From positions 372,001 through 436,000 of the forward strand of contig NZ_JACJSP010000001.1 in NCBI RefSeq assembly GCF_014698235.1: DNA of 64,000 nt, in the 5' to 3' direction. How positions within the stretch are numbered: position 1 is the first letter of the stretch; every line of letters begins with the position of its first letter. Under the pieces are notes generated by a model. It saw only the letters and a list, made by a program, of their open reading frames with translations, had not been told where the DNA came from and ran no database searches. Below, one piece after another: positions 1-64,000 of the stretch. The position numbers were made by a program, and so were the translations under genes. This DNA comes from Limnothrix sp. FACHB-406 (GTDB lineage: Bacteria; Cyanobacteriota; Cyanobacteriia; CACIAM-69d).

Positions 1-1654
1 CCAAATTGACCAGGGACACAGCCAACATGGGTTGCCAGTTGGGGTCTTGGCGCTGTCGGTCTTGGCGAATTGCCTCCTCGATCGCATCCAGCGCATTGGT
101 CAGTAAATGCAACAAAACCTGATTAATTTGGTCGGGATAGCACAACACTGGCGACACCGCCTCATAGCGCGTTTCGAGATTGACACTTAATCCCGTCTTT
201 TTGGCCATGGAATCGTTGCCCGTCAGCCGATGATTCAGAATCAACAAAGCGTGCTTAATGCTCGACTGCAAATTCAGGGGCTTCATTCCCTCCTCATCCA
301 GACCCGAAAAGGAGCGCAAAGCCAAAACGATCGAGTTAATTCGCAGCACACCATTCTGCATGGAGTCCATCAGCTTCAGAAAGTCATCTTGGATGAAGGG
401 TAGATCTAATTCCGCCTCCAAGTCCTGTAGATGTTCCGGGCGATCGGGATAGGTTTCCTGATAGGCTCGCACCACATCAATTAAATCCTTGGTGTAGTTT
501 TTGGCATACAACAAATTGCCCCGAATAAAACTAACAGGATTGTTGATTTCATGGGCAATGCCAGCCACCAACTGGCCCAAGCCGGACATTTTTTCCGCAT
601 GGATGAGCTGGCTTTGGGTGTTGCGCAAATCCAACAACACTTGATTGAGGACTGCGGCTCGATCGCTCGATAAACGCTCCAATTCAGTGAGAGACTCATT
701 GGCCCGTCGCAAGTCCCCGATCGCCACCGTTCGCTCCCGATTCACCTGCACATAGCTCAAGCAAAGGCCACTGAAGGGAACCAAATAGGCCACGATTTTC
801 AGAAAATGGGCAATATTAAACCCCGAATCAAACAGGGCCATTGACCCAAACACCATGTGGAGCTGAGTGGCCACCTGGGGAATCATGCTGACCCAAAGGG
901 CCAAAGAAAAATAGCTGGGATATTTTTCATAAAACCGAGGCAATCCCCACAAACCCAAAAGGGCAAACAGCACCAACGGCCCCAAATCCCAAGGACGGGT
1001 TACGATCGCATCGGGAAACAAGGTGAGTGGTAGTTTCTGACTGGTTAAGCACAGCCAAATGGTTAAATAGGCGAGCACACCTAACCCTAAGGATGCGAAA
1101 CCAATTAATGCTGAACTACCCAGCCAAGACCGGCCCACCCATTGCCAGCGATCGGGCAAAAGATGGCTGTTGGTGTTCGTAATTGCAACCAATCCCAGGG
1201 TCAAAATAGTGCCAGAAAATAATCGGCAGAGCACCCAAGTGAAAGGAATTAAATCCACCGAGCTATCGACAGAATCAATCAGGCGATCGGCGGCCAGGGT
1301 GTGAAACGCATCCATACAACCGGCATAAAACAACACCAACCCAATCAGCGGGGTGACCAAATCTCGATGCAACGTAAAGTGCAAAAAGGCCAACACCGCC
1401 GTTAGGGTAGCGGCGGCAAAGGCGCTCCATTCCAAAATGGTGTGAATGAAACTACCCGCCAGCATGTGGTGCAACCCATCCACCAATTCCGGATCCTGCA
1501 CAAATCGAGGATCCGTCATGGCAGGAATGACCGTCGGATCCAAGGGCTGAATCACCGTAGAAAAAGACACCCCTGCCAACTCCAACAGTGACGGCAGAAT
1601 GGTGATTACCAAAACAGCCCCAACCCAAACTTGAATGGTGCGTGGTTGAATCAT
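1..1654 (-). CDS. Membrane sensor histidine kinase (C-terminus beyond window edge)
   Basis: Reading in from the left edge on the minus strand, the frame stays open for 551 codons from an ATG at 1654. About 300 N-terminal residues are hydrophobic with roughly eight membrane segments and an AFHTLAADRL stretch, resembling MASE-type membrane sensor domains. A short coiled region then leads into the dimerisation and phosphoacceptor helix with the H-box AHEINNPVSFIRGNL. An N-box-like stretch (HLLTNALDAIEEA) follows just before the edge. It is therefore a class I histidine kinase whose G-boxes lie outside the window. The signal it senses cannot be read from the sequence. No strong Shine-Dalgarno (SD) precedes the ATG, and no response regulator is adjacent within the window. 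Confidence 0.9.
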   Translation of the reverse strand, partial: MIQPRTIQVWVGAVLVITILPSLLELAGVSFSTVIQPLDPTVIPAMTDPRFVQDPELVDGLHHMLAGSFIHTILEWSAFAAATLTAVLAFLHFTLHRDLVTPLIGLVLFYAGCMDAFHTLAADRLIDSVDSSVDLIPFTWVLCRLFSGTILTLGLVAITNTNSHLLPDRWQWVGRSWLGSSALIGFASLGLGVLAYLTIWLCLTSQKLPLTLFPDAIVTRPWDLGPLVLFALLGLWGLPRFYEKYPSYFSLALWVSMIPQVATQLHMVFGSMALFDSGFNIAHFLKIVAYLVPFSGLCLSYVQVNRERTVAIGDLRRANESLTELERLSSDRAAVLNQVLLDLRNTQSQLIHAEKMSGLGQLVAGIAHEINNPVSFIRGNLLYAKNYTKDLIDVVRAYQETYPDRPEHLQDLEAELDLPFIQDDFLKLMDSMQNGVLRINSIVLALRSFSGLDEEGMKPLNLQSSIKHALLILNHRLTGNDSMAKKTGLSVNLETRYEAVSPVLCYPDQINQVLLHLLTNALDAIEEAIRQDRQRQDPNWQPMLAVSLVNL

Positions 1655-1675
1655 GGGGTCGCGATCAAAACTCTC

Positions 1676-1770
1676 CGGCAAACTTTCCAGCAAACTCTCA
1701 AGCTAATTCCCAAGCTAATTCTCCAAATCAGTTCTCACGCCAATTCTCAAGCCAGTTCACCAGTCAAGTC
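1676..1770. repeat. Degenerate tandem repeat upstream of the histidine kinase
   Basis: Imperfect repeats built on AATTCTC/AAGCCAATTC-like words run through this stretch just upstream of the kinase start. Short reading frames crossing it (rich in SQANSQANS-type residues) are products of the repeat and are not supported as genes. Confidence 0.6.
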
Positions 1771-1813
1771 CGAAGCCCATTCCTCGGTCAGTCCCTCGGT
1801 CAATTTCTTTCTC

Positions 1814-1979
1814 AGAGGATGTCTGAAAAGTATTTTGGATGAGTTACCAAGCACCAACAGGGCGCGGAAGATCAACTGTTTCGGCATCACCCCGCACAAT
1901 GACGACACCCCCCAAGCCCCTGGTTTGCGTCGATCGATGAGGCCGATAAGTAGTAGCTGTGGCTTTTCAGACATCCTCT
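1814..1979. mobile_element. MITE-like element, 166 bp with perfect 17-bp terminal inverted repeats
   Basis: The left end AGAGGATGTCTGAAAAG (1814-1830) and the right end (1963-1979) are exact reverse complements. The interior has no convincing gene; a minus-strand frame starting inside the right repeat encodes nothing recognisable. The ends resemble those of IS5/IS1031-type elements, which often carry GTCTGAAAAG. The flanks (TCA left, TAA right, if the G of GAGG is taken as the end) do not form an exact duplication. It is best read as a non-autonomous or internally deleted element. Confidence 0.65.
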
Positions 1980-2310
1980 AAGCGAGTCTTTGAAGTCATT
2001 GTCAGGAGCATCCCCAACTCAACCTCTAGGTAAATTTTTGGGCAAATTCCTGGAAAAGAACAGTCTTGATGGCCAGTTTTGACTCCCAAGGGCGTTGGTG
2101 GCCCAACGGTTTCCAAGGGAGCTAACTGTCCATAAAGTACCCATCAGGCAAACCAGAAAAAATCCGGGAAGGGCAATCGAAATCATCCAGAAAATTGAAG
2201 CATCAATGGTCGCCCTTGAATAGCGATCGCTCGGGAAAGGCAACGATCGCAGGGTTACTCGTGACGGTTCAACGAGCCGAATTTTGAAAGGGTTTGATTG
2301 ATTTTTCGCC
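1980..2310. other. Gap with no supported gene
   Basis: No coding region with family features, no hairpin terminator and no clear promoter was seen between the MITE-like element and the stop codon of the CHAT gene. Minus-strand frames here run into the CHAT gene out of frame. Confidence 0.5.
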
Positions 2311-4257
2311 CTAAGGGGCCCCAACGGTGATAAAAGCAGACCAGTCCCGAGGATTTGGATGCTGTTTGATGGTTTCCAGCATGGCGCTACGCAGGGCGAC
2401 AGCGGTATCGGGATTGCGCTGAAGTGCTTGATAAAAGGCAATCATCAGCGTTTTGGTGGGGTTGTCGGGCACTTTCCAGAGGGAAGCCACCACCGTGGGC
2501 ACGCCGGCCACTAGGAACGATCGCGCCAGGCCCATCACCCCATCACCCGTAATGCGACCCCGACCAGTATTACAAGCACTCAACACCACGAGCTGGGCTT
2601 GCAAGCGCATGGTGGCGATTTCTGCGGCTCGTAACAGACCATCATCCCCTCGGGAGGGAGCCAGGGCCAAGAGGCCAGGCACGGCCGGCTGCACCACGCC
2701 TTCTCCCGCTAAGGCGAGGTTGGCATTGTTGCCATTGACCGTTACGTTGCCACCAATGATCACAGAGCCAGGGCTGACAATTACGCCGCCCCGGCGAGCT
2801 TTGGGGGCGTTGGGATCGCGCGGGCGGCCAAACTCGTTCAAATTGGCATCCAGATCCAAGACCCCGTGGGTAGCAAAATGCAGGATCCGTTGATTGGGCA
2901 TCTCAGCCACGATCGCGCTTTTGGTGGCCTGATCGGTCAGCAGCGGTTGCACGCCCAACATTTGAGCCACCGCTTGGGCTTCGGTTTCGGCTCCGGGCAA
3001 AGGAGCCAGCCGCTCTCGCTGGCCATCCGGGCCGGCGGGTACTTCCGGCATTAAAACCGGGTTACCCACCACCAGGCCGGGCTGGGCCGCAGGCGTTTGC
3101 GTTTTACGGCGTTGTTCGGCGATGGCTAACACCTGAAGGGATGGCGTTGTGGCGATCGTCTGAGTTTGCACAAGGTAATCGCCGTTGGGATTCTGGAGAG
3201 CCGCAAAGGGAACCAGGTTAGTGGCCCCTTGCACCACAAATACCAAGCGCTGGTTTGGATCGCGGGGCAATTGAGGGGCGATCGGGGCAATCAACAATTG
3301 GTAGAGGCGTTTTAGCTCGGTGGTGGCGCTGCCAGCGGTGGGCAACACAGCGGTCATGGCTCCCCGAGCCGCCAGCACCAATTCGGTGAGGGATTTGGCG
3401 GACACTTGGGCGAGATCCACCTCCTTGAAGGCGATCGACCCATTGGGTTGCACGGCCCAAATGGCGACGATCGAGTCATCTTCCAATTCATCACCAATAA
3501 TCTTCGGGGTCTTGCCCAAAACCGCATAGGTGACAAGGGTTGCGTTGAGCTGTTTGGCCAGTTGGCGAATTTGCCCGATCGACAGGGACTCGGCCGTGGG
3601 CTGGCGGGCGGCCTGTTGCATCAACACCTCGACCAGGGCCCGGGCCCGGCCCCGTTCCGCCCACTCCAAGGCCGCTTCGGTTTTGCCTTGGGCAATCAGC
3701 GTTCGCAGCAGTTGGCGATAGGCGTAGCTTTGTTGCTCCAGCAGCGTCACCCGTTGAATATCGTTTAAGTCGCCGCTGGCTCGTTTGGTTTCCCAAGACT
3801 GAATCGCCATCAACAGATGCCTTTCGGCGGCCGCATAGTCGCGGGTGCGATATTCCGCAATGGCCAACCGACTCAGCCAAGTTTCGTTGCCCGGGTTTCC
3901 GTTGGCAAAACGCCGCAACAGGGGAATGGCCTCCGCATCCCGCCCCAACAGCATCAGACATTGGGCCAGGGGGCCAACGGCTTCGGGCCGATTCACGCCC
4001 CCTTGGTCGATCGCCTGTTGGTACAACCGGGCAGCTTCGGCGTATCGATCTTGGCGATAGAACAATTCATCGGCTTGTTGAATGAGGCGATCGACCTCGG
4101 GACTTTGGGCCCGGTGGGGGAGCAGGGGGCGGGACTGGGGCAGTTGATCGTTGGGAATCAAACGCCCGGCCGCCGTCACGGGCCCGCCGAAGCTAACCGA
4201 TCCCCCCAGGAGCGAGATCGTCACCATTGCTAACCAGTGCCATCGCCAAGCCACCAT
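2311..4257 (-). CDS. Secreted TPR-CHAT domain protein
   Basis: A 648-residue protein. The ATG at 4257 is chosen because GGAG lies about 9 bases upstream and the N-terminus then reads as a signal peptide (VAWRWHWLAMVTISLLGG...). Residues ~50-180 hold tetratricopeptide repeats (RYAEAARLYQQAIDQGG and following). The C-terminal ~350 residues form a CHAT domain, a caspase-like peptidase fold, with the candidate catalytic His in HFATHGVL and Cys in VVLSACNTGRGR, followed by GVMGLARSFLVAGVPTVVAS. Cyanobacterial CHAT-TPR proteins of this size are common and mostly uncharacterised. Both candidate catalytic residues are present, so proteolytic activity is possible but unproven. It is divergent from the helicase at 4364. 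A second CHAT-TPR protein lies at 52336-54990. Confidence 0.88.
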   Translation of the reverse strand: MVAWRWHWLAMVTISLLGGSVSFGGPVTAAGRLIPNDQLPQSRPLLPHRAQSPEVDRLIQQADELFYRQDRYAEAARLYQQAIDQGGVNRPEAVGPLAQCLMLLGRDAEAIPLLRRFANGNPGNETWLSRLAIAEYRTRDYAAAERHLLMAIQSWETKRASGDLNDIQRVTLLEQQSYAYRQLLRTLIAQGKTEAALEWAERGRARALVEVLMQQAARQPTAESLSIGQIRQLAKQLNATLVTYAVLGKTPKIIGDELEDDSIVAIWAVQPNGSIAFKEVDLAQVSAKSLTELVLAARGAMTAVLPTAGSATTELKRLYQLLIAPIAPQLPRDPNQRLVFVVQGATNLVPFAALQNPNGDYLVQTQTIATTPSLQVLAIAEQRRKTQTPAAQPGLVVGNPVLMPEVPAGPDGQRERLAPLPGAETEAQAVAQMLGVQPLLTDQATKSAIVAEMPNQRILHFATHGVLDLDANLNEFGRPRDPNAPKARRGGVIVSPGSVIIGGNVTVNGNNANLALAGEGVVQPAVPGLLALAPSRGDDGLLRAAEIATMRLQAQLVVLSACNTGRGRITGDGVMGLARSFLVAGVPTVVASLWKVPDNPTKTLMIAFYQALQRNPDTAVALRSAMLETIKQHPNPRDWSAFITVGAP

Positions 4258-4363
4258 AGGGCGCTCTCCGTTGATTAACCCAAACCGGGCTACCATTACT
4301 GCAATTTCATTTCTGTTCTATCAGATTCATCAGATCGATCAGATCCATCCGCTTGCGCTGCCC

Positions 4364-5899
4364 ATGGCTCGGTTGCCCCGCTTAAGTTTCGATCGCGGCA
4401 CTCTGATTTTGCATCCACCGCCCAAGGGCCGCAGTTGGATTGAATGGGCCGTTTGGGACGATCGCATCGAAAAGTTTCGGATTCCAGCGCATCAATACCG
4501 ATCGCTGGTGGAACGCTTGCGGGCCGAGGCGATCGAGTTTCAGGACGAGGCCAAGGAATTTGCCCCCTTGGAACTGCAACCCCGGTTGCAAATGGAACCC
4601 TATCCCCACCAGCAAGAGGCCCTGGCGGCCTGGAAACAGGCGGGCCGCCAAGGGGTGGTGGTGTTGCCAACGGCGGCGGGCAAAACCTACTTGGCCCAAA
4701 TGGCCATGGTGGCTACGCCGCGCAGCACCTTGGTGATTGTGCCCACGCTGGACTTGATGCACCAGTGGTATGCCCATTGGTCGGCGGCGTTTCCCGATGT
4801 GGCGGTGGGGTTGTTGGGGGGTGGCTCGCGCGATCGAACGCCCCTGTTGGTGGCCACCTACGACAGCGCCGCTATCCATGCCGAAACCCTGGGCAATCAG
4901 TATGGCCTGTTGATTTTTGATGAATGTCATCACTTGCCCAGCCAGTTTTATCGGGCGATCGCCGACTGTTCGATCGCCCCATACCGCTTGGGACTGACGG
5001 CCACGCCCGATCGGGCGGATGGTCGCCATGTGGACTTGGATGAGCTGATTGGGCCCGAGGTCTATCGCAAAGCACCGGAAGACTTGTCGGGCCAAGCCTT
5101 GGCCGATCACGAGGTGGTGCAAATTCGGGTGAACTTGGCCGATCGGGAGCGGGCCCGCTACGAGACCTTGATTCAAACCCGGAATCAATTTTTACGATCG
5201 CAGAAAATTAGCTTTGGCTCCTTGGATGGGTGGCAGCGGTTTATCCAGGTTTCTGCCCGATCGGCCGAAGGCCGCCGGGCCCTGTTGGCACACCACGAGG
5301 CCAAGGCGATCGCCCTCGGTACCGATGGCAAATTACGCCTGTTGGCGGATTTATTGGCTCAACATCACCCCGATCGAGTGTTGATTTTCACAAATGACAA
5401 CGCCACGGTCTATCGAATTTCCCAGGAATTCTTGATCCCCGCCATCACCCACCAAACGCCGGTTAAGGAGCGCCACGAAATTCTACAAAAGTTCAAACAG
5501 GGGGACTATTGCACGATCGTGGTGGCCAATGTGTTGGATGAAGGGGTGGATGTGCCCGATGCCAAGGTGGCGATTTTCCTGGCGGGCAGCGGTTCCACTC
5601 GACAGTTCATTCAACGGTTGGGACGAATTTTGCGGAAGGGTAGTGAACCGGGCAAACGGGCCATCCTTTACGAGGTGGTGGCGGCGGACACGGTGGAGGA
5701 ACGCACGAGCGATCGCCGCCGCCCCGCTGCCCAGGCGGCGGCCCCACCCGATCGCGCCAAGGGTCAACTCACCTTGCTGCCCAGTCCATCTTCCGGGCGA
5801 TCGCCTCTGAAGGCCGCTGAGGCCAAACCGCGCTATGGATCTCGCCAGCCGCCGGAAACGCCTGCGCTCGATCCCGATCCTGAAGAAGCTGAAAACTAA
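4364..5899 (+). CDS. XPB/RAD25-like superfamily 2 DNA helicase
   Basis: A 511-residue SF2 helicase of the COG1061/XPB type. An N-terminal ~75-residue module precedes the motor core. Seen motifs are Walker A VVVLPTAAGKTYLA, motif II DECHHLPS, motif III LGLTATPDRADG, motif V VVANVLDEGVDVPDA and motif VI FIQRLGRILRKG. The C-terminal ~60 residues are low complexity and rich in Pro, Ala and Arg. The start is the ATG in CCCATGGCTCGG; the frame is open further upstream but that part reads as repeat-derived sequence. Family members unwind DNA in repair and often pair with a Bax1/DUF790-type nuclease, which is absent here. The gene stands alone, with its 3' end facing the TPR gene and a palindromic repeat between them. 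Confidence 0.9.
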   Translation: MARLPRLSFDRGTLILHPPPKGRSWIEWAVWDDRIEKFRIPAHQYRSLVERLRAEAIEFQDEAKEFAPLELQPRLQMEPYPHQQEALAAWKQAGRQGVVVLPTAAGKTYLAQMAMVATPRSTLVIVPTLDLMHQWYAHWSAAFPDVAVGLLGGGSRDRTPLLVATYDSAAIHAETLGNQYGLLIFDECHHLPSQFYRAIADCSIAPYRLGLTATPDRADGRHVDLDELIGPEVYRKAPEDLSGQALADHEVVQIRVNLADRERARYETLIQTRNQFLRSQKISFGSLDGWQRFIQVSARSAEGRRALLAHHEAKAIALGTDGKLRLLADLLAQHHPDRVLIFTNDNATVYRISQEFLIPAITHQTPVKERHEILQKFKQGDYCTIVVANVLDEGVDVPDAKVAIFLAGSGSTRQFIQRLGRILRKGSEPGKRAILYEVVAADTVEERTSDRRRPAAQAAAPPDRAKGQLTLLPSPSSGRSPLKAAEAKPRYGSRQPPETPALDPDPEEAEN

Positions 5900-5935
5900 C
5901 GGAGGGGACTTGCAAAGCACCGATCGTCCTCGGGG

Positions 5936-5955
5936 CAAGGGGCTTAAGCCCCTTG
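5936..5955. repeat. Dispersed 20-bp palindrome, copy 1
   Basis: A perfect copy of CAAGGGGCTTAAGCCCCTTG between two convergent gene ends (5899 and 5982). It can form a 10-bp stem on either strand, so it may act as a bidirectional transcription end. The same palindrome recurs at 8143, 41895, 51302 and 60845, with a variant at 11682. Confidence 0.85.
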
Positions 5956-5981
5956 TCTGCGTTTCGAGCCGGGTGTGGAAT

Positions 5982-7400
5982 TTAGAGCGCGTTCCGCAAT
6001 TCCCGCAATTGTTGCAACCCGGCTTGATCCTGCCGATCGCGGTAGATCACTTCCGCCGCCTGGAGATCGGCCCGCGCGGCCACCCGATCGCCCAAGGAAC
6101 GATGGGCCCTGGCCCGATTCAACAGGGCATTGGCATAGGCGGGCTGTAACCGCAAGGCCTCGGAATAATCCGCGATCGCCCCGAGCCAATCGCGCATCCC
6201 GGCCCGAGCCAACCCCCTGGCGTGGAACGCTTCCGCATAGTCCACATTCACCCGCAGGGCCGCTGAATAGTCCGCGATCGCGGCTTCAAAGTTGCGCCGT
6301 TGATGATAAACCATCCCTCGGTTGACGTAGGCATTGGCATAGAGCGGATCGAGTTCGATCGCCCGATTCAAGTCCGCCAGGGCCTCCCGAATTTGTCCCA
6401 TTTGGAAGTAGCCTAACCCACGCAAATTATAGGCTTCGGCCACCTGGGGATCCACCGCGATCGCCTGGCCGTAGTCAGCCATGGCTCGATTGCGATCGCC
6501 CGCAATGTGGCGCAACAGGCCGCGCTTCACCCAGCCGCTGGCCTGTTGGGGCCGCAGGGTCACCACCCGATCCAAATCCGCCGCCGCGCCCAGCCGATCG
6601 CCCCGGTCAAACCGCAACACACCGCGATTAAACAGGGCTTCCGCCGATTGGGGATTCCGGTCGATCGCCGCGTCAAAATCCGCTAAGGCCGCGGCCCCAT
6701 CGCCCCGTTGGCGGTGAACCGTTCCCCGGTTGATGTAGGCATTCACGTAGTTGGGATCGAGGGCGATCGCCCGATCGTAATCCGTCAAAGCCGCGGCCCA
6801 ATTTTGCTGGTCGCGATAGGCATTGCCCCGGTTGTAGTGAATGGTTGGGTCATCCTCTTTTTGACTCAGGGCCGATGAATAGTCCGCGATCGCCCCGGCC
6901 AGATCGCCCCGGGCCCGCCGCACTACCCCCCGATTCACCAGGGCGTTGGTCAATTGCGGATCCAAACGCAGGGCTTCGGTATAGTCCGCGATCGCCGCTT
7001 CCGCCACCTGCAAGTTCCATTGGGCATTGCCCCGGTTGTAATAGAGCCGAGCCAGTTGGGCCGGGGGCAGTTGACCCGCCGGTTGCAATTCGATCGCCTT
7101 GGAAAAATCCGCCACCGCCCCGGCGAAGTCGCGATTACGGAGCCGTTCTTGGGCCCGGTTGGCAAAAAAGTCCGCAGATTCCTGACCGATCGCCCCTTCG
7201 GAGTTAGGGGTTTGGGCCACCCAGTGATCGGCGGCCAGAGTCAAGTTGGGTTGTGGCAGCGACGGCGCGATCGCCCTGGCCGTTGTGGCTAAGCACAAAC
7301 TCGCAACGGAACCGCTAATTAGGATGATCCCTTTACGCCATTGCCCTTTACGCCACCATTCTTTGCGCCATTGTTCTTCGCGCCACTGTTCTTGTCTCAT
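5982..7400 (-). CDS. Exported tetratricopeptide repeat protein
   Basis: A 472-residue protein with ATG at 7400. After an unusual basic, Trp-rich N-terminus comes a signal-peptide-like hydrophobic stretch (GIILISGSVASLCLATTARA). The mature part (from ~70) is almost entirely TPRs of 34 residues, about eleven in a row, with signatures such as YYNRGNAQWNLQ, AYINRGTVHRQRGD and AYNLRGLGYFQMG. This is a protein-protein scaffold, probably periplasmic or thylakoid-lumenal; no enzymatic domain is present. The stop of the YbjN-like gene at 7421 is only 20 bp upstream of this start, so the two probably form an operon. The N-terminal 20 residues are encoded by a tandem DNA repeat. Confidence 0.85.
   Translation of the reverse strand: MRQEQWREEQWRKEWWRKGQWRKGIILISGSVASLCLATTARAIAPSLPQPNLTLAADHWVAQTPNSEGAIGQESADFFANRAQERLRNRDFAGAVADFSKAIELQPAGQLPPAQLARLYYNRGNAQWNLQVAEAAIADYTEALRLDPQLTNALVNRGVVRRARGDLAGAIADYSSALSQKEDDPTIHYNRGNAYRDQQNWAAALTDYDRAIALDPNYVNAYINRGTVHRQRGDGAAALADFDAAIDRNPQSAEALFNRGVLRFDRGDRLGAAADLDRVVTLRPQQASGWVKRGLLRHIAGDRNRAMADYGQAIAVDPQVAEAYNLRGLGYFQMGQIREALADLNRAIELDPLYANAYVNRGMVYHQRRNFEAAIADYSAALRVNVDYAEAFHARGLARAGMRDWLGAIADYSEALRLQPAYANALLNRARAHRSLGDRVAARADLQAAEVIYRDRQDQAGLQQLRELRNAL
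7334..7395. repeat. 15-bp tandem repeat inside the TPR gene's 5' end
   Basis: Four imperfect units of the type TTACGCCATTGTTCT encode consecutive QWRKE/QWRKG-like pentapeptides just before the signal peptide. Being a multiple of three, copy-number changes would keep the frame. Confidence 0.75.
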
Positions 7401-7420
7401 CAATTTGGTCTCTCAAGCCG

Positions 7421-7879
7421 TTAGGTCAAACTGGGCACGCGATCGACCGCCCGTTGACCGCCCCAGCGCGAGACGATCGCATCGTCATATTCATCCGCCA
7501 AGGACAAAACCGCCTGCACCGATGCTTCCAATTCCGGGCGATCGCACTCAGAACCCACGATCGCATGGTTTAGGAAAATATCACCATCGGCATCGATTCC
7601 AAAAGCCCCAAACAGCAACCGATCATTCTCACGTAACAGATAGTGCATCAGCTCCGGCGACAAATCCACATTGGTCACCACATAGGAGCGCGTGTTCACC
7701 ACCGCATCATCATCCCCCCAGGGCAACACCTCCACCAACACACAGGCAGAACCGGCGGTGATGTAAGCCGTGGGATGGGGCGCTTCCATATCAATCACCA
7801 CATCAGACCAAATCCCTTGGAGCCAGGGAAAGATTTTCTCGTAGCAGCTTTTTTGGGCTTCGGTTTTAAATGTCGCCAT
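7421..7879 (-). CDS. YbjN-like (type III secretion chaperone fold) protein
   Basis: A 152-residue protein. The ATG at 7879 is preferred over an upstream GTG at 7888 because GGGGTG then serves as ribosome-binding site. The sequence (ATFKTEAQKSCYEKIFPWL, then ITAGSACVLVEVLPWGDDDAVV, then LLRENDRLLFGAFGIDADGD) matches the pattern of cyanobacterial YbjN-domain proteins, small acidic alpha/beta proteins whose molecular role is not settled. No membrane segments or catalytic motifs are visible. It precedes the TPR gene by 20 bp in the same orientation, suggesting co-expression. Function is not assigned beyond the fold family. Confidence 0.75.
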   Translation of the reverse strand: MATFKTEAQKSCYEKIFPWLQGIWSDVVIDMEAPHPTAYITAGSACVLVEVLPWGDDDAVVNTRSYVVTNVDLSPELMHYLLRENDRLLFGAFGIDADGDIFLNHAIVGSECDRPELEASVQAVLSLADEYDDAIVSRWGGQRAVDRVPSLT

Positions 7880-8229
7880 GCGGATCACCCCAAACCTATG
7901 TTGAAAAACAATCTCCTCAGCGGCAGATGATCCGCCAGCGACTCCAGCAACTGTCCTGAATCACCAGGGTGGGAGCTTGCGGAATTGGGCCGGCTCGATC
8001 GGGCTGCAATATTGCCGTTTTAACAAAAATCCGGAACCGCCGTCCTGATGTGGCCAATCATTACAGCTTTTACCGGCTTGCGAGCCTACTAGCATGACAG
8101 GCTTAATACATTGGGTCAAAGTTGCGGAACCAGTCGTGATAACAAGGGGCTTAAGCCCCTTGTTGCTTAACGATCAGGTGACGATAACAGCCATGTCATT
8201 TAACCCAGCGAATTAAGGCAGCCACGCTA
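7880..8229. other. Gap holding intergenic repeat modules
   Basis: No gene is supported. The right part carries the palindromic repeat element 8113-8166 and the 22-bp module 8210-8231; the rest shows nothing recognisable. Confidence 0.6.
8113..8166 (+). repeat. Composite intergenic repeat including palindrome copy 2
   Basis: The left half (GGGTCAAAGTTGCGGAACC, CAGTCGTGATAACAAG) leads into the palindrome CAAGGGGCTTAAGCCCCTTG at 8143-8162 and ends CCTTGTTGC. A related copy lies in reverse orientation at 30142-30195 with its left palindrome arm changed, and a shorter one (CAGTCGTCATAACAAGG...) at 41884-41914. It lies just downstream of the SelO gene end. Confidence 0.8.
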
Positions 8230-8231
8230 CT
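8210..8231 (+). repeat. 22-bp repeat module overlapping the SelO stop codon
   Basis: The module GAATTAAGGCAGCCACGCTA plus CT recurs at 30199-30220 with two substitutions, in both places next to the composite palindromic repeat. Here its last bases belong to the stop codon of the SelO gene. Confidence 0.65.
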
Positions 8232-9675
8232 ACGAACCGATCGCTTGCAGCAGTTCCGCGAAGGGTTGCCAATCGTCGGCCTGGTCGATCGCCTCCCAAA
8301 CGCGCTCAATCTCTGGCCGGACGATCGTGATCAACGGGTTGGCTCGCTGGAGTTGGTCGGCCAAGGCAGCCAACCCCTGATCCGATTGTTGTTGCAAAAT
8401 TCGCCCATAAACTTCACACCATTTTCCCCAATAGGCCAGGGTTTCCCCTTGGGGGTTGCTGTCAGCAGGGCCCACCCAAAAGGGGCGATCGCTGGCATAG
8501 TCTTCCGGGAGATCGCGCCAACTGGGGGAAAAATGGCTGCGCAGTTTGGCAAAGAAAGCGTGATAGGGCGTTTGGGAAACGGCTAAAAATTGCACCGTTG
8601 CCTCCACCAAATCATCCGCCTCCGCTTCTGCCAAATGCTCAAACCCCAGCCGGGCCGCCATTAACCGGCGATATTCTTGAGCATATTGCTCTGGGAATCG
8701 CTCCAGTCCGGCTTCCAGATCCGCCACCGGCATCACCATCCCCAACGGCCGCTGCAATAGCTCTAAATTCAGGCGACAAATGGTGGGCTGATTGCCATAG
8801 GCATAGCGGCCGTAATAGTCAAAATAGGCCGCCGTAAATCGCAAATCGTAAGTGGGAATGAAAGCATAGGGGCCATAGTCAAAACTCTGGCCCGTGATCA
8901 GCATATTGTCCGTGTTCAAAACCGCATGGCAGAACCCCGCCACCATCCATTGGGCACAAAGCCGCGCCACCCGCTCCACCAATTCGGCATAGAGCTTGGC
9001 TTTCCAATCCCGATCGCCCACCCAATGGCCATAGTAGGTTTCCAGCACATGGGCCAACAGGCGATCGATTAAATCAGGCCGCTTCAGATAGTGCAGTCGC
9101 TCAAATGTGCCAAATCGAATGTGGCTTGCTCCCATCCGCACAATCACGGACGATCGCGTGGGCGAGGGTTCATCACCTCGCCATAGTTTTTCGCCCGTTT
9201 CAATCAGTGACAAGGTGCGTGATGTGTTGACCCCCAACCGATCGAGCATCTCCGTTGCCAACACTTCCCGCACGCCACCCTTGAGGGTTAAGCGCCCATC
9301 GCCGTTTCGGGAATAGGGGGTTTGGCCAGATCCTTTCGTAGCCAAATCATAAAGAACGCCGTCTTGGCCTCGCACTTGGCCATATAAAAAACCCCGTCCA
9401 TCGCCCAATCGTGGGTTATATTCCCCAAACTGATAGCCGTGGTAACGCATGGCCAGCAGCGGTTCTCGCCCGACAAATTGCCCAAAGGCCGCCACAAAAT
9501 CATCGTCACGAACCGCCGCAGGATCTAGCCCCAGCTTCGGCAGCAGGTGATCATTCCGAAAGCGCAGTTGATGCATCGGAAATTCAGCAGCCGCCACCGG
9601 GTCAAAATAATCGTCCCCCAGTGACTGAAAAGCGGGTTCGTAATCCAAACGCAGAAATGGATTGGTGGGGGTCAT
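8230..9675 (-). CDS. selO: SelO (YdiU/UPF0061) protein AMPylase
   Basis: A 481-residue pseudokinase-fold protein. SelO enzymes bind ATP in flipped orientation and transfer AMP to Ser/Thr/Tyr hydroxyls of proteins in redox stress responses. Visible family blocks are [75 protein letters not shown] (carrying the metal-binding Asn/Asp) and FIPTYDLRF. Length fits the family (~480-490). The ATG at 9675 is used; a TTG nine bases upstream is possible but neither has a strong SD. It is monocistronic, ending in a repeat module and followed by a palindromic hairpin that could stop transcription. Confidence 0.93.
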
Positions 9676-10107
9676 GGTTACCAATGGGAATCGGTTGGGA
9701 ATAATTTAGAAAACTAATTTAAGAAGTTAAATCGTAACTGTTTGGATCGATCTGGTGGATGATTCACACATTTGCGGTATTCTGGGGTGCGATTATTTGC
9801 GGAGTAGCCGCGCGAAGCCTGTTCGCAAGGCACGGTTTTGGGTGCTCACTGCGGGACGATTGACAACTCAAACAACCGCTGCGATTTTCCCAAAGCAGGG
9901 CAGGATTCACGAAAAAATCTGGCCATCTGGGGCCCCCAATTGCGGTGAGTTCAGGCCCAGCGCGATCGCCCATCTGGGTCAAGGCAACGGCCCGCAAAAG
10001 ATCCTTCGATCGGGGACTAAGGGCGATCGCTACGCTGTTGAATTCTACAGTGGGAATGGGCTGGGATCGATCGAGCCGGCCAAGGGGTCTGGCAACCTTG
10101 AATCTTC
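9676..10107. other. Gap with no supported gene
   Basis: A plus-strand frame of 118 codons (9755-10111) crosses this gap but shows no family features and contains HIP1 octamers as ordinary spacer DNA does. A short word, TAGCCGCGC, recalls the 22-bp module at 30199. Nothing else is recognised. Confidence 0.5.
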
Positions 10108-10551
10108 CTAAATAATGAAATTACTGTCTTGGCCTTTAGCCGCCTGCCAACTGCGGGCATCAAAGTAAAGATCCTCTAGGGAAATTCGATCGAGCGCGTC
10201 ACCAATTTTCTGAGCCAGCCGCTTCCAGAGCGATCGCATTACCCAATCTTCTGCCAAATCTGCACCCATCTCTTGCCCCAGCGCAGCGGTGAATGATTCG
10301 CCCACCGCCCGCAGAATTTCTCCCAAAAAAATTTCCTTAGGGTCGCGGGCCAGTTGATAGCCACCTCGAGTGCCCCGCAGCGACTCCACCAGCCCCGCCC
10401 GCCGCAGCTCAATGAGCAATTTTTCTAGATAGGGCATTGGAATATTTTGGCGCTGGGCAATGGCGCGGACAGGACAAGGGCCAAGACCGCGTTGCAAGGC
10501 GAGATCCAGCATCGCCTTGATGCTGTAGCGTCCGCGAGCGGTTAGCTTCAT
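10108..10551 (-). CDS. Rrf2-family transcriptional regulator without the iron-sulphur cysteine cluster
   Basis: A 147-residue winged-helix regulator, ATG at 10551. The start is fixed by the family's usual N-terminus (KLTARGRYSIKAMLDLAL). The recognition region (IAQRQNIPMPYLEKLLIELRRAGLVESLRGTRGGYQLARDPKEIFLGEIL) is typical of Rrf2. IscR/NsrR relatives ligate an Fe-S cluster with three cysteines around residues 90-110. Here that region (RAVGESFTAALGQEMGADL) has none; the only Cys is in the DNA-binding domain. It therefore probably senses something other than Fe-S status, or acts through another partner. Its neighbours give no target. Confidence 0.88.
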   Translation of the reverse strand: MKLTARGRYSIKAMLDLALQRGLGPCPVRAIAQRQNIPMPYLEKLLIELRRAGLVESLRGTRGGYQLARDPKEIFLGEILRAVGESFTAALGQEMGADLAEDWVMRSLWKRLAQKIGDALDRISLEDLYFDARSWQAAKGQDSNFII

Positions 10552-11156
10552 GGCTGGAACCATGACTCCCGATCGTACCGTTTTGCTCCCAGAACCGGTG
10601 CTAAATCGCCCCCAGTGCGCCGTTCTTGTGCCGCGAAGATTATCAAGATCATTCCTCAAGTTTGCTGCTGACCACGGTGCTTCGATGGTGCAAGAACGCC
10701 AGCATCGCCATCTGATCTTGCAAAATTCTGATGGTTAATCCCTCCTCAGACGAGAATAGGGATGTTTGGAGATCCTGTCAGCAGATCCACTGAATCAGAC
10801 AATCATTGATTTTTTGAAAAAACCACTAGCGATTTAACACAAATCGTGTACCATGATGGAGCCTGATGCTAGCATGAAATTACCTTCTTGAAGTTTAAAA
10901 ACACCGCTCGGCTTGGTTGGTGGAACTCATCTCCCCAATCTTCCGATTCAAGCAACTTGTCCCAGGGAATCTTTTGGGAATCGCTGGGATGTTCAAAGGC
11001 GTTTGCTGGCAAGAAGGAAGCTGTGGATCGGAACAATTCCGATTTGCAGCCATTGCCGCGATCATCTTCGCCTTTCGCCTGAGATCCGGCAAACGCTGTA
11101 TCAGTGAATTCATTCATTACTCTCTAGATTGACCAGCCTGTTGGATTAAAACAGCA
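10552..11156. other. Regulatory gap between Rrf2 and cyAbrB2 genes
   Basis: 605 bp between two divergently transcribed regulator genes, so both promoters must lie here. Several overlapping frames exist on both strands around 10870-11130 but they shadow each other and none shows conserved features. The AT-rich stretch 10800-10870 is the likeliest promoter zone; no box could be assigned with confidence. Confidence 0.5.
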
Positions 11157-11540
11157 ATGAGCAAGCGCAAAAAGACCGACCCGCAACCCCTGACCGGTGC
11201 CCAACTACTGGAAAAGGTCAAGGAACTGGAAAACGCCAGCAAGGAAGAAAAGGCGCGGGCCTGTGGTTACTACACCACGACCAAGGATGGCGTTGATCGC
11301 GTCAACATGATGAAGTTCTATAACGCGTTGATTGACGCGGAAGGGATTGAACTCGATAACAAAGCAAAGCCCAATGGTCGGGGTGGCCGCAGTGCAAGTT
11401 ATCGGATTACGGTGCAGTCGAATGGCAATTTGTTGATTGGCTCGGCTTACACCAAGCAAATGGATCTGAAGCCGGGTGATGAGTTTGAAATTACCCTGGG
11501 CCGTAAGCATATTCACCTGAAACAGGTGGAAGGCAACTAA
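11157..11540 (+). CDS. cyAbrB2-type transcriptional regulator
   Basis: A 127-residue protein with the arrangement of cyanobacterial AbrB-like regulators: an N-terminal helical part (PLTGAQLLEKVKELENASKEEKARACGYYTTTKDGVDRVNMMKFYNALIDAEG) followed by a C-terminal swapped-hairpin DNA-binding domain (GNLLIGSAYTKQMDLKPGDEFEITLGRKHIHL). The family controls carbon and nitrogen metabolism genes and, in Synechocystis, includes regulators of sbtA and ndh operons. That is relevant because sbtA/sbtB and ndhB are in this window, though a direct link here is inference. The ATG follows ACAGCA with no strong SD. A GC-rich hairpin with a T-rich tail ends the unit at 11682. Confidence 0.92.
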   Translation: MSKRKKTDPQPLTGAQLLEKVKELENASKEEKARACGYYTTTKDGVDRVNMMKFYNALIDAEGIELDNKAKPNGRGGRSASYRITVQSNGNLLIGSAYTKQMDLKPGDEFEITLGRKHIHLKQVEGN

Positions 11541-11856
11541 GCTCGAATCTGGTGGTTTCGGCTGATTGTGATCGTGACGATTTCCATTGAGCATTGCGTG
11601 ATCATGCAGTGCGCACGATCTGATTGCATGGTCAATGGGTGACCAATCAGTGATCAATCGGTAATCAGGAATGCTGACTGACAAGGGGCCAAGGCCCCTT
11701 GTTTTGTTTTGTGGGTGTTTGGCTGTGGAGCGATCGGGTTTTGAAGTTGGTGGCTGGTGACGGATTGGCTCTTTCGTTTCTCACATCGCTTGAACCAGAC
11801 GTGCGGCTCTGTGCCCACTGGTCAATCCTCTGGCGGATTCTATGGCGTGGAAATCG
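11541..11856. other. Gap between convergent cyAbrB2 and glycosyltransferase genes
   Basis: No gene. Short degenerate repeats (ACCAATCAGTGATCAATCGGTAATC) precede the hairpin at 11682-11701. Confidence 0.55.
11682..11701 (+). terminator. Rho-independent-type terminator, variant of the dispersed palindrome
   Basis: CAAGGGGCCAAGGCCCCTTG forms a stem with a two-base mismatched centre and is followed by TTTTGTTTTG. It lies 140 bp after the cyAbrB2 stop and is a variant of the recurring palindrome. Confidence 0.65.
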
Positions 11857-13560
11857 CTAGGTTCCAGCTTGGGCGATCGGGCAGGGGGTGCATTCCTGTT
11901 GACGACGCTGCACGGCGGATTCATAGAAGGTTTCCAGGGCCCGCACACCGTGAATTTGGTTAAATATGCGGGCCGATCGCTGGGCGATTTCTAAGCGAAG
12001 ATTTTGCCGCCAAGCCCGGTCGCACCCTAACCCGATCGCCAAATCACAGTAGTCTTCGGGGGTTTGGGCAATGGTTTCCGTCAGTCCCAATTCCGTGAGG
12101 ATGGCGGCGGCATGGCGACCGCGCATCAAGGCTCCGGGGAGGGTGACGACGGGGAGACCAGCGGCGATCGCCTCCAGGGCGCTGTTGCAACCGGACCAGT
12201 CGATCGAGTCGAGGAACACATCGGCCAGTTGGTTCAGTTGCCAAAATTGCGTTTGGGATTGGGGCGGCAAGATTGTGCAGTGGTCGGCAAAAGCGAGGCC
12301 GGCGGCCGCAAAGGCGGCCGCGAGGCGCTGGGCAAAGGGCGGGGCCGCTTCTGGAAAAGGGCTGGCCAGGAAAACGAGGCGCGATCGGGGAACCGCTTGG
12401 GCAATTTCCACCCAGAGCCGATCGGCTTGGGGCAAATATTTATATAACGATTGGCAACAGAGATAAACCACTTCGTCGTCAGCCAGGCCCAATTGGGCCC
12501 GATCGAGCTGAGGCTGGGGGGCGATCGGGGGGCGATCGTAGGCAATGCCCAATCCCGGTAAACAGATCAGGGTTTCGCTGTAGTGGGTTTCGGCTTGGGG
12601 CGGTTCCATCCGATCGCTTGAGAGGTAGTAGTCCACCGTGGGCAGACCGGTGGTGACCGGATGGCCCCAGGTGGCACATTGGACAGGTGCAAACCGCCAA
12701 CCCCCAATCAGATACATCACCGAATCCATACCCACATCTAGCATCACCGCCACGTCGAGTTGATCTTGCCAGGCGGCCCGACAAAAGGCGGCATAGCGCT
12801 GGGGATTGAAGTCGTTGCCCGTTTCCCAAAAGGCAAATCGATCGCTCAGGCGGCGGGCTTCGTCTGTGGTGGCATCCCAGCGATTACCGGCATAGTAGCT
12901 ATAGATTTCCAGTCGATCACGATCAGCATGGCGCAACCAACCCAGGTGGGTTTTCATCACGGAGTGGTGATAAAAATGGCTGCTGAAATAGCCAATCCGC
13001 AATCGGTCGCCCGAGGATCGCTCACGGGGCCGGCGGGGTTGCAAGGGGGCTAAATCAGGAAAAACCGTGGCTAAGGTTTGGCACACCCAAGCGCCATATT
13101 GTGCTTGCAAGGCCCGATCATCCTGGCCTTGGTAGTTCAAATAGAACGGAACCCGCAGGGCGATCGCCTGGAGCGCCAACTGCATCAGGGCCGGGTGCGA
13201 TCGCGTGAGGCCGATCAGCCGATCCAATCCTTGGGCATAGTTCGATCGCGCCTGCCAGAGGGCGGCCTCAGTTTCATAAATCGATGGCAGCTTTAACCAC
13301 CCATCAAAGGCCGCCAGGGCCCCCGCATACCAAGTTTCTCGTTGGGGTTCCAAGGCCAAGGCTTTGCACCAGGCCTCGATCGCCCCGGCCACCTGGCCCG
13401 ACTGCCGCAACAGTTCTCCCAAGGCCGCGTAGGGTTCGGCGGCCATCGGATTGGTCAAAATTTGCGATCGCCAATGGGCCCGATCGACCCCCATGGATCC
13501 TGGAGCAGCCGACGGATCAAAATTGGACGGTGGGGATGGGGTGGGCGAATCCATAACCAT
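11857..13560 (-). CDS. SPINDLY/OGT-like (GT41) glycosyltransferase with TPR N-terminus
   Basis: About 567 residues. N-terminal TPR-like helices (AEPYAALGELLRQSGQVAGAIEAWCKALAL) lead into a GT41-type double Rossmann catalytic region. Seen are RLRIGYFSSHFYHHSVMK, the block ATWGHPVTTGLPTVDYYLSS, ETLICLPGLGIAYDRP, and LDSIDWSGCNSALEAIAAGLPVVTLPG in the UDP-sugar site. The family adds GlcNAc or other sugars to protein Ser/Thr; the substrate in cyanobacteria is unknown. The start is uncertain: ATGs at 13560 and 13599 and a TTG at 13647 are all in frame and none has a good SD; 13560 leaves the fewest low-complexity residues. No sugar-biosynthesis genes are adjacent. Confidence 0.85.
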   Translation of the reverse strand: MVMDSPTPSPPSNFDPSAAPGSMGVDRAHWRSQILTNPMAAEPYAALGELLRQSGQVAGAIEAWCKALALEPQRETWYAGALAAFDGWLKLPSIYETEAALWQARSNYAQGLDRLIGLTRSHPALMQLALQAIALRVPFYLNYQGQDDRALQAQYGAWVCQTLATVFPDLAPLQPRRPRERSSGDRLRIGYFSSHFYHHSVMKTHLGWLRHADRDRLEIYSYYAGNRWDATTDEARRLSDRFAFWETGNDFNPQRYAAFCRAAWQDQLDVAVMLDVGMDSVMYLIGGWRFAPVQCATWGHPVTTGLPTVDYYLSSDRMEPPQAETHYSETLICLPGLGIAYDRPPIAPQPQLDRAQLGLADDEVVYLCCQSLYKYLPQADRLWVEIAQAVPRSRLVFLASPFPEAAPPFAQRLAAAFAAAGLAFADHCTILPPQSQTQFWQLNQLADVFLDSIDWSGCNSALEAIAAGLPVVTLPGALMRGRHAAAILTELGLTETIAQTPEDYCDLAIGLGCDRAWRQNLRLEIAQRSARIFNQIHGVRALETFYESAVQRRQQECTPCPIAQAGT

Positions 13561-13752
13561 CAACGGGAACCAAAGGGGCGATCGCTGCAAAACAACCATG
13601 CCCCGATCGGGCGGCAGGCGCAATAGGCGTTCTGGGTCATGGCCCAAGATTTCAGCCCAATCAGCCTCAACCCAATACCGAAGAAATTGCCCAAATCATC
13701 ACCCAGAAAACACATCACCCAGAAAACACCCAAAAATCATCAAAACATCGTC

Positions 13753-13784
13753 AAAAAAACCGCCAGATGTCTAGCATCCGGCGG
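13753..13784 (-). terminator. Rho-independent terminator of ndhB
   Basis: On the minus strand, CCGCCGGATG, a five-base loop and CATCTGGCGG are followed by seven T residues. One mismatch interrupts the 10-bp stem. It lies 75 bp beyond the ndhB stop. Confidence 0.85.
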
Positions 13785-13858
13785 CTTGTCGTTTGAAGTG
13801 CCATTAATTGGGAGAACCCATATCCCGATTTTGGTTTCTCAATCTTGTCCAGGCTGAC

Positions 13859-15442
13859 CTAGGGTTCAAGGGTCGGAGCCAAGGACACTGCCCGATCAAC
13901 CACCGGAGCCTTAGCCGTTGCCGCCGGTAACTTCAGCGAAGCTTGCAGCATCGGCGATTGGGTCACGGCATCATTGGCGATCGCAAACAGCGGATTCGAC
14001 AAAATCCCCGCCAGCGATGTGGCAATCACCGACAACACCAAGCCCACTTGCAAAGGACGCATCCCCGGGAGTTTCCAGCTAATGGCCGGGTAGTTCTTCA
14101 CCGAATCGGACATTTCGTGCGGTTCCTTCACCACCATCATCTTCACCACACGAATGTAGTAGTAGATGGAAACCACGCTGGTGACCAACCCCAACAGCAC
14201 CAGGGTATACAGGCCCGCTTGCCAGCCCACCCAGAACAGGTAGATCTTGCCGAAGAAGCCAGCCAGAGGCGGAATGCCACCCAGGGACAGCAGCGACACA
14301 CTCAGCCCCAAGGTCAACAGGGGATCTTTTTGGTAAAGCCCCGAGTATTCACTGATCTCATCCGTGCCCGTGCGCAGGGAGAACAGAATCACGCAGGCGA
14401 AACCGCCCAGGTTCATGAACAAATAAACCAACAGGTAAAACACCATGCTGGCGTAGCCGTCGGCCGTGTTGGCCAACAGCCCGATCGTCACGAAGCCGGC
14501 CTGCCCGATCGAGGAATAAGCCAGCATCCGCTTCATGCTGGTTTGGGCCAGGGCCACCACGTTCCCCAGCACCATACTCAGAATGGCCAGGGCCGTGAAC
14601 ACAAAGTGCCATTGTTCCGACACCAGCGGGAACGCCGTCACCAACAGGCGAATGGCCAGAGCGAACCCAGCCGCCTTGGAACCCACGGACAAAAAGGCCA
14701 CCACCGGAGTGGGCGAGCCTTCATACACGTCGGGAGTCCATTGGTGGAAGGGCACAGCCGAAATCTTGAAGGCAATCCCCGCGATCGCGAAGACCAGCGC
14801 CACCACAATCCCAATTTGGGGCGTGGTGGGGTTGCTGGCAATCCCGGCAGCGATTTCGCCCAAGCGGGTGTGGCCGCCCGAGAGGCCATAGAGCAACGAA
14901 GCGCCGTAGAGGAAGATGGCAGAGCTAGAAGCCCCAATCAGCAAATATTTGAGAGCCGCTTCGTTGGAGCGCGGATCCCGCTTCATGTATCCCGTCAACA
15001 AGTAGGACGCGATACTGAGGGTTTCCAACGCCACAAAAATCATCACCAACTCGTCAGCGCCCGACAGGAACATCCCGCCAACCGTTGCCGTGAGCAAAAT
15101 GACGATGAATTCGCCCAGGGCCGTGCCGGTGGATTCCACATAGGCGATCGACATCAAGATTGTGATTGCCGACGACAGGGCGACGATTCCCCGGAAAACA
15201 CTGCCCAGGGTGTCGTTGCTGAAGCCGCCCAGGAAGGAAACCGGGTCTTCCGGGTTCCACTGGAGCCACAGGGCCACCACGGATCCCAACAGACCGGCCA
15301 CGGCCACATAAGGAGTCCAGCGCGATGCGGCCCGCCCGGACACGAGATCGATTAACAAGACTGCCAGGAGGGTCAAAATGACAATACCTTCTGGCAGGAT
15401 TGCCCAAGCGTTGAGCTGTGAGGCAACGGTTGAGAAGTCCAT
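13859..15442 (-). CDS. ndhB: NAD(P)H-quinone oxidoreductase subunit 2 (NdhB)
   Basis: A 527-residue polytopic membrane protein of the thylakoid NDH-1 complex (photosynthetic complex I), which takes electrons from ferredoxin into plastoquinone and pumps protons. It serves cyclic electron flow, respiration and CO2 uptake. About fourteen membrane segments are visible, with the antiporter-like core blocks [23 protein letters not shown] (lysine-bearing helix), [23 protein letters not shown] and [16 protein letters not shown] typical of NdhB/NuoN. Length is normal. The ATG at 15442 gives the usual MDF start. Monocistronic with its own terminator at 13753. Confidence 0.97.
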
Positions 15443-15805
15443 AGGGAATTAAATCCGTTGAGCGCTTGAAACAATTGCCATTTCTAGGTTGCAGGGAAAT
15501 GCGGCCTGCGTTCGGTTAACCATTTTAGGGGTTGGCGTGTGGATCGCTACGCGATCGCGCTGGATAGGCGATAACAATCCCCAAATGCCCCGATAACTAG
15601 CCAGTAATCGATCGCCCTTGGAGCATCACCCGATCGCCACCCGATCGCCCGGTTCGTGCATCTGAAAAACAGCTTGGAGTAGCCTCAAATGGCTTCAAGG
15701 GCTGCTGAAATTGCCTCAAGTTGCCAAGGCCGCTCCGCAATCTCCCCGCCATATCTCCACAAAAATCCCCAAAACTGCTCCCTACCTTCAGCATCTTCCC
15801 AGTCT
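15443..15805. other. Gap upstream of ndhB
   Basis: Contains the ndhB promoter region and the 3' flank of the phosphatase gene. A 65-codon minus-strand frame (15597-15794) is repetitive with CGATCGCC words and unsupported. No hairpin was seen. Confidence 0.5.
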
Positions 15806-16948
15806 TTAAGCAAATTGCAGCCGTAACAAGGAGAGGTCATCTTCAAAATAGCTGCGGCCACTGTTAAAGTCCTGTACCCGATTCACGATTTGCTCCACGG
15901 CTCCCCGCTCAGGAACCGCCCAACATTCCCGCAACACTTCCACGAAGGGATCCAGCCCCCAAACAGTACCATCGGGCATTCCCAGTTCGTAAATGCCATC
16001 GCTGAAGATGTAGAGCGTGCTGCCGGGGGGAACTTCGCAAAAGGCCTCGCTATATTTCGCTTCCGCAAACATGCCAACGGGTAGCCCTACCGTTCGGAGG
16101 CGTTGGGCCGTTGGTAACGATTCTTTGCTGGGCGAGAGCAAAATTCCGGGCGGATGGCCAGCGCTGGCATAGGCCAAGCTCCGGGTGCGGCGGCTGTAGA
16201 CTCCATACCAAGCAGTGAAGTATTTGTCGTTGCGATCGTTCATTTGAAACGCGCCATTCAGGGCCCGCAACACCTCGCTGGGGCTGCCATAGTCTTGGAT
16301 CGGGAGCGATCGGGAGCGCAGCAAATTCAACACTGACAACGAGGGCAGCGCCGCCTTCAGGCCATGGCCCGCCGCATCCACCAGATAAACCACGAGTCGA
16401 TCGTCATCGAGCCAATAAAAATCGAAACAGTCACCCCCCAAGCGGCTGGATGGTTCAAATTTGGCCGAAATACCCACCGCGCCGTCCATGGGTGCGGGTA
16501 GCAGGGTTTTGACATAATCGGCCGCTTCGGCCATTTCCTCTTCCAACAGCCGTTTTTGTTCCTTCAAGTCCTGATTCAGTTGATGTAGCCGCAGACCCGC
16601 CCGCACCCGGGCCTTCAGTTCGTTCATCTCGATCGGCTTGGACAGGAAGTCATCGGCTCCGGCATCCAACCCCCTGACCCGATCGTCCACGGAGCCAAGG
16701 GAGGTCAACAAAATGAAAAACGTGGAGGATAAATTGGCCTCCAGCTTGACCCGCCGACAAACCTCAATGCCGTCCATCTTCGGCATCATCCAATCGCAAA
16801 TGATCAGAGCGGGCTGCTGACTACAGGCCAACTCCAAACCAGCAACACCATCTTCTGCAACCAACACCTCATAGCCCTGTTTGGTCAGGGTGCGCTCTAG
16901 CAGGCGGCGGATGGTGGGATCGTCATCGATAATCAGCAGACGGAACAT
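15806..16948 (-). CDS. Response regulator with PP2C/SpoIIE phosphatase output (RsbU-like)
   Basis: A 380-residue protein, ATG at 16948. Residues 1-120 are a receiver domain with Asp52 in CDWMMPKMDG, acidic DDD at 8-10 and the conserved Lys in LSKPIE. A short coiled linker (LNQDLKEQKRLLEEEMAEAADYVKTLLP) leads into a PP2C-type phosphatase (from ~150) with metal-site blocks SSRLGGDCFDFYWLDDDRLVVYLVDAAGHG and YASAGHPPG. Such proteins dephosphorylate STAS anti-anti-sigma proteins in partner switching. An RsbW-like kinase gene lies divergently at 17640, which supports this. No STAS protein is in the window. Confidence 0.93.
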   Translation of the reverse strand: MFRLLIIDDDPTIRRLLERTLTKQGYEVLVAEDGVAGLELACSQQPALIICDWMMPKMDGIEVCRRVKLEANLSSTFFILLTSLGSVDDRVRGLDAGADDFLSKPIEMNELKARVRAGLRLHQLNQDLKEQKRLLEEEMAEAADYVKTLLPAPMDGAVGISAKFEPSSRLGGDCFDFYWLDDDRLVVYLVDAAGHGLKAALPSLSVLNLLRSRSLPIQDYGSPSEVLRALNGAFQMNDRNDKYFTAWYGVYSRRTRSLAYASAGHPPGILLSPSKESLPTAQRLRTVGLPVGMFAEAKYSEAFCEVPPGSTLYIFSDGIYELGMPDGTVWGLDPFVEVLRECWAVPERGAVEQIVNRVQDFNSGRSYFEDDLSLLRLQFA

Positions 16949-17639
16949 AGGTCAAGGCAGTGGTGGCAAGATGGAACAAGAGGAGCAACCCAAGTGTTGG
17001 TCAATTCAGGCGTGATGTCTGAGGCATGATGTCTTAAGCGTAATGTCGGCGTAAGATGCAGCCGTTGCACTGAAATGAACCGAGTGACTGAAAGAAGCCA
17101 GATGAAATGCACCGGATGAAATACGCCGTATCGCGTAAACAAATCAAATGGGGCAAATGGGGTCAATCGAATGGGGTCAATCAAATGACATCAGGCGAAC
17201 CAAATTGAGCCGATGACAACGGGATCGCGCCGAGTCCGATCGGCCCTTGATGTAGATGAGCACCGAGCATGAACACCCGGGATGAGCGTCGATGGGGATT
17301 GCCGCCATTCCAGTCGAATAGTCCGGAAGGGTTGAGCCATCCTCCGAAGCAAGTTAGCCTGGGGAGTAATGCGTGATCCTTCACGAATTGTCCCTGGGAT
17401 TGGCGGCTGAGGGTTGAGTTGGCTGGGCCTGGGCCACAACGTGCAACGGGTTGCGATCGCGCCCCGAAACGGATGAGTCTCGGTCACGGGAATTCCGCCC
17501 TGGCTGGAGTAGGAATCGTGAGCTATCAGTGGAGTACCTGGAATGGTACGGACTACGGCTGATTTTGGCACAATGCCTGGGATGGCGTGGCTAAAATTCA
17601 GGGTTGAGACTGAAGGCTTGAGAATTCCGAACGCTTTGC
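16949..17639. other. Divergent regulatory gap with short tandem repeats
   Basis: 691 bp between the divergent phosphatase and kinase genes. Degenerate repeats AAATGGGG and TCAATCGAATGGGGTCAATC occur at 17146-17187. Minus-strand frames of 60-126 codons overlap one another, follow the repeats and show no family features. Confidence 0.5.
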
Positions 17640-18140
17640 TTGAACGCGCCGCAGAGGTTGGATGCTTTGAATCCCAGCGTAAACCAAACGATTCGACTTC
17701 GCATTGCTAGCGATTTGGCGGTGCTCGATCGCGTTTTGAACTGGTTTGACACGCTCGATCGCCCCCACGTGCCTCGTACTGTGTGGCTCCAATGCCTCTC
17801 GGTGCTGGCGGAGGTTTTTACGAATGCGGTGCGCCATGCCCATCGCCAACACCCTTGCGACACCCCGATCGAGCTGGAGGCAGAACTCACGGCCACGGCC
17901 TTGACCTTGCGCCTTTGGGATCATGGAGAACCGTTTGACTTGCGACAGGCGGTGTTGGAACGGGGCCAAACTCCCGAACCCCCGGAAACTCTTGATATTG
18001 AACAGCTCAGCGGTGGCGGACGGGGCTTAACCATTCTGAATCGGGTAGCCGATCGCCTGAGCTATGATCCCCAGCCGGATGGTCGCAACTTGTTGGAATT
18101 TGTGAAATATTTTGAACCGGTGCTCCCGATCGCGGATTGA
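17640..18140 (+). CDS. RsbW/SpoIIAB-like ATP-binding serine kinase (anti-sigma factor type)
   Basis: About 166 residues with a GHKL ATPase fold: N-box EVFTNAVRHAHRQH, G1 box LWDHGEPFDLR and G2 box LSGGGRGLTILNRVADRLSY. This is the anti-sigma kinase class that binds a sigma factor or phosphorylates a STAS partner. No ATG is available; TTG codons at 17640 and 17667 are candidates, and the latter has AGAGG nine bases upstream, so the true protein may be nine residues shorter. It is divergent from the REC-PP2C phosphatase at 15806, the opposite enzyme in partner switching. Its stop and that of the convergent Uma2 gene are one base apart (18140 and 18142). Confidence 0.85.
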   Translation: MNAPQRLDALNPSVNQTIRLRIASDLAVLDRVLNWFDTLDRPHVPRTVWLQCLSVLAEVFTNAVRHAHRQHPCDTPIELEAELTATALTLRLWDHGEPFDLRQAVLERGQTPEPPETLDIEQLSGGGRGLTILNRVADRLSYDPQPDGRNLLEFVKYFEPVLPIAD

Positions 18141-18141
18141 G

Positions 18142-18732
18142 TCAAGCCTCGCCGCCAAACTCGATCGCCTCGTACAGATCCGCAAGCGGCAATTCCACTG
18201 ACACCGCATCCAACAGCACCCGATCGCTCAATTGCCCATATTCACTGAACAGCCACTGCTGATCCCCCGTTCGGGCATAGAGTTCCACATGGGGCTGATA
18301 TTGATCAATTAACAAATAGTTTTGCAAGCTTGCGATCGTCCGGTAGGCGGCGAATTTTTCAGTGCGATCGTAAGCTGCTGTTGATTTGGAAAGTACCTCA
18401 GCAATCAGGATCGGATTCATTACGGTATCGGTGCGATCGGGCTTTCGTTCGATGGGTCGCTTTGCCACCATCACATCAGGATAGGTATATAAATTCGGCT
18501 CCGGAATCCACAGCCGCTGATCTGCCAATGCCAGATCATAGGCTTGTCCTCGCAAGGCAAATTTCAGAATTGTAATCAAATTAATTGCAATGAAATTATG
18601 CTCCGGTGTACCCCCTGTCATTGGAACAACAACTCCATTACGATATTCATTTCGAGTTTCAGCCAGAACTTCTTGGGCTAAATAATCATCAGCGGTAATG
18701 ACTGCAGGTTCCGGTAATAGGGCGATCGACAT
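18142..18732 (-). CDS. Uma2 family (DUF820) putative endonuclease
   Basis: A 196-residue protein. The ATG at 18732 is chosen because AGGAGG sits seven bases upstream. It carries the Uma2 pattern: EYRNGVVVPMTGGTPEHNFIAINL, the PD-(D/E)xK-type acidic site in YTYPDVMVAK and the ILIAEVLSKSTAAYDRTEKFAAYR block. The family is greatly expanded in cyanobacteria and is predicted to have a restriction-endonuclease fold, but the biological role is unknown. No toxin-antitoxin or mobility gene adjoins it. It ends one base from the kinase gene coming from the other side. Confidence 0.9.
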   Translation of the reverse strand: MSIALLPEPAVITADDYLAQEVLAETRNEYRNGVVVPMTGGTPEHNFIAINLITILKFALRGQAYDLALADQRLWIPEPNLYTYPDVMVAKRPIERKPDRTDTVMNPILIAEVLSKSTAAYDRTEKFAAYRTIASLQNYLLIDQYQPHVELYARTGDQQWLFSEYGQLSDRVLLDAVSVELPLADLYEAIEFGGEA

Positions 18733-19017
18733 GGCAAACCTCCTAGAAGATTGCTGGGGGCATTGACCCAATGACCTCAATCGAGTTGCTTGCTCCAAAC
18801 CCAAAAAAGGGAGAGCAGATCCCCCTCTTCATTTATTTTATGGTGCAAATTTGGGCAAGCGATCGCGCTGAGTCTTTAGGAGTCGATCGCGCATGATTCT
18901 GACGACTGCAACCGGCGCGATCGCATTCCGATCAGTTAAGTGACTTATTACCTATCGCGATTTAGTCCCGTAATTTGTGCAGCTCTTAGGCAATTGCCCG
19001 TCAAGATTGCAGTTTTG

Positions 19018-22000
19018 TTACAACACCACGCCGAGGACTTGGGTTTGTGCGCCTCGGGCTTGGGTCACACCAATCACCCGATCGGACGCTTCAATGGTGG
19101 GACGGCGCAAACTAACCACAATGAACTGTGCTTCGGCGGCCTGTTGTTTCACCATTTTGGCCAGGCGCTCCACGTTCGATCCATCCAGGAACATATCCAC
19201 CTCGTCAAAGGCATAGAACGGCGAGGGGCGGTAGCGCTGAAGGGCAAAAATGAAACTGAGGGCTGTCAAGGATTTTTCGCCGCCGGACATGGAAGCCAGC
19301 CGTTGCACCGGTTTGCCCTTGGGGTGGGCCACCAGGTTGAGGCCACTTTCTAAGGGGTTTTCGGGATCATCCAGTTGCAAGCGGCCGTCGCCTTGAGATA
19401 GCTCAGCAAAGATGATTTGAAAGTTGCGATCGACCGCATCAAAGGCCTCATAAAATGCCTGTTGGCGCAGAGTGGTGAAATTTTCCACGCGCAACAACAA
19501 TTCCGTGCGCTCCTGCTCGATCGTCGCCAGCTTTTCACTCAGTTGATTCAGCCGGCCTTGCACTTGATCGTATTCTTCCAGGGCCAGCATATTCACCGGC
19601 TCCAGACTTTCCAATCGGCGCTGTAAGGTGCGAATCGTTTGATCCAGTTGTTCGCGGTGGGCGGCCAATTGAGCGGGATCACTGGGCAGGGGTTCCGAGT
19701 CGGGCGGTAGATCGGGCCGATCGCCCTCGGCTCGGTTTTCCAACTCTTGCAATTCCGCTTGCTGTTGTTGTTGGGTTTCTTGGAGCCGATCGCGCTGAAA
19801 TTCCAGGGTTTGAAGCGCTTGGCGTTGACGATTCAGAGCTGTTTCTTGGTGATCTCGCTGTTGTTTGGTTTCGCCAAGGGTGGTTTCCAAAGCCGCAATT
19901 TGCCCTTGTAGATCAGCGATCGCTTGATCCAATTCCGTTTGGGTTTGCTGAAGCTGTTGGAACCGATCGCCCGCTGTGGTGAGCTGATCTGTGGCTTGGG
20001 CGATTTGTTGCGCCAGTTGTTGGCGCTGTTGGCTGAGGCGATCGACTTCGCGGGCTTGGTCGGCCTGCTGGGCTTGGGCCGATCGCAAATTGTCCGCCAA
20101 TTGTGAGAGCACCGATTCCCGATCGCGGATTTCCGTTTGGGCCTCGCTCCATTGGCTGTGGGCGGGCGAGTCCTCCAGCTGGGCGATCGCCTGGCGCAGG
20201 TTGGCCAACTGGCGCTCGGCGGCCGGCAAGGCCCGATCGAGCTGGGCCAAGCGTTCCTGGCTGGTGGTCAGTTCCTGGGTCAGCCGATCGCGCTGTTGGG
20301 CCAGGCGATCGCGCTGGCCCGTGGTGGCCGTCAGGGCCGCTTGCAGTTGCTCCAGTTGCCGTTGGGCATCGCGGCGGGCCTGGCGCAAATCGTTCAGGGT
20401 TTGGGTGTGGCGCTGGCTGTCCAATTGAGCCTGGGCGATCGCCCCATCACAACGGCCCAACACCCGATCGATATCCCGCAGCCGATCGCGCAGTTCCGCC
20501 GCCGCCTTCGCCTCCTCCGTCAGTTCGCCACCGCCAAACCGCAGGCCGCCCCGGGACTTTTGCATACTGCCGCCGGTCATCGCTCCGCTGGTTTCCAGCA
20601 ATTCCCCATCCAGCGTCACGATCCGATGGCGACCCAGGAGCGATCGAGCCTGATCCAACCGCTCAAACACCACCGTCCCGCCAAACACATACTCAAAAAT
20701 GTTCCGGTAGCGATCGTCAAAATCCACCAGGTTGACCGCGTAATCCAGCCAACCCGCCACCGCCGCCCGCCCCCGAGCCATGGCCGCCGACTCGCCGCCG
20801 CCACCACCGCGAATTTTGTTCAAGGGCAAGAAGGTGACACGCCCGGCCCGCTCCCGTTTCAGGATTTCGATCGCCGCCGCCGCCACCGCATCATCTTCCA
20901 CCACCAAATGGCCCAGCCGCGCTCCGGCCGCAATCTCCAAGGCCACCTGATAGCGCGGTTCCACCTGCCCCAAATTGGCCACCAGGCCGCAAATGCCCGG
21001 TAAGTCACTTTGCAGCAGCAATTGCACCCCAAACGTGCCTTGGGCTTCCCGTTGGGCCTGGGTTTGGGCTTCCAGTTTGTCCAGTTGCCGTTGCACTTGT
21101 CGCTGCTCGTCCTGCAAGCGGCTGCGGGTTTTCTGTTGGAGCTGCAACTCCTGCTCGGCGGCGGCCAACTGCTCGGCGGCCGTTTGGATTTGGGGTTCCA
21201 GGCTGCGGGTTTGCCGATCGACCGTTTGGAATTCTCGATCGTGCTCATTGAGTCGATCGCCCGCCCGCTCCCATTCCGTGGCGATTTCCGCCAACTGGGT
21301 TTCGATTTGCTTCAGCCGCTCCTGCAAGGTGGCCCGCTCCGTGCGCTGGGGATCGATCGACGCTTGGATCGTCTCCAACTGGTGGCGCAAGTCCGTTTGC
21401 TGTTGCACCCAAGCCTGGGACGCTTCCGCCAACTCTGCCGCCTCAGCCCGGGCCCGGTTCAGGTTGGCCGCCGCCCGATCGTGGGCCTGTTGCAATTCCT
21501 CCAGGCGCTCTTGCAATTCCGGCCCAGTGGCGGCCAAGGCGGCCTCGGTGCGATCGACCTCCGCCACCTCCGCTGTTAACCGGGCGATCGTTTGTTGTTG
21601 GGTTTGCTGCTGGTGAGTCAGCTCCGTTTGTTGGCGTTGCACCTGATCCCGTTGGGCCCGGTGGGTGGCTAGCTCCGTTTGCAGAGCGATTTGTTCCGAT
21701 TCCCCCAGGGATTTCACGGTTTGGTTTAGCCGCTCCAGTTCCGCCGCCTGGGTTTCGACTGTCGCCCGTTCCGCCACCAGGCGATCGGCTAACTGCGCCA
21801 AATCCTGTTCCCGCTGGGCGATCGATTGGCGCAACTGCTCCACCTTCGACTGTTCCAGCAGCCAATCCACCACCGCCAAGCGCCCTTGCTGGCCCTGCAT
21901 TTCCTGGCGAATTTGTTGATATTTCAGAGCCTTGGTGCGGTCTTTGGCCAGGCGATCGCACTGAATTTGCAACTCCTGCTCCAGGATGCGGCAGCGATCT

Positions 22001-22653
22001 TCGCGCTCCTTCACCTCTTCGAGGGTTTGCTTGGTTTGGATAATTTTGCGATCGAAGTTGGCCACCCCCGCCAGCTCATCGACAATCTGCCGCCGCTCCC
22101 GAGGGTTCATGGAAATGATGCTAGTCACGTCCCCTTGCAGCACCACGTTGTAGCCTTCGGGATAGATCCGCAGCTTCGAGAGGGATTGGTGCAACTCGCT
22201 GAGGGTGCAGGGTTCGCCGCCGATGTAGTAGTTGGAGGTGTAGGTTCCCTGTTGGGTGACGCGCAGTTTGCGGGTAACAGTCCATTCACTGAGGGGCTGG
22301 CCGTCGGCATCGCGCAAACCGGGCAAGTCTTCGGCGGCTTCGGCGGAAACGGTGGCCAGCAGGGCGGCTTCTTCGCTCAGATCAAAGGTGACAGTAACGG
22401 CAGCTTCCACGGTCGATCGCTTGCCTTTGCCTTGGCCCTTGCCCATTTGTCCCTGGTTCACCAAGTCAGGCAGGCGATCGGCGCGCATTCCTTTGGAAGA
22501 GGAGAGGCCGAGGGCAAACAGCAGCGCATCGAGAATGTTGGATTTGCCGGAGCCGTTGGGGCCCGAAACCACGGTGAATCCGGGCAGCAAGGGAACTCGC
22601 GTCGTGCCGCCAAAGGATTTGAAGTTCGTGATTTCAACTTGCTTGATATACAA
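19018..22653 (-). CDS. smc: Chromosome segregation ATPase SMC
   Basis: A full-length SMC of 1211 residues. The start is TTG at 22653, giving the family's MYIKQVEITNFKSF beginning. Walker A is at ~31-39 (GPNGSGKSN). Long coiled coils (rich in Q, R, E and A) flank a hinge around 530-680 with the glycine-rich block LLETSGAMTGGSMQKSRGG. The C-terminal head has the ABC signature MSGGEKSLTALS, Walker B FYAFDEVDMFLD and VVSLRRPTI. SMC dimers with ScpA/ScpB load and extrude chromosomal DNA; neither partner gene is here. The rare TTG start may limit expression. The AT-rich defence island begins about 150 bp upstream of its start. Confidence 0.96.
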   Translation of the reverse strand: MYIKQVEITNFKSFGGTTRVPLLPGFTVVSGPNGSGKSNILDALLFALGLSSSKGMRADRLPDLVNQGQMGKGQGKGKRSTVEAAVTVTFDLSEEAALLATVSAEAAEDLPGLRDADGQPLSEWTVTRKLRVTQQGTYTSNYYIGGEPCTLSELHQSLSKLRIYPEGYNVVLQGDVTSIISMNPRERRQIVDELAGVANFDRKIIQTKQTLEEVKEREDRCRILEQELQIQCDRLAKDRTKALKYQQIRQEMQGQQGRLAVVDWLLEQSKVEQLRQSIAQREQDLAQLADRLVAERATVETQAAELERLNQTVKSLGESEQIALQTELATHRAQRDQVQRQQTELTHQQQTQQQTIARLTAEVAEVDRTEAALAATGPELQERLEELQQAHDRAAANLNRARAEAAELAEASQAWVQQQTDLRHQLETIQASIDPQRTERATLQERLKQIETQLAEIATEWERAGDRLNEHDREFQTVDRQTRSLEPQIQTAAEQLAAAEQELQLQQKTRSRLQDEQRQVQRQLDKLEAQTQAQREAQGTFGVQLLLQSDLPGICGLVANLGQVEPRYQVALEIAAGARLGHLVVEDDAVAAAAIEILKRERAGRVTFLPLNKIRGGGGGESAAMARGRAAVAGWLDYAVNLVDFDDRYRNIFEYVFGGTVVFERLDQARSLLGRHRIVTLDGELLETSGAMTGGSMQKSRGGLRFGGGELTEEAKAAAELRDRLRDIDRVLGRCDGAIAQAQLDSQRHTQTLNDLRQARRDAQRQLEQLQAALTATTGQRDRLAQQRDRLTQELTTSQERLAQLDRALPAAERQLANLRQAIAQLEDSPAHSQWSEAQTEIRDRESVLSQLADNLRSAQAQQADQAREVDRLSQQRQQLAQQIAQATDQLTTAGDRFQQLQQTQTELDQAIADLQGQIAALETTLGETKQQRDHQETALNRQRQALQTLEFQRDRLQETQQQQQAELQELENRAEGDRPDLPPDSEPLPSDPAQLAAHREQLDQTIRTLQRRLESLEPVNMLALEEYDQVQGRLNQLSEKLATIEQERTELLLRVENFTTLRQQAFYEAFDAVDRNFQIIFAELSQGDGRLQLDDPENPLESGLNLVAHPKGKPVQRLASMSGGEKSLTALSFIFALQRYRPSPFYAFDEVDMFLDGSNVERLAKMVKQQAAEAQFIVVSLRRPTIEASDRVIGVTQARGAQTQVLGVVL

Positions 22654-22979
22654 CGGGCCGGCGACCGCTCACGGGGCGGGTTACAGGGACGAGGAAGACG
22701 GAAACAGCGTTCCACCGCGCTATCTTACCCAAAACTCTCGCGAAACGGCGATCGGCCCGTTAGCTTTTCTGTTTTATCCCCAGGCTCTTTCTCTTTAATT
22801 CCACGGCTTATGGTTACCTTAAAAAAAGAAATTGAGAGGTGCGGTTATCCCTACCTCAAAGTGGTACACATCTATGTATTGGAAAGCTAGGATTTCAAGA
22901 AGACCCAGATTTAGCGTCTCATCAAAAACATTGACACTAAATCTGGAGTAGCTTCTGAGTTCTAAAACTCTAGAAAATT
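22654..22979. other. Junction between smc and the AT-rich island
   Basis: Composition shifts from GC-rich, HIP1-bearing DNA to AT-rich DNA at about 22780-22810. A short plus-strand frame at 22810-22890 has 26 codons (starting MVTLKKEIERCGY) but no SD, and is not called as a gene. A leader hairpin is listed separately. Confidence 0.55.
22905..22946 (+). promoter_or_regulatory. Leader hairpin ahead of the CD-NTase gene
   Basis: CCAGATTTAGCGTC (22905-22918) and GACACTAAATCTGG (22933-22946) pair over 14 positions with one mismatch around a 14-base loop, ending 33 bp before the CD-NTase ATG. It could be an attenuator, an operator or a boundary palindrome. Confidence 0.55.
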
Positions 22980-23981
22980 ATGGTTACAACAGTTAACGAG
23001 GCCTTCAGTCTTTTTTTGAGAGATTATGTCAACCTCGATCCGGGAGAAACCCAGCAAGCTAGAAATAGTCGTAATTGGTTGCTATTTCAAATTCATTCAT
23101 TTCCAGATAAAGACACGAGTTTTCCAAGACTATACTCAGAAAAAGCTATATCTTTTGGTTCTTTTGCTAGACATACTAAAAAAAGACCTTTGGATGATGT
23201 TGATGTGATGCTTGCCCTCAACGCTGAAGGTTCAGTCTATCAAGATTTTACGAATAGAATTGAAATTTATGTTCCTGAGTTGGCATGTAAACTCAGAACT
23301 CTTTGCTTTGATGGTACAAATAAGCTCAGCTCTCGAAAAGTTATCAACAAGTTCATTGACTTACTCAAGCAAGTTCCACAGTATGAGAAAGCAGAAATAA
23401 AATGTAACAAAGAAGCCGTGACTCTTAATTTGAAGAGCTACCCTTGGACATTTGATCTAGTTCCTTGCTTTTTCACCCAAGAAGATACACTTAATAGAAC
23501 TTATTACCTGATTCCCGACGGTCATGGATATTGGCAGAAAACTGACCCAAGGATTGACCGAAAGAGGGTTCATGATATTAATCAGTTTCACAATGGCAAT
23601 GTATTAAATATTGTCAGATTAATGAAATATTGGAATAGAAGGCCAACTATGCCATCAATGTCTTCATATTTACTTGAAAACATGATTCTGGAATTCTATA
23701 CCATACGTTATAAAAAAGCGTCTGAATACGTAGATTTGGAAGTACCAGAAGTGTTGAAATATATACAGAAATCGATCTTTTTCCCAATCAACGATCCGAA
23801 AGGAATTCAAGGCAACATCAATCAACTAAACTACGAAGAGCAAGAGAAAATTTCGAAAAGAGCATATTCAGATTATCTGAAATCACTGGAAGCCAGAGCT
23901 TTTGAAAATGAAGGTAATCATAAATTATCCATTGCAAAGTGGAGGCAAATTTTTGGTTCAAATTTTCCAGAATATGTTTGA
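22980..23981 (+). CDS. CBASS cGAS/DncV-like nucleotidyltransferase (CD-NTase, SMODS)
   Basis: A 333-residue enzyme of the polymerase-beta superfamily. The nucleotidyltransferase signature is complete: GS at residues 60-61 (SFGSFARHTKK), the metal-binding DxD at Asp73 and Asp75 (LDDVDVML), and a third acid at Asp159 (WTFDLVPCF). The helical C-terminal part includes IVRLMKYWNR, SSYLLENMILEF and the closing WRQIFGSNFPEYV, usual in SMODS proteins. CD-NTases make cyclic or linear oligonucleotides upon phage infection, which switch on a cell-killing effector. The next gene, 54 bp downstream, is a membrane effector of the S-4TM type. Codon use and base content are clearly AT-rich, unlike smc and sbtA, pointing to horizontal gain. 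No Cap2/Cap3 or HORMA/TRIP13 gene is present, so this would be a type I system. Confidence 0.9.
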   Translation: MVTTVNEAFSLFLRDYVNLDPGETQQARNSRNWLLFQIHSFPDKDTSFPRLYSEKAISFGSFARHTKKRPLDDVDVMLALNAEGSVYQDFTNRIEIYVPELACKLRTLCFDGTNKLSSRKVINKFIDLLKQVPQYEKAEIKCNKEAVTLNLKSYPWTFDLVPCFFTQEDTLNRTYYLIPDGHGYWQKTDPRIDRKRVHDINQFHNGNVLNIVRLMKYWNRRPTMPSMSSYLLENMILEFYTIRYKKASEYVDLEVPEVLKYIQKSIFFPINDPKGIQGNINQLNYEEQEKISKRAYSDYLKSLEARAFENEGNHKLSIAKWRQIFGSNFPEYV

Positions 23982-24035
23982 GTAATTTTCTCAAATTCAA
24001 CAATTTTTCAAATTTAGAAATTACAATGAATATCT

Positions 24036-24941
24036 ATGAATAATATCCCTCAAGAACAAAATACTCAACGAAGACTAGATTTATTAGCTGCCCAACGCCA
24101 GCTATACTCTGATGCCAAAAATTTACAAATGATCAGTGTTGTAATGAGCATTCCAGTAGTATTTGCATGGTCAACTCTGGTTGCTTTGTTTCCTTCACTT
24201 GCTGCTTATTCTGCTTTGTGGGGCATGATTGCAACACTCTTAGAACTTCTTTGTTTCTCTCGATTAAAAAGAACTACCCAAGACAAAGCTGCAAAAGTGC
24301 AACAAATATTTGATTGTGAGGTTTTGCAACTAAATTGGATAAAATTAAACTGTGGAATTCGCGTTGATCCAGAAACAATTATTGATGCGGCCAATAGATA
24401 TAAGCAAAAAAAGCATAGTATTGCAGAACTTCAAAATTGGTATTCGCCTAGTGTTGGTAAGTTGCCAATTTACCAAGCACGAATCATCTGCCAAAGGTCA
24501 AACATTTGGTGGGATGCTCAATTACGGCGACGCTACTCCAAATGGATAATTTTTGTTTTATTAGTTCTAATAATTTCCGTACTTCTGATTGGCTTAGTTG
24601 GAGGATTGCCTCTTGAAAAATTTCTTTTAGCTGTCCTGGCACCACTCACTCCGTCCTTTGTATTTGGATTACGTCAATATACTGAAAATAATGAATCTGC
24701 TGCTAGATTGGATCAATTAAGAGAAAATGCAGAGATCCTGATTCAAGAAATTATTAATGGAAGACATACTTCACAAGATCTTGAAAGAGAATCACATAGC
24801 CTACAAATGCAAATTTTTGACAATCGTCGGCGTAACCCACTAATCCTAGACTGGATTTATTCACGACTAAGAAGTGAGGATGAAGAAAAAATGAATAAAG
24901 GTGCTGAGTTCTTAGTTCGAGAATTAATTCAGAATTTTTAA
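24036..24941 (+). CDS. S-4TM family putative pore-forming CBASS effector
   Basis: A 301-residue protein with four membrane segments in two pairs: ~31-53 (LQMISVVMSIPVVFAWSTLV), ~55-77, ~172-193 (WIIFVLLVLIISVLLIGLVG) and ~199-218. A soluble middle region (~80-165) contains CEVLQLNWIKLNCGIRVDPE and NWYSPSVGKLPIYQARIICQ. The C-terminal tail is helical and charged. This is the layout of the SMODS-associated 4TM effectors, thought to permeabilise the inner membrane when their cyclic-nucleotide signal binds. It follows the CD-NTase in the same direction and shares its AT-rich composition. No immunity gene is seen, in keeping with effector control by the nucleotide signal. Confidence 0.85.
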   Translation: MNNIPQEQNTQRRLDLLAAQRQLYSDAKNLQMISVVMSIPVVFAWSTLVALFPSLAAYSALWGMIATLLELLCFSRLKRTTQDKAAKVQQIFDCEVLQLNWIKLNCGIRVDPETIIDAANRYKQKKHSIAELQNWYSPSVGKLPIYQARIICQRSNIWWDAQLRRRYSKWIIFVLLVLIISVLLIGLVGGLPLEKFLLAVLAPLTPSFVFGLRQYTENNESAARLDQLRENAEILIQEIINGRHTSQDLERESHSLQMQIFDNRRRNPLILDWIYSRLRSEDEEKMNKGAEFLVRELIQNF

Positions 24942-25027
24942 TTTATATAATCCAAGCATCACATAGCAAGTAGCCAGTGAGAACAGATAAGAAGTTATTA
25001 GAAAAGGTTAAGTCTTTAATGCCTTTC

Positions 25028-25276
25028 TCATTCGAAACTCACACCTTCTAGATAGTCGGGATTTGTCGAGAGATCGCTAGGGCCTTCAGCACTACCAATT
25101 AAAGAACCCGCGAGGTCAAATACTGAAGGGGACGGCTCTGATCGACTGAGTAATGGGTCAACTTGCGATCGCTCGGCCAATAGCAAGTTGATGAATTGAA
25201 TTACCAGTTGTTGGAGCGCTTGGGGAAGCTGACGAAACTGGTTTAGGAGGGTTTGTTCGATCGGGCTGGGAGTCAT
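25028..25276 (-). CDS. Orphan antitoxin-like small protein
   Basis: An 82-residue protein, ATG at 25276. The first ~35 residues (TPSPIEQTLLNQFRQLPQALQQ then LVIQFINLLLAERS) form an amphipathic helical module like that of the antitoxin at 26395 (LRQMPLAIQQQILVLLQQLQARL). The C-terminal part (SVFDLAGSLIGSAEGPSDLSTNPDYLEG) resembles tails of cyanobacterial antitoxins that wrap a PIN-type toxin. No toxin gene is adjacent on either side. Base composition is native again (HIP1 sites), so it lies just outside the CBASS island. A copy of its first 13 codons lies at 25960. Confidence 0.6.
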   Translation of the reverse strand: MTPSPIEQTLLNQFRQLPQALQQLVIQFINLLLAERSQVDPLLSRSEPSPSVFDLAGSLIGSAEGPSDLSTNPDYLEGVSFE

Positions 25277-25514
25277 GGGGCGATTACTGGTGAGACTATG
25301 ACCATTTTATGAGAATGAATCAATTTGTTTTTCAAGACTCGATCGCCCCGCTGGATCAAAACTCTGATTACAAACGCTCAGGCAACGTGATCGCCCAATC
25401 AAAAAATAGTGGACGGAGCGATCGCTTTCTGTTCCTCCACATGGGTTGGCGCTGAGGAAGTGGCGCAAGGTATCTTGCAGTCATCCTCTTCCAAGTCAAG
25501 CTTTGATCATTGCC

Positions 25515-25910
25515 ATGATGGATAGCTATCCTGGAGAACTTGAAGCCCTAACGCTATTGGGTCTGGCGGTCGTAGGGTTAATCGTTGGTGGGTTGCTGGC
25601 AATTGGCTTTCTGTTGATCTCAATTTTTGTGCGCCGCGACGAATCTCCCGGCGTGATCAAGGCATGGGCGATCGCCGCCTTATTGATCTTCATCATCAAC
25701 GTCTTCGTCTATAGCTGGTTAATCGGGCTTGGTCGCGATAACCTCGTCCGCGATGGCGAGCAACGACCATTAATTACCCCGCCCCCAGTCTTGTTTGTCA
25801 GCATGAGCCTGATCAATTCCCTCGGGCCCAGCGTGAGTGTCCTGAGTCCGATCGTGGTGTTTTGGGTGAAGCACCCTCCCCGTTCTCGACATTCGCCCAG
25901 CGATCTATGA
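25515..25910 (+). CDS. Small polytopic membrane protein, unknown function
   Basis: About 131 residues with ATGs at 25515 and 25518. Three membrane segments are visible: ~11-38 (LTLLGLAVVGLIVGGLLAIGF), ~51-73 (AWAIAALLIFIINVFVYSWL) and a weaker one near 93-117 (LFVSMSLINSLGPSVSVLSP). There are no cysteines and no recognised motif. Its position between a CBASS cassette and toxin-antitoxin genes might suggest an accessory role, but orientation and composition do not tie it to them. I do not recognise the family. Confidence 0.6.
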   Translation: MMDSYPGELEALTLLGLAVVGLIVGGLLAIGFLLISIFVRRDESPGVIKAWAIAALLIFIINVFVYSWLIGLGRDNLVRDGEQRPLITPPPVLFVSMSLINSLGPSVSVLSPIVVFWVKHPPRSRHSPSDL

Positions 25911-25959
25911 AACATGAGTGGTGTTGGGTTTCGTGCCTCAACCCAACTTACGCGATCTA

Positions 25960-25998
25960 CTGGTTTAGGAGGGTTTGTTTGATCGGGCTGGGAGTCAT
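25960..25998 (-). pseudogene. Duplicated 5' fragment of the orphan antitoxin gene
   Basis: These 39 bases match 25238-25276 with one substitution and contain the start codon and first dozen codons of the antitoxin at 25028. The rest of the gene is missing, so it is a relic of duplication or recombination. Confidence 0.75.
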
Positions 25999-26008
25999 AG
26001 ATTGTGAT

Positions 26009-26395
26009 TTATCTATAGGGAGAAATTCGCTGCCTGAGCCATTCTGTAAGCTGTTGTCGGGTTAGCCTACCAGCAGCTAAATCGAGAAAGGTTGACTCTG
26101 AATCATCAACTGACGCAACCACCTCATAACCATTAAGCACCAGGAAAACTTCCATGGCTGTGTAGGCAACTCGCTTATTGCCATCAATAAATGGATGATT
26201 CAGTGCCAGAAAAAATGCTAAAGCAGCCGCCTTATCGACCAATCCCTCATACAAATCAATGCCTGAAAAGGACTGTTGAGGTTGGGCCACGGCTGATTCT
26301 AGGGCTGCTTGATTCAGAATTCCTAAAGAGCCACCTGAGCGTGCAACGACTTGCTCATGAATTCGGATGATATCTTCAACCAACAGGAAACGCAT
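26009..26395 (-). CDS. doc: Death-on-curing (Doc/Fic) family toxin
   Basis: A 128-residue Fic-fold protein of the Doc type. The signature HPFIDGNKRVAY (catalytic His, anion-binding loop) is intact at ~66-77, with the family's start RFLLVEDIIRIHEQVVARSGG and LGILNQAALESAVAQPQQSF ahead of it. Doc toxins phosphorylate EF-Tu and stop translation. Its ATG overlaps the antitoxin stop (TAATG at 26393-26397), which implies translational coupling. Normal family length, no damage visible. Confidence 0.92.
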   Translation of the reverse strand: MRFLLVEDIIRIHEQVVARSGGSLGILNQAALESAVAQPQQSFSGIDLYEGLVDKAAALAFFLALNHPFIDGNKRVAYTAMEVFLVLNGYEVVASVDDSESTFLDLAAGRLTRQQLTEWLRQRISPYR

Positions 26396-26640
26396 TAGGC
26401 CAGGCGATCGAGCAACTCAGCATTCTTCTCTAAGACATAATTGATCGCATGATCGAGATCAATTTCTGCTTGAATTGGCTTCGGTTCACAAGATCCTGAT
26501 CGATCGCCAGCAGGTATCAATCGCGCCTGGAGCTGTTGCAGTAGCACCAAGATCTGTTGTTGGATTGCCAAGGGCATTTGGCGAAGGATTACCAAGATCG
26601 ATCGCTCCAGATCGGTTTGTTCCGTTTCAGGGGTCAGCAT
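26395..26640 (-). CDS. Antitoxin partner of Doc
   Basis: An 81-residue protein starting at ATG 26640 (a GTG immediately upstream is also in frame). The N-terminal half is helical (ERSILVILRQMPLAIQQQIL). The C-terminus, DLDHAINYVLEKNAELLDRLA, resembles antitoxins that precede doc in cyanobacteria and would lie along the Fic active site. It is not a standard Phd protein. The stop overlaps the toxin start by one base. Confidence 0.75.
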   Translation of the reverse strand: MLTPETEQTDLERSILVILRQMPLAIQQQILVLLQQLQARLIPAGDRSGSCEPKPIQAEIDLDHAINYVLEKNAELLDRLA

Positions 26641-26734
26641 CACAGGATTGAGATAGCAATTTTCTGTAGTTTAGCAAGGCCGATCGCTCTGATCTTCGGA
26701 ACACCGATCGCCCCCCAACACAAAAATAACCATC

Positions 26735-26757
26735 AAAAAACCGGGGTCATCCCCCGG
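26735..26757 (-). terminator. Rho-independent terminator of sbtA-sbtB
   Basis: On the minus strand CCGGGG, a five-base loop and CCCCGG are followed by six T residues, 54 bp after the sbtB stop. Confidence 0.85.
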
Positions 26758-26810
26758 CTCTTGTGATCAAAGTTGTGTTTCAAAACTGGTTGCGTTTCAA
26801 AACTGATGAC

Positions 26811-27161
<351 letters not shown>

Positions 27162-27176
27162 CTACTACTCTAACGA

Positions 27177-27208
27177 GTCTGTCGGGCCGTGAGAAAGCAC
27201 CGACAGAC
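27177..27208 (-). promoter_or_regulatory. Intercistronic hairpin between sbtA and sbtB
   Basis: GTCTGTCGG and CCGACAGAC form a perfect 9-bp stem with a 14-base loop between the two genes. With no T-run after it on the minus strand, it may act in mRNA processing or partial attenuation that sets the SbtA:SbtB ratio. Confidence 0.6.
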
Positions 27209-27226
27209 CCCACCTGCTTGGGGCGA

Positions 27227-28297
27227 TTAACCCCCGAGTGCTTGAGCCAGCCCGATAAAGAATGGAATGCACAGACCGATCGCGATCGGCGTACCAACGG
27301 CCGTGGAAGCACCAATGTAGGCGGAAGGGTTCGCCGACGGGATCCCGGCACGCAAGGTGGGCGGGCCCGAAATGTCTGAGCTAGAGGATGCAATGACCGC
27401 CAGCACAACCACACCACCCAGGCTGAAGTTCATTGTGTAGTGAGCAATCATGCCCAGACCAAAGGCAATCAGCCCATGGAGAAAGGGAGCCACCACACTG
27501 TAAACAACGTACCACTGAGCCACTTTGCGCAGTTCGCCAATCCGCGACCAAGCTTCCATCCCCATCACCAGCATCAGGATTGAAAGCAAACCCCGGAAAG
27601 CCGGATCGTAGAAGCTTTCGTAAACGCTTTCCGGCTTGGTGAGAATCCCCAAGGCCAAACCGAGCAACATGGCAGACAAAGCGGGCCCTTGCAGGCTTTC
27701 TTCGATAATCGGCCAGATTTTGACCTTACTATCACCCTGCTGCTGGTCGCGATATTCCTGACGGGTGCTGGGCTGCTCCTGAAAATCCGCAGCAGCGGCT
27801 TTGCTGCGCTTTTTCTGGTTGAGATAAATGTTGGCTACAACAATTGCCGTGACCAGCGCCGGAATATCCATGAAGGGATAAAGCGCGCCCGCCCATGCTT
27901 CATACCCAATCTTTTGTTCTTCGAGCAAGGTCAGGGCTGCCGCCATGGTGGAGCCACTGACCGCCCCAAACAAGCCACCCGTCGCGATCGCATCAACGGT
28001 CTTGACCTTTGGTAGTTTGGCCAAGGTGTAGCGGGCGATGAAGACAACTAGAATCCCTACGGTTGCTGCAAATATAACCGGTAAAACCATTTCGGTCAGG
28101 TTGGAATTCCGAATTGCAATTCCACCGGTTAAACCGATTTTGGTGAGCAACATGAAGACGATGATTGTACAAATCGACTCTGGAATTACCAATTGGCTTC
28201 CGAGTGCTGCAATCACCATCCCCCCAATCAAAAAACCCAGTGTGGGGGACTGCAACTGAATAATGAAGTCCTTGACGAAAAGGGACAAGAAATCCAC
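27227..28297 (-). CDS. sbtA: SbtA, sodium-dependent bicarbonate transporter
   Basis: A 356-residue inner-membrane symporter, the high-affinity HCO3- uptake system induced at low CO2. The start is GTG at 28297 with AGGAGG six bases upstream. About ten membrane segments in two inverted halves are visible, including GLFGAVSGSTMAAALTLLEE and VIASSSSDISGPPTLRAGIP, the two serine-rich half-helices that bind bicarbonate and sodium. A cytoplasmic loop between the halves (~175-205, KKRSKAAAADFQEQPSTRQEYRDQQQGDSK in part) is the usual variable region. Cotranscribed with sbtB. Confidence 0.97.
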   Translation of the reverse strand: MDFLSLFVKDFIIQLQSPTLGFLIGGMVIAALGSQLVIPESICTIIVFMLLTKIGLTGGIAIRNSNLTEMVLPVIFAATVGILVVFIARYTLAKLPKVKTVDAIATGGLFGAVSGSTMAAALTLLEEQKIGYEAWAGALYPFMDIPALVTAIVVANIYLNQKKRSKAAAADFQEQPSTRQEYRDQQQGDSKVKIWPIIEESLQGPALSAMLLGLALGILTKPESVYESFYDPAFRGLLSILMLVMGMEAWSRIGELRKVAQWYVVYSVVAPFLHGLIAFGLGMIAHYTMNFSLGGVVVLAVIASSSSDISGPPTLRAGIPSANPSAYIGASTAVGTPIAIGLCIPFFIGLAQALGG

Positions 28298-29091
28298 GGA
28301 TACCTCCTAGTCCACTGCATGAACTTTAAAAGCGTTAAAGAAAGTCAGAGGGAGGCACTTCATGCCCATAGTGCAGGTGTTGCCCAAAAAACCTGTATCT
28401 AGGGTGTTGAGAAGGGGCCGATCTCCAGGCGGGTCTCGAAATAGTTGTGTTGAACTAATTTCTATAGACTCGTCCATCAGTTTTCTATAGATGGGTACGT
28501 GATGTAAATCCTTATGGGCGCTGGATTATCTTGAAAAACTGATTATGGGGTAAATCAGAACAAATATCGTGATGCTTGACTTTTAATGGCTTTGAATAAT
28601 TGATGATTGGGACAATTAGAGCAGCTAATTGTTGGATCAATCAAGGCAAATATATTTTTCGTTAGCTCGGGATGCATCAGGTAATTGTCAGGTAATTTTT
28701 TGTCTCATTTGACCCGCAGGTTCTTGACTTTAATGCCGGATTTTGCTGAATCGGCTAGTTTCCGGCGACGATTTTCCGCTTGCGGAGGGCGAAACTGTGG
28801 CATTGGGGCGGGTTGGGGGCAATGCCTCACGGGTGTGGTTCCCCGGAATTCATGCTAGGACTGAGGGGGTATGATTTTGGGGCAATGGCTGCCCGGTGTT
28901 TCCCGGAACGGCCGCGGCGGTTGAGGAGTATGTCAAAATGCTCTCTGGATTGCCGCAACCCGTTTTGCGCCGTACTTTGCAAGCCGGTTGATGGTTGGTT
29001 GCCCGCCATTAATCAGGCCCCTAGGGGAGGTGTGATGCATCCTGTTTCGATCGCGATCGCACCCTACTGCCCCTGATGCACCCCACTTGCT
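28298..29091. other. Divergent regulatory gap, sbtA and response regulator
   Basis: 794 bp with the sbtA promoter at its left. Two perfect TCTATAGA palindromes lie at 28461-28468 and 28484-28491. A 98-codon plus-strand frame at 28780-29076 lacks any family signal. The stretch 28500-28720 is AT-rich. Confidence 0.55.
28461..28491. promoter_or_regulatory. Paired TCTATAGA palindromes upstream of sbtA
   Basis: Two identical 8-bp palindromes 23 bp apart (about two helical turns), inside a longer direct repeat TTTCTATAGA. They lie about 165-195 bp upstream of the sbtA start. ATAG/CTAT half-sites recall those reported for the LysR-type carbon regulator NdhR/CcmR, but the spacing differs, so regulator identity is open. 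Confidence 0.45.
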
Positions 29092-30012
29092 ATGAACAAA
29101 CTCATCGTTGACCTCGAAGGCCTCCGCGAACAGTTGAAAAGCGCTCGCCGTCCCCCCAAACCCAAGATGCTCGTCGTCGATGACGAGCCAGATAATCTCG
29201 ACTTGCTCTATCGCACCTTCCGCCGAGATTTCAACGTGCTCAAGGCCGAAAGCGGGGCCCGAGCCTTGGAACTGTTGGCCGAGGAAGGGGAAGTGGCTGT
29301 CATCATTTCCGATCAACGGATGCCGGAGATGAAGGGAACGGAGTTTTTGAGTAAAACCGTGCCCCAGTTTCCAGACACCGTGCGGATTATTTTGACGGGC
29401 TTCACGGATGTGGAAGATCTGGTGGAGGCGATTAACTCAGGACAGGTGTATAAGTACATCACCAAGCCTTGGGATCCTGATGAGTTGAAAACCGTGGTGC
29501 AACGGGCAGCCGATAGCTACGACTCTTTGAAGAATCGTTCGATCGAGCTGGAACGGGCCCAGGCGCAGATGCAACTGTTGGCGGCAATTTTGGCCGCGGC
29601 CGACAGCGGCACGTTTGAGATTTGTGCGGAGCGGCTGGCGACGGCGTTTGTGGAACGGTTTGAGGCCGATCGCTGCACCATTCAGCTCGTGCAAGAAGGG
29701 CAACTGGGCAACCACAGCGGCCAAGCGGGAGCTGCTTCTCTGGTGGGTGATCCGCTCAGCCAACAGGCGATCGCTGAGAAAAAGCTGCAAGTGTGTTTGA
29801 ATGCGGCGGCGAATGCGGATTTGGCCGGAACAGCATTCTATCAAGAAGGCGGGGTGGCAACCCATGTGGTGATTCCAGCCATCTATCGCGATGCGGTTGG
29901 GGCTTTGGTGTCGTTGCAGTTTGCCAATCCCATCACCCTGGAAGAAAGTGAAGCAACCCAAATGTATTTGGCGGTGCAGCAGGCGGCCTTTGTGCTGACC
30001 ACGCTGCCCTAG
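29092..30012 (+). CDS. Response regulator with GAF-like C-terminal domain
   Basis: A 306-residue protein. After a 25-residue lead, a receiver domain runs to ~150: VVDDEPDN (Asp30/31), phospho-acceptor Asp74 in ISDQRMPEMKG, Thr/Lys switch ILTGFTD and YITKPWDPDEL. A helical linker (SYDSLKNRSIELERAQAQMQLL) leads to a ~130-residue domain resembling GAF (FEADRCTIQLVQEGQL, then VATHVVIPAIYRDAVGALVSLQF). There is no DNA-binding or enzymatic output, so it probably works by protein interaction, as in many cyanobacterial phosphorelays. The incoming kinase is not adjacent. Confidence 0.85.
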   Translation: MNKLIVDLEGLREQLKSARRPPKPKMLVVDDEPDNLDLLYRTFRRDFNVLKAESGARALELLAEEGEVAVIISDQRMPEMKGTEFLSKTVPQFPDTVRIILTGFTDVEDLVEAINSGQVYKYITKPWDPDELKTVVQRAADSYDSLKNRSIELERAQAQMQLLAAILAAADSGTFEICAERLATAFVERFEADRCTIQLVQEGQLGNHSGQAGAASLVGDPLSQQAIAEKKLQVCLNAAANADLAGTAFYQEGGVATHVVIPAIYRDAVGALVSLQFANPITLEESEATQMYLAVQQAAFVLTTLP

Positions 30013-30141
30013 TAGCACGGCAAGCGGATTTTGAGCTGATTTTGATCGGTCAATTTAGGTCAATTCAGATCAACTCAGGTCAATTCATCAGGTCAATTCA
30101 AAGAACTGTTGCTGTTGCCAGATCGCTCACCAGATCGCTCG

Positions 30142-30195
30142 GCAACAAGGGGCTGGCGCATCTTGTTATAACGACTGACTCCGCAACGTTGACCC
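30142..30195 (-). repeat. Composite intergenic repeat, reverse copy
   Basis: Read on the minus strand it begins GGGTCAACGTTGCGGAGTC and runs CAGTCGTTATAACAAG, then ends CCCCTTGTTGC. This aligns along its length with 8113-8166, except that the left arm of the central palindrome is replaced (ATGCGCCAG in place of GGGCTTAAG). Confidence 0.7.
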
Positions 30196-30198
30196 CAT

Positions 30199-30220
30199 GA
30201 ATTAAGGTAGCCGCGCTACT
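30199..30220 (+). repeat. 22-bp repeat module, second copy
   Basis: GAATTAAGGTAGCCGCGCTA plus CT differs from 8210-8231 at two positions and, as there, adjoins the composite palindromic repeat. Confidence 0.65.
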
Positions 30221-30523
30221 CGGTTGGGTTGTGAGTTTTTGGGGAGATAGATTTTTGGGGGCTTGATCCCCTTTGGGGTGATTGTTAACGAACATGTCGA
30301 TCGCTCGATCGCGATCGCGCCCGAACGGTACGCTAGACCGCGCCTGATCCCACCGGATGCTCGGGTTTGCTTCTCCCAGTTAGCGAGCAAAGTCCCATAA
30401 AAATTCCAACCGGATGCGCCCGATGGCGCTGAGGGGTGGCCAGATTGGCTCGATCGTCCGCCAACTGCCGATCTAGACAATCTGAGGATTGCAACTAACG
30501 TTCGTTAACCGACCTCCAACCGT

Positions 30524-31486
30524 ATGTCCGTCGCTAGTCCCACCCGTACCATCCGCATCGGCTCTCGTAAAAGCCAATTGGCTCTTGTGCAAACGCACTG
30601 GGTACAAGGAGAATTGCAGCGGCATTTTCCGGACATTACGTTTGAGGTCTGCGCGATCGAAACCCAAGGGGATAAGGTGCTGGATGTGGCCCTGTCCAAA
30701 ATTGGGGACAAGGGTTTGTTTACCCGCGAGTTGGAAGATGGAATGCGCGACGGGATCTATGATCTGGCGGTGCATTCCCTGAAAGATTTGCCGACCCGCC
30801 TGCCGGAAGGGCTGACCTTGGGTTGCGTGACAGAACGGGTGAACCCGGCTGATGCGGTGGTGCTCCATGCCCAACACAAGGGCAAAACGATCGACCAATT
30901 GCCCGCAGGCGCTGTGATTGGTACGTCGTCCCTGCGGCGGTTGGCTCAGTTGCGCTATCACTACCCCCATCTGAGCTTCAAGGACATTCGCGGCAATGTG
31001 AATACTCGGCTGAAGAAGCTCGACAGCGGCGAGTATGATGCGACGATTTTGGCGGCGGCTGGTTTGCAGCGGATGGATTTAGCCGATCGCATCGATCAGT
31101 TGTTGCCGTCGGATGTGTCGCTCCATGCGGTGGGCCAAGGGGCCTTGGGCATTGAGTGCCGCGAGGGCGATGAGGACATTTTGCGCGTGCTGAAGGTGCT
31201 GGAGCATGAACCCAGCAAGTGGCGCTGCTTGGCGGAACGGGCTTTCCTGCGCGATTTGGAAGGGGGCTGCCAAGTCCCGATCGGGGTGAATACCAGCTTG
31301 GAGGGTGACACCTTAACCCTGGCGGGCCTGGTGGCCAGTGTGGATGGCAAGCAACTGATCAAAGACACCGTGAGCGGCCCCCACACCAGTGCTGAAGATC
31401 TGGGCACGGAGTTGGCCCAAAAGCTGCGCGCCCAAGGGGCCCAGGAAATTTTGAATGAGATCCTGGCTCAGGTCAATCGGGGCTAA
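30524..31486 (+). CDS. hemC: Porphobilinogen deaminase (hydroxymethylbilane synthase)
   Basis: A 320-residue enzyme that joins four porphobilinogens into hydroxymethylbilane on the way to haem and chlorophyll. Family blocks are [40 protein letters not shown], the catalytic Asp in [37 protein letters not shown], and the cofactor-carrying Cys in [10 protein letters not shown]. Length is normal. The ATG at 30524 gives a short Ser/Thr-rich lead before the conserved core. A strong hairpin lies 156 bp downstream. Confidence 0.97.
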
Positions 31487-31642
31487 GGATTTGCTTGCGA
31501 GTGGCTCCTGATGTGGATCCTGATGAGACGATCTTGGGCCCACAACCTGAGTCCATCACCTGAGTCTATGGGTTTTGGATGTCGGTTAATCCGGTTCGCT
31601 GGGTTAATCCGGTTCATGCTGAATTTCGCTTGAGGATCCTGG

Positions 31643-31682
31643 GGGCGATCGGGCAAGATGGAACTGTCTTGCTCGATCGCCC
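31643..31682 (+). terminator. Long hairpin between hemC and the small membrane gene
   Basis: GGGCGATCGGGCAAGA (31643-31658) pairs with TCTTGCTCGATCGCCC (31667-31682) over 16 positions with one mismatch; the loop has eight bases. It contains HIP1-like cores, is followed by CTTTGG rather than a full T-run, and ends 9 bp before the next ATG, so it could also shape translation of that gene. Confidence 0.55.
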
Positions 31683-31691
31683 CTTTGGCTC

Positions 31692-31988
31692 ATGGATATT
31701 GCCAGTCTTTTGCTGCGTGCGGCCGTTGCTCACATTCCCCAAACGGTGATGATTCCCCTGTGCTTTGGGTTGGCTTGGTATTTGGTGGCCGTTCTGGTGC
31801 GATCAATCGCCAGCTTCACCCAAGAGGGCGTTTCGCGGGTGCGCACTTTGCACCAAATTCCCTGTGCAGACTGTGCCTTTTTCACAGGCGATTACCACCT
31901 CAAATGTCCCGTCCGTCCCAGCGAGGCCCTGTCAGAAGCGGCGATCAACTGTCCAGATTTCCAGCCCAAAACTACTCCCCTGGCTTAG
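31692..31988 (+). CDS. Small membrane protein with four-cysteine tail
   Basis: A 98-residue protein. One strong membrane segment (~15-40, PQTVMIPLCFGLAWYLVAVL) is followed by a soluble tail with the spaced cysteines IPCADCAFFTGDYHLKCPV and AINCPDFQ, an arrangement able to bind a metal. I have the impression of a conserved cyanobacterial family (the DC-FTGDY-LKC core), but no function is known to me. The ATG at 31692 comes directly after a long hairpin and lacks an SD. Confidence 0.75.
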   Translation: MDIASLLLRAAVAHIPQTVMIPLCFGLAWYLVAVLVRSIASFTQEGVSRVRTLHQIPCADCAFFTGDYHLKCPVRPSEALSEAAINCPDFQPKTTPLA

Positions 31989-32041
31989 GGAATGTTTGAG
32001 CAAGGTTTTGGGGCACAGGTCAAGTCAGCATCACCGTCGGG

Positions 32042-32082
32042 GCAAGGGGCTTAGGGGGTGTCGTCAAATTGCCTAAACCCCT
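32042..32082 (+). repeat. Degenerate relative of the dispersed palindrome
   Basis: AAGGGGCTTAGG and CCTAAACCCCT could pair around a longer loop. The left arm matches the first 11 bases of the dispersed palindrome, suggesting a decayed copy. Confidence 0.4.
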
Positions 32083-32199
32083 GATGACCTCGCTCTTCAA
32101 ACCAATTAGTTGTAGGGGCGGGTCTCCCCAACCAGCCCCGTCTTTCCTTCGCTCCCTTTATCCCGAATTCACGTTAACCCGGACGATCGCCTCAAAGCA

Positions 32200-32310
32200 G
32201 CCCCCGGGCTGGGCGAGGATTGAAACTATCCAGCTTTCCCCATCTACCCCATCTAAATGAATGTTATTGAAGTGCAGCGCCCGGCCCCCGGGCTGGGCGA
32301 GGATTGAAAC
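32200..32310 (+). CRISPR. Orphan pair of CRISPR-like direct repeats
   Basis: A 27-base unit, GCCCCCGGGCTGGGC followed by GAGGATTGAAAC, occurs identically at 32200-32226 and 32284-32310, separated by 57 bases of unrelated sequence. The ending GGATTGAAAC and the internal GC-rich partial palindrome are hallmarks of cyanobacterial CRISPR repeats. Full repeats of this kind are usually 35-37 bases, so the first ~10 bases have probably diverged, which would leave a spacer of ~47. There are no cas genes in the window. The second copy abuts the SD of the next gene. Confidence 0.6.
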
Positions 32311-32325
32311 AAAAGGAGCGATCGC

Positions 32326-32910
32326 GTGAGTTTGCTCGATGATCTCAGTCAGTTTTTAGAAGCTCGGCTAGAAGCCTTTCTGCGCGAACATCCCGAGCTA
32401 GAGTTGCGGGCCCTAGAAGAGCAACTGCGGGAACAGGAAGCCGATGCCAAGCGATCGATCGGGGAATTACACACCCAAGAACAGCAACTGAAAGCCGACA
32501 TTTGGGAAACAGCCCAAGACGTGCAGCGTTGGCACATTCGCATCGAAAAAGTGGAAGCCGCCGGAGAACACCAACTCGCCGCAGCCGCCCGCGAACGAGA
32601 AGCCGCCCTCTTGCGCAAAGGCAATCAACTTTGGGGACAAATGCAGGGCATTAAAACCCGCATTGAACAGTTAGAAACCCTGGTCTCGCAACTGGCCAGC
32701 AAACGGCAAGAGGTGGCCGCGCGGGCTGCCCAGGCCGATGCGCAAACCCAGACCCAAGCCAAGACCCGCACCAGCCGATCGCCCTGGGACAGCAGCGATC
32801 GGGCCACCTACAGCAGAGGAATGGGAGCCGATCCCCTAGAGGAGCAGTTCCAACGCTGGGAAATGGATGAAGAACTAGAGCAACTGAAGCGCCAAATGGG
32901 CCGCCCTTGA
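32326..32910 (+). CDS. Coiled-coil protein of the cyanobacterial TIGR04376 type
   Basis: A 194-residue, highly charged protein. The start is GTG at 32326 with GGAG eight bases upstream. It is helical almost throughout (ELELRALEEQLREQEADAKR, KADIWETAQDVQRWHIRIEK, REREAALLRKGNQLWGQMQG), with an Ala/Gln-rich end of the coil and a short acidic tail (DPLEEQFQRWEMDEELEQLK). The pattern matches a family of cyanobacterial proteins distantly reminiscent of PspA/Vipp1 coils; its function is unknown. It follows the CRISPR-like pair directly. Confidence 0.75.
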   Translation: MSLLDDLSQFLEARLEAFLREHPELELRALEEQLREQEADAKRSIGELHTQEQQLKADIWETAQDVQRWHIRIEKVEAAGEHQLAAAAREREAALLRKGNQLWGQMQGIKTRIEQLETLVSQLASKRQEVAARAAQADAQTQTQAKTRTSRSPWDSSDRATYSRGMGADPLEEQFQRWEMDEELEQLKRQMGRP

Positions 32911-33021
32911 GGGTCTGAGTAAGGGATAGCGGCTTTTTTAGCCGATTCAACTGCTTTGGCCTCCAACGGCCGTGCTAGCTTAAGGATGTAACGGTTTGTA
33001 AAGAAAAGTAACAACCTGATC

Positions 33022-33756
33022 GTGCAAGACTGGCAAAGCAAGCTCAAAGGCAAAGTAATCGTCATTGTTGGCGGCACAGGGGGCATTGGCGCAACCCTGG
33101 CTCGCAAGCTGGCAGCGGCTGGAACCTCGTTGGTGTTGGCGGCTCGGGGAACGGAACAATTGGCGGCCCTCGCAGCGGAACTGCGGGGAACGGGAGCCAC
33201 AGTGTTGGCGGTTCCCACGGATATTACCGATGCAGCTCAGGTGGCGAATCTATTCACCCAGGCGATCGCCCAATTTGGTCAGATTGATGCGCTGGTCAAT
33301 GCGGCGGGCGCGGGAATTCTCAAACAGTTTAATAAGCTCACGGAAGCCGATCTGGATCAAATGTTGGCGGTGAATTTAAAGGGCAGTTTTCATACTTGCC
33401 AAGCCGCCATTGAGGTGATGAAAGATCGCAAGATGGGGCATATTTGCAACGTGATCGGCATTTTGGGCAAACATTCCATGGCGATGGGTGCGGCCTATTG
33501 TGCTTCCAAGTTTGCGCTCACGGGCCTTAGCAAATGCATGGCCGATGAAGCCCGGCGCTACGGGATCAAAGTCACACTGTTCTATTTTGGTGGCATTGAT
33601 TCACCCTTTTGGGACAACGTGAGCCTCAAGGTCGATCGCACCAAAATGTTGTCCACGGAAACGGCGGCCGATGCCATTTTATTTGCTCTCAGTGCAGAAC
33701 CGCAGGCCATTCCCATGGAAATCAATATTCAGCCGGAAAGCCATCTCTTTTTCTAG
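33022..33756 (+). CDS. Short-chain dehydrogenase/reductase with altered catalytic serine
   Basis: A 244-residue classical SDR from GTG at 33022. The nucleotide-binding motif VGGTGGIGATLA, the NAAGAG motif, the helix-4 Asn (LAVNLKGSF) and the active-site YCASK are present. The catalytic Ser normally stands 13 residues before the Tyr. Here that position is Gly (NVIGILGKHSMAMGAAY), with a Ser only at -7. Either the Ser at -7 substitutes, or the protein has lost or changed oxidoreductase activity. The substrate is unknown. Tandem 14-bp repeats follow its stop. Confidence 0.9.
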   Translation: MQDWQSKLKGKVIVIVGGTGGIGATLARKLAAAGTSLVLAARGTEQLAALAAELRGTGATVLAVPTDITDAAQVANLFTQAIAQFGQIDALVNAAGAGILKQFNKLTEADLDQMLAVNLKGSFHTCQAAIEVMKDRKMGHICNVIGILGKHSMAMGAAYCASKFALTGLSKCMADEARRYGIKVTLFYFGGIDSPFWDNVSLKVDRTKMLSTETAADAILFALSAEPQAIPMEINIQPESHLFF

Positions 33757-33763
33757 GCATCTG

Positions 33764-33802
33764 TGAATATTCACGAATGAATATTCACGAATGAATATTC
33801 AT
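33764..33802. repeat. 14-bp tandem repeat of palindromic units
   Basis: TGAATATTCACGAA is repeated 2.7 times just after the SDR stop. Each unit contains the perfect palindrome TGAATATTCA, so the array could bind a dimeric protein or fold into several hairpin states. Confidence 0.75.
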
Positions 33803-33924
33803 CAGCCATTGAGAATAGCAATTTAGCGCCCCCATTCAAGGCAGTTGCTCAGGGAAAAAACCTGCTGATCGATCGCCCCGCTCCGCCATTGACTCGCCTT
33901 GGCAGATTGCTCTATGCTTGTGAT

Positions 33925-33939
33925 TGAGAATGATTCTCA
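33925..33939. promoter_or_regulatory. Zur-type box upstream of znuA
   Basis: TGAGAATGATTCTCA is a perfect 7-1-7 inverted repeat matching the Fur-family pattern TGAnAATnATTnTCA used by cyanobacterial Zur. It lies 68 bp before the znuA start, within a suitable promoter position. Confidence 0.8.
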
Positions 33940-34007
33940 TTCTAGATGAGCCTCTGAATCTGGGCGTGGGCCAACCAGAGGCATAACCGCAAGCTTAGGT
34001 GTGATTG

Positions 34008-35189
34008 ATGGGTGGGATGACTCGAACCATGGCGGAACGGCGATCGCGCAACCGGGGAATCGGGCGGATGCAATGGCCAGCGATCACCCTCGGCCTGGCC
34101 CTGCTGGGAACGGGTTGCGGCACTGGAGCCAACTCCGGGGCAACAACCCCCAATGGCAACAACACCCCGGCGACCAGCAGCACCAACCCCGATCGCCCCA
34201 AGGTGGTGGCCAGTGGCGGCGTGGTTTGCGACTTGGCCCAGCAAATTGCGGGCGAGACGATCGATCTCACCTGTTTGGTGCAACCCGGCCGCGACCCCCA
34301 CACCTACGAACCCACCCCCAGCGATCGGGCCGCGATCGAGTCCGCCAGCCTCGTGCTCTATGGCGGCTACGACTTTGAAGGAGGGTTAACCAAAACCCTC
34401 ACCAGCGCTCCCACCCAGGGCCCCAAAGTGGCAATTTTTGAGAAGGCCGTTCCCAGTCCGCTGAAGATGGCCGCCCATGATCATGACCATGGCCACGACC
34501 ACGGCCATGAAGATGACCATGACCACAAAACCGAAGCGGCCGCCAAGCCCGAGGAACATGATCACGACCATGATGCAGATCCAAAAACTGCCACTGGGGA
34601 AACGGCGGAACTGGTGGCGGATCCCCACGTGTGGCACAGCCCCCAAAATGGCCAAAAGCTAACGGCGATCGTGGCGGCCCAACTGAGCCAACTGATTCCC
34701 GCCCAAGCCGATCGCTATCAACAGGCTGCCCAGGCCCTGACTGGCGAACTGCAAGCGCTCGATCGCTGGATTCAAACCCAAGTGGCCACCGTCCCGCCCG
34801 ATCGACGGCGACTCATCACCACCCACGATGCCTTGCGCTACTATGCCCAAGCCTATGGATTTGAGGTGAAAGGGGCCCTCAGCGGTCTGAGCACCGAAGA
34901 GCGACCCACCCCCAGCAAGTTGGCGGAACTGGTGAAACTGGTCAAGGCGGCCAATGTGCCAGCCATTTTTGCAGAAGCTTCCACCAACCCCAAGACGATC
35001 GCCACCGTCGCTCGCGAGGCCGGTGTGCAGGTGGCCCCCAACCCGCTCTATATTGACGGGCCCGGCGCACCCGGCACGGCGGGATCCACCTATCAAACCA
35101 TGCTGATTAGCAATACTTGCACGGTGGTGAATGCCTTGGGAGGCCAATGCGAACCCCAGACGGCTCCCCTGGAGAAATCTCGTTCTTGA
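34008..35189 (+). CDS. znuA: ZnuA-type zinc ABC transporter substrate-binding lipoprotein
   Basis: About 393 residues. After a basic N-terminus comes a lipobox (LALLGTGC), so it is membrane-anchored facing the periplasm. The cluster-A-I binding fold shows the metal-ligand blocks GRDPHTYEPTPSD, DPHVWHSPQN and ITTHDALRYYAQAYGF. Between the first and second ligand lies a long His/Asp-rich loop (HDHDHGHDHGHEDDHDH, later EEHDHDHD), typical of zinc-specific members and thought to gather Zn. The upstream 7-1-7 palindrome supports Zur control. The ATG at 34008 has AGG upstream; ATGs at 34017 and 34029 are alternatives. No permease or ATPase gene adjoins it. Confidence 0.93.
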   Translation: MGGMTRTMAERRSRNRGIGRMQWPAITLGLALLGTGCGTGANSGATTPNGNNTPATSSTNPDRPKVVASGGVVCDLAQQIAGETIDLTCLVQPGRDPHTYEPTPSDRAAIESASLVLYGGYDFEGGLTKTLTSAPTQGPKVAIFEKAVPSPLKMAAHDHDHGHDHGHEDDHDHKTEAAAKPEEHDHDHDADPKTATGETAELVADPHVWHSPQNGQKLTAIVAAQLSQLIPAQADRYQQAAQALTGELQALDRWIQTQVATVPPDRRRLITTHDALRYYAQAYGFEVKGALSGLSTEERPTPSKLAELVKLVKAANVPAIFAEASTNPKTIATVAREAGVQVAPNPLYIDGPGAPGTAGSTYQTMLISNTCTVVNALGGQCEPQTAPLEKSRS

Positions 35190-35375
35190 AGCCCCATTCT
35201 TGAAGTTCAAATCTCAAAATCTGGGTCTCAGGGTTTGGGTCTTGAAGTTGAGTTTCTAGAATTTAGTTCTTGAAATTAAGTTCTTGATTTTTGGTGATCA
35301 AAATTTCAATTTTTGAGCCATATTTTTCATCACTTTCTTAGATTTAACTCTGCTCTAATCTTGGATTACGCTTCC

Positions 35376-35410
35376 TTGATGAATACATTGATGAATACAT
35401 TCAATTCATC
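35376..35410. repeat. Short tandem repeat upstream of the TrkA-type gene
   Basis: TTGATGAATACA is repeated and followed by TTCAATTCATC, giving both a direct and an inverted repeat about 75 bp before the ATG. The preceding stretch 35190-35300 is also built of degenerate TTGAAGTT-like repeats. Confidence 0.55.
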
Positions 35411-35481
35411 AGCTTAAGGAAGCAATTTCATCTCTGCGCTAACCTGAGATATCCAAGATTTGCGAGGCGAGTACAACAACC

Positions 35482-36198
35482 ATGTACGTTCTCATTGGCG
35501 GCGCAGGAATGATGGGATTGCGGTTAGCCCAACAACTCCTAGAGCTGGGGCATACTGTTGCTGTGATTGACAAAGATCCCTTAGCCTGTCGATTTGCTCG
35601 CGAACAAATCGGGGTGATGGCCTTCGAGGGTAGCGCAGTCAGCACCGCAGTGCTCCTAGAAGCTGGGATCCGGCAGGCCAATGCGGTGGTAGCAGCCCTG
35701 AGGGATGATGCCTTGAATTTGGCGCTCATCACCTTATCCAAAAGCTACGGCATTGCCCATACTGTTGTTCGGATGCTCGATCGCGAGTTTCTGGATGCTT
35801 ATCGTTTGGCCGGCGCTAGCCACATCATCAGCACCATTGATTTGGCAGTGGCCACGATGGCCAACGCGATCGAATACCCAGAAGTGGAATCCATGATGCA
35901 CTTTGAACAGGGTCAGGTTGAAGTGCTCAAGCTGCCCGTTCCCAATGATTGTTATGTGGTCGATCGCACGGTGGCCCAGATTGCCCAAGATCCCGATTTT
36001 CCAACGGGATCTCTGATCATTGGTTATCAAAGTCATGCCTGTAGCAACCTAGAAATTCCCAATGGTCAAACAGTCTTGAAAGCTGGCTCCACCATTTTGG
36101 TTGTGACCCGGCCGGAACTCGTCCGGCCGATGATCAAATATCTTGGACTCACTGCTAGTCATCGCTCAGAGACTGAAGCTTCTGATCCAAATCTTTGA
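35482..36198 (+). CDS. TrkA-type K+ transport NAD-binding (RCK) protein
   Basis: A 238-residue cytosolic regulator with an N-terminal Rossmann RCK domain (MYVLIGGAGMMGLRLAQQLLELGHTVAVIDKDP, with the acidic Asp ending strand 2) and a C-terminal TrkA_C domain from ~140. Such subunits bind nucleotides and gate Trk/Ktr potassium transporters. No membrane partner is next to it. Its 3' end overlaps the convergent Na+/H+ antiporter gene by 44 bp (36155-36198), so the two transcripts are complementary at their tails. Confidence 0.9.
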   Translation: MYVLIGGAGMMGLRLAQQLLELGHTVAVIDKDPLACRFAREQIGVMAFEGSAVSTAVLLEAGIRQANAVVAALRDDALNLALITLSKSYGIAHTVVRMLDREFLDAYRLAGASHIISTIDLAVATMANAIEYPEVESMMHFEQGQVEVLKLPVPNDCYVVDRTVAQIAQDPDFPTGSLIIGYQSHACSNLEIPNGQTVLKAGSTILVVTRPELVRPMIKYLGLTASHRSETEASDPNL

Positions 36199-37804
36199 TG
36201 TAGCGTTGCACCACATCTTCCGGAACAATTCGCTTGCGCAGGGCATCGTTAATTGCACCCTTTTCCGCAATAATTAACTGTCTTCGCACCACATCCAATT
36301 GGTTGGGATAATGCAGACCCAAATGGGCTTGGTGTTGGTTATAGACCTCCCTCAAAACCCGTTCTGATCCAGCGACTTTGGCTTGATAAGCAGCCCAAAG
36401 CTCCTCATAAGTTGCTTTTGGTAAAACGCCAGCCTTGAGTAGCTGGGCAAGTTCATCCTGCGCCGCCTTGGCCCCAATCAGTTGAATCTGTAATTGGCCA
36501 ATTTCCTCGGATATGCCATTGCCTTGGCCGATGTTGAGCTGCTTGATCAACCAAGGCAATGCCAGTCCCTGAATCACCAACGAAAACAGGACTGCCCCAA
36601 AAACCAGTTCAATAATGAATTCTCGGCCAACAAAACCCACAGGAATAGCGATCGCCAATGCCATGGACAGCGATCCCTTAATATTGCCGAGCACTAGGAC
36701 ATGTTGCCAACGGAGGGGAATCGGGCGATCGAACCAGCGCAAGCCAGCCAGCAATGAATAAACAGAGATGATACGTCCCAATTGATAGGCAATGATCACC
36801 AAAATAACGGCCGGGAGAATTTTCCAGAGAGTGAGGGGATTAATTTCAATGCCAATCAACAGAAAGATGAATGTATTAACACTAAAACCTGCATATTCCC
36901 AAAAGCTGAGTAGCGTGATCCGATAAGAGGCTGATGTGGCTTGGGGCAAACCCAAATTACCAAAAACCAAACCAGCAATCACGACGGCTACCGCACCGGA
37001 AACACCCAAAAACTGGCCCAGTTGAAACGTGCCTAAAGCCAATGCCACAGTTAGCAACAAGCTGCTTAAGGGATCTTGCAGGCGATTAAAAATCGGCAAG
37101 CAAAGATAGCCTAAAACTGCGCCTAGGAATGCACCGCCCAAGGAAACCAACAGCATCTCTTTGATGCCTTGACTGACGGTAATGCTACCGGTGGAGTAAA
37201 TGACCAACAGCAGATTGAAGGAAACTAAGGCGGCGGCATCGTTAAATAATGTTTCACCTTCAACGATCGTTGAAAGCCGCGAAGGCACTCGCAATTCCTT
37301 AAAAACCGCGATCATGGAAACGGTGTCGGTATTAGCCAAAATTACACCGACCAACAGCGCATTAATCCAATCCAGCCCTAGGCTCAGTTTCACCAAAACA
37401 GCAATGATCCCTGAGGAGAGCAAGGAGCCAGGAATTGCGAGCAGGGCGATCGGTTTGAAGGTGCTGCGAAGACGACTAATATCCGTGTTGATTGCCGCTT
37501 CAAAGATCAGAATTGGCAGAAAAAGATTGAGCACCAGCGACGGATCCAGGCCAAGGCGCTGGGATAGCAAGTCGGTGATGGGTAGCCCCGCCAGCACCAA
37601 GCCGGTGACATAGGGAATTCTCAGCCGCTGAGTCACCAGGGCAACGGTGGTTGCTAACAAGAGCAGGATAATGAGGATATTAATCAGTTCGGGAATGCTG
37701 CCGATCGCTAGACTGCTGACCGCTGCGTTGGAATTGTGAACTGAATTGCTGTTTGCTAGGGATTGTGGCCAGGAGGAAAGAGTCAGCAACCAATCATGCT
37801 TCAT
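36155..37804 (-). CDS. CPA1-type Na+/H+ antiporter
   Basis: A 549-residue membrane protein. The ATG at 37804 is chosen for its AGGAGA eight bases upstream. About twelve membrane segments are present, with the transport site blocks LFLPILIFEAAINTD, LVGVILANTDTVSM (D-containing discontinuous helix) and VEGETLFNDAAALVSF (the ND pair) characteristic of NhaP/NHE-like exchangers. A hydrophilic C-terminal tail of ~130 residues (AAQDELAQLLKAGVLPKATYEE) follows. It exports sodium in salt or pH stress. Convergent and overlapping with the K+ regulator gene. Confidence 0.93.
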   Translation of the reverse strand: MKHDWLLTLSSWPQSLANSNSVHNSNAAVSSLAIGSIPELINILIILLLLATTVALVTQRLRIPYVTGLVLAGLPITDLLSQRLGLDPSLVLNLFLPILIFEAAINTDISRLRSTFKPIALLAIPGSLLSSGIIAVLVKLSLGLDWINALLVGVILANTDTVSMIAVFKELRVPSRLSTIVEGETLFNDAAALVSFNLLLVIYSTGSITVSQGIKEMLLVSLGGAFLGAVLGYLCLPIFNRLQDPLSSLLLTVALALGTFQLGQFLGVSGAVAVVIAGLVFGNLGLPQATSASYRITLLSFWEYAGFSVNTFIFLLIGIEINPLTLWKILPAVILVIIAYQLGRIISVYSLLAGLRWFDRPIPLRWQHVLVLGNIKGSLSMALAIAIPVGFVGREFIIELVFGAVLFSLVIQGLALPWLIKQLNIGQGNGISEEIGQLQIQLIGAKAAQDELAQLLKAGVLPKATYEELWAAYQAKVAGSERVLREVYNQHQAHLGLHYPNQLDVVRRQLIIAEKGAINDALRKRIVPEDVVQRYIKDLDQKLQSLSDD

Positions 37805-38003
37805 GCGGTTTTCTCCTAGATGAATGAGGAAGATTAATGGCAAATTTACCCCGCTCTGATCTGGTTTGGAGGGGGGTAGGTATGGCCAGATTTCTGGCAA
37901 GCTGTTACGGTCGATCGCCCGGTCGATCGCACAATTAAGCCGATCGCCCGATTACAATCCCAGGCCGAACAGTTAGGTTAAATAGGTCAAAGTTAAGTCA
38001 AAG

Positions 38004-39203
38004 TTAGGCTGCTACGAGCGATCGAATCAGTTCTGCCAGTTGATCGACTTCCGCTTCTTGGGTGAAGTAATGAACACAGGCCCGCGCACAATCGGGATTG
38101 GGCAGGGTTCGGAGCAAGTATTTTTGTTTTTCCAGGGTGGCCACGAGCGATCGAGCGTTGTGGGAGCCGCTGACCTTGAAGGAAATGAGGCCGGTTGGCG
38201 GCGGGTATGGCAGCCAACATTCCACCTGGGGAATGGTTTGCAGATGTTGCCAAAGGCGGCCGGCAAGCTGCACGATTCGATCGTACCGTTGCTGAGGTGT
38301 GCCCCAACGGCGGTGCAAGTCCAGAGCCGATTGGAGACCTAGCCCAAGCGCATAAGCGGAGGTGGCCACTTCAAAGCGCTGACCGGTGGTTTTGTGGCCC
38401 GTGGGGTTGCCCTGGCGATCGGCCGTGATGCCACGCCAGCCCACGAAGGTCGGCTCCAGGCTCGATCGAGGATTAACATACAATCCCCCCAACCCATCGG
38501 GCCCACAGCACCACTTGTGGCCCGTGAAGGCATAGAAATCAATCTCTAATTCCGACAGATTCAAGGGCAACAGGCCCACCGATTGGGCCGCATCAACCAG
38601 GATTTGCACAGAGGGCTGTTGGTGGCGGCAAGCGCGGGCAATGGCTTGCACATCGAGAATTTCGCCCGTATTCCAAAGGGCATGGCTCACCAGCACCAAG
38701 CGGGTTTGGGGATGCAGATGGGCCAAAATGGCTTCCACGATCGGTTGCTCAGGGACTCGATCGCGCAGGGGAAACTGATCGATCGTCACTCCCCAACGCT
38801 TGGCGATCGCTTGGGCGGCGGCCACCACCCCCGGATGCTCGGAATCGCTAATCAATAGCCGATCGCCCGATCGCCAAGGCAATCCCCAAAGGGCAATGTT
38901 GCAACCAGCCGTCACATTCTCAGTCAGGGCGATCGTCTCCGGACTCACCTGCAATTCCTGAGCAATGGTTTGGCGGGTGGCGGCCAGTTGCGCATCAACC
39001 CAGTCACCCACGGCGCTGCTGAAGGGGCCCAATTGCTGCATCGTTTGCCAGGCTTGCACCATGGCTTCCAGGGATCCTTGGGGTAGTGGCCCTTGGCCGC
39101 CGTAGTTGAAATAGGTTTTGTTGTCTAGGGCGGGGAATTGGGAACGCACCTGATCAATGCTCCAGGGTTCTCCGTTCCTAGGTTCTTGGTTCGTTTGTGC
39201 CAT
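38004..39203 (-). CDS. Class V aminotransferase-fold enzyme, L-cysteine/cystine lyase (C-DES) type
   Basis: A 399-residue PLP enzyme. The PLP lysine lies in FYAFTGHKWCCGPDGLGGLYV, the Asp binding the pyridine nitrogen in ILVDAAQSVG, and the start region YFNYGGQGPLPQGSLEAM fits the Synechocystis C-DES group, which breaks down cystine and can supply sulphide or persulphide for Fe-S assembly. The typical NifS/SufS catalytic Cys loop is not evident. ATG 39203 gives the usual ~395-residue length; ATG 39227 and TTG 39269 are in frame upstream. The assignment to C-DES rather than another class V member is by resemblance. Confidence 0.8.
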   Translation of the reverse strand: MAQTNQEPRNGEPWSIDQVRSQFPALDNKTYFNYGGQGPLPQGSLEAMVQAWQTMQQLGPFSSAVGDWVDAQLAATRQTIAQELQVSPETIALTENVTAGCNIALWGLPWRSGDRLLISDSEHPGVVAAAQAIAKRWGVTIDQFPLRDRVPEQPIVEAILAHLHPQTRLVLVSHALWNTGEILDVQAIARACRHQQPSVQILVDAAQSVGLLPLNLSELEIDFYAFTGHKWCCGPDGLGGLYVNPRSSLEPTFVGWRGITADRQGNPTGHKTTGQRFEVATSAYALGLGLQSALDLHRRWGTPQQRYDRIVQLAGRLWQHLQTIPQVECWLPYPPPTGLISFKVSGSHNARSLVATLEKQKYLLRTLPNPDCARACVHYFTQEAEVDQLAELIRSLVAA

Positions 39204-39300
39204 ATTCCTGTTGCCCGCAACCACCATGTTTCCAAACGCTCCTGCCAATAGGCTGCTAGTGGGTTTCAACTAACCCTTGTGCAGTCAATCTCAAGGTTTT

Positions 39301-39372
39301 TATTTTGCGGTTTTTTGCGGTTTCTATTCCGCAGTTTCTATTCCGCAGTGTCTGTCTCGCAGCCGCTATCCC
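39301..39372. repeat. Degenerate tandem repeat
   Basis: Units such as TTTTGCGGTTT and TTTCTATTCCGCAG repeat between the lyase and the nuclease-fold gene. Confidence 0.5.
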
Positions 39373-39422
39373 GATGTTTCGAATGTTTCGAGGTGGCGGG
39401 TATGAGCCAGGTTGCATGAATC

Positions 39423-40616
39423 TTAGCCAGCAGCCCAGTCGCGATCGGTTGCCCGTCGTTTGGTGTCATTCAAAGACTGTTTGACCCGCTCCAAGACCCA
39501 ACTGAAGGTTTCAAAAACCTGCCGGAGCGATTGTTCATCCCGCAGGGTTGAAAGGCTGAAGTTGGGGGCCCGGCGTTCTCGTGAGTCCGGCGGGAGGGCC
39601 AGGCCGATCGAGCTGAAGTGGCTGCGCAATTCCATCCATTCGTCATGGCGCGTGAAGGGATACCAAGAAGCGTAGGTGCTGGAATTGATTTCCAAGCCCC
39701 CATCAATTCCCACTTTGAACAGTTCATGGGACTCGCCCCGCCCAAAATCACACATGGCCACAAACCCGCCGTAGGTGTCGCCCGTGCGCCAGTAGACCTC
39801 CACATTGGGATGATCGCTACACCACTCGTAAATGTGGTGTGCAATGGCGGCTTCGTCTTCCCCCTGGCGGGTGCTGAATTCTTGGAAGAAGCTGTCTTCG
39901 TCCCAACGCCGCCGATCGAGGGCGGGGGAAGCGCTCTTGGAGTCGGTCATGCGCCCAATTAATCGGGGCACGAGGGTGCGAAATCCTTCATCGCTCACGT
40001 ATTGGCGCAGCTCGATCGCCTGAACCTCTGCCGGATCCATCTGGGCGTTCAAAAACTCCACCGTCCGCACCAGTTCCGGCGAGAGGGCATCGGAAACCAC
40101 CACAATTCGGATCCGGCCCGCTTGCAGGTTGGTTTTCACCTGTTGCCAAAAACGTTCTTCTTCCTCGTCATGGCCCAGGAAGTCTTCCACCACTTGATCG
40201 GGATCCCGATCGTTGGCGCGGCAGTTGGCTTCAAATTGGGCCAGCATGGTTTCGATCGGCCAATATTGCGACAGGTTCGCAGCATATTCGATCGCCTGGC
40301 CAATCAGCTCTTGGGCCTGTTGACCGCCGCCGCGTCCGTGGCTGCAAAACACTTCCACCACCGTGGGCACACCGCTGCGATCGAGAAAAATCCGATCCAG
40401 AGACCAGCGATCGGCCCGTTCGTCATCAAAAATCACCGTGTTCTGGCGAGTGATGGCCAACCAGTCCTGATCACGGTTAATGAGGCTGCGATCGCCAGCC
40501 AATAGGTTGGGGTAAGTTTCCAAGAGTTCCTGAAGAAGCGTCACCGACCCATAGGGCTGCTCCATCATCTCCACGAGTCGCCCATCATTGCGTACGAAGT
40601 AAATTCCGCTGCTCAT
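39423..40616 (-). CDS. PD-(D/E)XK nuclease-fold-like protein, possibly inactive
   Basis: A 397-residue protein, ATG at 40616. Residues ~70-125 (ADRWSLDRIFLDRSGVPTVVEVF then GGGQQAQELIGQAIEYAANL) align by eye with a widespread bacterial family in which this block reads D...VPT-VEVK...R-E-VGQ-LDYAAN, a predicted PD-(D/E)XK site. Here the Lys expected after EV is Phe (VVEVFCSHG), so metal-dependent cleavage may be lost. The middle (RIRIVVVSDALSPELVRTVEFLN) also fits such proteins. The C-terminal third (YWRTGDTYGGFVAMCDFG onward) is unfamiliar. Role unknown. Confidence 0.6.
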   Translation of the reverse strand: MSSGIYFVRNDGRLVEMMEQPYGSVTLLQELLETYPNLLAGDRSLINRDQDWLAITRQNTVIFDDERADRWSLDRIFLDRSGVPTVVEVFCSHGRGGGQQAQELIGQAIEYAANLSQYWPIETMLAQFEANCRANDRDPDQVVEDFLGHDEEEERFWQQVKTNLQAGRIRIVVVSDALSPELVRTVEFLNAQMDPAEVQAIELRQYVSDEGFRTLVPRLIGRMTDSKSASPALDRRRWDEDSFFQEFSTRQGEDEAAIAHHIYEWCSDHPNVEVYWRTGDTYGGFVAMCDFGRGESHELFKVGIDGGLEINSSTYASWYPFTRHDEWMELRSHFSSIGLALPPDSRERRAPNFSLSTLRDEQSLRQVFETFSWVLERVKQSLNDTKRRATDRDWAAG

Positions 40617-40739
40617 GCCTATTGCTCTTCAGTTGCTGCCGTGAACTGGTGATCGCCGGGGGCCATGGTGGCCCCCAATCCTTAGCACCGCTTGGGCGAC
40701 GGACTCATTGGCGACGGATTAACTTGACCCGGGGCCGGA

Positions 40740-41588
40740 TCACCAGCCCCTCCACACCCCGTTAAAAACCGCTTCTGCCGGCCCCGTCATGAGGATCCGA
40801 TCGCTCACAGCATCCCAGGTGATCTGCAATGGGCCGCCGGGAAGCTCCACCGTAGCCACTCGATCACTGTGGCCATTTAACACGGCTGCTACCAGTGTTG
40901 CACAGGCCCCCGTTCCACAGGCCAACGTAATGCCCGCGCCGCGCTCCCAAACCCGCATTCGTAGATAGTCGCGCCGCACCACTTCCACAAATTCCACATT
41001 GGTTTTTTGGGGGAAGGCCGGATGGCATTCGATTTGCGGGCCAATGGCGGGCAGGTCGATCGCGCTCACATCCTCCACAAAGGTGACACAGTGGGGATTT
41101 CCCATGCTGACGGTGGTTACTGTCCAATCCTGGCCAGCGGCCGTGAGCGATCGGTCCAGGGCCGTTTCGCCCGCTGTGCCCAAGGTGGTGGGAATCCGCT
41201 CGGCCGCCAAAATCGGCTGGCCCATGTCCACAGTCACCTGGCCATCGGCCTGAATGGTGGGAATAATGGAACCCGCCAGCGTGTGGACTTTGTAGGTTTT
41301 TTCGGTGTTGTCCAGGCCTTCCAGGGCCGCTAAATATTTGGCAAAACAGCGAATGCCATTGCCGCACATTTCCGGTTCGGAACCATCGGAGTTAAAAATT
41401 CGCATGGTGTAATCGGCTCCCTGCTCGCCGGGCAGCACGAAGATCACACCGTCGGCCCCAATGCCAAAATGGCGATCGCACAGTTGCACGGCCTGCTCAG
41501 GCGAGAGAATTGGCTCTGCTCGATCGCGGTTATCCAGCAGAATAAAGTCATTCCCTAATCCGTGATACTTTGCAAACGCAAGTCCCAT
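40740..41588 (-). CDS. dapF: Diaminopimelate epimerase
   Basis: A 282-residue PLP-independent epimerase that turns LL- into meso-diaminopimelate for peptidoglycan and lysine. The two catalytic cysteines are in [12 protein letters not shown] and [27 protein letters not shown] marks the N-terminus. The ATG at 41588 is fixed by AGGGAG seven bases upstream and by the family start. The divergent hfq start codon is only 12 bp away, so the SD and probably the promoter of each gene lie within the other's 5' region. Confidence 0.97.
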
Positions 41589-41600
41589 TGAGCACTCCCT

Positions 41601-41816
41601 ATGGCTGAAGAATTTAATACTGGGCTGCCCAGCACCCGTCAAGTGCAGACAGCCATTAAGAATAAGCAAGAAGTGGAACTAAAGCTGCTAACCAATGACC
41701 TGATTGCAGGCAAGGTGAGGTGGCAGGACAGTGATTGCATCTGCATTGTTGACCATTACGACCAGCCTACAATCGTTTGGCGACACGCGATCGCCTATCT
41801 CAAGCCCAAGGCCTAG
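41601..41816 (+). CDS. hfq: Cyanobacterial Hfq (Lsm-fold) protein
   Basis: A 71-residue Lsm protein. The Sm1-like block [28 protein letters not shown] and Sm2-like block [14 protein letters not shown] are clear. As in other cyanobacterial Hfq, the RNA-binding YKH motif is absent; these proteins are known to act in type IV pilus function and motility rather than as the classical sRNA chaperone. Divergent from dapF, a neighbour pair often seen in cyanobacteria. Confidence 0.95.
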
Positions 41817-41883
41817 GGGCAACTCAACGGCTCATTCAGCGGCTGAACTGGCTGATCAGCAAACGATTGATTTTCCATGTCCC

Positions 41884-41914
41884 AGTCGTCATAACAAGGG
41901 GCTTAAGCCCCTTG
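41884..41914 (+). repeat. Dispersed palindrome copy with left extension
   Basis: CAGTCGTCATAACAAGG leads into the perfect palindrome at 41895-41914. The 5' extension matches the composite repeat at 8131. It lies between the convergent hfq and FTR1 genes. Confidence 0.85.
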
Positions 41915-41984
41915 TCCCCCATGATCTGCCAAAGGTGGAATCAGGGTTTCAGACGATTTGTTTCAGGCGGTTTGGCGACAGGCC

Positions 41985-42941
41985 CTAGCCTTGACCCGAT
42001 TGGGCAGAAGACTGGGCCGGCGAAGCTCCGGCTGGGGCCGCAGGAGAGCGCTGGCCCCGCAAACTGCGGAAGTAAAGGGTTCCCACGCCGCCTAAAAAGA
42101 GGCAATACCCGATCGCCTGAGCTAGGTAGAGATGGTCACGGTAGCCAAAGAGGGTTTTGAGCAATACACCCGGCAACACCCGATCGCTCAAGGTCGCTGA
42201 CCAATCCCAAACCAGGGGCCCCAGCAAGCAGGAATCGCCCCCCACGGCACAAAGGCCAGCCCAGGCAGGATGCAGTTGCTCCCAAAGCACCGCCGCCGCG
42301 TCCAGGTGCTTGAGTACGGAAATCACCAACGCGCCCACCACCAGCAGCAGAATTGTACCTACCACTTGGAAAAATCGGCGCACGTCAATCTTGATGCCAA
42401 AGCGGAATAGCAGCAGCCCCATGATGGCGGCTCCAATTACGCCCGCGATCGCCCCCACGGCGGCCCCGAGGCTTTCCTGAAACTGGGCGGCAATGAAAAT
42501 AACCGTTTCCAGTCCCTCTTGCAGCACGGCAGCCGTGACCAAGCCAAAAATTTTCCAGGCGGCCCCCGCTTGCTCCCCGATCGCCCGCTGCACAGAGGAT
42601 TGCACCTCTCCTTTCAGTTGTTTGGCCTGCTGAGTCATCCAAACCAACATCCAACTCAACAGACCAATGGCGATCGCCCCCAGAATTACTTTTAAGCCTT
42701 GAGTCCAAAAGGGGGCCCAAGGGGCAACCGATCGATCCAAGGCCCCGAAGACCCCAGCCAACCCAACGCCCACCAAAGCACTCAGGCACAACCCCGCCAC
42801 AATCCCCCAAGCCACCGATCGGTTGAGGTGGGTTTGGCCCGCTTGTTGTAAACAGGCCAACACCAAGCCAATGATCAAAACCGCTTCAAACCCCTCGCGC
42901 AGGGCGATCGAAAAGGTTGGCAACGCATCCACAAGGTTCAT
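41985..42941 (-). CDS. FTR1/EfeU-like iron permease
   Basis: A 318-residue membrane protein with about seven segments. FTR1 permeases carry two REXXE iron-binding motifs in membrane helices. The first is intact (ALREGFEAVLIIGLVLA); the second reads VLQEGLETVIFIAAQ, with Gln for Arg but both acids kept. The C-terminus is Ala/Ser/Gln-rich. No EfeO or EfeB partner adjoins it, as in the iron-permease genes of several cyanobacteria. Imports ferric or ferrous iron in the family at large. Confidence 0.88.
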   Translation of the reverse strand: MNLVDALPTFSIALREGFEAVLIIGLVLACLQQAGQTHLNRSVAWGIVAGLCLSALVGVGLAGVFGALDRSVAPWAPFWTQGLKVILGAIAIGLLSWMLVWMTQQAKQLKGEVQSSVQRAIGEQAGAAWKIFGLVTAAVLQEGLETVIFIAAQFQESLGAAVGAIAGVIGAAIMGLLLFRFGIKIDVRRFFQVVGTILLLVVGALVISVLKHLDAAAVLWEQLHPAWAGLCAVGGDSCLLGPLVWDWSATLSDRVLPGVLLKTLFGYRDHLYLAQAIGYCLFLGGVGTLYFRSLRGQRSPAAPAGASPAQSSAQSGQG

Positions 42942-43367
42942 GGCGGGGAAACCCCAATAGCATTAATCGTTCAGCAATCGTTCAGCAATCGTTCGACGCT
43001 CTTCTCCAAGCTAGCGAGGAATGGCGCGATTGGGCAAGACAAGAACAAGATCGGCCGGCTAATTAGTCGGATATGAATTGGTTGATTGCCGGGTTGATTA
43101 CTGGGTTAATTGCTGGGTTAATTACTTAACTGATTGCTTGCTTGATTGACTGAACAATAATCTCGAAAAACATTCTTAAAAATATTCCCGCAAAATATTC
43201 CCGCAAAATATTCCCGCAACATTCCTAAAAAGATACTCAAGCAACTTGCTCAAAAGTCTTCATCATCAGAATTGCACAAAAAATGGGCGATCGAACCGCT
43301 TTCACGACCCGATCGCCCCTCAAAGACAACGAGCAAAATCCCTAACGCAATGGACTAGACCAACTCC
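42942..43367. other. Gap filled with three short tandem-repeat blocks
   Basis: No gene. AATCGTTCAGC is repeated at 42965-42996 (period 11), GGGTTGATTACT-like units at 43078-43155 and AAATATTCCCGCA at 43178-43220 (period 13). The remaining sequence shows nothing recognisable. Confidence 0.65.
43178..43220. repeat. 13-bp tandem repeat
   Basis: AAATATTCCCGCA is repeated three times nearly perfectly, followed by a degenerate fourth unit. Confidence 0.75.
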
Positions 43368-44195
43368 CTAGCGTCCTGCCAAACGGGCCAACGCAGCAAT
43401 TCGGGACTCCGTGGAAGGATGGGTGGAAAACAAGTTGCGCAGCCAGTCTTTGGCGCTGGGGTTAATGATCAGCAAGGGCGAAAAGGCGGGATTGCCCTCC
43501 AAACGGGTGGCATCAGCCATCGTTTCCAAGCGCTTCAGGGCCCGAGCCAAGGCCATCGGATCGCCCGTTAACTCTGCGGCTCCCGCATCGGCCGAAAACT
43601 CCCGCGTTCGGGAAATGCCCAGTTGAATCACCGTGGCAGCGATCGGGGCCAAGAGCATGGCCAACAACCCTGCAAGCGGATTGCCCCGATCGCGATCGCC
43701 CCCAAACCACATGGCCGCCTGCGCCAGGTAAGAAATCGCGCCCGCAATGGTGGCCGCCACCGCCTGGGTCAGGGTGTCGCGGTTGCGGATGTGGCTGAGT
43801 TCGTGGGCAATCACCGCCGCCAACTCATCTTCCGGCAGAATTTCCAGAATCCCTTCCGTCACAGCCACCGCCGCATGGTTGGGGTCACGACCGGTGGCAA
43901 AGGCATTAGCCATCGGGCTGGGGATGATGTGCAGGGTGGGCACGGGCATTCCCGCGCGATCGCACAGTTGCTCCAGCATGGCGTAAAGGTGGGGCGCTTG
44001 CGATCGATTCACGGGCTGGGCCCCATAGGCCGCCAGAGCGATTTTGTCCGAATAGAACCAGGATCCCAGGTTCATCACCGCTGCCAAAACCAGCCCCAGG
44101 AAGGCCCCGCGAGCACCTCCAAACAAAAGACCGCTGGCAAAAATCAGCAGGCCGCTCATGCTGGCGAGCAAAACCGTGGTTTTTAGTTGATTCAT
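43368..44195 (-). CDS. htpX: HtpX-like M48 zinc metalloprotease
   Basis: A 275-residue membrane protease. Two membrane segments at the N-terminus (~8-45) precede the catalytic domain with zinc site HELSH (AAVIAHELSHIRNRDTL) and the third ligand Glu in SRTREFSADAGAAEL; two further hydrophobic stretches follow the site. HtpX takes part in quality control of membrane proteins under heat or membrane stress. Length and order match the family. Monocistronic. Confidence 0.95.
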   Translation of the reverse strand: MNQLKTTVLLASMSGLLIFASGLLFGGARGAFLGLVLAAVMNLGSWFYSDKIALAAYGAQPVNRSQAPHLYAMLEQLCDRAGMPVPTLHIIPSPMANAFATGRDPNHAAVAVTEGILEILPEDELAAVIAHELSHIRNRDTLTQAVAATIAGAISYLAQAAMWFGGDRDRGNPLAGLLAMLLAPIAATVIQLGISRTREFSADAGAAELTGDPMALARALKRLETMADATRLEGNPAFSPLLIINPSAKDWLRNLFSTHPSTESRIAALARLAGR

Positions 44196-44420
44196 AGCAC
44201 CAAACCGAAAGAAGAAATCGGCATCGGTGTTTGGAGTTTGGAAATCCGAAGACCGGCCGTTGCTTCAATTCTAGGAAGGATTTGGGGATGCGCACGCGGT
44301 GGGAATTGCCCCGCTGGAGGGTGGTTTTCCGCCATTTCCCCAATTGCCCTTAATGGTTGACATCAGATTCCAGGAACTCTGATCCCACTGCCTATCGCCA
44401 GATGGCAATGACGACAGCCC

Positions 44421-46196
44421 CTAAGCCGCCTGATCGCCGGTTTGCAATCGCCACAATTCGGCATAGATTCCGTTGCGATCGAGCAGGTTTTCATGGCGGC
44501 CCGATTCCACTAATTGCCCCTGATCCATCACATAGATACAGTCCGCATTGCGGATGGTGGAGAGGCGATGGGCGATCGCGATCGTGGTGCGATTTTGGGT
44601 GATTTTATCGAGCGATCGTTGAATCGCCGCTTCGGTTTCGTTGTCCACCGCTGATGTGGCCTCGTCCAAAATGAGGATGGGGGGATTTTTCAGAACCGCT
44701 CGGGCGATCGCGATCCGTTGTCGCTGCCCACCCGACAGCTTTTGACCCCGCTCACCGACAATGGTTTCATAGCCCTGGGGAAGTTGCTGAATGAAATCAT
44801 CAGCTTCCGCAATTTTGGCCGCCGCTAGAATTTCATCCGGGGTGGCGTGAAATGTGCCATAGGCGATGTTTTCAGCCACCGTTCCATGGAACAGAAAAAC
44901 ATCTTGACTCACCAAACCAATGGCTCCGCGCAAGCTTTCTAGGTCGATTTCGCGGGTATCAATCCCATCAAGCAAAATAGCGCCATCGTTAATTTCATAA
45001 AGACGCAGCAGCAGCTTCACCAAGGTGCTTTTGCCGGAGCCAGTGGCCCCCACAATTGCAATCGTTTGACCAGCGGGGATCGTGAGGGAGAGATTTTGCA
45101 CCACGGGCGATCGACCTCGATAGGCAAAGGCCACGCGATCGAGCACAATTTCGCCGCGAATCTCCGAAGGGGCAAAGGTTTTGGTTCCTGAATGGGCATC
45201 AATGGGCGTATCCAACAAATTAAAAATTCGCCGAATAGAAGCCATGGCTCGCTGATAGTTATCCAGGGTTTGACCCAAAGTAGTGAGGGGCCACAAAAGC
45301 CGCTGAATAATGAAAATTGAGGTGCTGTAAACCCCGATCGACATGCGCCCCGCCGCCGCTTCCAAACCGCCCACCACCAAAGTAGCCGTGAACCCACAAA
45401 GGATTACCATCCGAATCAAGGGCACAAAGGCAGCGCTATAGGCGATCGCCCGTTGGTTAGAACGACGGTAGGCATTGCTATCGATCATCACCCGATCGTG
45501 TTCATAGCGCTCCGCCGTGAAACTTTTGATGGTTAAAATGCCACCCAAATTATTCGCCAACCGGGCACTGAGCAAGCCCACGGTTTCTCGCATTTCGGAA
45601 TAGCGAGGGGCCAAATTTTTCTGAAAGGCGATCGATCCCCACAAAATAAATGGCATGGGCAACATCGACAGCCAGGCCACCTGAGGCGCAACCGCAAAAA
45701 AGCTACCCCCAATGATCAAAACTGTCGTGGTCACCTGCAAAACATCATTTGCACCCGTGTCTAAAAAACGCTCCAACTGATTGACATCATCATTCAAAAT
45801 CGAGAGCAATTCTCCGGTGCTGCGTTCTTCAAAATAAGCCAGCTCCAAGGATTGCAAATGGTCATAGACCTCCAATCGCAAATCATGCTGAATAGATTGG
45901 GCTAAATTGCGCCAAACGCGCTTGTAGGCATATTCAAAAACAGACTCCAAAATCCAAATCAGCCAGGTTAAAACCGCCAGCACCAGGAATTGCTCTGTGA
46001 TTCCCTGAAGCCCCCAGGAAGCCAACCAGGAATCCTGCCGCTGCACCAATGTATCAACGGCTAAACCCAGCAAAGCTGGTGGAGCCAGGTCAAAAACTTT
46101 ATTCAAAACCGAATAGGCCGTCGCTTGCCAAAGCTGACGGCGATATTGCGGCAGGTAAAGAAATAAACGACGAAGGGGATGCAAAGCCTGAGTCAT
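44421..46196 (-). CDS. ABC transporter, fused permease-ATPase (exporter type)
   Basis: A 591-residue half-transporter. The membrane domain (~1-320) has six segments. The ATPase domain shows Walker A GATGSGKSTLVKLLL, Q-loop LVSQDVFLFHG, signature LSGGQRQRIAIARA, Walker B ILILDEATSAVD and H-loop IAHRLSTIRNAD. It resembles lipid/peptide exporters of the MsbA/HglD kind and works as a dimer. It starts 30 bp after the GumC-like gene, so it is the last gene of a polysaccharide export operon; the cargo may be a lipid-linked sugar, by inference. ATG 46196 is used; a TTG at 46208 is also in frame. Confidence 0.93.
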   Translation of the reverse strand: MTQALHPLRRLFLYLPQYRRQLWQATAYSVLNKVFDLAPPALLGLAVDTLVQRQDSWLASWGLQGITEQFLVLAVLTWLIWILESVFEYAYKRVWRNLAQSIQHDLRLEVYDHLQSLELAYFEERSTGELLSILNDDVNQLERFLDTGANDVLQVTTTVLIIGGSFFAVAPQVAWLSMLPMPFILWGSIAFQKNLAPRYSEMRETVGLLSARLANNLGGILTIKSFTAERYEHDRVMIDSNAYRRSNQRAIAYSAAFVPLIRMVILCGFTATLVVGGLEAAAGRMSIGVYSTSIFIIQRLLWPLTTLGQTLDNYQRAMASIRRIFNLLDTPIDAHSGTKTFAPSEIRGEIVLDRVAFAYRGRSPVVQNLSLTIPAGQTIAIVGATGSGKSTLVKLLLRLYEINDGAILLDGIDTREIDLESLRGAIGLVSQDVFLFHGTVAENIAYGTFHATPDEILAAAKIAEADDFIQQLPQGYETIVGERGQKLSGGQRQRIAIARAVLKNPPILILDEATSAVDNETEAAIQRSLDKITQNRTTIAIAHRLSTIRNADCIYVMDQGQLVESGRHENLLDRNGIYAELWRLQTGDQAA

Positions 46197-46226
46197 GGGA
46201 AGGGGCAACGTAAAAACAGTAATTAA

Positions 46227-47636
46227 TTAACTCATCTTTTTTTCAGAACGCGATCGAGAACTCCAAACTTCCGCAATGATGATGATTGCAGAAGCCATTA
46301 AGGTGCTGCCAAATAACCCTAGGGCTAAAACCTTGACCTTGCCACCAGAAGATGGCTTACGAGGCACAGTCGCTGGCTCTAAAATTCTGGTGCTGTTGTT
46401 GCGCTGTTCTTCCTTGACCAGGAGCGTTTGCAAATTGGAAAGTAGGGTTTCATAGGTTCCTTGGGCGGCCTTTAGCTTGCGTTCCAAATAACGCTGCTCT
46501 TGTTCAATTTTGGGCAAGCTGCGGCTCCGTCGGAGATATGTCGATCGGCTGTCTTCAAAGGACCTGAGTTTATTGACTGCGCTCACTCGCTCCGTTTCGG
46601 AGTTGAGGTATTGCTGAATTAAAGTCACCCGCAATTCCCCAGCCTGTAAGAAGCTGGGCGGAACCGCTTGCCGATCGCCCAGGGTTTCTTGAATTCGCTT
46701 TTGCAAAATGTCTTGCAACTGCCGCTCCCGTTCCATTAACCGGGAAACCGTGGGGCTGCTGTCCGTAAAGCGCGATCGTTGCTCTGCGAGTTCTTTTTGG
46801 GTGTCTTGCAAATCCACCAAAACTTTCTGAACACTGGGGGACTGGCTGACGGCTGCCACCACCACAGCTTCCTGGGGAGAAAGATTGAGTTGACGGCGCA
46901 AGACTGTGGCTTTGGCCGCCGCTTCCATTGCTGCGGCTTCTGTGTTGGTAATTTGCTCATCGAGCAGCCGCAGAGCCAGCACCGAAGTTCGCGCTTCCTC
47001 TTCTAAATTAATCACCTGATTTTGTTCTTTGAATCGCTGAAGTCTCAGTTCCAAATTTCGCAGTTGCTTTTCCACCTGTGGCAACTCGCGGGATAGAAAA
47101 ATGCGAGCCTGAACGGTGTCTTCTCGGGCGATCGCCACGTTGTTATTGCGATAGACCTCAATCACGGAGTTCACAACCGCCGCCGCCAACTCTGGAGACT
47201 CATTGACATACGTAATGCTGACCACATCCGTTGCGCCAATGATCTTGACTTCCAGCGCTGTCTTCAGCTCCCCTGGCCCTAAGGGTTCGCCTTTTTTATC
47301 TCGCAAGTCCAGCTTTTTGATGGTGCGCTCTAGTAATGGTTCCGAGAGCAAAATTTCCATCTGATTACTGATGGGACTCTGGTCAACCAACAGCGATCGC
47401 AGTGGATTATCCGACTCATCCCGTGCAAGACCCGTCAGCTCTTGAGTGGAGTCAATTCTGAAGAGAATCTTGGCTCCAGCCTCATACACAGGCTTCACGC
47501 GCCGAGCCGCCAACACAGAACCACCCATGCCCAAAATAAAAACACAAGCAGCCGGTAGCCAGGCCCGTTGACAAGCCTTAAGGATAAGCCCTAGGGGATT
47601 GAAGTCGATCGCCTCGCGGGATGTCTGGGACTGCAT
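46227..47636 (-). CDS. GumC/Wzz-type polysaccharide co-polymerase without kinase domain
   Basis: A 469-residue inner-membrane protein. It has one membrane segment near the N-terminus (~28-45, LPAACVFILGMGGSVLAARR), a long periplasmic coiled-coil domain and a second segment near 440-460 (VKVLALGLFGSTLMASAIII), preceded by a proline-bearing stretch (EPATVPRKPSS). It lacks the C-terminal BY-kinase with Walker motifs. Such proteins set chain length and link synthesis with export. It begins 49 bp after the SLBB export gene. Confidence 0.9.
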   Translation of the reverse strand: MQSQTSREAIDFNPLGLILKACQRAWLPAACVFILGMGGSVLAARRVKPVYEAGAKILFRIDSTQELTGLARDESDNPLRSLLVDQSPISNQMEILLSEPLLERTIKKLDLRDKKGEPLGPGELKTALEVKIIGATDVVSITYVNESPELAAAVVNSVIEVYRNNNVAIAREDTVQARIFLSRELPQVEKQLRNLELRLQRFKEQNQVINLEEEARTSVLALRLLDEQITNTEAAAMEAAAKATVLRRQLNLSPQEAVVVAAVSQSPSVQKVLVDLQDTQKELAEQRSRFTDSSPTVSRLMERERQLQDILQKRIQETLGDRQAVPPSFLQAGELRVTLIQQYLNSETERVSAVNKLRSFEDSRSTYLRRSRSLPKIEQEQRYLERKLKAAQGTYETLLSNLQTLLVKEEQRNNSTRILEPATVPRKPSSGGKVKVLALGLFGSTLMASAIIIIAEVWSSRSRSEKKMS

Positions 47637-47685
47637 AGGGTTCAGGTAATGAAATCGAAGGCCGAGGGCTAGGCAGTTTATTGAA

Positions 47686-48987
47686 TTACTGAAAATCGGG
47701 AACGCTGGGGGCCAACAGGCGACGCAGGTTCGAGAGATTATCCACAGGCGACAGCAACACCCGCAGGAAGTCCGTAATCCGGGTCACGCCATTGGTGTTA
47801 ATCACCACGATGTCGTTGTTCAGCAACAGGGGATTGGTTTCCTCATTCAGGCCGGCTTGCAGGTCAATAGGGATGCGGCGGGCGGTGGCTGACCCATCGG
47901 GATTAATCCGAATCAGGTCAACTTGGCTGGAGACGGCGCGGGGGCGCAGGAATCCGCCGGCCGCCAAGACGGCCTGATTAAGGGTGGCGTTGGGTGGCAG
48001 CTTGATGAGGCCGGGGGCTTTCACTTCGCCAACCACGTTCACCCCGATCGTTTCGGGGGCAAAGCTAGCCCGGGCCACGCGCGAAACCTCCTCAGAAGAA
48101 AAGGTGCTGGCCTTTGGAATCATCAGCATGTCTCCATCCCGCAGCAGGATATTTTGGCTGAGGTCGCCACTTTCCAGCAGTTGCCAAAGGTTAAGGGTTT
48201 GGTCTTGGGGAGTGCCGCTGGGATCTGAGCGCCGGAGGCGGATGTTACGAATATCGGCGAGGGGGGTGATGCCGCCGGCCGCCACGATCGCCCGAGTCAC
48301 GTCTGGCCATTGAAGGGGTAACTGATTGGGCGCTACGTCCCGATTGCTGACCTCGATCGCGTAGGAGCCGGGCCGATTCACTTCCCCAGAAACGCCAATC
48401 CGAACCGGGCGGGGCGTTAAAACATTGACGGTGATGATCGGGGTCTTGACGAAGGGGCGATAGGCCTGGCTGAGGGCACTGGCCAATTGCTGAGGAGTTA
48501 AGCCTCGGGCCCGCACAGAACCAATCCAGGGCACGGAAATCGTGCCATCAACCAGCACCAGGTAGATACGGTTGCTGAATTCGGGCACATCAAAAATTTC
48601 CACCTGTAGCCGATCGCCCGTATCCAATTGATATCCATCGATCGGGGGCTGAAGTGTTGGATCAAGCACGGAACCCGCCGAGGTGGACGTGGGAGCCGGA
48701 AGCAATCGGAGCAAAGGCTGGAGGGTTGCAGAATTCGGCGCAGAGTTTGGCGCGGAATCTGGCGTGGAATTGCCGGAGGTGGAGTTAGCCGATGGATTAA
48801 GGGTGGAATCGGGTGCTGCAACGCTGGAGGGGCCGTCGGGCGCACTGAGGGCCGGTTCATCAAAAGGGCCAAGGGGCTGGGCCGCCACGGGCTGGGCGAT
48901 CGATCCCCAACAGCAACCACCCAAAATGCTAACAAGCAGTGCAGTTATTCGACTCGACGGCCGAGGGCTTTGAAGCAGGGCTGACAT
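47686..48987 (-). CDS. Wza-like outer-membrane polysaccharide export protein (SLBB)
   Basis: A 433-residue protein. ATG 48987 is followed by a signal peptide (ITALLVSILGGCCWGSIAQPVAAQ). A low-complexity Ser/Asn/Pro linker (~45-105, SANSTSGNSTPDSAPNS) precedes the Poly_export domain (GYQLDTGDRLQVEIFDVPEFSNRIYLVLVDGTISVPWIG) and two or three SLBB repeats (RIGVSGEVNRPGSYAIE; NVVGEVKAPGLIKLPPNATL). First gene of the export operon. The variable linker is longer than in E. coli Wza and no Wza lipobox stands out. Confidence 0.92.
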   Translation of the reverse strand: MSALLQSPRPSSRITALLVSILGGCCWGSIAQPVAAQPLGPFDEPALSAPDGPSSVAAPDSTLNPSANSTSGNSTPDSAPNSAPNSATLQPLLRLLPAPTSTSAGSVLDPTLQPPIDGYQLDTGDRLQVEIFDVPEFSNRIYLVLVDGTISVPWIGSVRARGLTPQQLASALSQAYRPFVKTPIITVNVLTPRPVRIGVSGEVNRPGSYAIEVSNRDVAPNQLPLQWPDVTRAIVAAGGITPLADIRNIRLRRSDPSGTPQDQTLNLWQLLESGDLSQNILLRDGDMLMIPKASTFSSEEVSRVARASFAPETIGVNVVGEVKAPGLIKLPPNATLNQAVLAAGGFLRPRAVSSQVDLIRINPDGSATARRIPIDLQAGLNEETNPLLLNNDIVVINTNGVTRITDFLRVLLSPVDNLSNLRRLLAPSVPDFQ

Positions 48988-51262
<2,275 letters not shown>

Positions 51263-51301
51263 TCATTCGCTAGTCACTGGCTAATTGATTGACGCAGTAG
51301 A

Positions 51302-51321
51302 CAAGGGGCTTAAGCCCCTTG
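51302..51321. repeat. Dispersed 20-bp palindrome
   Basis: A perfect copy 40 bp after the gap1 stop, well placed to end its transcript. Followed by CTCTCG rather than a T-run. Confidence 0.85.
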
Positions 51322-51432
51322 CTCTCGCACTTTCGTAATGGTGGAAGGCTTGATTCGACCCATCACTTTTAGCCTGTGATGCTGTCATGAAATTGCATCC
51401 CAAAACACTCTGAAGGCACTGTGGAGGAAAAA

Positions 51433-52041
51433 ATGGAAAAACCCTACAGCACCGATGAGTTATTACAAATTTTGGCGGAAGAACAGCGGGCCTGTATGCA
51501 AGGTCAACGCTTACATTTGACAGCGAAAGTATCAGGAATTGCGCCGCTCGATCGCCTGATTGACCCCAAAGGAATTCAAAAATTTACGGCTTATCAAAAC
51601 TTCCGGGCCCAAATTCATGCCTACCAGCGTGAACAAGGGGTGTCGGGCTTGGTGTGGCGATCGATCGCCCTGGGCCCCCACCGGCTGAACTATCCCGAAT
51701 TACATGATCAATTAGTTGCGCTGCCGGAGGATATCCATACCCTTCAGCGCTTTAAGGATGATGCGATCGAATTTTGGCGATCGGTCACGGTGGGGTTCGA
51801 TCGCCACTTGAGCGTGGCCGGGGGGCGAGACTTTTGCACCCTCACCCCCAGTGATGAGCAGCGCTTGATCGATCGCGCTGAGTGGGTCAGTTTGGATCCG
51901 CGCGGCCAAGCATTGCCCTGCGAGGTGGTGTTGCAGTTGGGTTGGGGCGATCCGGCCGGCGCACGCTACCGGCGCGACTGGCCCCAATCGGGCAGCGAGT
52001 TGGTTCATGCTGTGCCGCCCGGGGGTTGCCCCATGCCCTAG
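51433..52041 (+). CDS. Conserved-looking hypothetical protein
   Basis: A 202-residue soluble protein. ATG 51433 is chosen because GGAGG lies six bases upstream, inside a longer in-frame GTG extension. Features are a helical, charged first half (STDELLQILAEEQRACMQGQ), a central DLVWRS-like region (GVSGLVWRSIALGPHRLNYPELHDQLVALPEDI) and a Pro/Gly-rich tail ending GGCPMP. It has five cysteines at most and no catalytic signature that I know. Codon use is native. Its stop overlaps the stop of a convergent microprotein gene by four bases. Confidence 0.75.
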   Translation: MEKPYSTDELLQILAEEQRACMQGQRLHLTAKVSGIAPLDRLIDPKGIQKFTAYQNFRAQIHAYQREQGVSGLVWRSIALGPHRLNYPELHDQLVALPEDIHTLQRFKDDAIEFWRSVTVGFDRHLSVAGGRDFCTLTPSDEQRLIDRAEWVSLDPRGQALPCEVVLQLGWGDPAGARYRRDWPQSGSELVHAVPPGGCPMP

Positions 52042-52133
52042 CCGCCGGCCGCAAAAATGCCCATCACAATGGCCGACAGCAACAGCCCGGGACTCAGCAG
52101 CAATACCAACGTGCCTAGATCATGCCAATTCAT
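52038..52133 (-). CDS. Single-span membrane microprotein, 31 residues
   Basis: A small minus-strand gene. ATG at 52133 is preceded by GAGGA at a normal distance. The product starts MNWHDLGTLVLLLSPGLLLS and continues AIVMGIFAAGG. It is one hydrophobic helix with a short polar N-terminus, the layout of small subunits or regulators of thylakoid and cytoplasmic membrane complexes. It does not match the PsbX, PetN, PetG or Psb30 sequences I remember. The TAG stop overlaps the stop of the convergent hypothetical gene (52038-52041). Upstream lie tandem CCTTCAACACA repeats. Confidence 0.6.
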   Translation of the reverse strand: MNWHDLGTLVLLLSPGLLLSAIVMGIFAAGG

Positions 52134-52168
52134 AGTCTTAATCCTCGTTTCAGTCCTCGATCGCGACG

Positions 52169-52206
52169 ACCCTTCAACACAACCCTTCAACACAACCCTT
52201 CAAAAA
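52169..52206. repeat. 13-bp tandem repeat
   Basis: ACCCTTCAACACA is repeated 2.8 times between the microprotein start and the CHAT gene end. Confidence 0.75.
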
Positions 52207-52335
52207 CCGAACCATTCCAGAATGGCTTGCAAGTTTTTGGGGCTTTGGAAGTTTTTGGGGCCAAACCGTGGCCTGCTCCCGATCGTAGCGGCTCTTTTTG
52301 ATCCCGTCCCGGAAGATCAGCTTTGACTTCAGGTT

Positions 52336-54990
52336 TCACAGCCAATTGCCCACCAGGATATAGGGGGCCCAAAAGAAGGGATGGCGAAAGTTGGGGTTTT
52401 TGAGCAAGGCAAGCTGGGCCTGGCGCAGGGATTCGGCTTTGGTGGCTCCGGTGCGCAGGCTTTGGTAAAAATCTCCCATCAGCAAAGCGGTGGATTCGTC
52501 GCTAACCTGCCACAGGGTTCCCAATACGCTGCGAGTGCCGGCCTGGATGGCGATGCCCGTGAGACCCAGGGTGGCGCGATCGTCCCCTCGGGCTGTTTCG
52601 CAGGCACTCAACACCAAGAGTTCGATCGGGGGGCGGCTGGCCGGTCGGCGCAACAGTTGGTCAAAATCTGCCAACTCAATGCGGCGATCCCAAGCCAACA
52701 GAAAGGTGCGATCGGCTCGGGAGCTGAACTGGGCATGGGTTGCCACATGGACGATCGGGGCGTTGTTTTGCTGCAAGGCTTGGCGCAGGGCCTGCTCCGT
52801 CAGGGCCTGATCGCGCAGGACGGCCGCCGGTAACTCCTGGGCCAAAATATCTAGCTCATCGGCCACAAAGGGCAAGGCTCCCAATTTTTCCGCCTGGAAA
52901 CTGGGGGCCACTTCCGAAACACCCGCCGCCAAGACGTTGAGCGATCGCGGGTTCAGGGCTTTGGGGGCAAAAAGCTGCAAACCCAAGGCCCTGGTAGTGT
53001 TGTAGCGCTCCAAGAGATATTGCTCTCCGTCATGGAGGGCGGCGATCGGGATATTCGCCAAGGGCCCATCCAGCACAAACACCAGGGTTTTGACTCCCGA
53101 TTGGGCTAATTCTGGGGCAATCGGAGCCACTAGCCAGTCATAAACCTGCTTGGACAGGCGCAAGCGCTCCCGGTTGGGAATGGTTGGGTCTTGGACGGCC
53201 TGTTGCACCCGTTGCAGGGTTTGGAGAACGGTGGCTCGGGGCACAGGAACCACGGCATAGCGCAACGGTTGGCCCGGCAATTTGGTGAGGGTGGCCACGC
53301 GATCGCTTAAAACAATGGCCTCCACGGCGGCCGTGTCCGATCGCCCGTCAATGGCCCGATCGAGCGGTTCCGGTTTGGCATCCAAACAAGCTTGGCGAAA
53401 GAAGTTTTCCAATTCCACCAACTGCAAAGCCTCGATCGCCGATCGGGCCGCTTGCAAGTCTTCCTGGCTGGGGTTGCCCCGCAACAACTGATCCACGAAC
53501 TCCCGATAAACCGGCTCCACCCGATCGCGGAAGGAAAACTGCACCACGGAATCCATCCCGGCCAGGTCATTGCGCAGTTGCCCGATCGCTTGGGTGGCCA
53601 GGCGATAGGCCGCCAGGGAACCGGTGCGATCGCCCCCTTGGGCCCGCAACTGCCCGAGAGAACGGGCCGTGCGATAGGTCACCTCCGGAGCCGCTAACCC
53701 TTCCACCAGCGCCAGGGATTGCTCCAGCCAACGCGCCGCCAGGGCAGTTTCCCCCCGTTGCCGATAGGTTTCGCCCAACTGACCCCAAACCGCCGCCGTC
53801 AAACGGTGATCGCCCAGGGCTTGGGCCGCTTGGGCCGCCTGTTGCAACCCTGCCAGGGCCAAGGCCGGTTCATTCACGGTTGACCACCAGCGAGCCAGGC
53901 GCATTTGGGCCGCAATCCGATCGCGCCCGATCGGGAGCTGTGCCACCTGGGTGGCCAACGCTTGCAGTTGAGCCTTGCTGACGGTTTCTCCGGGTGAGCT
54001 GCCCGTTTCCAAACCCAGAAACACCATCTCCCAGCGCTCCAACTGACCCCACAGCCGATCGCGATCGCTCCCGGCTGCCGCTGCCGCCACCCTTGCTCGA
54101 TCGAACGATGCCATGGCCTGTTGTCGAAGAGTCGTCCATTGGGGATCATTGCGATCTAACCCTTGGCGAGCCAACAGGGCCCGGGTGCGGGCCAGGGCCA
54201 GGGCGGCGGTGCTGCGATCGGCCAGGGTTCCCGACTGTTCCAACACCGTTGCCGCTTGACTCAACCAAGTTTCCGCTCGGGCCAATTGCCCCAGCGATCG
54301 CAAGGCCTCCCCAGCCGACAGCAGGCCCAACCCTTGCAAGCGTGTGGGTTCGCGGGGGGCCTCCGGGGCAGTGCCAATTTGCCCTTCAATCACTATCAGA
54401 GCACGCCCGTAGAGTCCCAGGGCTTGCAGGGCCTGGGCCCGATTCAGGCTGGCTCCCAATTGCCCATCCCGATCGCCCGCCGATCGATACAGGGATTCCG
54501 CCTGCTCCAAAAGTTGAATCGCTCGGGCCGCCTGCCCTGCGGTCAGCTCCAACCGGGCTTGCTGATTCAAGGCCGCCGCCCGCAGCCGCACGGCTCCCTC
54601 GCCGCGCAACGCCGCCAACAGGGCCAAACTCTGCTGTACTGCCTTCAAGGCCGCTGCTCGATCGCCCAATTGCCCCCAAGCCAAGCTGATGCCATGCCAG
54701 GCGGCTCCTTGGGCCGCGCGATCATCCCGTTGGGCCGCCTGTTGGGCCGCCCGCTGCCAATGGTCGATCGCCTCCGTAAACCGGCCCGCTTCGTAGGTCT
54801 GGCGTGCTTGTTCAAACTCCGGAGCGCCGGCCGGGGTGGCCAGGGGGGCTGGGGCTGGCCCTTGGGCGATCGCGGGGAACGCAGCGAAGGAAACCGTTCC
54901 CAACACCAACCCACAACCCACCCAACCCAACCATCGGAGCGATCGGCCCCATTGCCCCCACGCCCGCTCGTTACCTTGCCCCATGCCCAT
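52336..54990 (-). CDS. Large secreted TPR-CHAT domain protein
   Basis: An 884-residue protein, ATG at 54990. A basic start and hydrophobic stretch (RWLGWVGCGLVLGTVSFAAF then PAIAQG) look like a signal peptide. Residues ~55-520 are TPR helices (ARQTYEAGRFTEAIDHWQRA, ARLELTAGQAARAIQLLEQA, QLGETYRQRGETALAARWLE). The CHAT domain (~600-884) has candidate catalytic His in IVHVATHAQFSS and Cys in LLVLSACETARGDD, then LGLTGIAIQAGTRSVLGTLW. Similar layout to the protein at 2311 but only moderately alike, so not a recent duplicate. The heavily Ala/Gln-rich TPR region reflects the genome's GC. Confidence 0.88.
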   Translation of the reverse strand: MGMGQGNERAWGQWGRSLRWLGWVGCGLVLGTVSFAAFPAIAQGPAPAPLATPAGAPEFEQARQTYEAGRFTEAIDHWQRAAQQAAQRDDRAAQGAAWHGISLAWGQLGDRAAALKAVQQSLALLAALRGEGAVRLRAAALNQQARLELTAGQAARAIQLLEQAESLYRSAGDRDGQLGASLNRAQALQALGLYGRALIVIEGQIGTAPEAPREPTRLQGLGLLSAGEALRSLGQLARAETWLSQAATVLEQSGTLADRSTAALALARTRALLARQGLDRNDPQWTTLRQQAMASFDRARVAAAAAGSDRDRLWGQLERWEMVFLGLETGSSPGETVSKAQLQALATQVAQLPIGRDRIAAQMRLARWWSTVNEPALALAGLQQAAQAAQALGDHRLTAAVWGQLGETYRQRGETALAARWLEQSLALVEGLAAPEVTYRTARSLGQLRAQGGDRTGSLAAYRLATQAIGQLRNDLAGMDSVVQFSFRDRVEPVYREFVDQLLRGNPSQEDLQAARSAIEALQLVELENFFRQACLDAKPEPLDRAIDGRSDTAAVEAIVLSDRVATLTKLPGQPLRYAVVPVPRATVLQTLQRVQQAVQDPTIPNRERLRLSKQVYDWLVAPIAPELAQSGVKTLVFVLDGPLANIPIAALHDGEQYLLERYNTTRALGLQLFAPKALNPRSLNVLAAGVSEVAPSFQAEKLGALPFVADELDILAQELPAAVLRDQALTEQALRQALQQNNAPIVHVATHAQFSSRADRTFLLAWDRRIELADFDQLLRRPASRPPIELLVLSACETARGDDRATLGLTGIAIQAGTRSVLGTLWQVSDESTALLMGDFYQSLRTGATKAESLRQAQLALLKNPNFRHPFFWAPYILVGNWL

Positions 54991-55151
54991 CAATCACGCT
55001 CGCTGTTGTGGATCAATTTCCTTTCTCCACTATCACCGACCAATCCAGAATTCCCGGTCTCTTCCCGGGTCTTTTAACGGTGCTTTGAGCGTGATTTTGA
55101 TTGTTTTGGCCGGTTTTTGACTGGTCTTTAACTGGTTTGATGGCCAGTCAT
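54991..55151. other. Spacer upstream of CHAT gene
   Basis: Promoter region of the CHAT gene; TTTTTGACTGGTCTTTAACTGG-like degenerate repeats near 55100-55140, otherwise nothing seen. Confidence 0.4.
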
Positions 55152-55326
55152 TAGACCTCTTGCGTCAATCAAGACCCTCACCCTAAATCCCTCTCCCAAG
55201 TCGGGAGAGGGACTTGATCACCAGCTACGAGATCGCTGTAACGCAATGGTTCTGGCCCCCCTTCGCCCCCCTTGGGAGAAGGGGTTGGGGGATGAGGGCT
55301 TCTGGTCGATTCGCGTAAGAGGTCTA
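55152..55326. mobile_element. MITE with TA target duplication (IS630/Tc1-like)
   Basis: The ends TAGACCTCTT and AAGAGGTCTA are exact inverse repeats. Beyond them the arms remain alignable for about 50 bases (CAATCAAGACCCTCACCC against the complement of GGGATGAGGGCTTCTGGTCG). The outer TA on both sides fits the target duplication of IS630/Tc1-mariner elements. The centre contains another hairpin (CCTCTCCCAAGTCGGGAGAGG). No transposase is encoded. It ends one base before the stop codon of the small gene at 55328. Confidence 0.75.
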
Positions 55327-55327
55327 T

Positions 55328-55609
55328 TCAAAACCGATAGCGATGGCGCTCCTCTAGCCAGCTCCGGAGTTCCCGCTCAGCCGGGCTAGAGAATCGATCG
55401 CCCGTGCGTGGATCCCAACCGTAAAAAATTTCCTCACCGGTTGGCAGCGTCCGCGACCAAATTCGGATCTGATCGGGCGTGCTGAGCCGCATCACTGCTC
55501 GATGACCCCAATGGGCCAGCCGTTGCCCAAAATTGCCTAGGATGGTGTTTTCAGCACAGCAGTCCGCCAACCACCGCAGGGGCGATCGGGTTGCAGAGGT
55601 AAAGTGCAT
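55328..55609 (-). CDS. Small hypothetical protein
   Basis: A 93-residue basic protein. ATG 55609 has AGGAG nine bases upstream. Sequence landmarks are LRWLADCCAENTILGNFGQR, AVMRLSTPDQIRIWSRTL and YGWDPRTGDRFSSPAERELRSWLEERH. It has no signal peptide or membrane segment. I do not recognise a family, although the SD, compact ORF and balanced codon use argue for a real gene. Its mRNA would begin with a strong hairpin (55631-55676). A MITE abuts its 3' end. Confidence 0.65.
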   Translation of the reverse strand: MHFTSATRSPLRWLADCCAENTILGNFGQRLAHWGHRAVMRLSTPDQIRIWSRTLPTGEEIFYGWDPRTGDRFSSPAERELRSWLEERHRYRF

Positions 55610-55630
55610 GACTCGGTTCTCCTGAAGAAA

Positions 55631-55676
55631 CAAATCTCCTGGCCATCGTTGTGGAAGGCGGTAGCCAGGAGATTTG
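55631..55676 (-). promoter_or_regulatory. Perfect 13-bp leader hairpin (possible attenuator)
   Basis: CAAATCTCCTGGC and GCCAGGAGATTTG are exact complements with a 20-base loop. On the minus strand the stem is followed by TTTCTTC and then the AGGAG of the gene at 55609, so it could terminate transcription early or control access to the start. Confidence 0.6.
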
Positions 55677-55954
55677 CTGTGCCTTCACCCTATCAAGGGT
55701 CGGCGGTTCGATCGACCGATGGCTTGCATGGGAGGTATGAATGAAATCGATGGATGTCTTGGTTGATCCTCCAAAGTGCCGGTATAGCATGGAGAGCAAT
55801 TCGGCGAGCGCAATTCGGCTCCGGGTTCTGACGGCACTTTTCTCAATTTGCCGGATTTGGCCTGTCAAATTTAATCTGCTGAATTTGCTGAATTTGCCGA
55901 ATAAGTTGCTGAATCTTTAGATCGCTTTCCAGTCGATTCAACATCGACTCAGCT

Positions 55955-56920
55955 ATGGGCGAAATTGCTGCAAAACTCAAGTTGTCTCAACTACGAACCC
56001 TGGTGGCGATCGCCGATCGGGGAAATTTCAGCCAAGCCGCCCTGGATCTCGACATTTCCCAATCCGCCGTTAGCCACGCGATCGCCACCCTCGAAGACGA
56101 ACTGGGGGCCATTTTGCTGAATCGCGGCCGCCACGGCGCAACCCTCACCGACACCGGGCGCGAAATTGCCGACAGTGCCCGCAAAATTTTGGAACTGCTC
56201 AACGACATTGAGCGCCAGGCCAAAAGCACCCGCGGCCTCGATTCGGGCCATGTGCGCGTGGCCTGTTTTCGCAGCGTGGCCACCCACTTGTTGCCTAAGG
56301 CGATCGAGCATTTGCGCCACCGCTACCCCGGCATCGCGATCGCCATTGATGAATACGACACCAGCCAGGACATTGAGGAAGAACTCCGCGCCGGCCGGGC
56401 AGATGTTGGTTTTGTCCTGTTGCCCGCAGGCAGTGAGTTTGAAACCTGGAACGTGATGATGGATGAATATTGGGCGATCGTCCCCAGCAGCGATCGATAC
56501 GCCACGGAGGTGATTGCCTGGGAAGATTTATTTTCTCGCCCGCTGATTTTGCCGCCCCGGCGATTTTTGTGTGCGCAAATTGTGCTCGATCGCTTCGCCA
56601 AGCTGGGCCTGAACGTGGAACCCAGCTACGAAGTCCGGGAAGATTCCACCATCCTGAGCATGGTGGCCCAAGGATTGGGCGCAACGGTCATGGCCCGGCT
56701 GGCCGCCGAACCGATCCCAGCCCAGGTGCGGGCCTATCGGCTGCCCGTGCCCTTTCACCGACACATCGGTCTGGCCATCTTGGCCAATGCGCTGCATTTG
56801 CCGCCCGTGTTTGCGGTGCGTGATGCGCTGAAGGAAACGATCGCCCATTTAACGCTGCCGGGCCAACCCCGACCAGAACAGCCCTGGCCCAATCTCAAGC
56901 GATCGGGACGGCCTGCCTAA
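55955..56920 (+). CDS. LysR-family transcriptional regulator
   Basis: A 321-residue regulator. The N-terminal winged helix-turn-helix is classical (LSQLRTLVAIADRGNFSQAALDLDISQSAVSHAIATLEDELGAILLNR in part), followed by the linker helix and a periplasmic-binding-like effector domain (VRVACFRSVATHLLPKAIEHL; DEYWAIVPSSDRYA). The ligand is unknown. It converges on the peroxiredoxin gene with a shared terminator; LysR proteins often control neighbouring divergent genes, but no divergent neighbour is close here. Confidence 0.94.
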   Translation: MGEIAAKLKLSQLRTLVAIADRGNFSQAALDLDISQSAVSHAIATLEDELGAILLNRGRHGATLTDTGREIADSARKILELLNDIERQAKSTRGLDSGHVRVACFRSVATHLLPKAIEHLRHRYPGIAIAIDEYDTSQDIEEELRAGRADVGFVLLPAGSEFETWNVMMDEYWAIVPSSDRYATEVIAWEDLFSRPLILPPRRFLCAQIVLDRFAKLGLNVEPSYEVREDSTILSMVAQGLGATVMARLAAEPIPAQVRAYRLPVPFHRHIGLAILANALHLPPVFAVRDALKETIAHLTLPGQPRPEQPWPNLKRSGRPA

Positions 56921-56944
56921 TCGGTGTTCCATTAATACAGCCCG

Positions 56945-56994
56945 ACACACCAGCCCAATACACCAGCCCAATACACCAAACCAATACACCAGAC
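56945..56994. repeat. 13-bp tandem repeat
   Basis: AATACACCAGCCC-like units are repeated about four times directly after the LysR gene. Confidence 0.7.
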
Positions 56995-56999
56995 TAATA

Positions 57000-57041
57000 A
57001 AATAGCCCCCCGATCACACCAGGGCGATCGGGGGGCTATTT
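57000..57041. terminator. Bidirectional terminator between LysR and peroxiredoxin genes
   Basis: AAATAGCCCCCCGATC and GATCGGGGGGCTATTT form a perfect 16-bp stem with a ten-base loop. A-rich and T-rich sides suit termination from both directions. Confidence 0.88.
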
Positions 57042-57133
57042 GTTGATGTTGCTAACCACCAGGTGGCCCTAACCCCAAGCTCAAGGATTCAGCTTGAAAT
57101 TAAAAACCACTGGAGATTAAAAACTGATTGAAA

Positions 57134-57775
57134 TTACTTGTTGGGCTGGGGAGTCAGGCGCAGGTAAGGCTTGATTTCCGTCACGCCCTTGGGGAATTTC
57201 TGGCGAGCTTCCTCGGTGGGGATCGAGGGAACCACCACGCAATCGCCGCCATCTGTCCAGTCAGCGGGCGTAGCCACACTGTAGTTATCGGTCAGTTGCA
57301 GCGAGTCAATCACGCGCAACAGCTCATCAAAGTTGCGGCCGGTGCTAGCGGGATAGGTGATCGTCAAACGCAGCTTTTTGTTGGGATCGATGATGAAGAC
57401 CGATCGCACCGTCAGGGTGTTACCGGTGCTGGAATTGGGGTGAATCATCCCGTACAGTTCCGACACTTTCTTATCTTCGTCGGCCAGAATCGGGTAATTC
57501 AGCGTCGTGCTTTGGGTTTCTTCAATGTCGGCCGTCCAGCCATGGTGCGAATCCACGCTGTCAACGCTCAGGGCCAGCGCCTTCACATTGCGCTTGTCAA
57601 ATTCACCCTTCAGTTGGGCAACGCGGCCCAGCTCGGTGGTGCACACGGGGGTATAGTCCGCCGGGTGCGAAAACAGCACCACCCAGCTATCACCAGCCCA
57701 AGTGTAGAAGTCGATCGAGCCGTGGGTGGAAGCCTGCGTGAAATTAGGGACGGTATCGCCAAGTCTGAGAGTCAT
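57134..57775 (-). CDS. 1-Cys peroxiredoxin (Prx6 type)
   Basis: A 213-residue peroxidase. Peroxidatic Cys45 stands in HPADYTPVCTTELGR, with the partner Thr42 and a conserved Arg later (NTLTVRSVFIIDPNKKLR). The long C-terminal extension (LLRVIDSLQLTDNYSVATP, DGGDCVVVPSIPTEEARQKFPKG) marks the Prx6 group, which reduces hydroperoxides with external thiols. Normal length, ATG at 57775. Confidence 0.95.
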   Translation of the reverse strand: MTLRLGDTVPNFTQASTHGSIDFYTWAGDSWVVLFSHPADYTPVCTTELGRVAQLKGEFDKRNVKALALSVDSVDSHHGWTADIEETQSTTLNYPILADEDKKVSELYGMIHPNSSTGNTLTVRSVFIIDPNKKLRLTITYPASTGRNFDELLRVIDSLQLTDNYSVATPADWTDGGDCVVVPSIPTEEARQKFPKGVTEIKPYLRLTPQPNK

Positions 57776-57804
57776 GATTCTTCGTTGGTCAATGATTAAT
57801 TGAT

Positions 57805-57960
57805 TGACATCCTCCTCGCCCCAAAGGGTGAGGATTCCTCACCGCGCCTGAACCCAGCGAATCGGGCCGAGGTCGCTGAATGGGGTTGACGCTTCACAGG
57901 CCACCACTGGCGAACCAGTCTGACGCTGGCCTCCACGTCCGTTTAAAGTCTCGGACTGCC
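57805..57960 (-). pseudogene. Relic of an IS200/IS605-type element end
   Basis: TTGACATCCTCCTCGCCCC, AAA, then GGGTGAGGATTCCTC is the hairpin usually found next to the 3' end of tnpB-type genes in cyanobacteria. The minus strand leading into it reads ...VRDFKRTWRPASDWFASGGL, stop, SVNP...RPDSLGSGAVRNPHPLGRGG, which recalls the tail of OrfB proteins followed by the element end. The upstream zinc-finger and RuvC-like parts are gone. Assignment rests on resemblance only. Confidence 0.4.
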
Positions 57961-58204
57961 CGCCCGCGACGATGCATCAAACCAGTCAGGAGTGAATTTG
58001 CGGGCTGATGGGTCTGGGGGGCTAGAGGGGAGAGCGCCCGCAGATCATGATGCCACGAAACCCCAGTTTTCCGACCGGATTTTCGATCTTTTTCACCCAA
58101 CAGGCCCGCCAGCGGAATTCCAGGCGACAAATGCGGTTGATTCGGCTTGGCAGTTCCGCTGTAGCTGGGGCTTGTACTGCTGGAAAAATTTAATGAAGCG
58201 CTTT

Positions 58205-58286
58205 AACGATTAGGCGTTCAGGTCATCCTAATCACGGCCCGGAGTAACGATCAGGCGTTCAGGTCATCCTAATCACGGCCCGGGAT
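58205..58286. repeat. 41-bp tandem duplication with internal inverted repeat
   Basis: Two head-to-tail copies (58205-58245 and 58246-58286) differ at a few positions. Each contains GATTAGG (GATCAGG in the second) and CCTAATC around GCGTTCAGGTCAT, so each can fold as a hairpin. Confidence 0.8.
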
Positions 58287-58487
58287 GCGAATCTTGCGAT
58301 CTGGATGTTCAGAATAGCAGGACTCTGTAGCGAAATTATCAGTCTTCGTGAATCTGCAATCCTTCTGGGGACAAACCGTAAAGTTCCGCAATGATCCTGA
58401 AAGGTTCGTCATGCGGTCTTGCATCCTCAGCAATGCTGGATTGTCAGCAATGCTGGCTTGAACGATCGGCCATGCTTGCTTAAACCA

Positions 58488-59123
58488 TCATTTCGGACAG
58501 GATGCTGAAATGCAGGCGAGGGAGAAGGTGCGCAGGGCGGAAATTTGGCTCATTTGGATTTCATGGCCCCCATCGAGTTCCAAATAGGTGACGGTGGCAT
58601 CGCGGGCTTGGAGATCGTCGCGCACTTGCCAGGCGGCTTGGATTGGAACGACGAGATCTTGACGGCCGTGGGTCACCAGCACTTGGGGCCCCTGTTTGAG
58701 GGAGCTGACTTGCGGCAGGGTGTGAAAATAGCCACTGAGGGAAGCAACGCCGGCCAGGGGTAGCGCTAACCCCACGTCTAGGGCCATGGCTCCACCTTGG
58801 GAAAATCCACAAAGGATGGTTCGATCGAGCGGGATGCCCGATCGCTCCGTGGTGGCCAACAGCCAGTTTTGGAGCTGGTCTCGACTGGCCTGCAAGCCTG
58901 GATAATCGGACGATTCCAAGTCGTACCACATGCGCCCTTCATTGGAGTAGGGATAGGCCATGGGGGCTTGGGGAAATTCCATGTGCCAATCTGGCAAGTT
59001 CAGCAACGGAGCCAACGCGGCCACATCATTTGCATTTGCCCCCCAACCATGAAGCGCGACCAGCATTGCCGCTGGTGTGCGGTTCGCCTCGGGGGAAATC
59101 GCGATCGCCTCTAATAAAGCCAC
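58488..59123 (-). CDS. Carboxylesterase/phospholipase-like alpha/beta hydrolase
   Basis: A 211-residue serine hydrolase. GTG at 59123 is chosen because GAGGAG lies seven bases upstream; the frame extends further but begins with TTG and no SD. The catalytic triad is visible: Ser in LCGFSQGGAMALD, Asp in VTHGRQDLVVPIQAA and His in LDGGHEIQMS; LVALHGWGANANDVA forms the oxyanion region. The family acts on short-chain esters or lysophospholipids. It is divergent from purH with 56 bp between starts. Confidence 0.9.
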   Translation of the reverse strand: MALLEAIAISPEANRTPAAMLVALHGWGANANDVAALAPLLNLPDWHMEFPQAPMAYPYSNEGRMWYDLESSDYPGLQASRDQLQNWLLATTERSGIPLDRTILCGFSQGGAMALDVGLALPLAGVASLSGYFHTLPQVSSLKQGPQVLVTHGRQDLVVPIQAAWQVRDDLQARDATVTYLELDGGHEIQMSQISALRTFSLACISASCPK

Positions 59124-59179
59124 GCGACAACTCCTCGGTAGAATGAACCCGTTAAGCCTCAATCCTAACGGACTCTTCC

Positions 59180-60763
59180 ATGACGCGGACAGCCCTGCTT
59201 AGTGTTTCTGACAAAACTGGTCTAATCGAACTGGCTCGCCAACTGGTGGAACGGTTCGGCTTTACCCTGGTCAGCAGCGGTGGCACGGCTAATGCCATCA
59301 AAGCCGCAGGACTCCCCGTGACCAAGGTTTCGGACTATACAGGCTTCCCGGAAATTTTGGGCGGCCGGGTCAAGACACTCCACCCGCGTGTGCATGGGGG
59401 AATTTTGGCCCGCACCGATTTGGAGGGCGATCGCGCTGATTTGGCTGCCAATGAGATCCCCGCAATCGACTTGGTGGTGGTGAATCTTTATCCCTTTGAG
59501 CAGACGATCGCCCGGGAAGGGGTGACGCTGCCGGAGGCGATCGAACAAATTGATATCGGTGGCCCCGCCATGATCCGCGCCGCTGCCAAAAACCACAGCC
59601 GCGTAACGGTGCTGTGCAACCCAGCTCAATACGATCGCTACTTACATGAGCTGAGCAGCAATGGCACACCATCCCTGGAATTCCGGTTGCAGTGCGCCCG
59701 CGAAGCCTTTTGGCACACCTCCACCTATGACAGCGCGATCGCCACTTACCTGAGCCAACAGGCCGACAATCCCGCCGATTTGGATCGACCCGCCTTGGCA
59801 ACGCCAGTGGAATGGGCGATCGCGGGTAAGCGGGTGCAAAGCCTGCGCTATGGCGAAAATCCCCACCAAAGCGCCGCTTGGTATCGCAGCGGCTCCACCC
59901 CCAGCGGTTGGGCGGCTGCGGAACAACTCCAGGGCAAAGAACTGAGTTACAACAACTTGGTGGATCTGGAGTCGGCCCGGAGCCTGATTGCGGAATTTGT
60001 GGCCGCCGATGCTCCTCCGGCGGCGGCTATTCTGAAGCACAACAATCCCTGTGGTGTGGCCCTGGGATCGTCGGCTGATGCCCCCCTGCTTGAGGCCTAT
60101 CGCAAGGCCCTGGAAGCGGATTCGGTGTCAGCATTTGGCGGCATCGTGGCCCTGAACCGCCCGATCGACGCAGAAACGGCCGCCGCGCTCACGGAAACCT
60201 TCCTGGAATGCATTGTGGCTCCTGGCTGTGATGAGGCAGCTCGCGCCTTGTTGCAGAAAAAACAAAACCTGCGAGTCTTGGTGCTGCCGGATCTGTTAGC
60301 GGGACCGGCGGCCACGGTGAAGACGATCGCGGGCGGCTTTTTGCTCCAGGCGGCCGACGACGAACCCAGCGACCCGAACACCTGGCGCGTGGTGACGGAA
60401 AAGCAACCAACGGCGGATCAGCTCGCGGAGTTGGCCTTTGCCTGGCGGGTGGTGAAGCATGTGAAGTCCAATGCGATCGTGGTGACCAGCAACCGATCGA
60501 CCCTGGGGATCGGTGCGGGCCAAATGAATCGCGTGGGTTCCGTGGCGATCGCCCTCAACCAAGCGGGCGACCAAGCCCCGGGCGCTGTTTTGGCCAGCGA
60601 TGGGTTCTTTCCCTTTGATGACTCGGTGCGGACGGCGGCGGCGGCGGGCATCGGGGCGATCGTCCAGCCCGGTGGCAGCGTGCGCGATGAAGACTCGATC
60701 AAGGCGGCCAATGAACTGGGTTTGGTGATGCTGATGACCGATCGCCGCCACTTCCTGCACTAA
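59180..60763 (+). CDS. purH: Bifunctional AICAR formyltransferase/IMP cyclohydrolase
   Basis: A 527-residue enzyme for the last two steps of IMP synthesis. The N-terminal MGS-like cyclohydrolase domain (~1-190) has VSDKTGLIELARQL, LVSSGGTANAIKAAG, GGRVKTLHPRVHGGIL and DIGGPAMIRAAAKNH. The C-terminal transformylase has QSLRYGENPHQSAAWY, the catalytic Lys-His in AILKHNNPCGVA and SDGFFPFDDSVRTAAAAG. Normal length; ATG at 59180. It ends toward ctp with a palindromic repeat between. Confidence 0.97.
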   Translation: MTRTALLSVSDKTGLIELARQLVERFGFTLVSSGGTANAIKAAGLPVTKVSDYTGFPEILGGRVKTLHPRVHGGILARTDLEGDRADLAANEIPAIDLVVVNLYPFEQTIAREGVTLPEAIEQIDIGGPAMIRAAAKNHSRVTVLCNPAQYDRYLHELSSNGTPSLEFRLQCAREAFWHTSTYDSAIATYLSQQADNPADLDRPALATPVEWAIAGKRVQSLRYGENPHQSAAWYRSGSTPSGWAAAEQLQGKELSYNNLVDLESARSLIAEFVAADAPPAAAILKHNNPCGVALGSSADAPLLEAYRKALEADSVSAFGGIVALNRPIDAETAAALTETFLECIVAPGCDEAARALLQKKQNLRVLVLPDLLAGPAATVKTIAGGFLLQAADDEPSDPNTWRVVTEKQPTADQLAELAFAWRVVKHVKSNAIVVTSNRSTLGIGAGQMNRVGSVAIALNQAGDQAPGAVLASDGFFPFDDSVRTAAAAGIGAIVQPGGSVRDEDSIKAANELGLVMLMTDRRHFLH

Positions 60764-60844
60764 CGGTTGTGCAGTTTGCTCTGAAGCCATCCCCACGTCC
60801 GGCCGATCGCTGACTGCACCGATCGCTGACTACATCATTGGAGG

Positions 60845-60864
60845 CAAGGGGCTTAAGCCCCTTG
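60845..60864. repeat. Dispersed 20-bp palindrome between convergent genes
   Basis: A perfect copy between the purH stop (60763) and the protease stop (60932). Confidence 0.85.
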
Positions 60865-60931
60865 TCTAGCCATGGTTAGCGTTGATTGACGGGTTCAGGT
60901 TGGGGATATTTTGTCCCTACTAAGTTTGTCC

Positions 60932-62314
60932 CTACTGAGGCAGCGGGGCCACATTGTTATTAGCCGCAATCCGGTTCCGAAGCATGGTCACAGCCCGTGT
61001 GTATTGGGGATCGCTCTCGGTGGCCAACAGTCGCCCGCCATTGGAGAACAGATAATATTCCTGCTCATCCGATAGCTTGATTTCCACATCGGGGCTGATG
61101 CCGGTTTTGTTGATGTCCGTGCCAGCGGGGGTGTAGTAATGGGCGATCGTGACGGCTAAACCCGAACCATCACCCAAGCTATGCACCGATTGAACCAGGG
61201 CCTTGCCAAAGGTTTGGCTTCCCACCACGAGCGCCCGACGGTTATCCTTCAGCGCCCCGGTCAAAATTTCGCTGGCACTGGCGGAATTGCCATCCACCAA
61301 CACCGCCAGCGGCAAGTTCGTGAGGGAAGTGCGGTTGGCCCGGGCGGCTTGGCTGTTTCCTGCGCGATCGGTCGTGCTGACAATGCTGCCGGCATCGAGC
61401 CACATGCGTGCAATCTCAATGCTGGCGTTCAAGAGACCGCCCGGATTGCCGCGCAGATCCAAGACAAACGCTTCGGCCTGCTTACCTTTCAAATCCTCGA
61501 TCGCCCGCTCCATCTGTTCGGCCGCATGGGCGCTGAACTCATTGAGGCGGATATAGCCTACCCGAATGCCCGATTCCGTTTGCAGGCTCGATCGAACGAT
61601 CGGCACTTCAATTCGGGCGCGGGTTAAGGACACCGAAAACGGCGCACCGCCCGCCCGCTGAATTTCCAGCTTCACCGCCGTGCCCGCCTGGCCCCGAATC
61701 AAGCTGGAAGCCTTGTCGGGAGACATGTCCTTGGTGGCTTGCCCATCGATCGACAGGATCAGATCTCCCGTCTTCAAACCGGCCCGAGCGGCCGGTGAGT
61801 TGGGCATTGGCTCCACCACTTGCAAGTGCTTCGTCTTGTCATCTACCCCCATCCGAATCCCAATCCCAGACAGCTCGCCGGCCGTTTGGTTGGTCAGCTC
61901 CTCAAACTGCTCAGGAGTCATGAAGCGCGTGTAGGGATCATTCAGCAGCTTAATCGCCTTGCGCAGGGCTTCGTAGGCTTCATCCCGCGACGTATATTGG
62001 CGGCTCAGGAGGTCTTGGCGGATGGCTTGCCAATCATTTTGGTTAAACTGCCCATCCACATATTCACGGTTGATGATTTGCCAAGCTTCATCCACGATTT
62101 GCTTGGGGCTGTCTTGGAATTGGCCGGGTTCCGGGGCGGGCGGCTCCCGGTCTTGGCTGAAGGCCGGCAAACTCAGGGCTGGATGAAGCAGGGCAACGCT
62201 GGCCGCCGCGATCGCCACCTTTACGCCCAGGCTCTTGGGCGATCGCCGCCAATCAAACCAATGACGCGAAACCGACGAGACAGCGGGCATAGATTTGGGA
62301 TCAACCTGGGGCAT
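60932..62314 (-). CDS. C-terminal processing protease (S41A)
   Basis: About 460 residues. A signal or anchor sequence (KVAIAAASVALLHPALSLPAF) directs it to the lumen or periplasm. A PDZ domain (~150-235, GIGIRMGVDD, MPNSPAARAGLKTGDLILSIDG) precedes the S41 core with catalytic Ser in LVDGNSASASEILTGAL and Lys in GSQTFGKALVQSV. Cyanobacteria have three paralogues; CtpA trims the D1 protein of photosystem II. Which paralogue this is cannot be settled by eye. Starts at 62314, 62290 (both ATG) and 62341 (TTG) are possible. Confidence 0.92.
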   Translation of the reverse strand: MPQVDPKSMPAVSSVSRHWFDWRRSPKSLGVKVAIAAASVALLHPALSLPAFSQDREPPAPEPGQFQDSPKQIVDEAWQIINREYVDGQFNQNDWQAIRQDLLSRQYTSRDEAYEALRKAIKLLNDPYTRFMTPEQFEELTNQTAGELSGIGIRMGVDDKTKHLQVVEPMPNSPAARAGLKTGDLILSIDGQATKDMSPDKASSLIRGQAGTAVKLEIQRAGGAPFSVSLTRARIEVPIVRSSLQTESGIRVGYIRLNEFSAHAAEQMERAIEDLKGKQAEAFVLDLRGNPGGLLNASIEIARMWLDAGSIVSTTDRAGNSQAARANRTSLTNLPLAVLVDGNSASASEILTGALKDNRRALVVGSQTFGKALVQSVHSLGDGSGLAVTIAHYYTPAGTDINKTGISPDVEIKLSDEQEYYLFSNGGRLLATESDPQYTRAVTMLRNRIAANNNVAPLPQ

Positions 62315-62515
62315 ACGGCCAACGTTTTTGAATGAAATCAAGGGAATGCAAAACTAGCACCCAACCAGCACCCAGCAATTTTGGGAGTTATGGCAGGATG
62401 GCTGATAGATGATTGCTATTCATCATAGAGCGCCGATCGGGAACCGTGGGTGACTCCAGACACCGATCGAATCGCCACATTCAATCCCGCATGGATCTCT
62501 AACGGGCAGTTGACC

Positions 62516-63451
62516 ATGATTTGGAAACGTACTCAGCCCCCCGAATCGCCATCCCCCCAGGTTGCTCGATCGACCCCACCCCCTTCATCGTCCCTATCCA
62601 GTTCGCCCGGATCAACCACAACATCAACAACATCAACCGAAACATCAACCGCAGCCCTGAGCCGATCGCTCCGGCGGCTGCAATGGTTAGGCCACTTCAC
62701 CAATGGGGCGATCGCCCTGATCGTGATCGGGGGAATCGTCCTTCTGCAACAAGCCACCATCAAACGCGCTCCCCAGGGATTGGAAGATCCCGTTTTGGCT
62801 CAGGATCGCACCCGCACACAATTGCAATTGGCGGCCCGAATGCCCAGCCTTGGGTTTGATAATTTGCTGGCCAATTGGGCGTTTTTAAGCTATTTGCAAT
62901 ATTTCGGAGACACGGAAGTTCGCCAGGCCACGGGCTACACGGCCAATGAAGATTACTTTGAGCTGATGACCCTGCGGGATCCCCGATTCACCACGCTGGC
63001 TCCTTTCATTTCGGCGGGTGTGGCGTACTATGCGGGCAAGCCGGAAAAATCCGTGGCCCTCATGACCCGCATGACCGATGTGCTGGATCCCAAGCACCAA
63101 CCCGATGCCTTTTGGGTTTGGCGCTTCAAGGCGTTTGATCAATACCTGTTGCTGAATGACATTCCGGCCACCGTGGCTTCCCTGGAAATGGCGGGTCGCT
63201 GGGCAGCCATGACTTCAAAATATCGGCGGGTGGCTCCGTTTTTCCAAGAAACAGCGGACTTTTTGCGCCGAGATCCCAACACGTTGGCGGTGCGGTTTTA
63301 CTCCTGGAATGAGGTGTATCAAGCGGCAGTCGATCGCCTAGTGATTCAGCGGGCTGAACAGGAATTGTTAGCCATGGGAGCCAAGCGGGGCCCACGGCTG
63401 CCCAATGGTCGATCGCAGTTTTTGCCGCCGCCCGGTGTCGCTGCGCGTTGA
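62516..63451 (+). CDS. Hypothetical protein with one membrane anchor
   Basis: About 311 residues from ATG 62516 (an in-frame GTG lies at 62450). A Ser/Thr/Pro-rich lead (~10-50) precedes a membrane segment (FTNGAIALIVIGGIVLLQQ). The soluble part has LGFDNLLANWAFLSYLQYFGD, DPRFTTLAPFISAGVAYYAGKPEKS and helical pairs that recall TPR-like folds (ATVASLEMAGRWAAMTSKYR). I take it for a cyanobacterial protein of unknown function. The downstream YdcF-family gene is 63 bp away on the same strand. Confidence 0.7.
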   Translation: MIWKRTQPPESPSPQVARSTPPPSSSLSSSPGSTTTSTTSTETSTAALSRSLRRLQWLGHFTNGAIALIVIGGIVLLQQATIKRAPQGLEDPVLAQDRTRTQLQLAARMPSLGFDNLLANWAFLSYLQYFGDTEVRQATGYTANEDYFELMTLRDPRFTTLAPFISAGVAYYAGKPEKSVALMTRMTDVLDPKHQPDAFWVWRFKAFDQYLLLNDIPATVASLEMAGRWAAMTSKYRRVAPFFQETADFLRRDPNTLAVRFYSWNEVYQAAVDRLVIQRAEQELLAMGAKRGPRLPNGRSQFLPPPGVAAR

Positions 63452-63514
63452 ATCGAGTGTTAATCAGTTCATCGTTTCAGTCGCCTCAGTCATTAGATTC
63501 CCCTCAATCGCCCT

Positions 63515-64000
63515 ATGCAGCCATTTCATCGAAAAATTGGGCTGATGACCGCTGGTCTGCTGGCCTTGGGGGGCCTGTGGTGGGGCGGACGGTTGATGGT
63601 GGCGGCTTCGGGCCCGCCGGAAGTGCTGTGGGTCTTGGGGGGCAGCATTCGGCGCGAAATGGCGGCGGTTCAGTGGGCGGCGGCCCATCCCCAACAGCGG
63701 GTGTTGATTTCCGGGGGTTCCAAGCCTCCCTGTGTCAAGGCGTTGTTCGATCGCGCTGGTGTGAAGGGCGATCGCGTTTGGCTGGAGCAATGCGCCCAGT
63801 CCACGTTTGGGAACTGCTATTGGAGTCTGCCGATCTTGCAGCGTTGGGGTGCAAAACGGGTGATTTTGATGACTTCCGGTTCCCACCAATGGCGAGCCGG
63901 GGCCATGGCTCGGCTCATTCTGGGCAGTCACGGTATTTGGGTCGATGTGGTGACCGTGCCGGAAACGGGTGTGCCTGCTAATCAAGAAAACCCGCTGAAA
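63515..64000 (+). CDS. YdcF/DUF218-family protein (C-terminus beyond window edge)
   Basis: The open frame from ATG 63515 runs to the right edge (162 codons). An N-terminal signal anchor (KIGLMTAGLLALGGLWWGG) is followed by the DUF218 core: VLWVLGGSIRREMAAVQWAA, VLISGGSKPPC, STFGNCYWSLPIL and VILMTSGSHQWRAGAMARLIL. The family includes SanA/ElyC envelope proteins. The longer frame in a neighbouring register (63448-63981) is a shadow of this gene. Confidence 0.88.
   Translation, partial: MQPFHRKIGLMTAGLLALGGLWWGGRLMVAASGPPEVLWVLGGSIRREMAAVQWAAAHPQQRVLISGGSKPPCVKALFDRAGVKGDRVWLEQCAQSTFGNCYWSLPILQRWGAKRVILMTSGSHQWRAGAMARLILGSHGIWVDVVTVPETGVPANQENPLK

Follow-up and report, generated by a model that had tools for sequence, protein, structure and literature searches.

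A two-repeat CRISPR unit that stands directly in front of a conserved cyanobacterial gene is most plausibly what is left, at a rearrangement joint, of a broken type I-C array; that it has gained a secondary function is a small possibility. Specifically, we take it to be the leader-distal remnant of the genome's own type I-C array, split off by rearrangements, and we put the probability of this reading at roughly 0.7. The unit is a known kind of object, and its history is unusually clear. It lies in a 64-kb stretch of DNA, hereafter the window (C1:372001-436000), that belongs to an assembly of 4.50 Mb (G000). We searched for the repeat in 39 related genomes including G000, and we compared gene order chiefly with Limnothrix sp. 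CACIAM 69d (G001), of the same genus, and with a more distant relative (G002). The protein encoded next to the unit, a member of the TIGR04376 family, is 98% identical in G001. Both G000 and G001 are draft assemblies (38 and about 100 contigs, respectively). The gene names DUF3084, XseB, Uma2, YggT and PRC-barrel were given by inspection, with no family-library test.

The sequence GCCCCCGGGCTGGGCGAGGATTGAAAC occurs exactly at 32200-32226 and again at 32284-32310 on the forward strand, so the first-pass annotation had rightly described a 27-nt repeat present twice, 84 nt apart. A search at up to three mismatches found no further copy in the 64-kb window, and shuffled sequences gave an expectation of 0 by chance. 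The full repeat is 37 nt long (GCAGCGCCCGGCCCCCGGGCTGGGCGAGGATTGAAAC), a length set by an array on another contig of the same genome, C3. Repeat 1 keeps only the 3′ 27 nt of this unit, or 30 nt if GCA at 32197-32199 is counted together with a 7-nt internal deletion. The features around the unit, in the coordinates of the window, are as follows.

32130..32175, + strand: 46-nt segment with 93% identity to C3:7397-7442
32175..32190, + strand: last stretch matching the downstream flank of the small ORF in the sister species, TAACCCGGACGATCGC, also present on G001 contig C11
32197..32226, + strand: repeat 1, with 27 nt exact at 32200-32226; truncated or 7-nt-deleted, canonical hairpin lost
32227..32273, + strand: interval of 47 nt, spacer-like
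32274..32310, + strand: repeat 2, a complete and perfect 37-nt type I-C repeat with a 9-bp hairpin
32300-32310, + strand: 11-nt 3′ handle of repeat 2, AGGATTGAAAC
32315..32318, + strand: ribosome-binding site (RBS) GGAG of the TIGR04376 gene, 4 nt past repeat 2
32326..32910, + strand: TIGR04376-family conserved cyanobacterial coiled-coil gene, 194 aa (TIGR04376, E 2.9e-67)

The predicted fold of repeat 2 is a 9-bp hairpin of -20 kcal/mol followed by an 11-nt handle, AGGAUUGAAAC. Repeat 1 is predicted to lack the 9-bp stem in both G000 and G001, so a hairpin in every repeat is found in neither unit; the stem was lost through truncation or deletion in G000 and through substitutions in G001. In type I-C systems, Cas5 (Cas5d) cuts the pre-crRNA and leaves an 11-nt 5′ handle (PMC5965380), and the predicted Cas5c cut in repeat 2 is expected between 32299 and 32300. 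The spacing of the unit is also unlike that of a type I-C array, the 47-nt interval being longer than every one of the 33 spacers in the main array. No cas gene was seen near the unit, nor any flank resembling the leader of the main array, and no sigma-70-like consensus promoter was found in the region, interval included. Upstream, an intergenic stretch of ∼100 nt (window 32034-32140) is a dispersed repeat in its own right, with dozens of copies at 75–90% identity in the genome and the genus.

The repeat itself leads to an effector system elsewhere in G000. Searching the assembly returned 37 matches, comprising the 34 repeats of an array on C3, the two repeats of the window and one solitary copy at C3:6955. 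Two features on C3 are relevant here.

C3:18945-21423, minus strand: main array of 34 repeats with 33 distinct spacers of 33-44 nt
C3:21510-27680: type I-C effector operon

All 37 positions of repeat 2 agree with the consensus of this array, which confirms the CRISPR origin that had been proposed for the unit. The last repeat of the C3 array has an altered 3′ end. Directly upstream of the array are genes for Cas7/Csd2, Cas8c/Csd1, Cas5c, and Cas3, and the Cas8c, Cas5c, and Cas7 proteins pass the NCBIfam cut-offs (TIGR01863, TIGR01876, and TIGR02589, respectively), which assigns the system to subtype I-C. The unit is thus detached from its cas genes, as had been suggested, with the cognate cas3-cas5c-cas8c-cas7 set and a matching array both present on a different contig. 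The expectation of a cas6- or cas10-bearing type did not hold: the system is Cas5c-based, and neither Cas6 nor Cas10 is expected in type I-C. No Cas1 was found anywhere in the G000 assembly by a search that was positive in G001 and in 9 of the 14 genomes used as controls, and the C3 array is probably frozen. G000 thus combines an I-C effector operon and a 34-repeat array with no detectable Cas1, that is, interference without adaptation genes.

Of the related genomes searched, one, that of the sister species, carries a counterpart of the unit. In G001, two repeat copies precede the same TIGR04376-family gene; repeat 2 is identical to that of G000 at 36 of 37 positions, the leader of the TIGR04376 gene differs by a single base, and repeat 1 has four substitutions. 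The G001 interval is 38 nt long, which would fit the 33-44 nt range, and is unrelated to the 47 nt of G000. The gene upstream of the unit is likewise a different one (DUF3084-like). G001 yielded no further complete copy of the repeat, no array built of it, and neither I-C Cas7 nor I-C Cas5. At C10:106295-106324, however, it retains positions 1-30 of the repeat, a 30-nt piece that adjoins the PRC-barrel-like gene bordering the cas locus in G000 and is most simply explained as the scar of a lost I-C locus. At the same site (L107, 9296-9516), the repeat piece lies next to a short element with inverted repeats (GAGAGGATGT...ACATCCTCTC), which may be a miniature transposon. Contig C34 of G001 (L184) encodes a Cas4-like/Cas1 fusion followed by a Cas2-like ORF and an apparent array with an unrelated repeat. 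In G002 the repeat is absent. There, homology to the TIGR04376 gene begins at the ribosome-binding motif GGAGCGATCGCGTG, immediately past the position of the repeat, and therefore all sequence upstream of the RBS differs in G000 and G001 relative to G002. Several partial copies of a family of related short ORFs (about 205 aa in G001) are scattered over all three genomes of the genus (e.g., at C3:303138-305671 and C25:1108-2660 in G000).

Gene order shows how the surroundings of the unit were assembled. In both G001 and G002, a HEAT-repeat gene comes next after the small ORF that lies downstream of hemC; in G000, the CRISPR unit is found there instead. Because the adjacency of the small ORF and the HEAT gene is kept in the two relatives, the joint in the window is the derived arrangement. 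Comparison with G001 places this joint at about 32191-32199, just before repeat 1. The HEAT gene of G000 lies on C3 beside a beta-CASP gene, and between the two are an apparent IS remnant and three pieces of the repeat.

G000 C3 (L031), 6889-6900: repeat piece of 12 nt
G000 C3 (L031), 6919-6942: repeat piece, inverted
G000 C3 (L031), 6947-6975: repeat piece

The partner of the 46-nt segment, C3:7397-7442, sits between the solo-repeat site with its IS remnant and the HEAT-repeat gene. The segment may mark the second half of the HEAT/small-ORF neighbourhood that was split, or else an IS end common to both places. A YggT/psbX block comes after the beta-CASP gene in G001, and in G000 this block directly adjoins the main array at its distal end; a 14-nt match to the repeat at C3:18454, inside the YggT block, may be due to chance. 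Two other differences in order concern DUF3084/XseB (G000 C6) and the ORF205/Uma2 region (G000 C3:303638/306029). The ten broken ends join up in a single closed cycle (DUF3084-XseB-Uma2-ORF205-PRC/array-YggT-betaCASP-HEAT-smallORF-TIGR04376), in which the DUF3084 joint has a less certain polarity, the XseB block being inverted in G002. Judged from gene order, a single closed cycle is the product that would be expected of a series of linked rearrangements, and it is consistent with the TIGR04376 gene as former partner of the array's distal end. All repeat pieces of at least 20 nt outside the array lie at synteny joints in G000 and G001. A generic dispersed repeat, which the first-pass annotation had raised as a possible objection, is ruled out by this distribution.

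We propose that an array of this repeat, either the I-C array itself or a second one, formerly had its end immediately before the TIGR04376 gene. Rearrangements in each of the two sister lineages would then have broken it, so that a damaged repeat and a complete one stayed beside the TIGR04376 gene and other pieces came to lie at the remaining joints, while the main array and the effector genes survived on C3 in G000. Relative to the repeat, the TIGR04376 gene is on the crRNA 3′ side, where the flank of a leader-distal array end is expected. We infer the adjacency of array and gene from the breakpoint cycle; it is seen in no genome examined. The unit had earlier been suggested to be the decayed leader-distal end of a lost array. 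A leader-distal remnant is indeed the best-supported origin, but the array was not lost, since it survives on C3. Three observations speak against the remnant reading. G000 and G001 have unrelated intervals, although a leader-distal spacer left undisturbed should be common to both, and the length of 47 nt is atypical of the main array; internal deletions or recombination within the array end must therefore be assumed. Moreover, the degenerate repeat is the upstream one, the reverse of a typical array end.

A remnant of this kind could nevertheless have acquired a use. Repeat 2 should remain a substrate of Cas5c wherever transcription runs through it. If the TIGR04376 mRNA starts further upstream, a cut at 32299/32300 would give it a crRNA-like 5′ end and shorten its 5′ leader to AGGAUUGAAAC-AAAAGGAG. 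That Cas5c may cleave the TIGR04376 transcript in vivo is what we infer from the intact substrate in a genome that encodes the enzyme. In this reading, the array end would have replaced the native upstream region of the TIGR04376 gene, and its last repeat would be a putative working 5′UTR element that makes expression of the gene depend on Cas5c or Cascade, through cutting of the mRNA and/or assembly of Cascade over the RBS, on the crRNA-like 5′ end of the mRNA. We consider such co-option unlikely, although several features are in its favour. The second repeat copy had been said to lie close to the RBS of the coiled-coil gene, and it does, ending 4 nt before the GGAG in G000 and just before the GGAG in the sister species; it is also perfect, with its -20 kcal/mol hairpin and 11-nt handle. 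However, the search for a sigma-70-like promoter in the region was negative, and 36/37 identity between species that are about 5% diverged needs no selection. In addition, G001 keeps repeat 2 without an I-C Cas5 or Cas7, and Cas5c control thus cannot explain its conservation there. That repeat 2 has lasted in G001 is an argument that its retention requires no function dependent on Cas5c.

The two-repeat unit has probably ceased to serve in immunity. Repeat 1 is without the processing hairpin, and therefore no crRNA should mature from the 47-nt interval. A functional satellite mini-array, whose interval would be transcribed, matured by Cas5c and taken up by the I-C effector encoded on C3 to target a phage or plasmid, is accordingly somewhat less probable still than co-option of repeat 2. 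It would have cognate effector genes in the same genome, a perfect repeat 2, and an intact 3′ end of repeat 1, the source of the crRNA handle (GAGGATTGAAAC), so that the mature RNA would start AGGAUUGAAAC-UAUCCAGC. Against it stand, besides the missing hairpin, an interval outside the 33-44 nt range, the lack of a flank like the main-array leader, and the lack of a Cas1 that could maintain it. No protospacer was found for the interval of either species in 50,697 phage records (blastn-distant) or in IMG/VR (searched with 20-mers, two of them for G000), a result that weighs little because spacers 1-17 of the main array are equally matchless in the phage records. The best of the chance-level matches, to a 20-mer of the G001 interval, extends to 26/38 only. 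The earlier idea of a mini-array served by cas genes elsewhere therefore holds for the genes, since cas3-5-8c-7 and a 34-repeat array are present on C3, but no protospacer backs the interval as a spacer.

Far less probable is a guide like those of CreR or CreTA, in which a degenerate repeat, a spacer and a repeat steer the effector to a cas promoter. The unit does consist of two repeats, one of them degenerate, apart from the main array; however, no seed of at least 7 nt from the 5′ end of the interval matches the cas3 promoter region, the cas operon is not near, and the interval is not kept in the sister species. An anti-cas orphan array is known from E. coli I-F (PMC8616872); here, the I-C cas genes on C3 show no match to the interval of either G000 or G001. 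It is just as improbable that a mobile element or phage brought in the unit, in the manner of solitary repeat units and viral mini-arrays. The two-repeat size would suit such a source, and an IS remnant, identified by inspection, adjoins the solo repeat on C3, but no IMG/VR contig carries the repeat, phage genes are absent around the unit, and its flanks are core genes at synteny joints. Ectopic integration by Cas1-Cas2 duplicates the target site and would not put an exact cognate repeat at a new site; we rejected it on principle, and no Cas1 was found in G000.

Among known systems, a type I-C array (repeat ending GGATTGAAAC, processed by Cas5c/Cas5d) is one of the closest to the unit. Repeat 2 is identical to the 37-nt repeat of the main array, with the 9-bp hairpin and 11-nt handle, whereas the unit as a whole differs in having just two repeats (one truncated), no leader, an over-long interval and a location on a contig other than that of the cas genes. 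In the Thermotogales, DeBoy et al. (2006; cited in PMC5637354) reportedly treated large-scale inversions and CRISPR sequences together; the likeness goes by the title of that work and concerns another phylum. Like other orphan or cas-distant arrays (PMC12814883, PMC8616872), the unit is a small array away from cas genes, and the G001 unit is a true orphan that lacks a cognate I-C effector. The difference is that the route is visible here, with the array broken at joints and pieces of the same repeat at other joints. With solitary repeat units and RNA anti-CRISPRs (PMC10651486), the unit shares an isolated perfect repeat in a probably transcribed region, but it resides in a host chromosome between core genes, and no viral carrier of the repeat was found in IMG/VR.

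The case explains the origin of one ‘orphan CRISPR’ unit, in two sister lineages, by an array that was split by rearrangement and left scraps at the joints, rather than by acquisition. It also advises caution, as short arrays distant from cas genes may be debris and not satellite immunity. In a weaker form of the co-option proposal, the repeats of a decaying I-C array may have been recurrent breakage points that drive gene-order change in the genus. Finally, with a CRISPR repeat at the end of its upstream region, this conserved gene offers a natural test of the action of Cas endoribonucleases on mRNAs. If the repeat does act in the 5′ leader, the expression of a housekeeping gene would be tied to the state of the I-C system.
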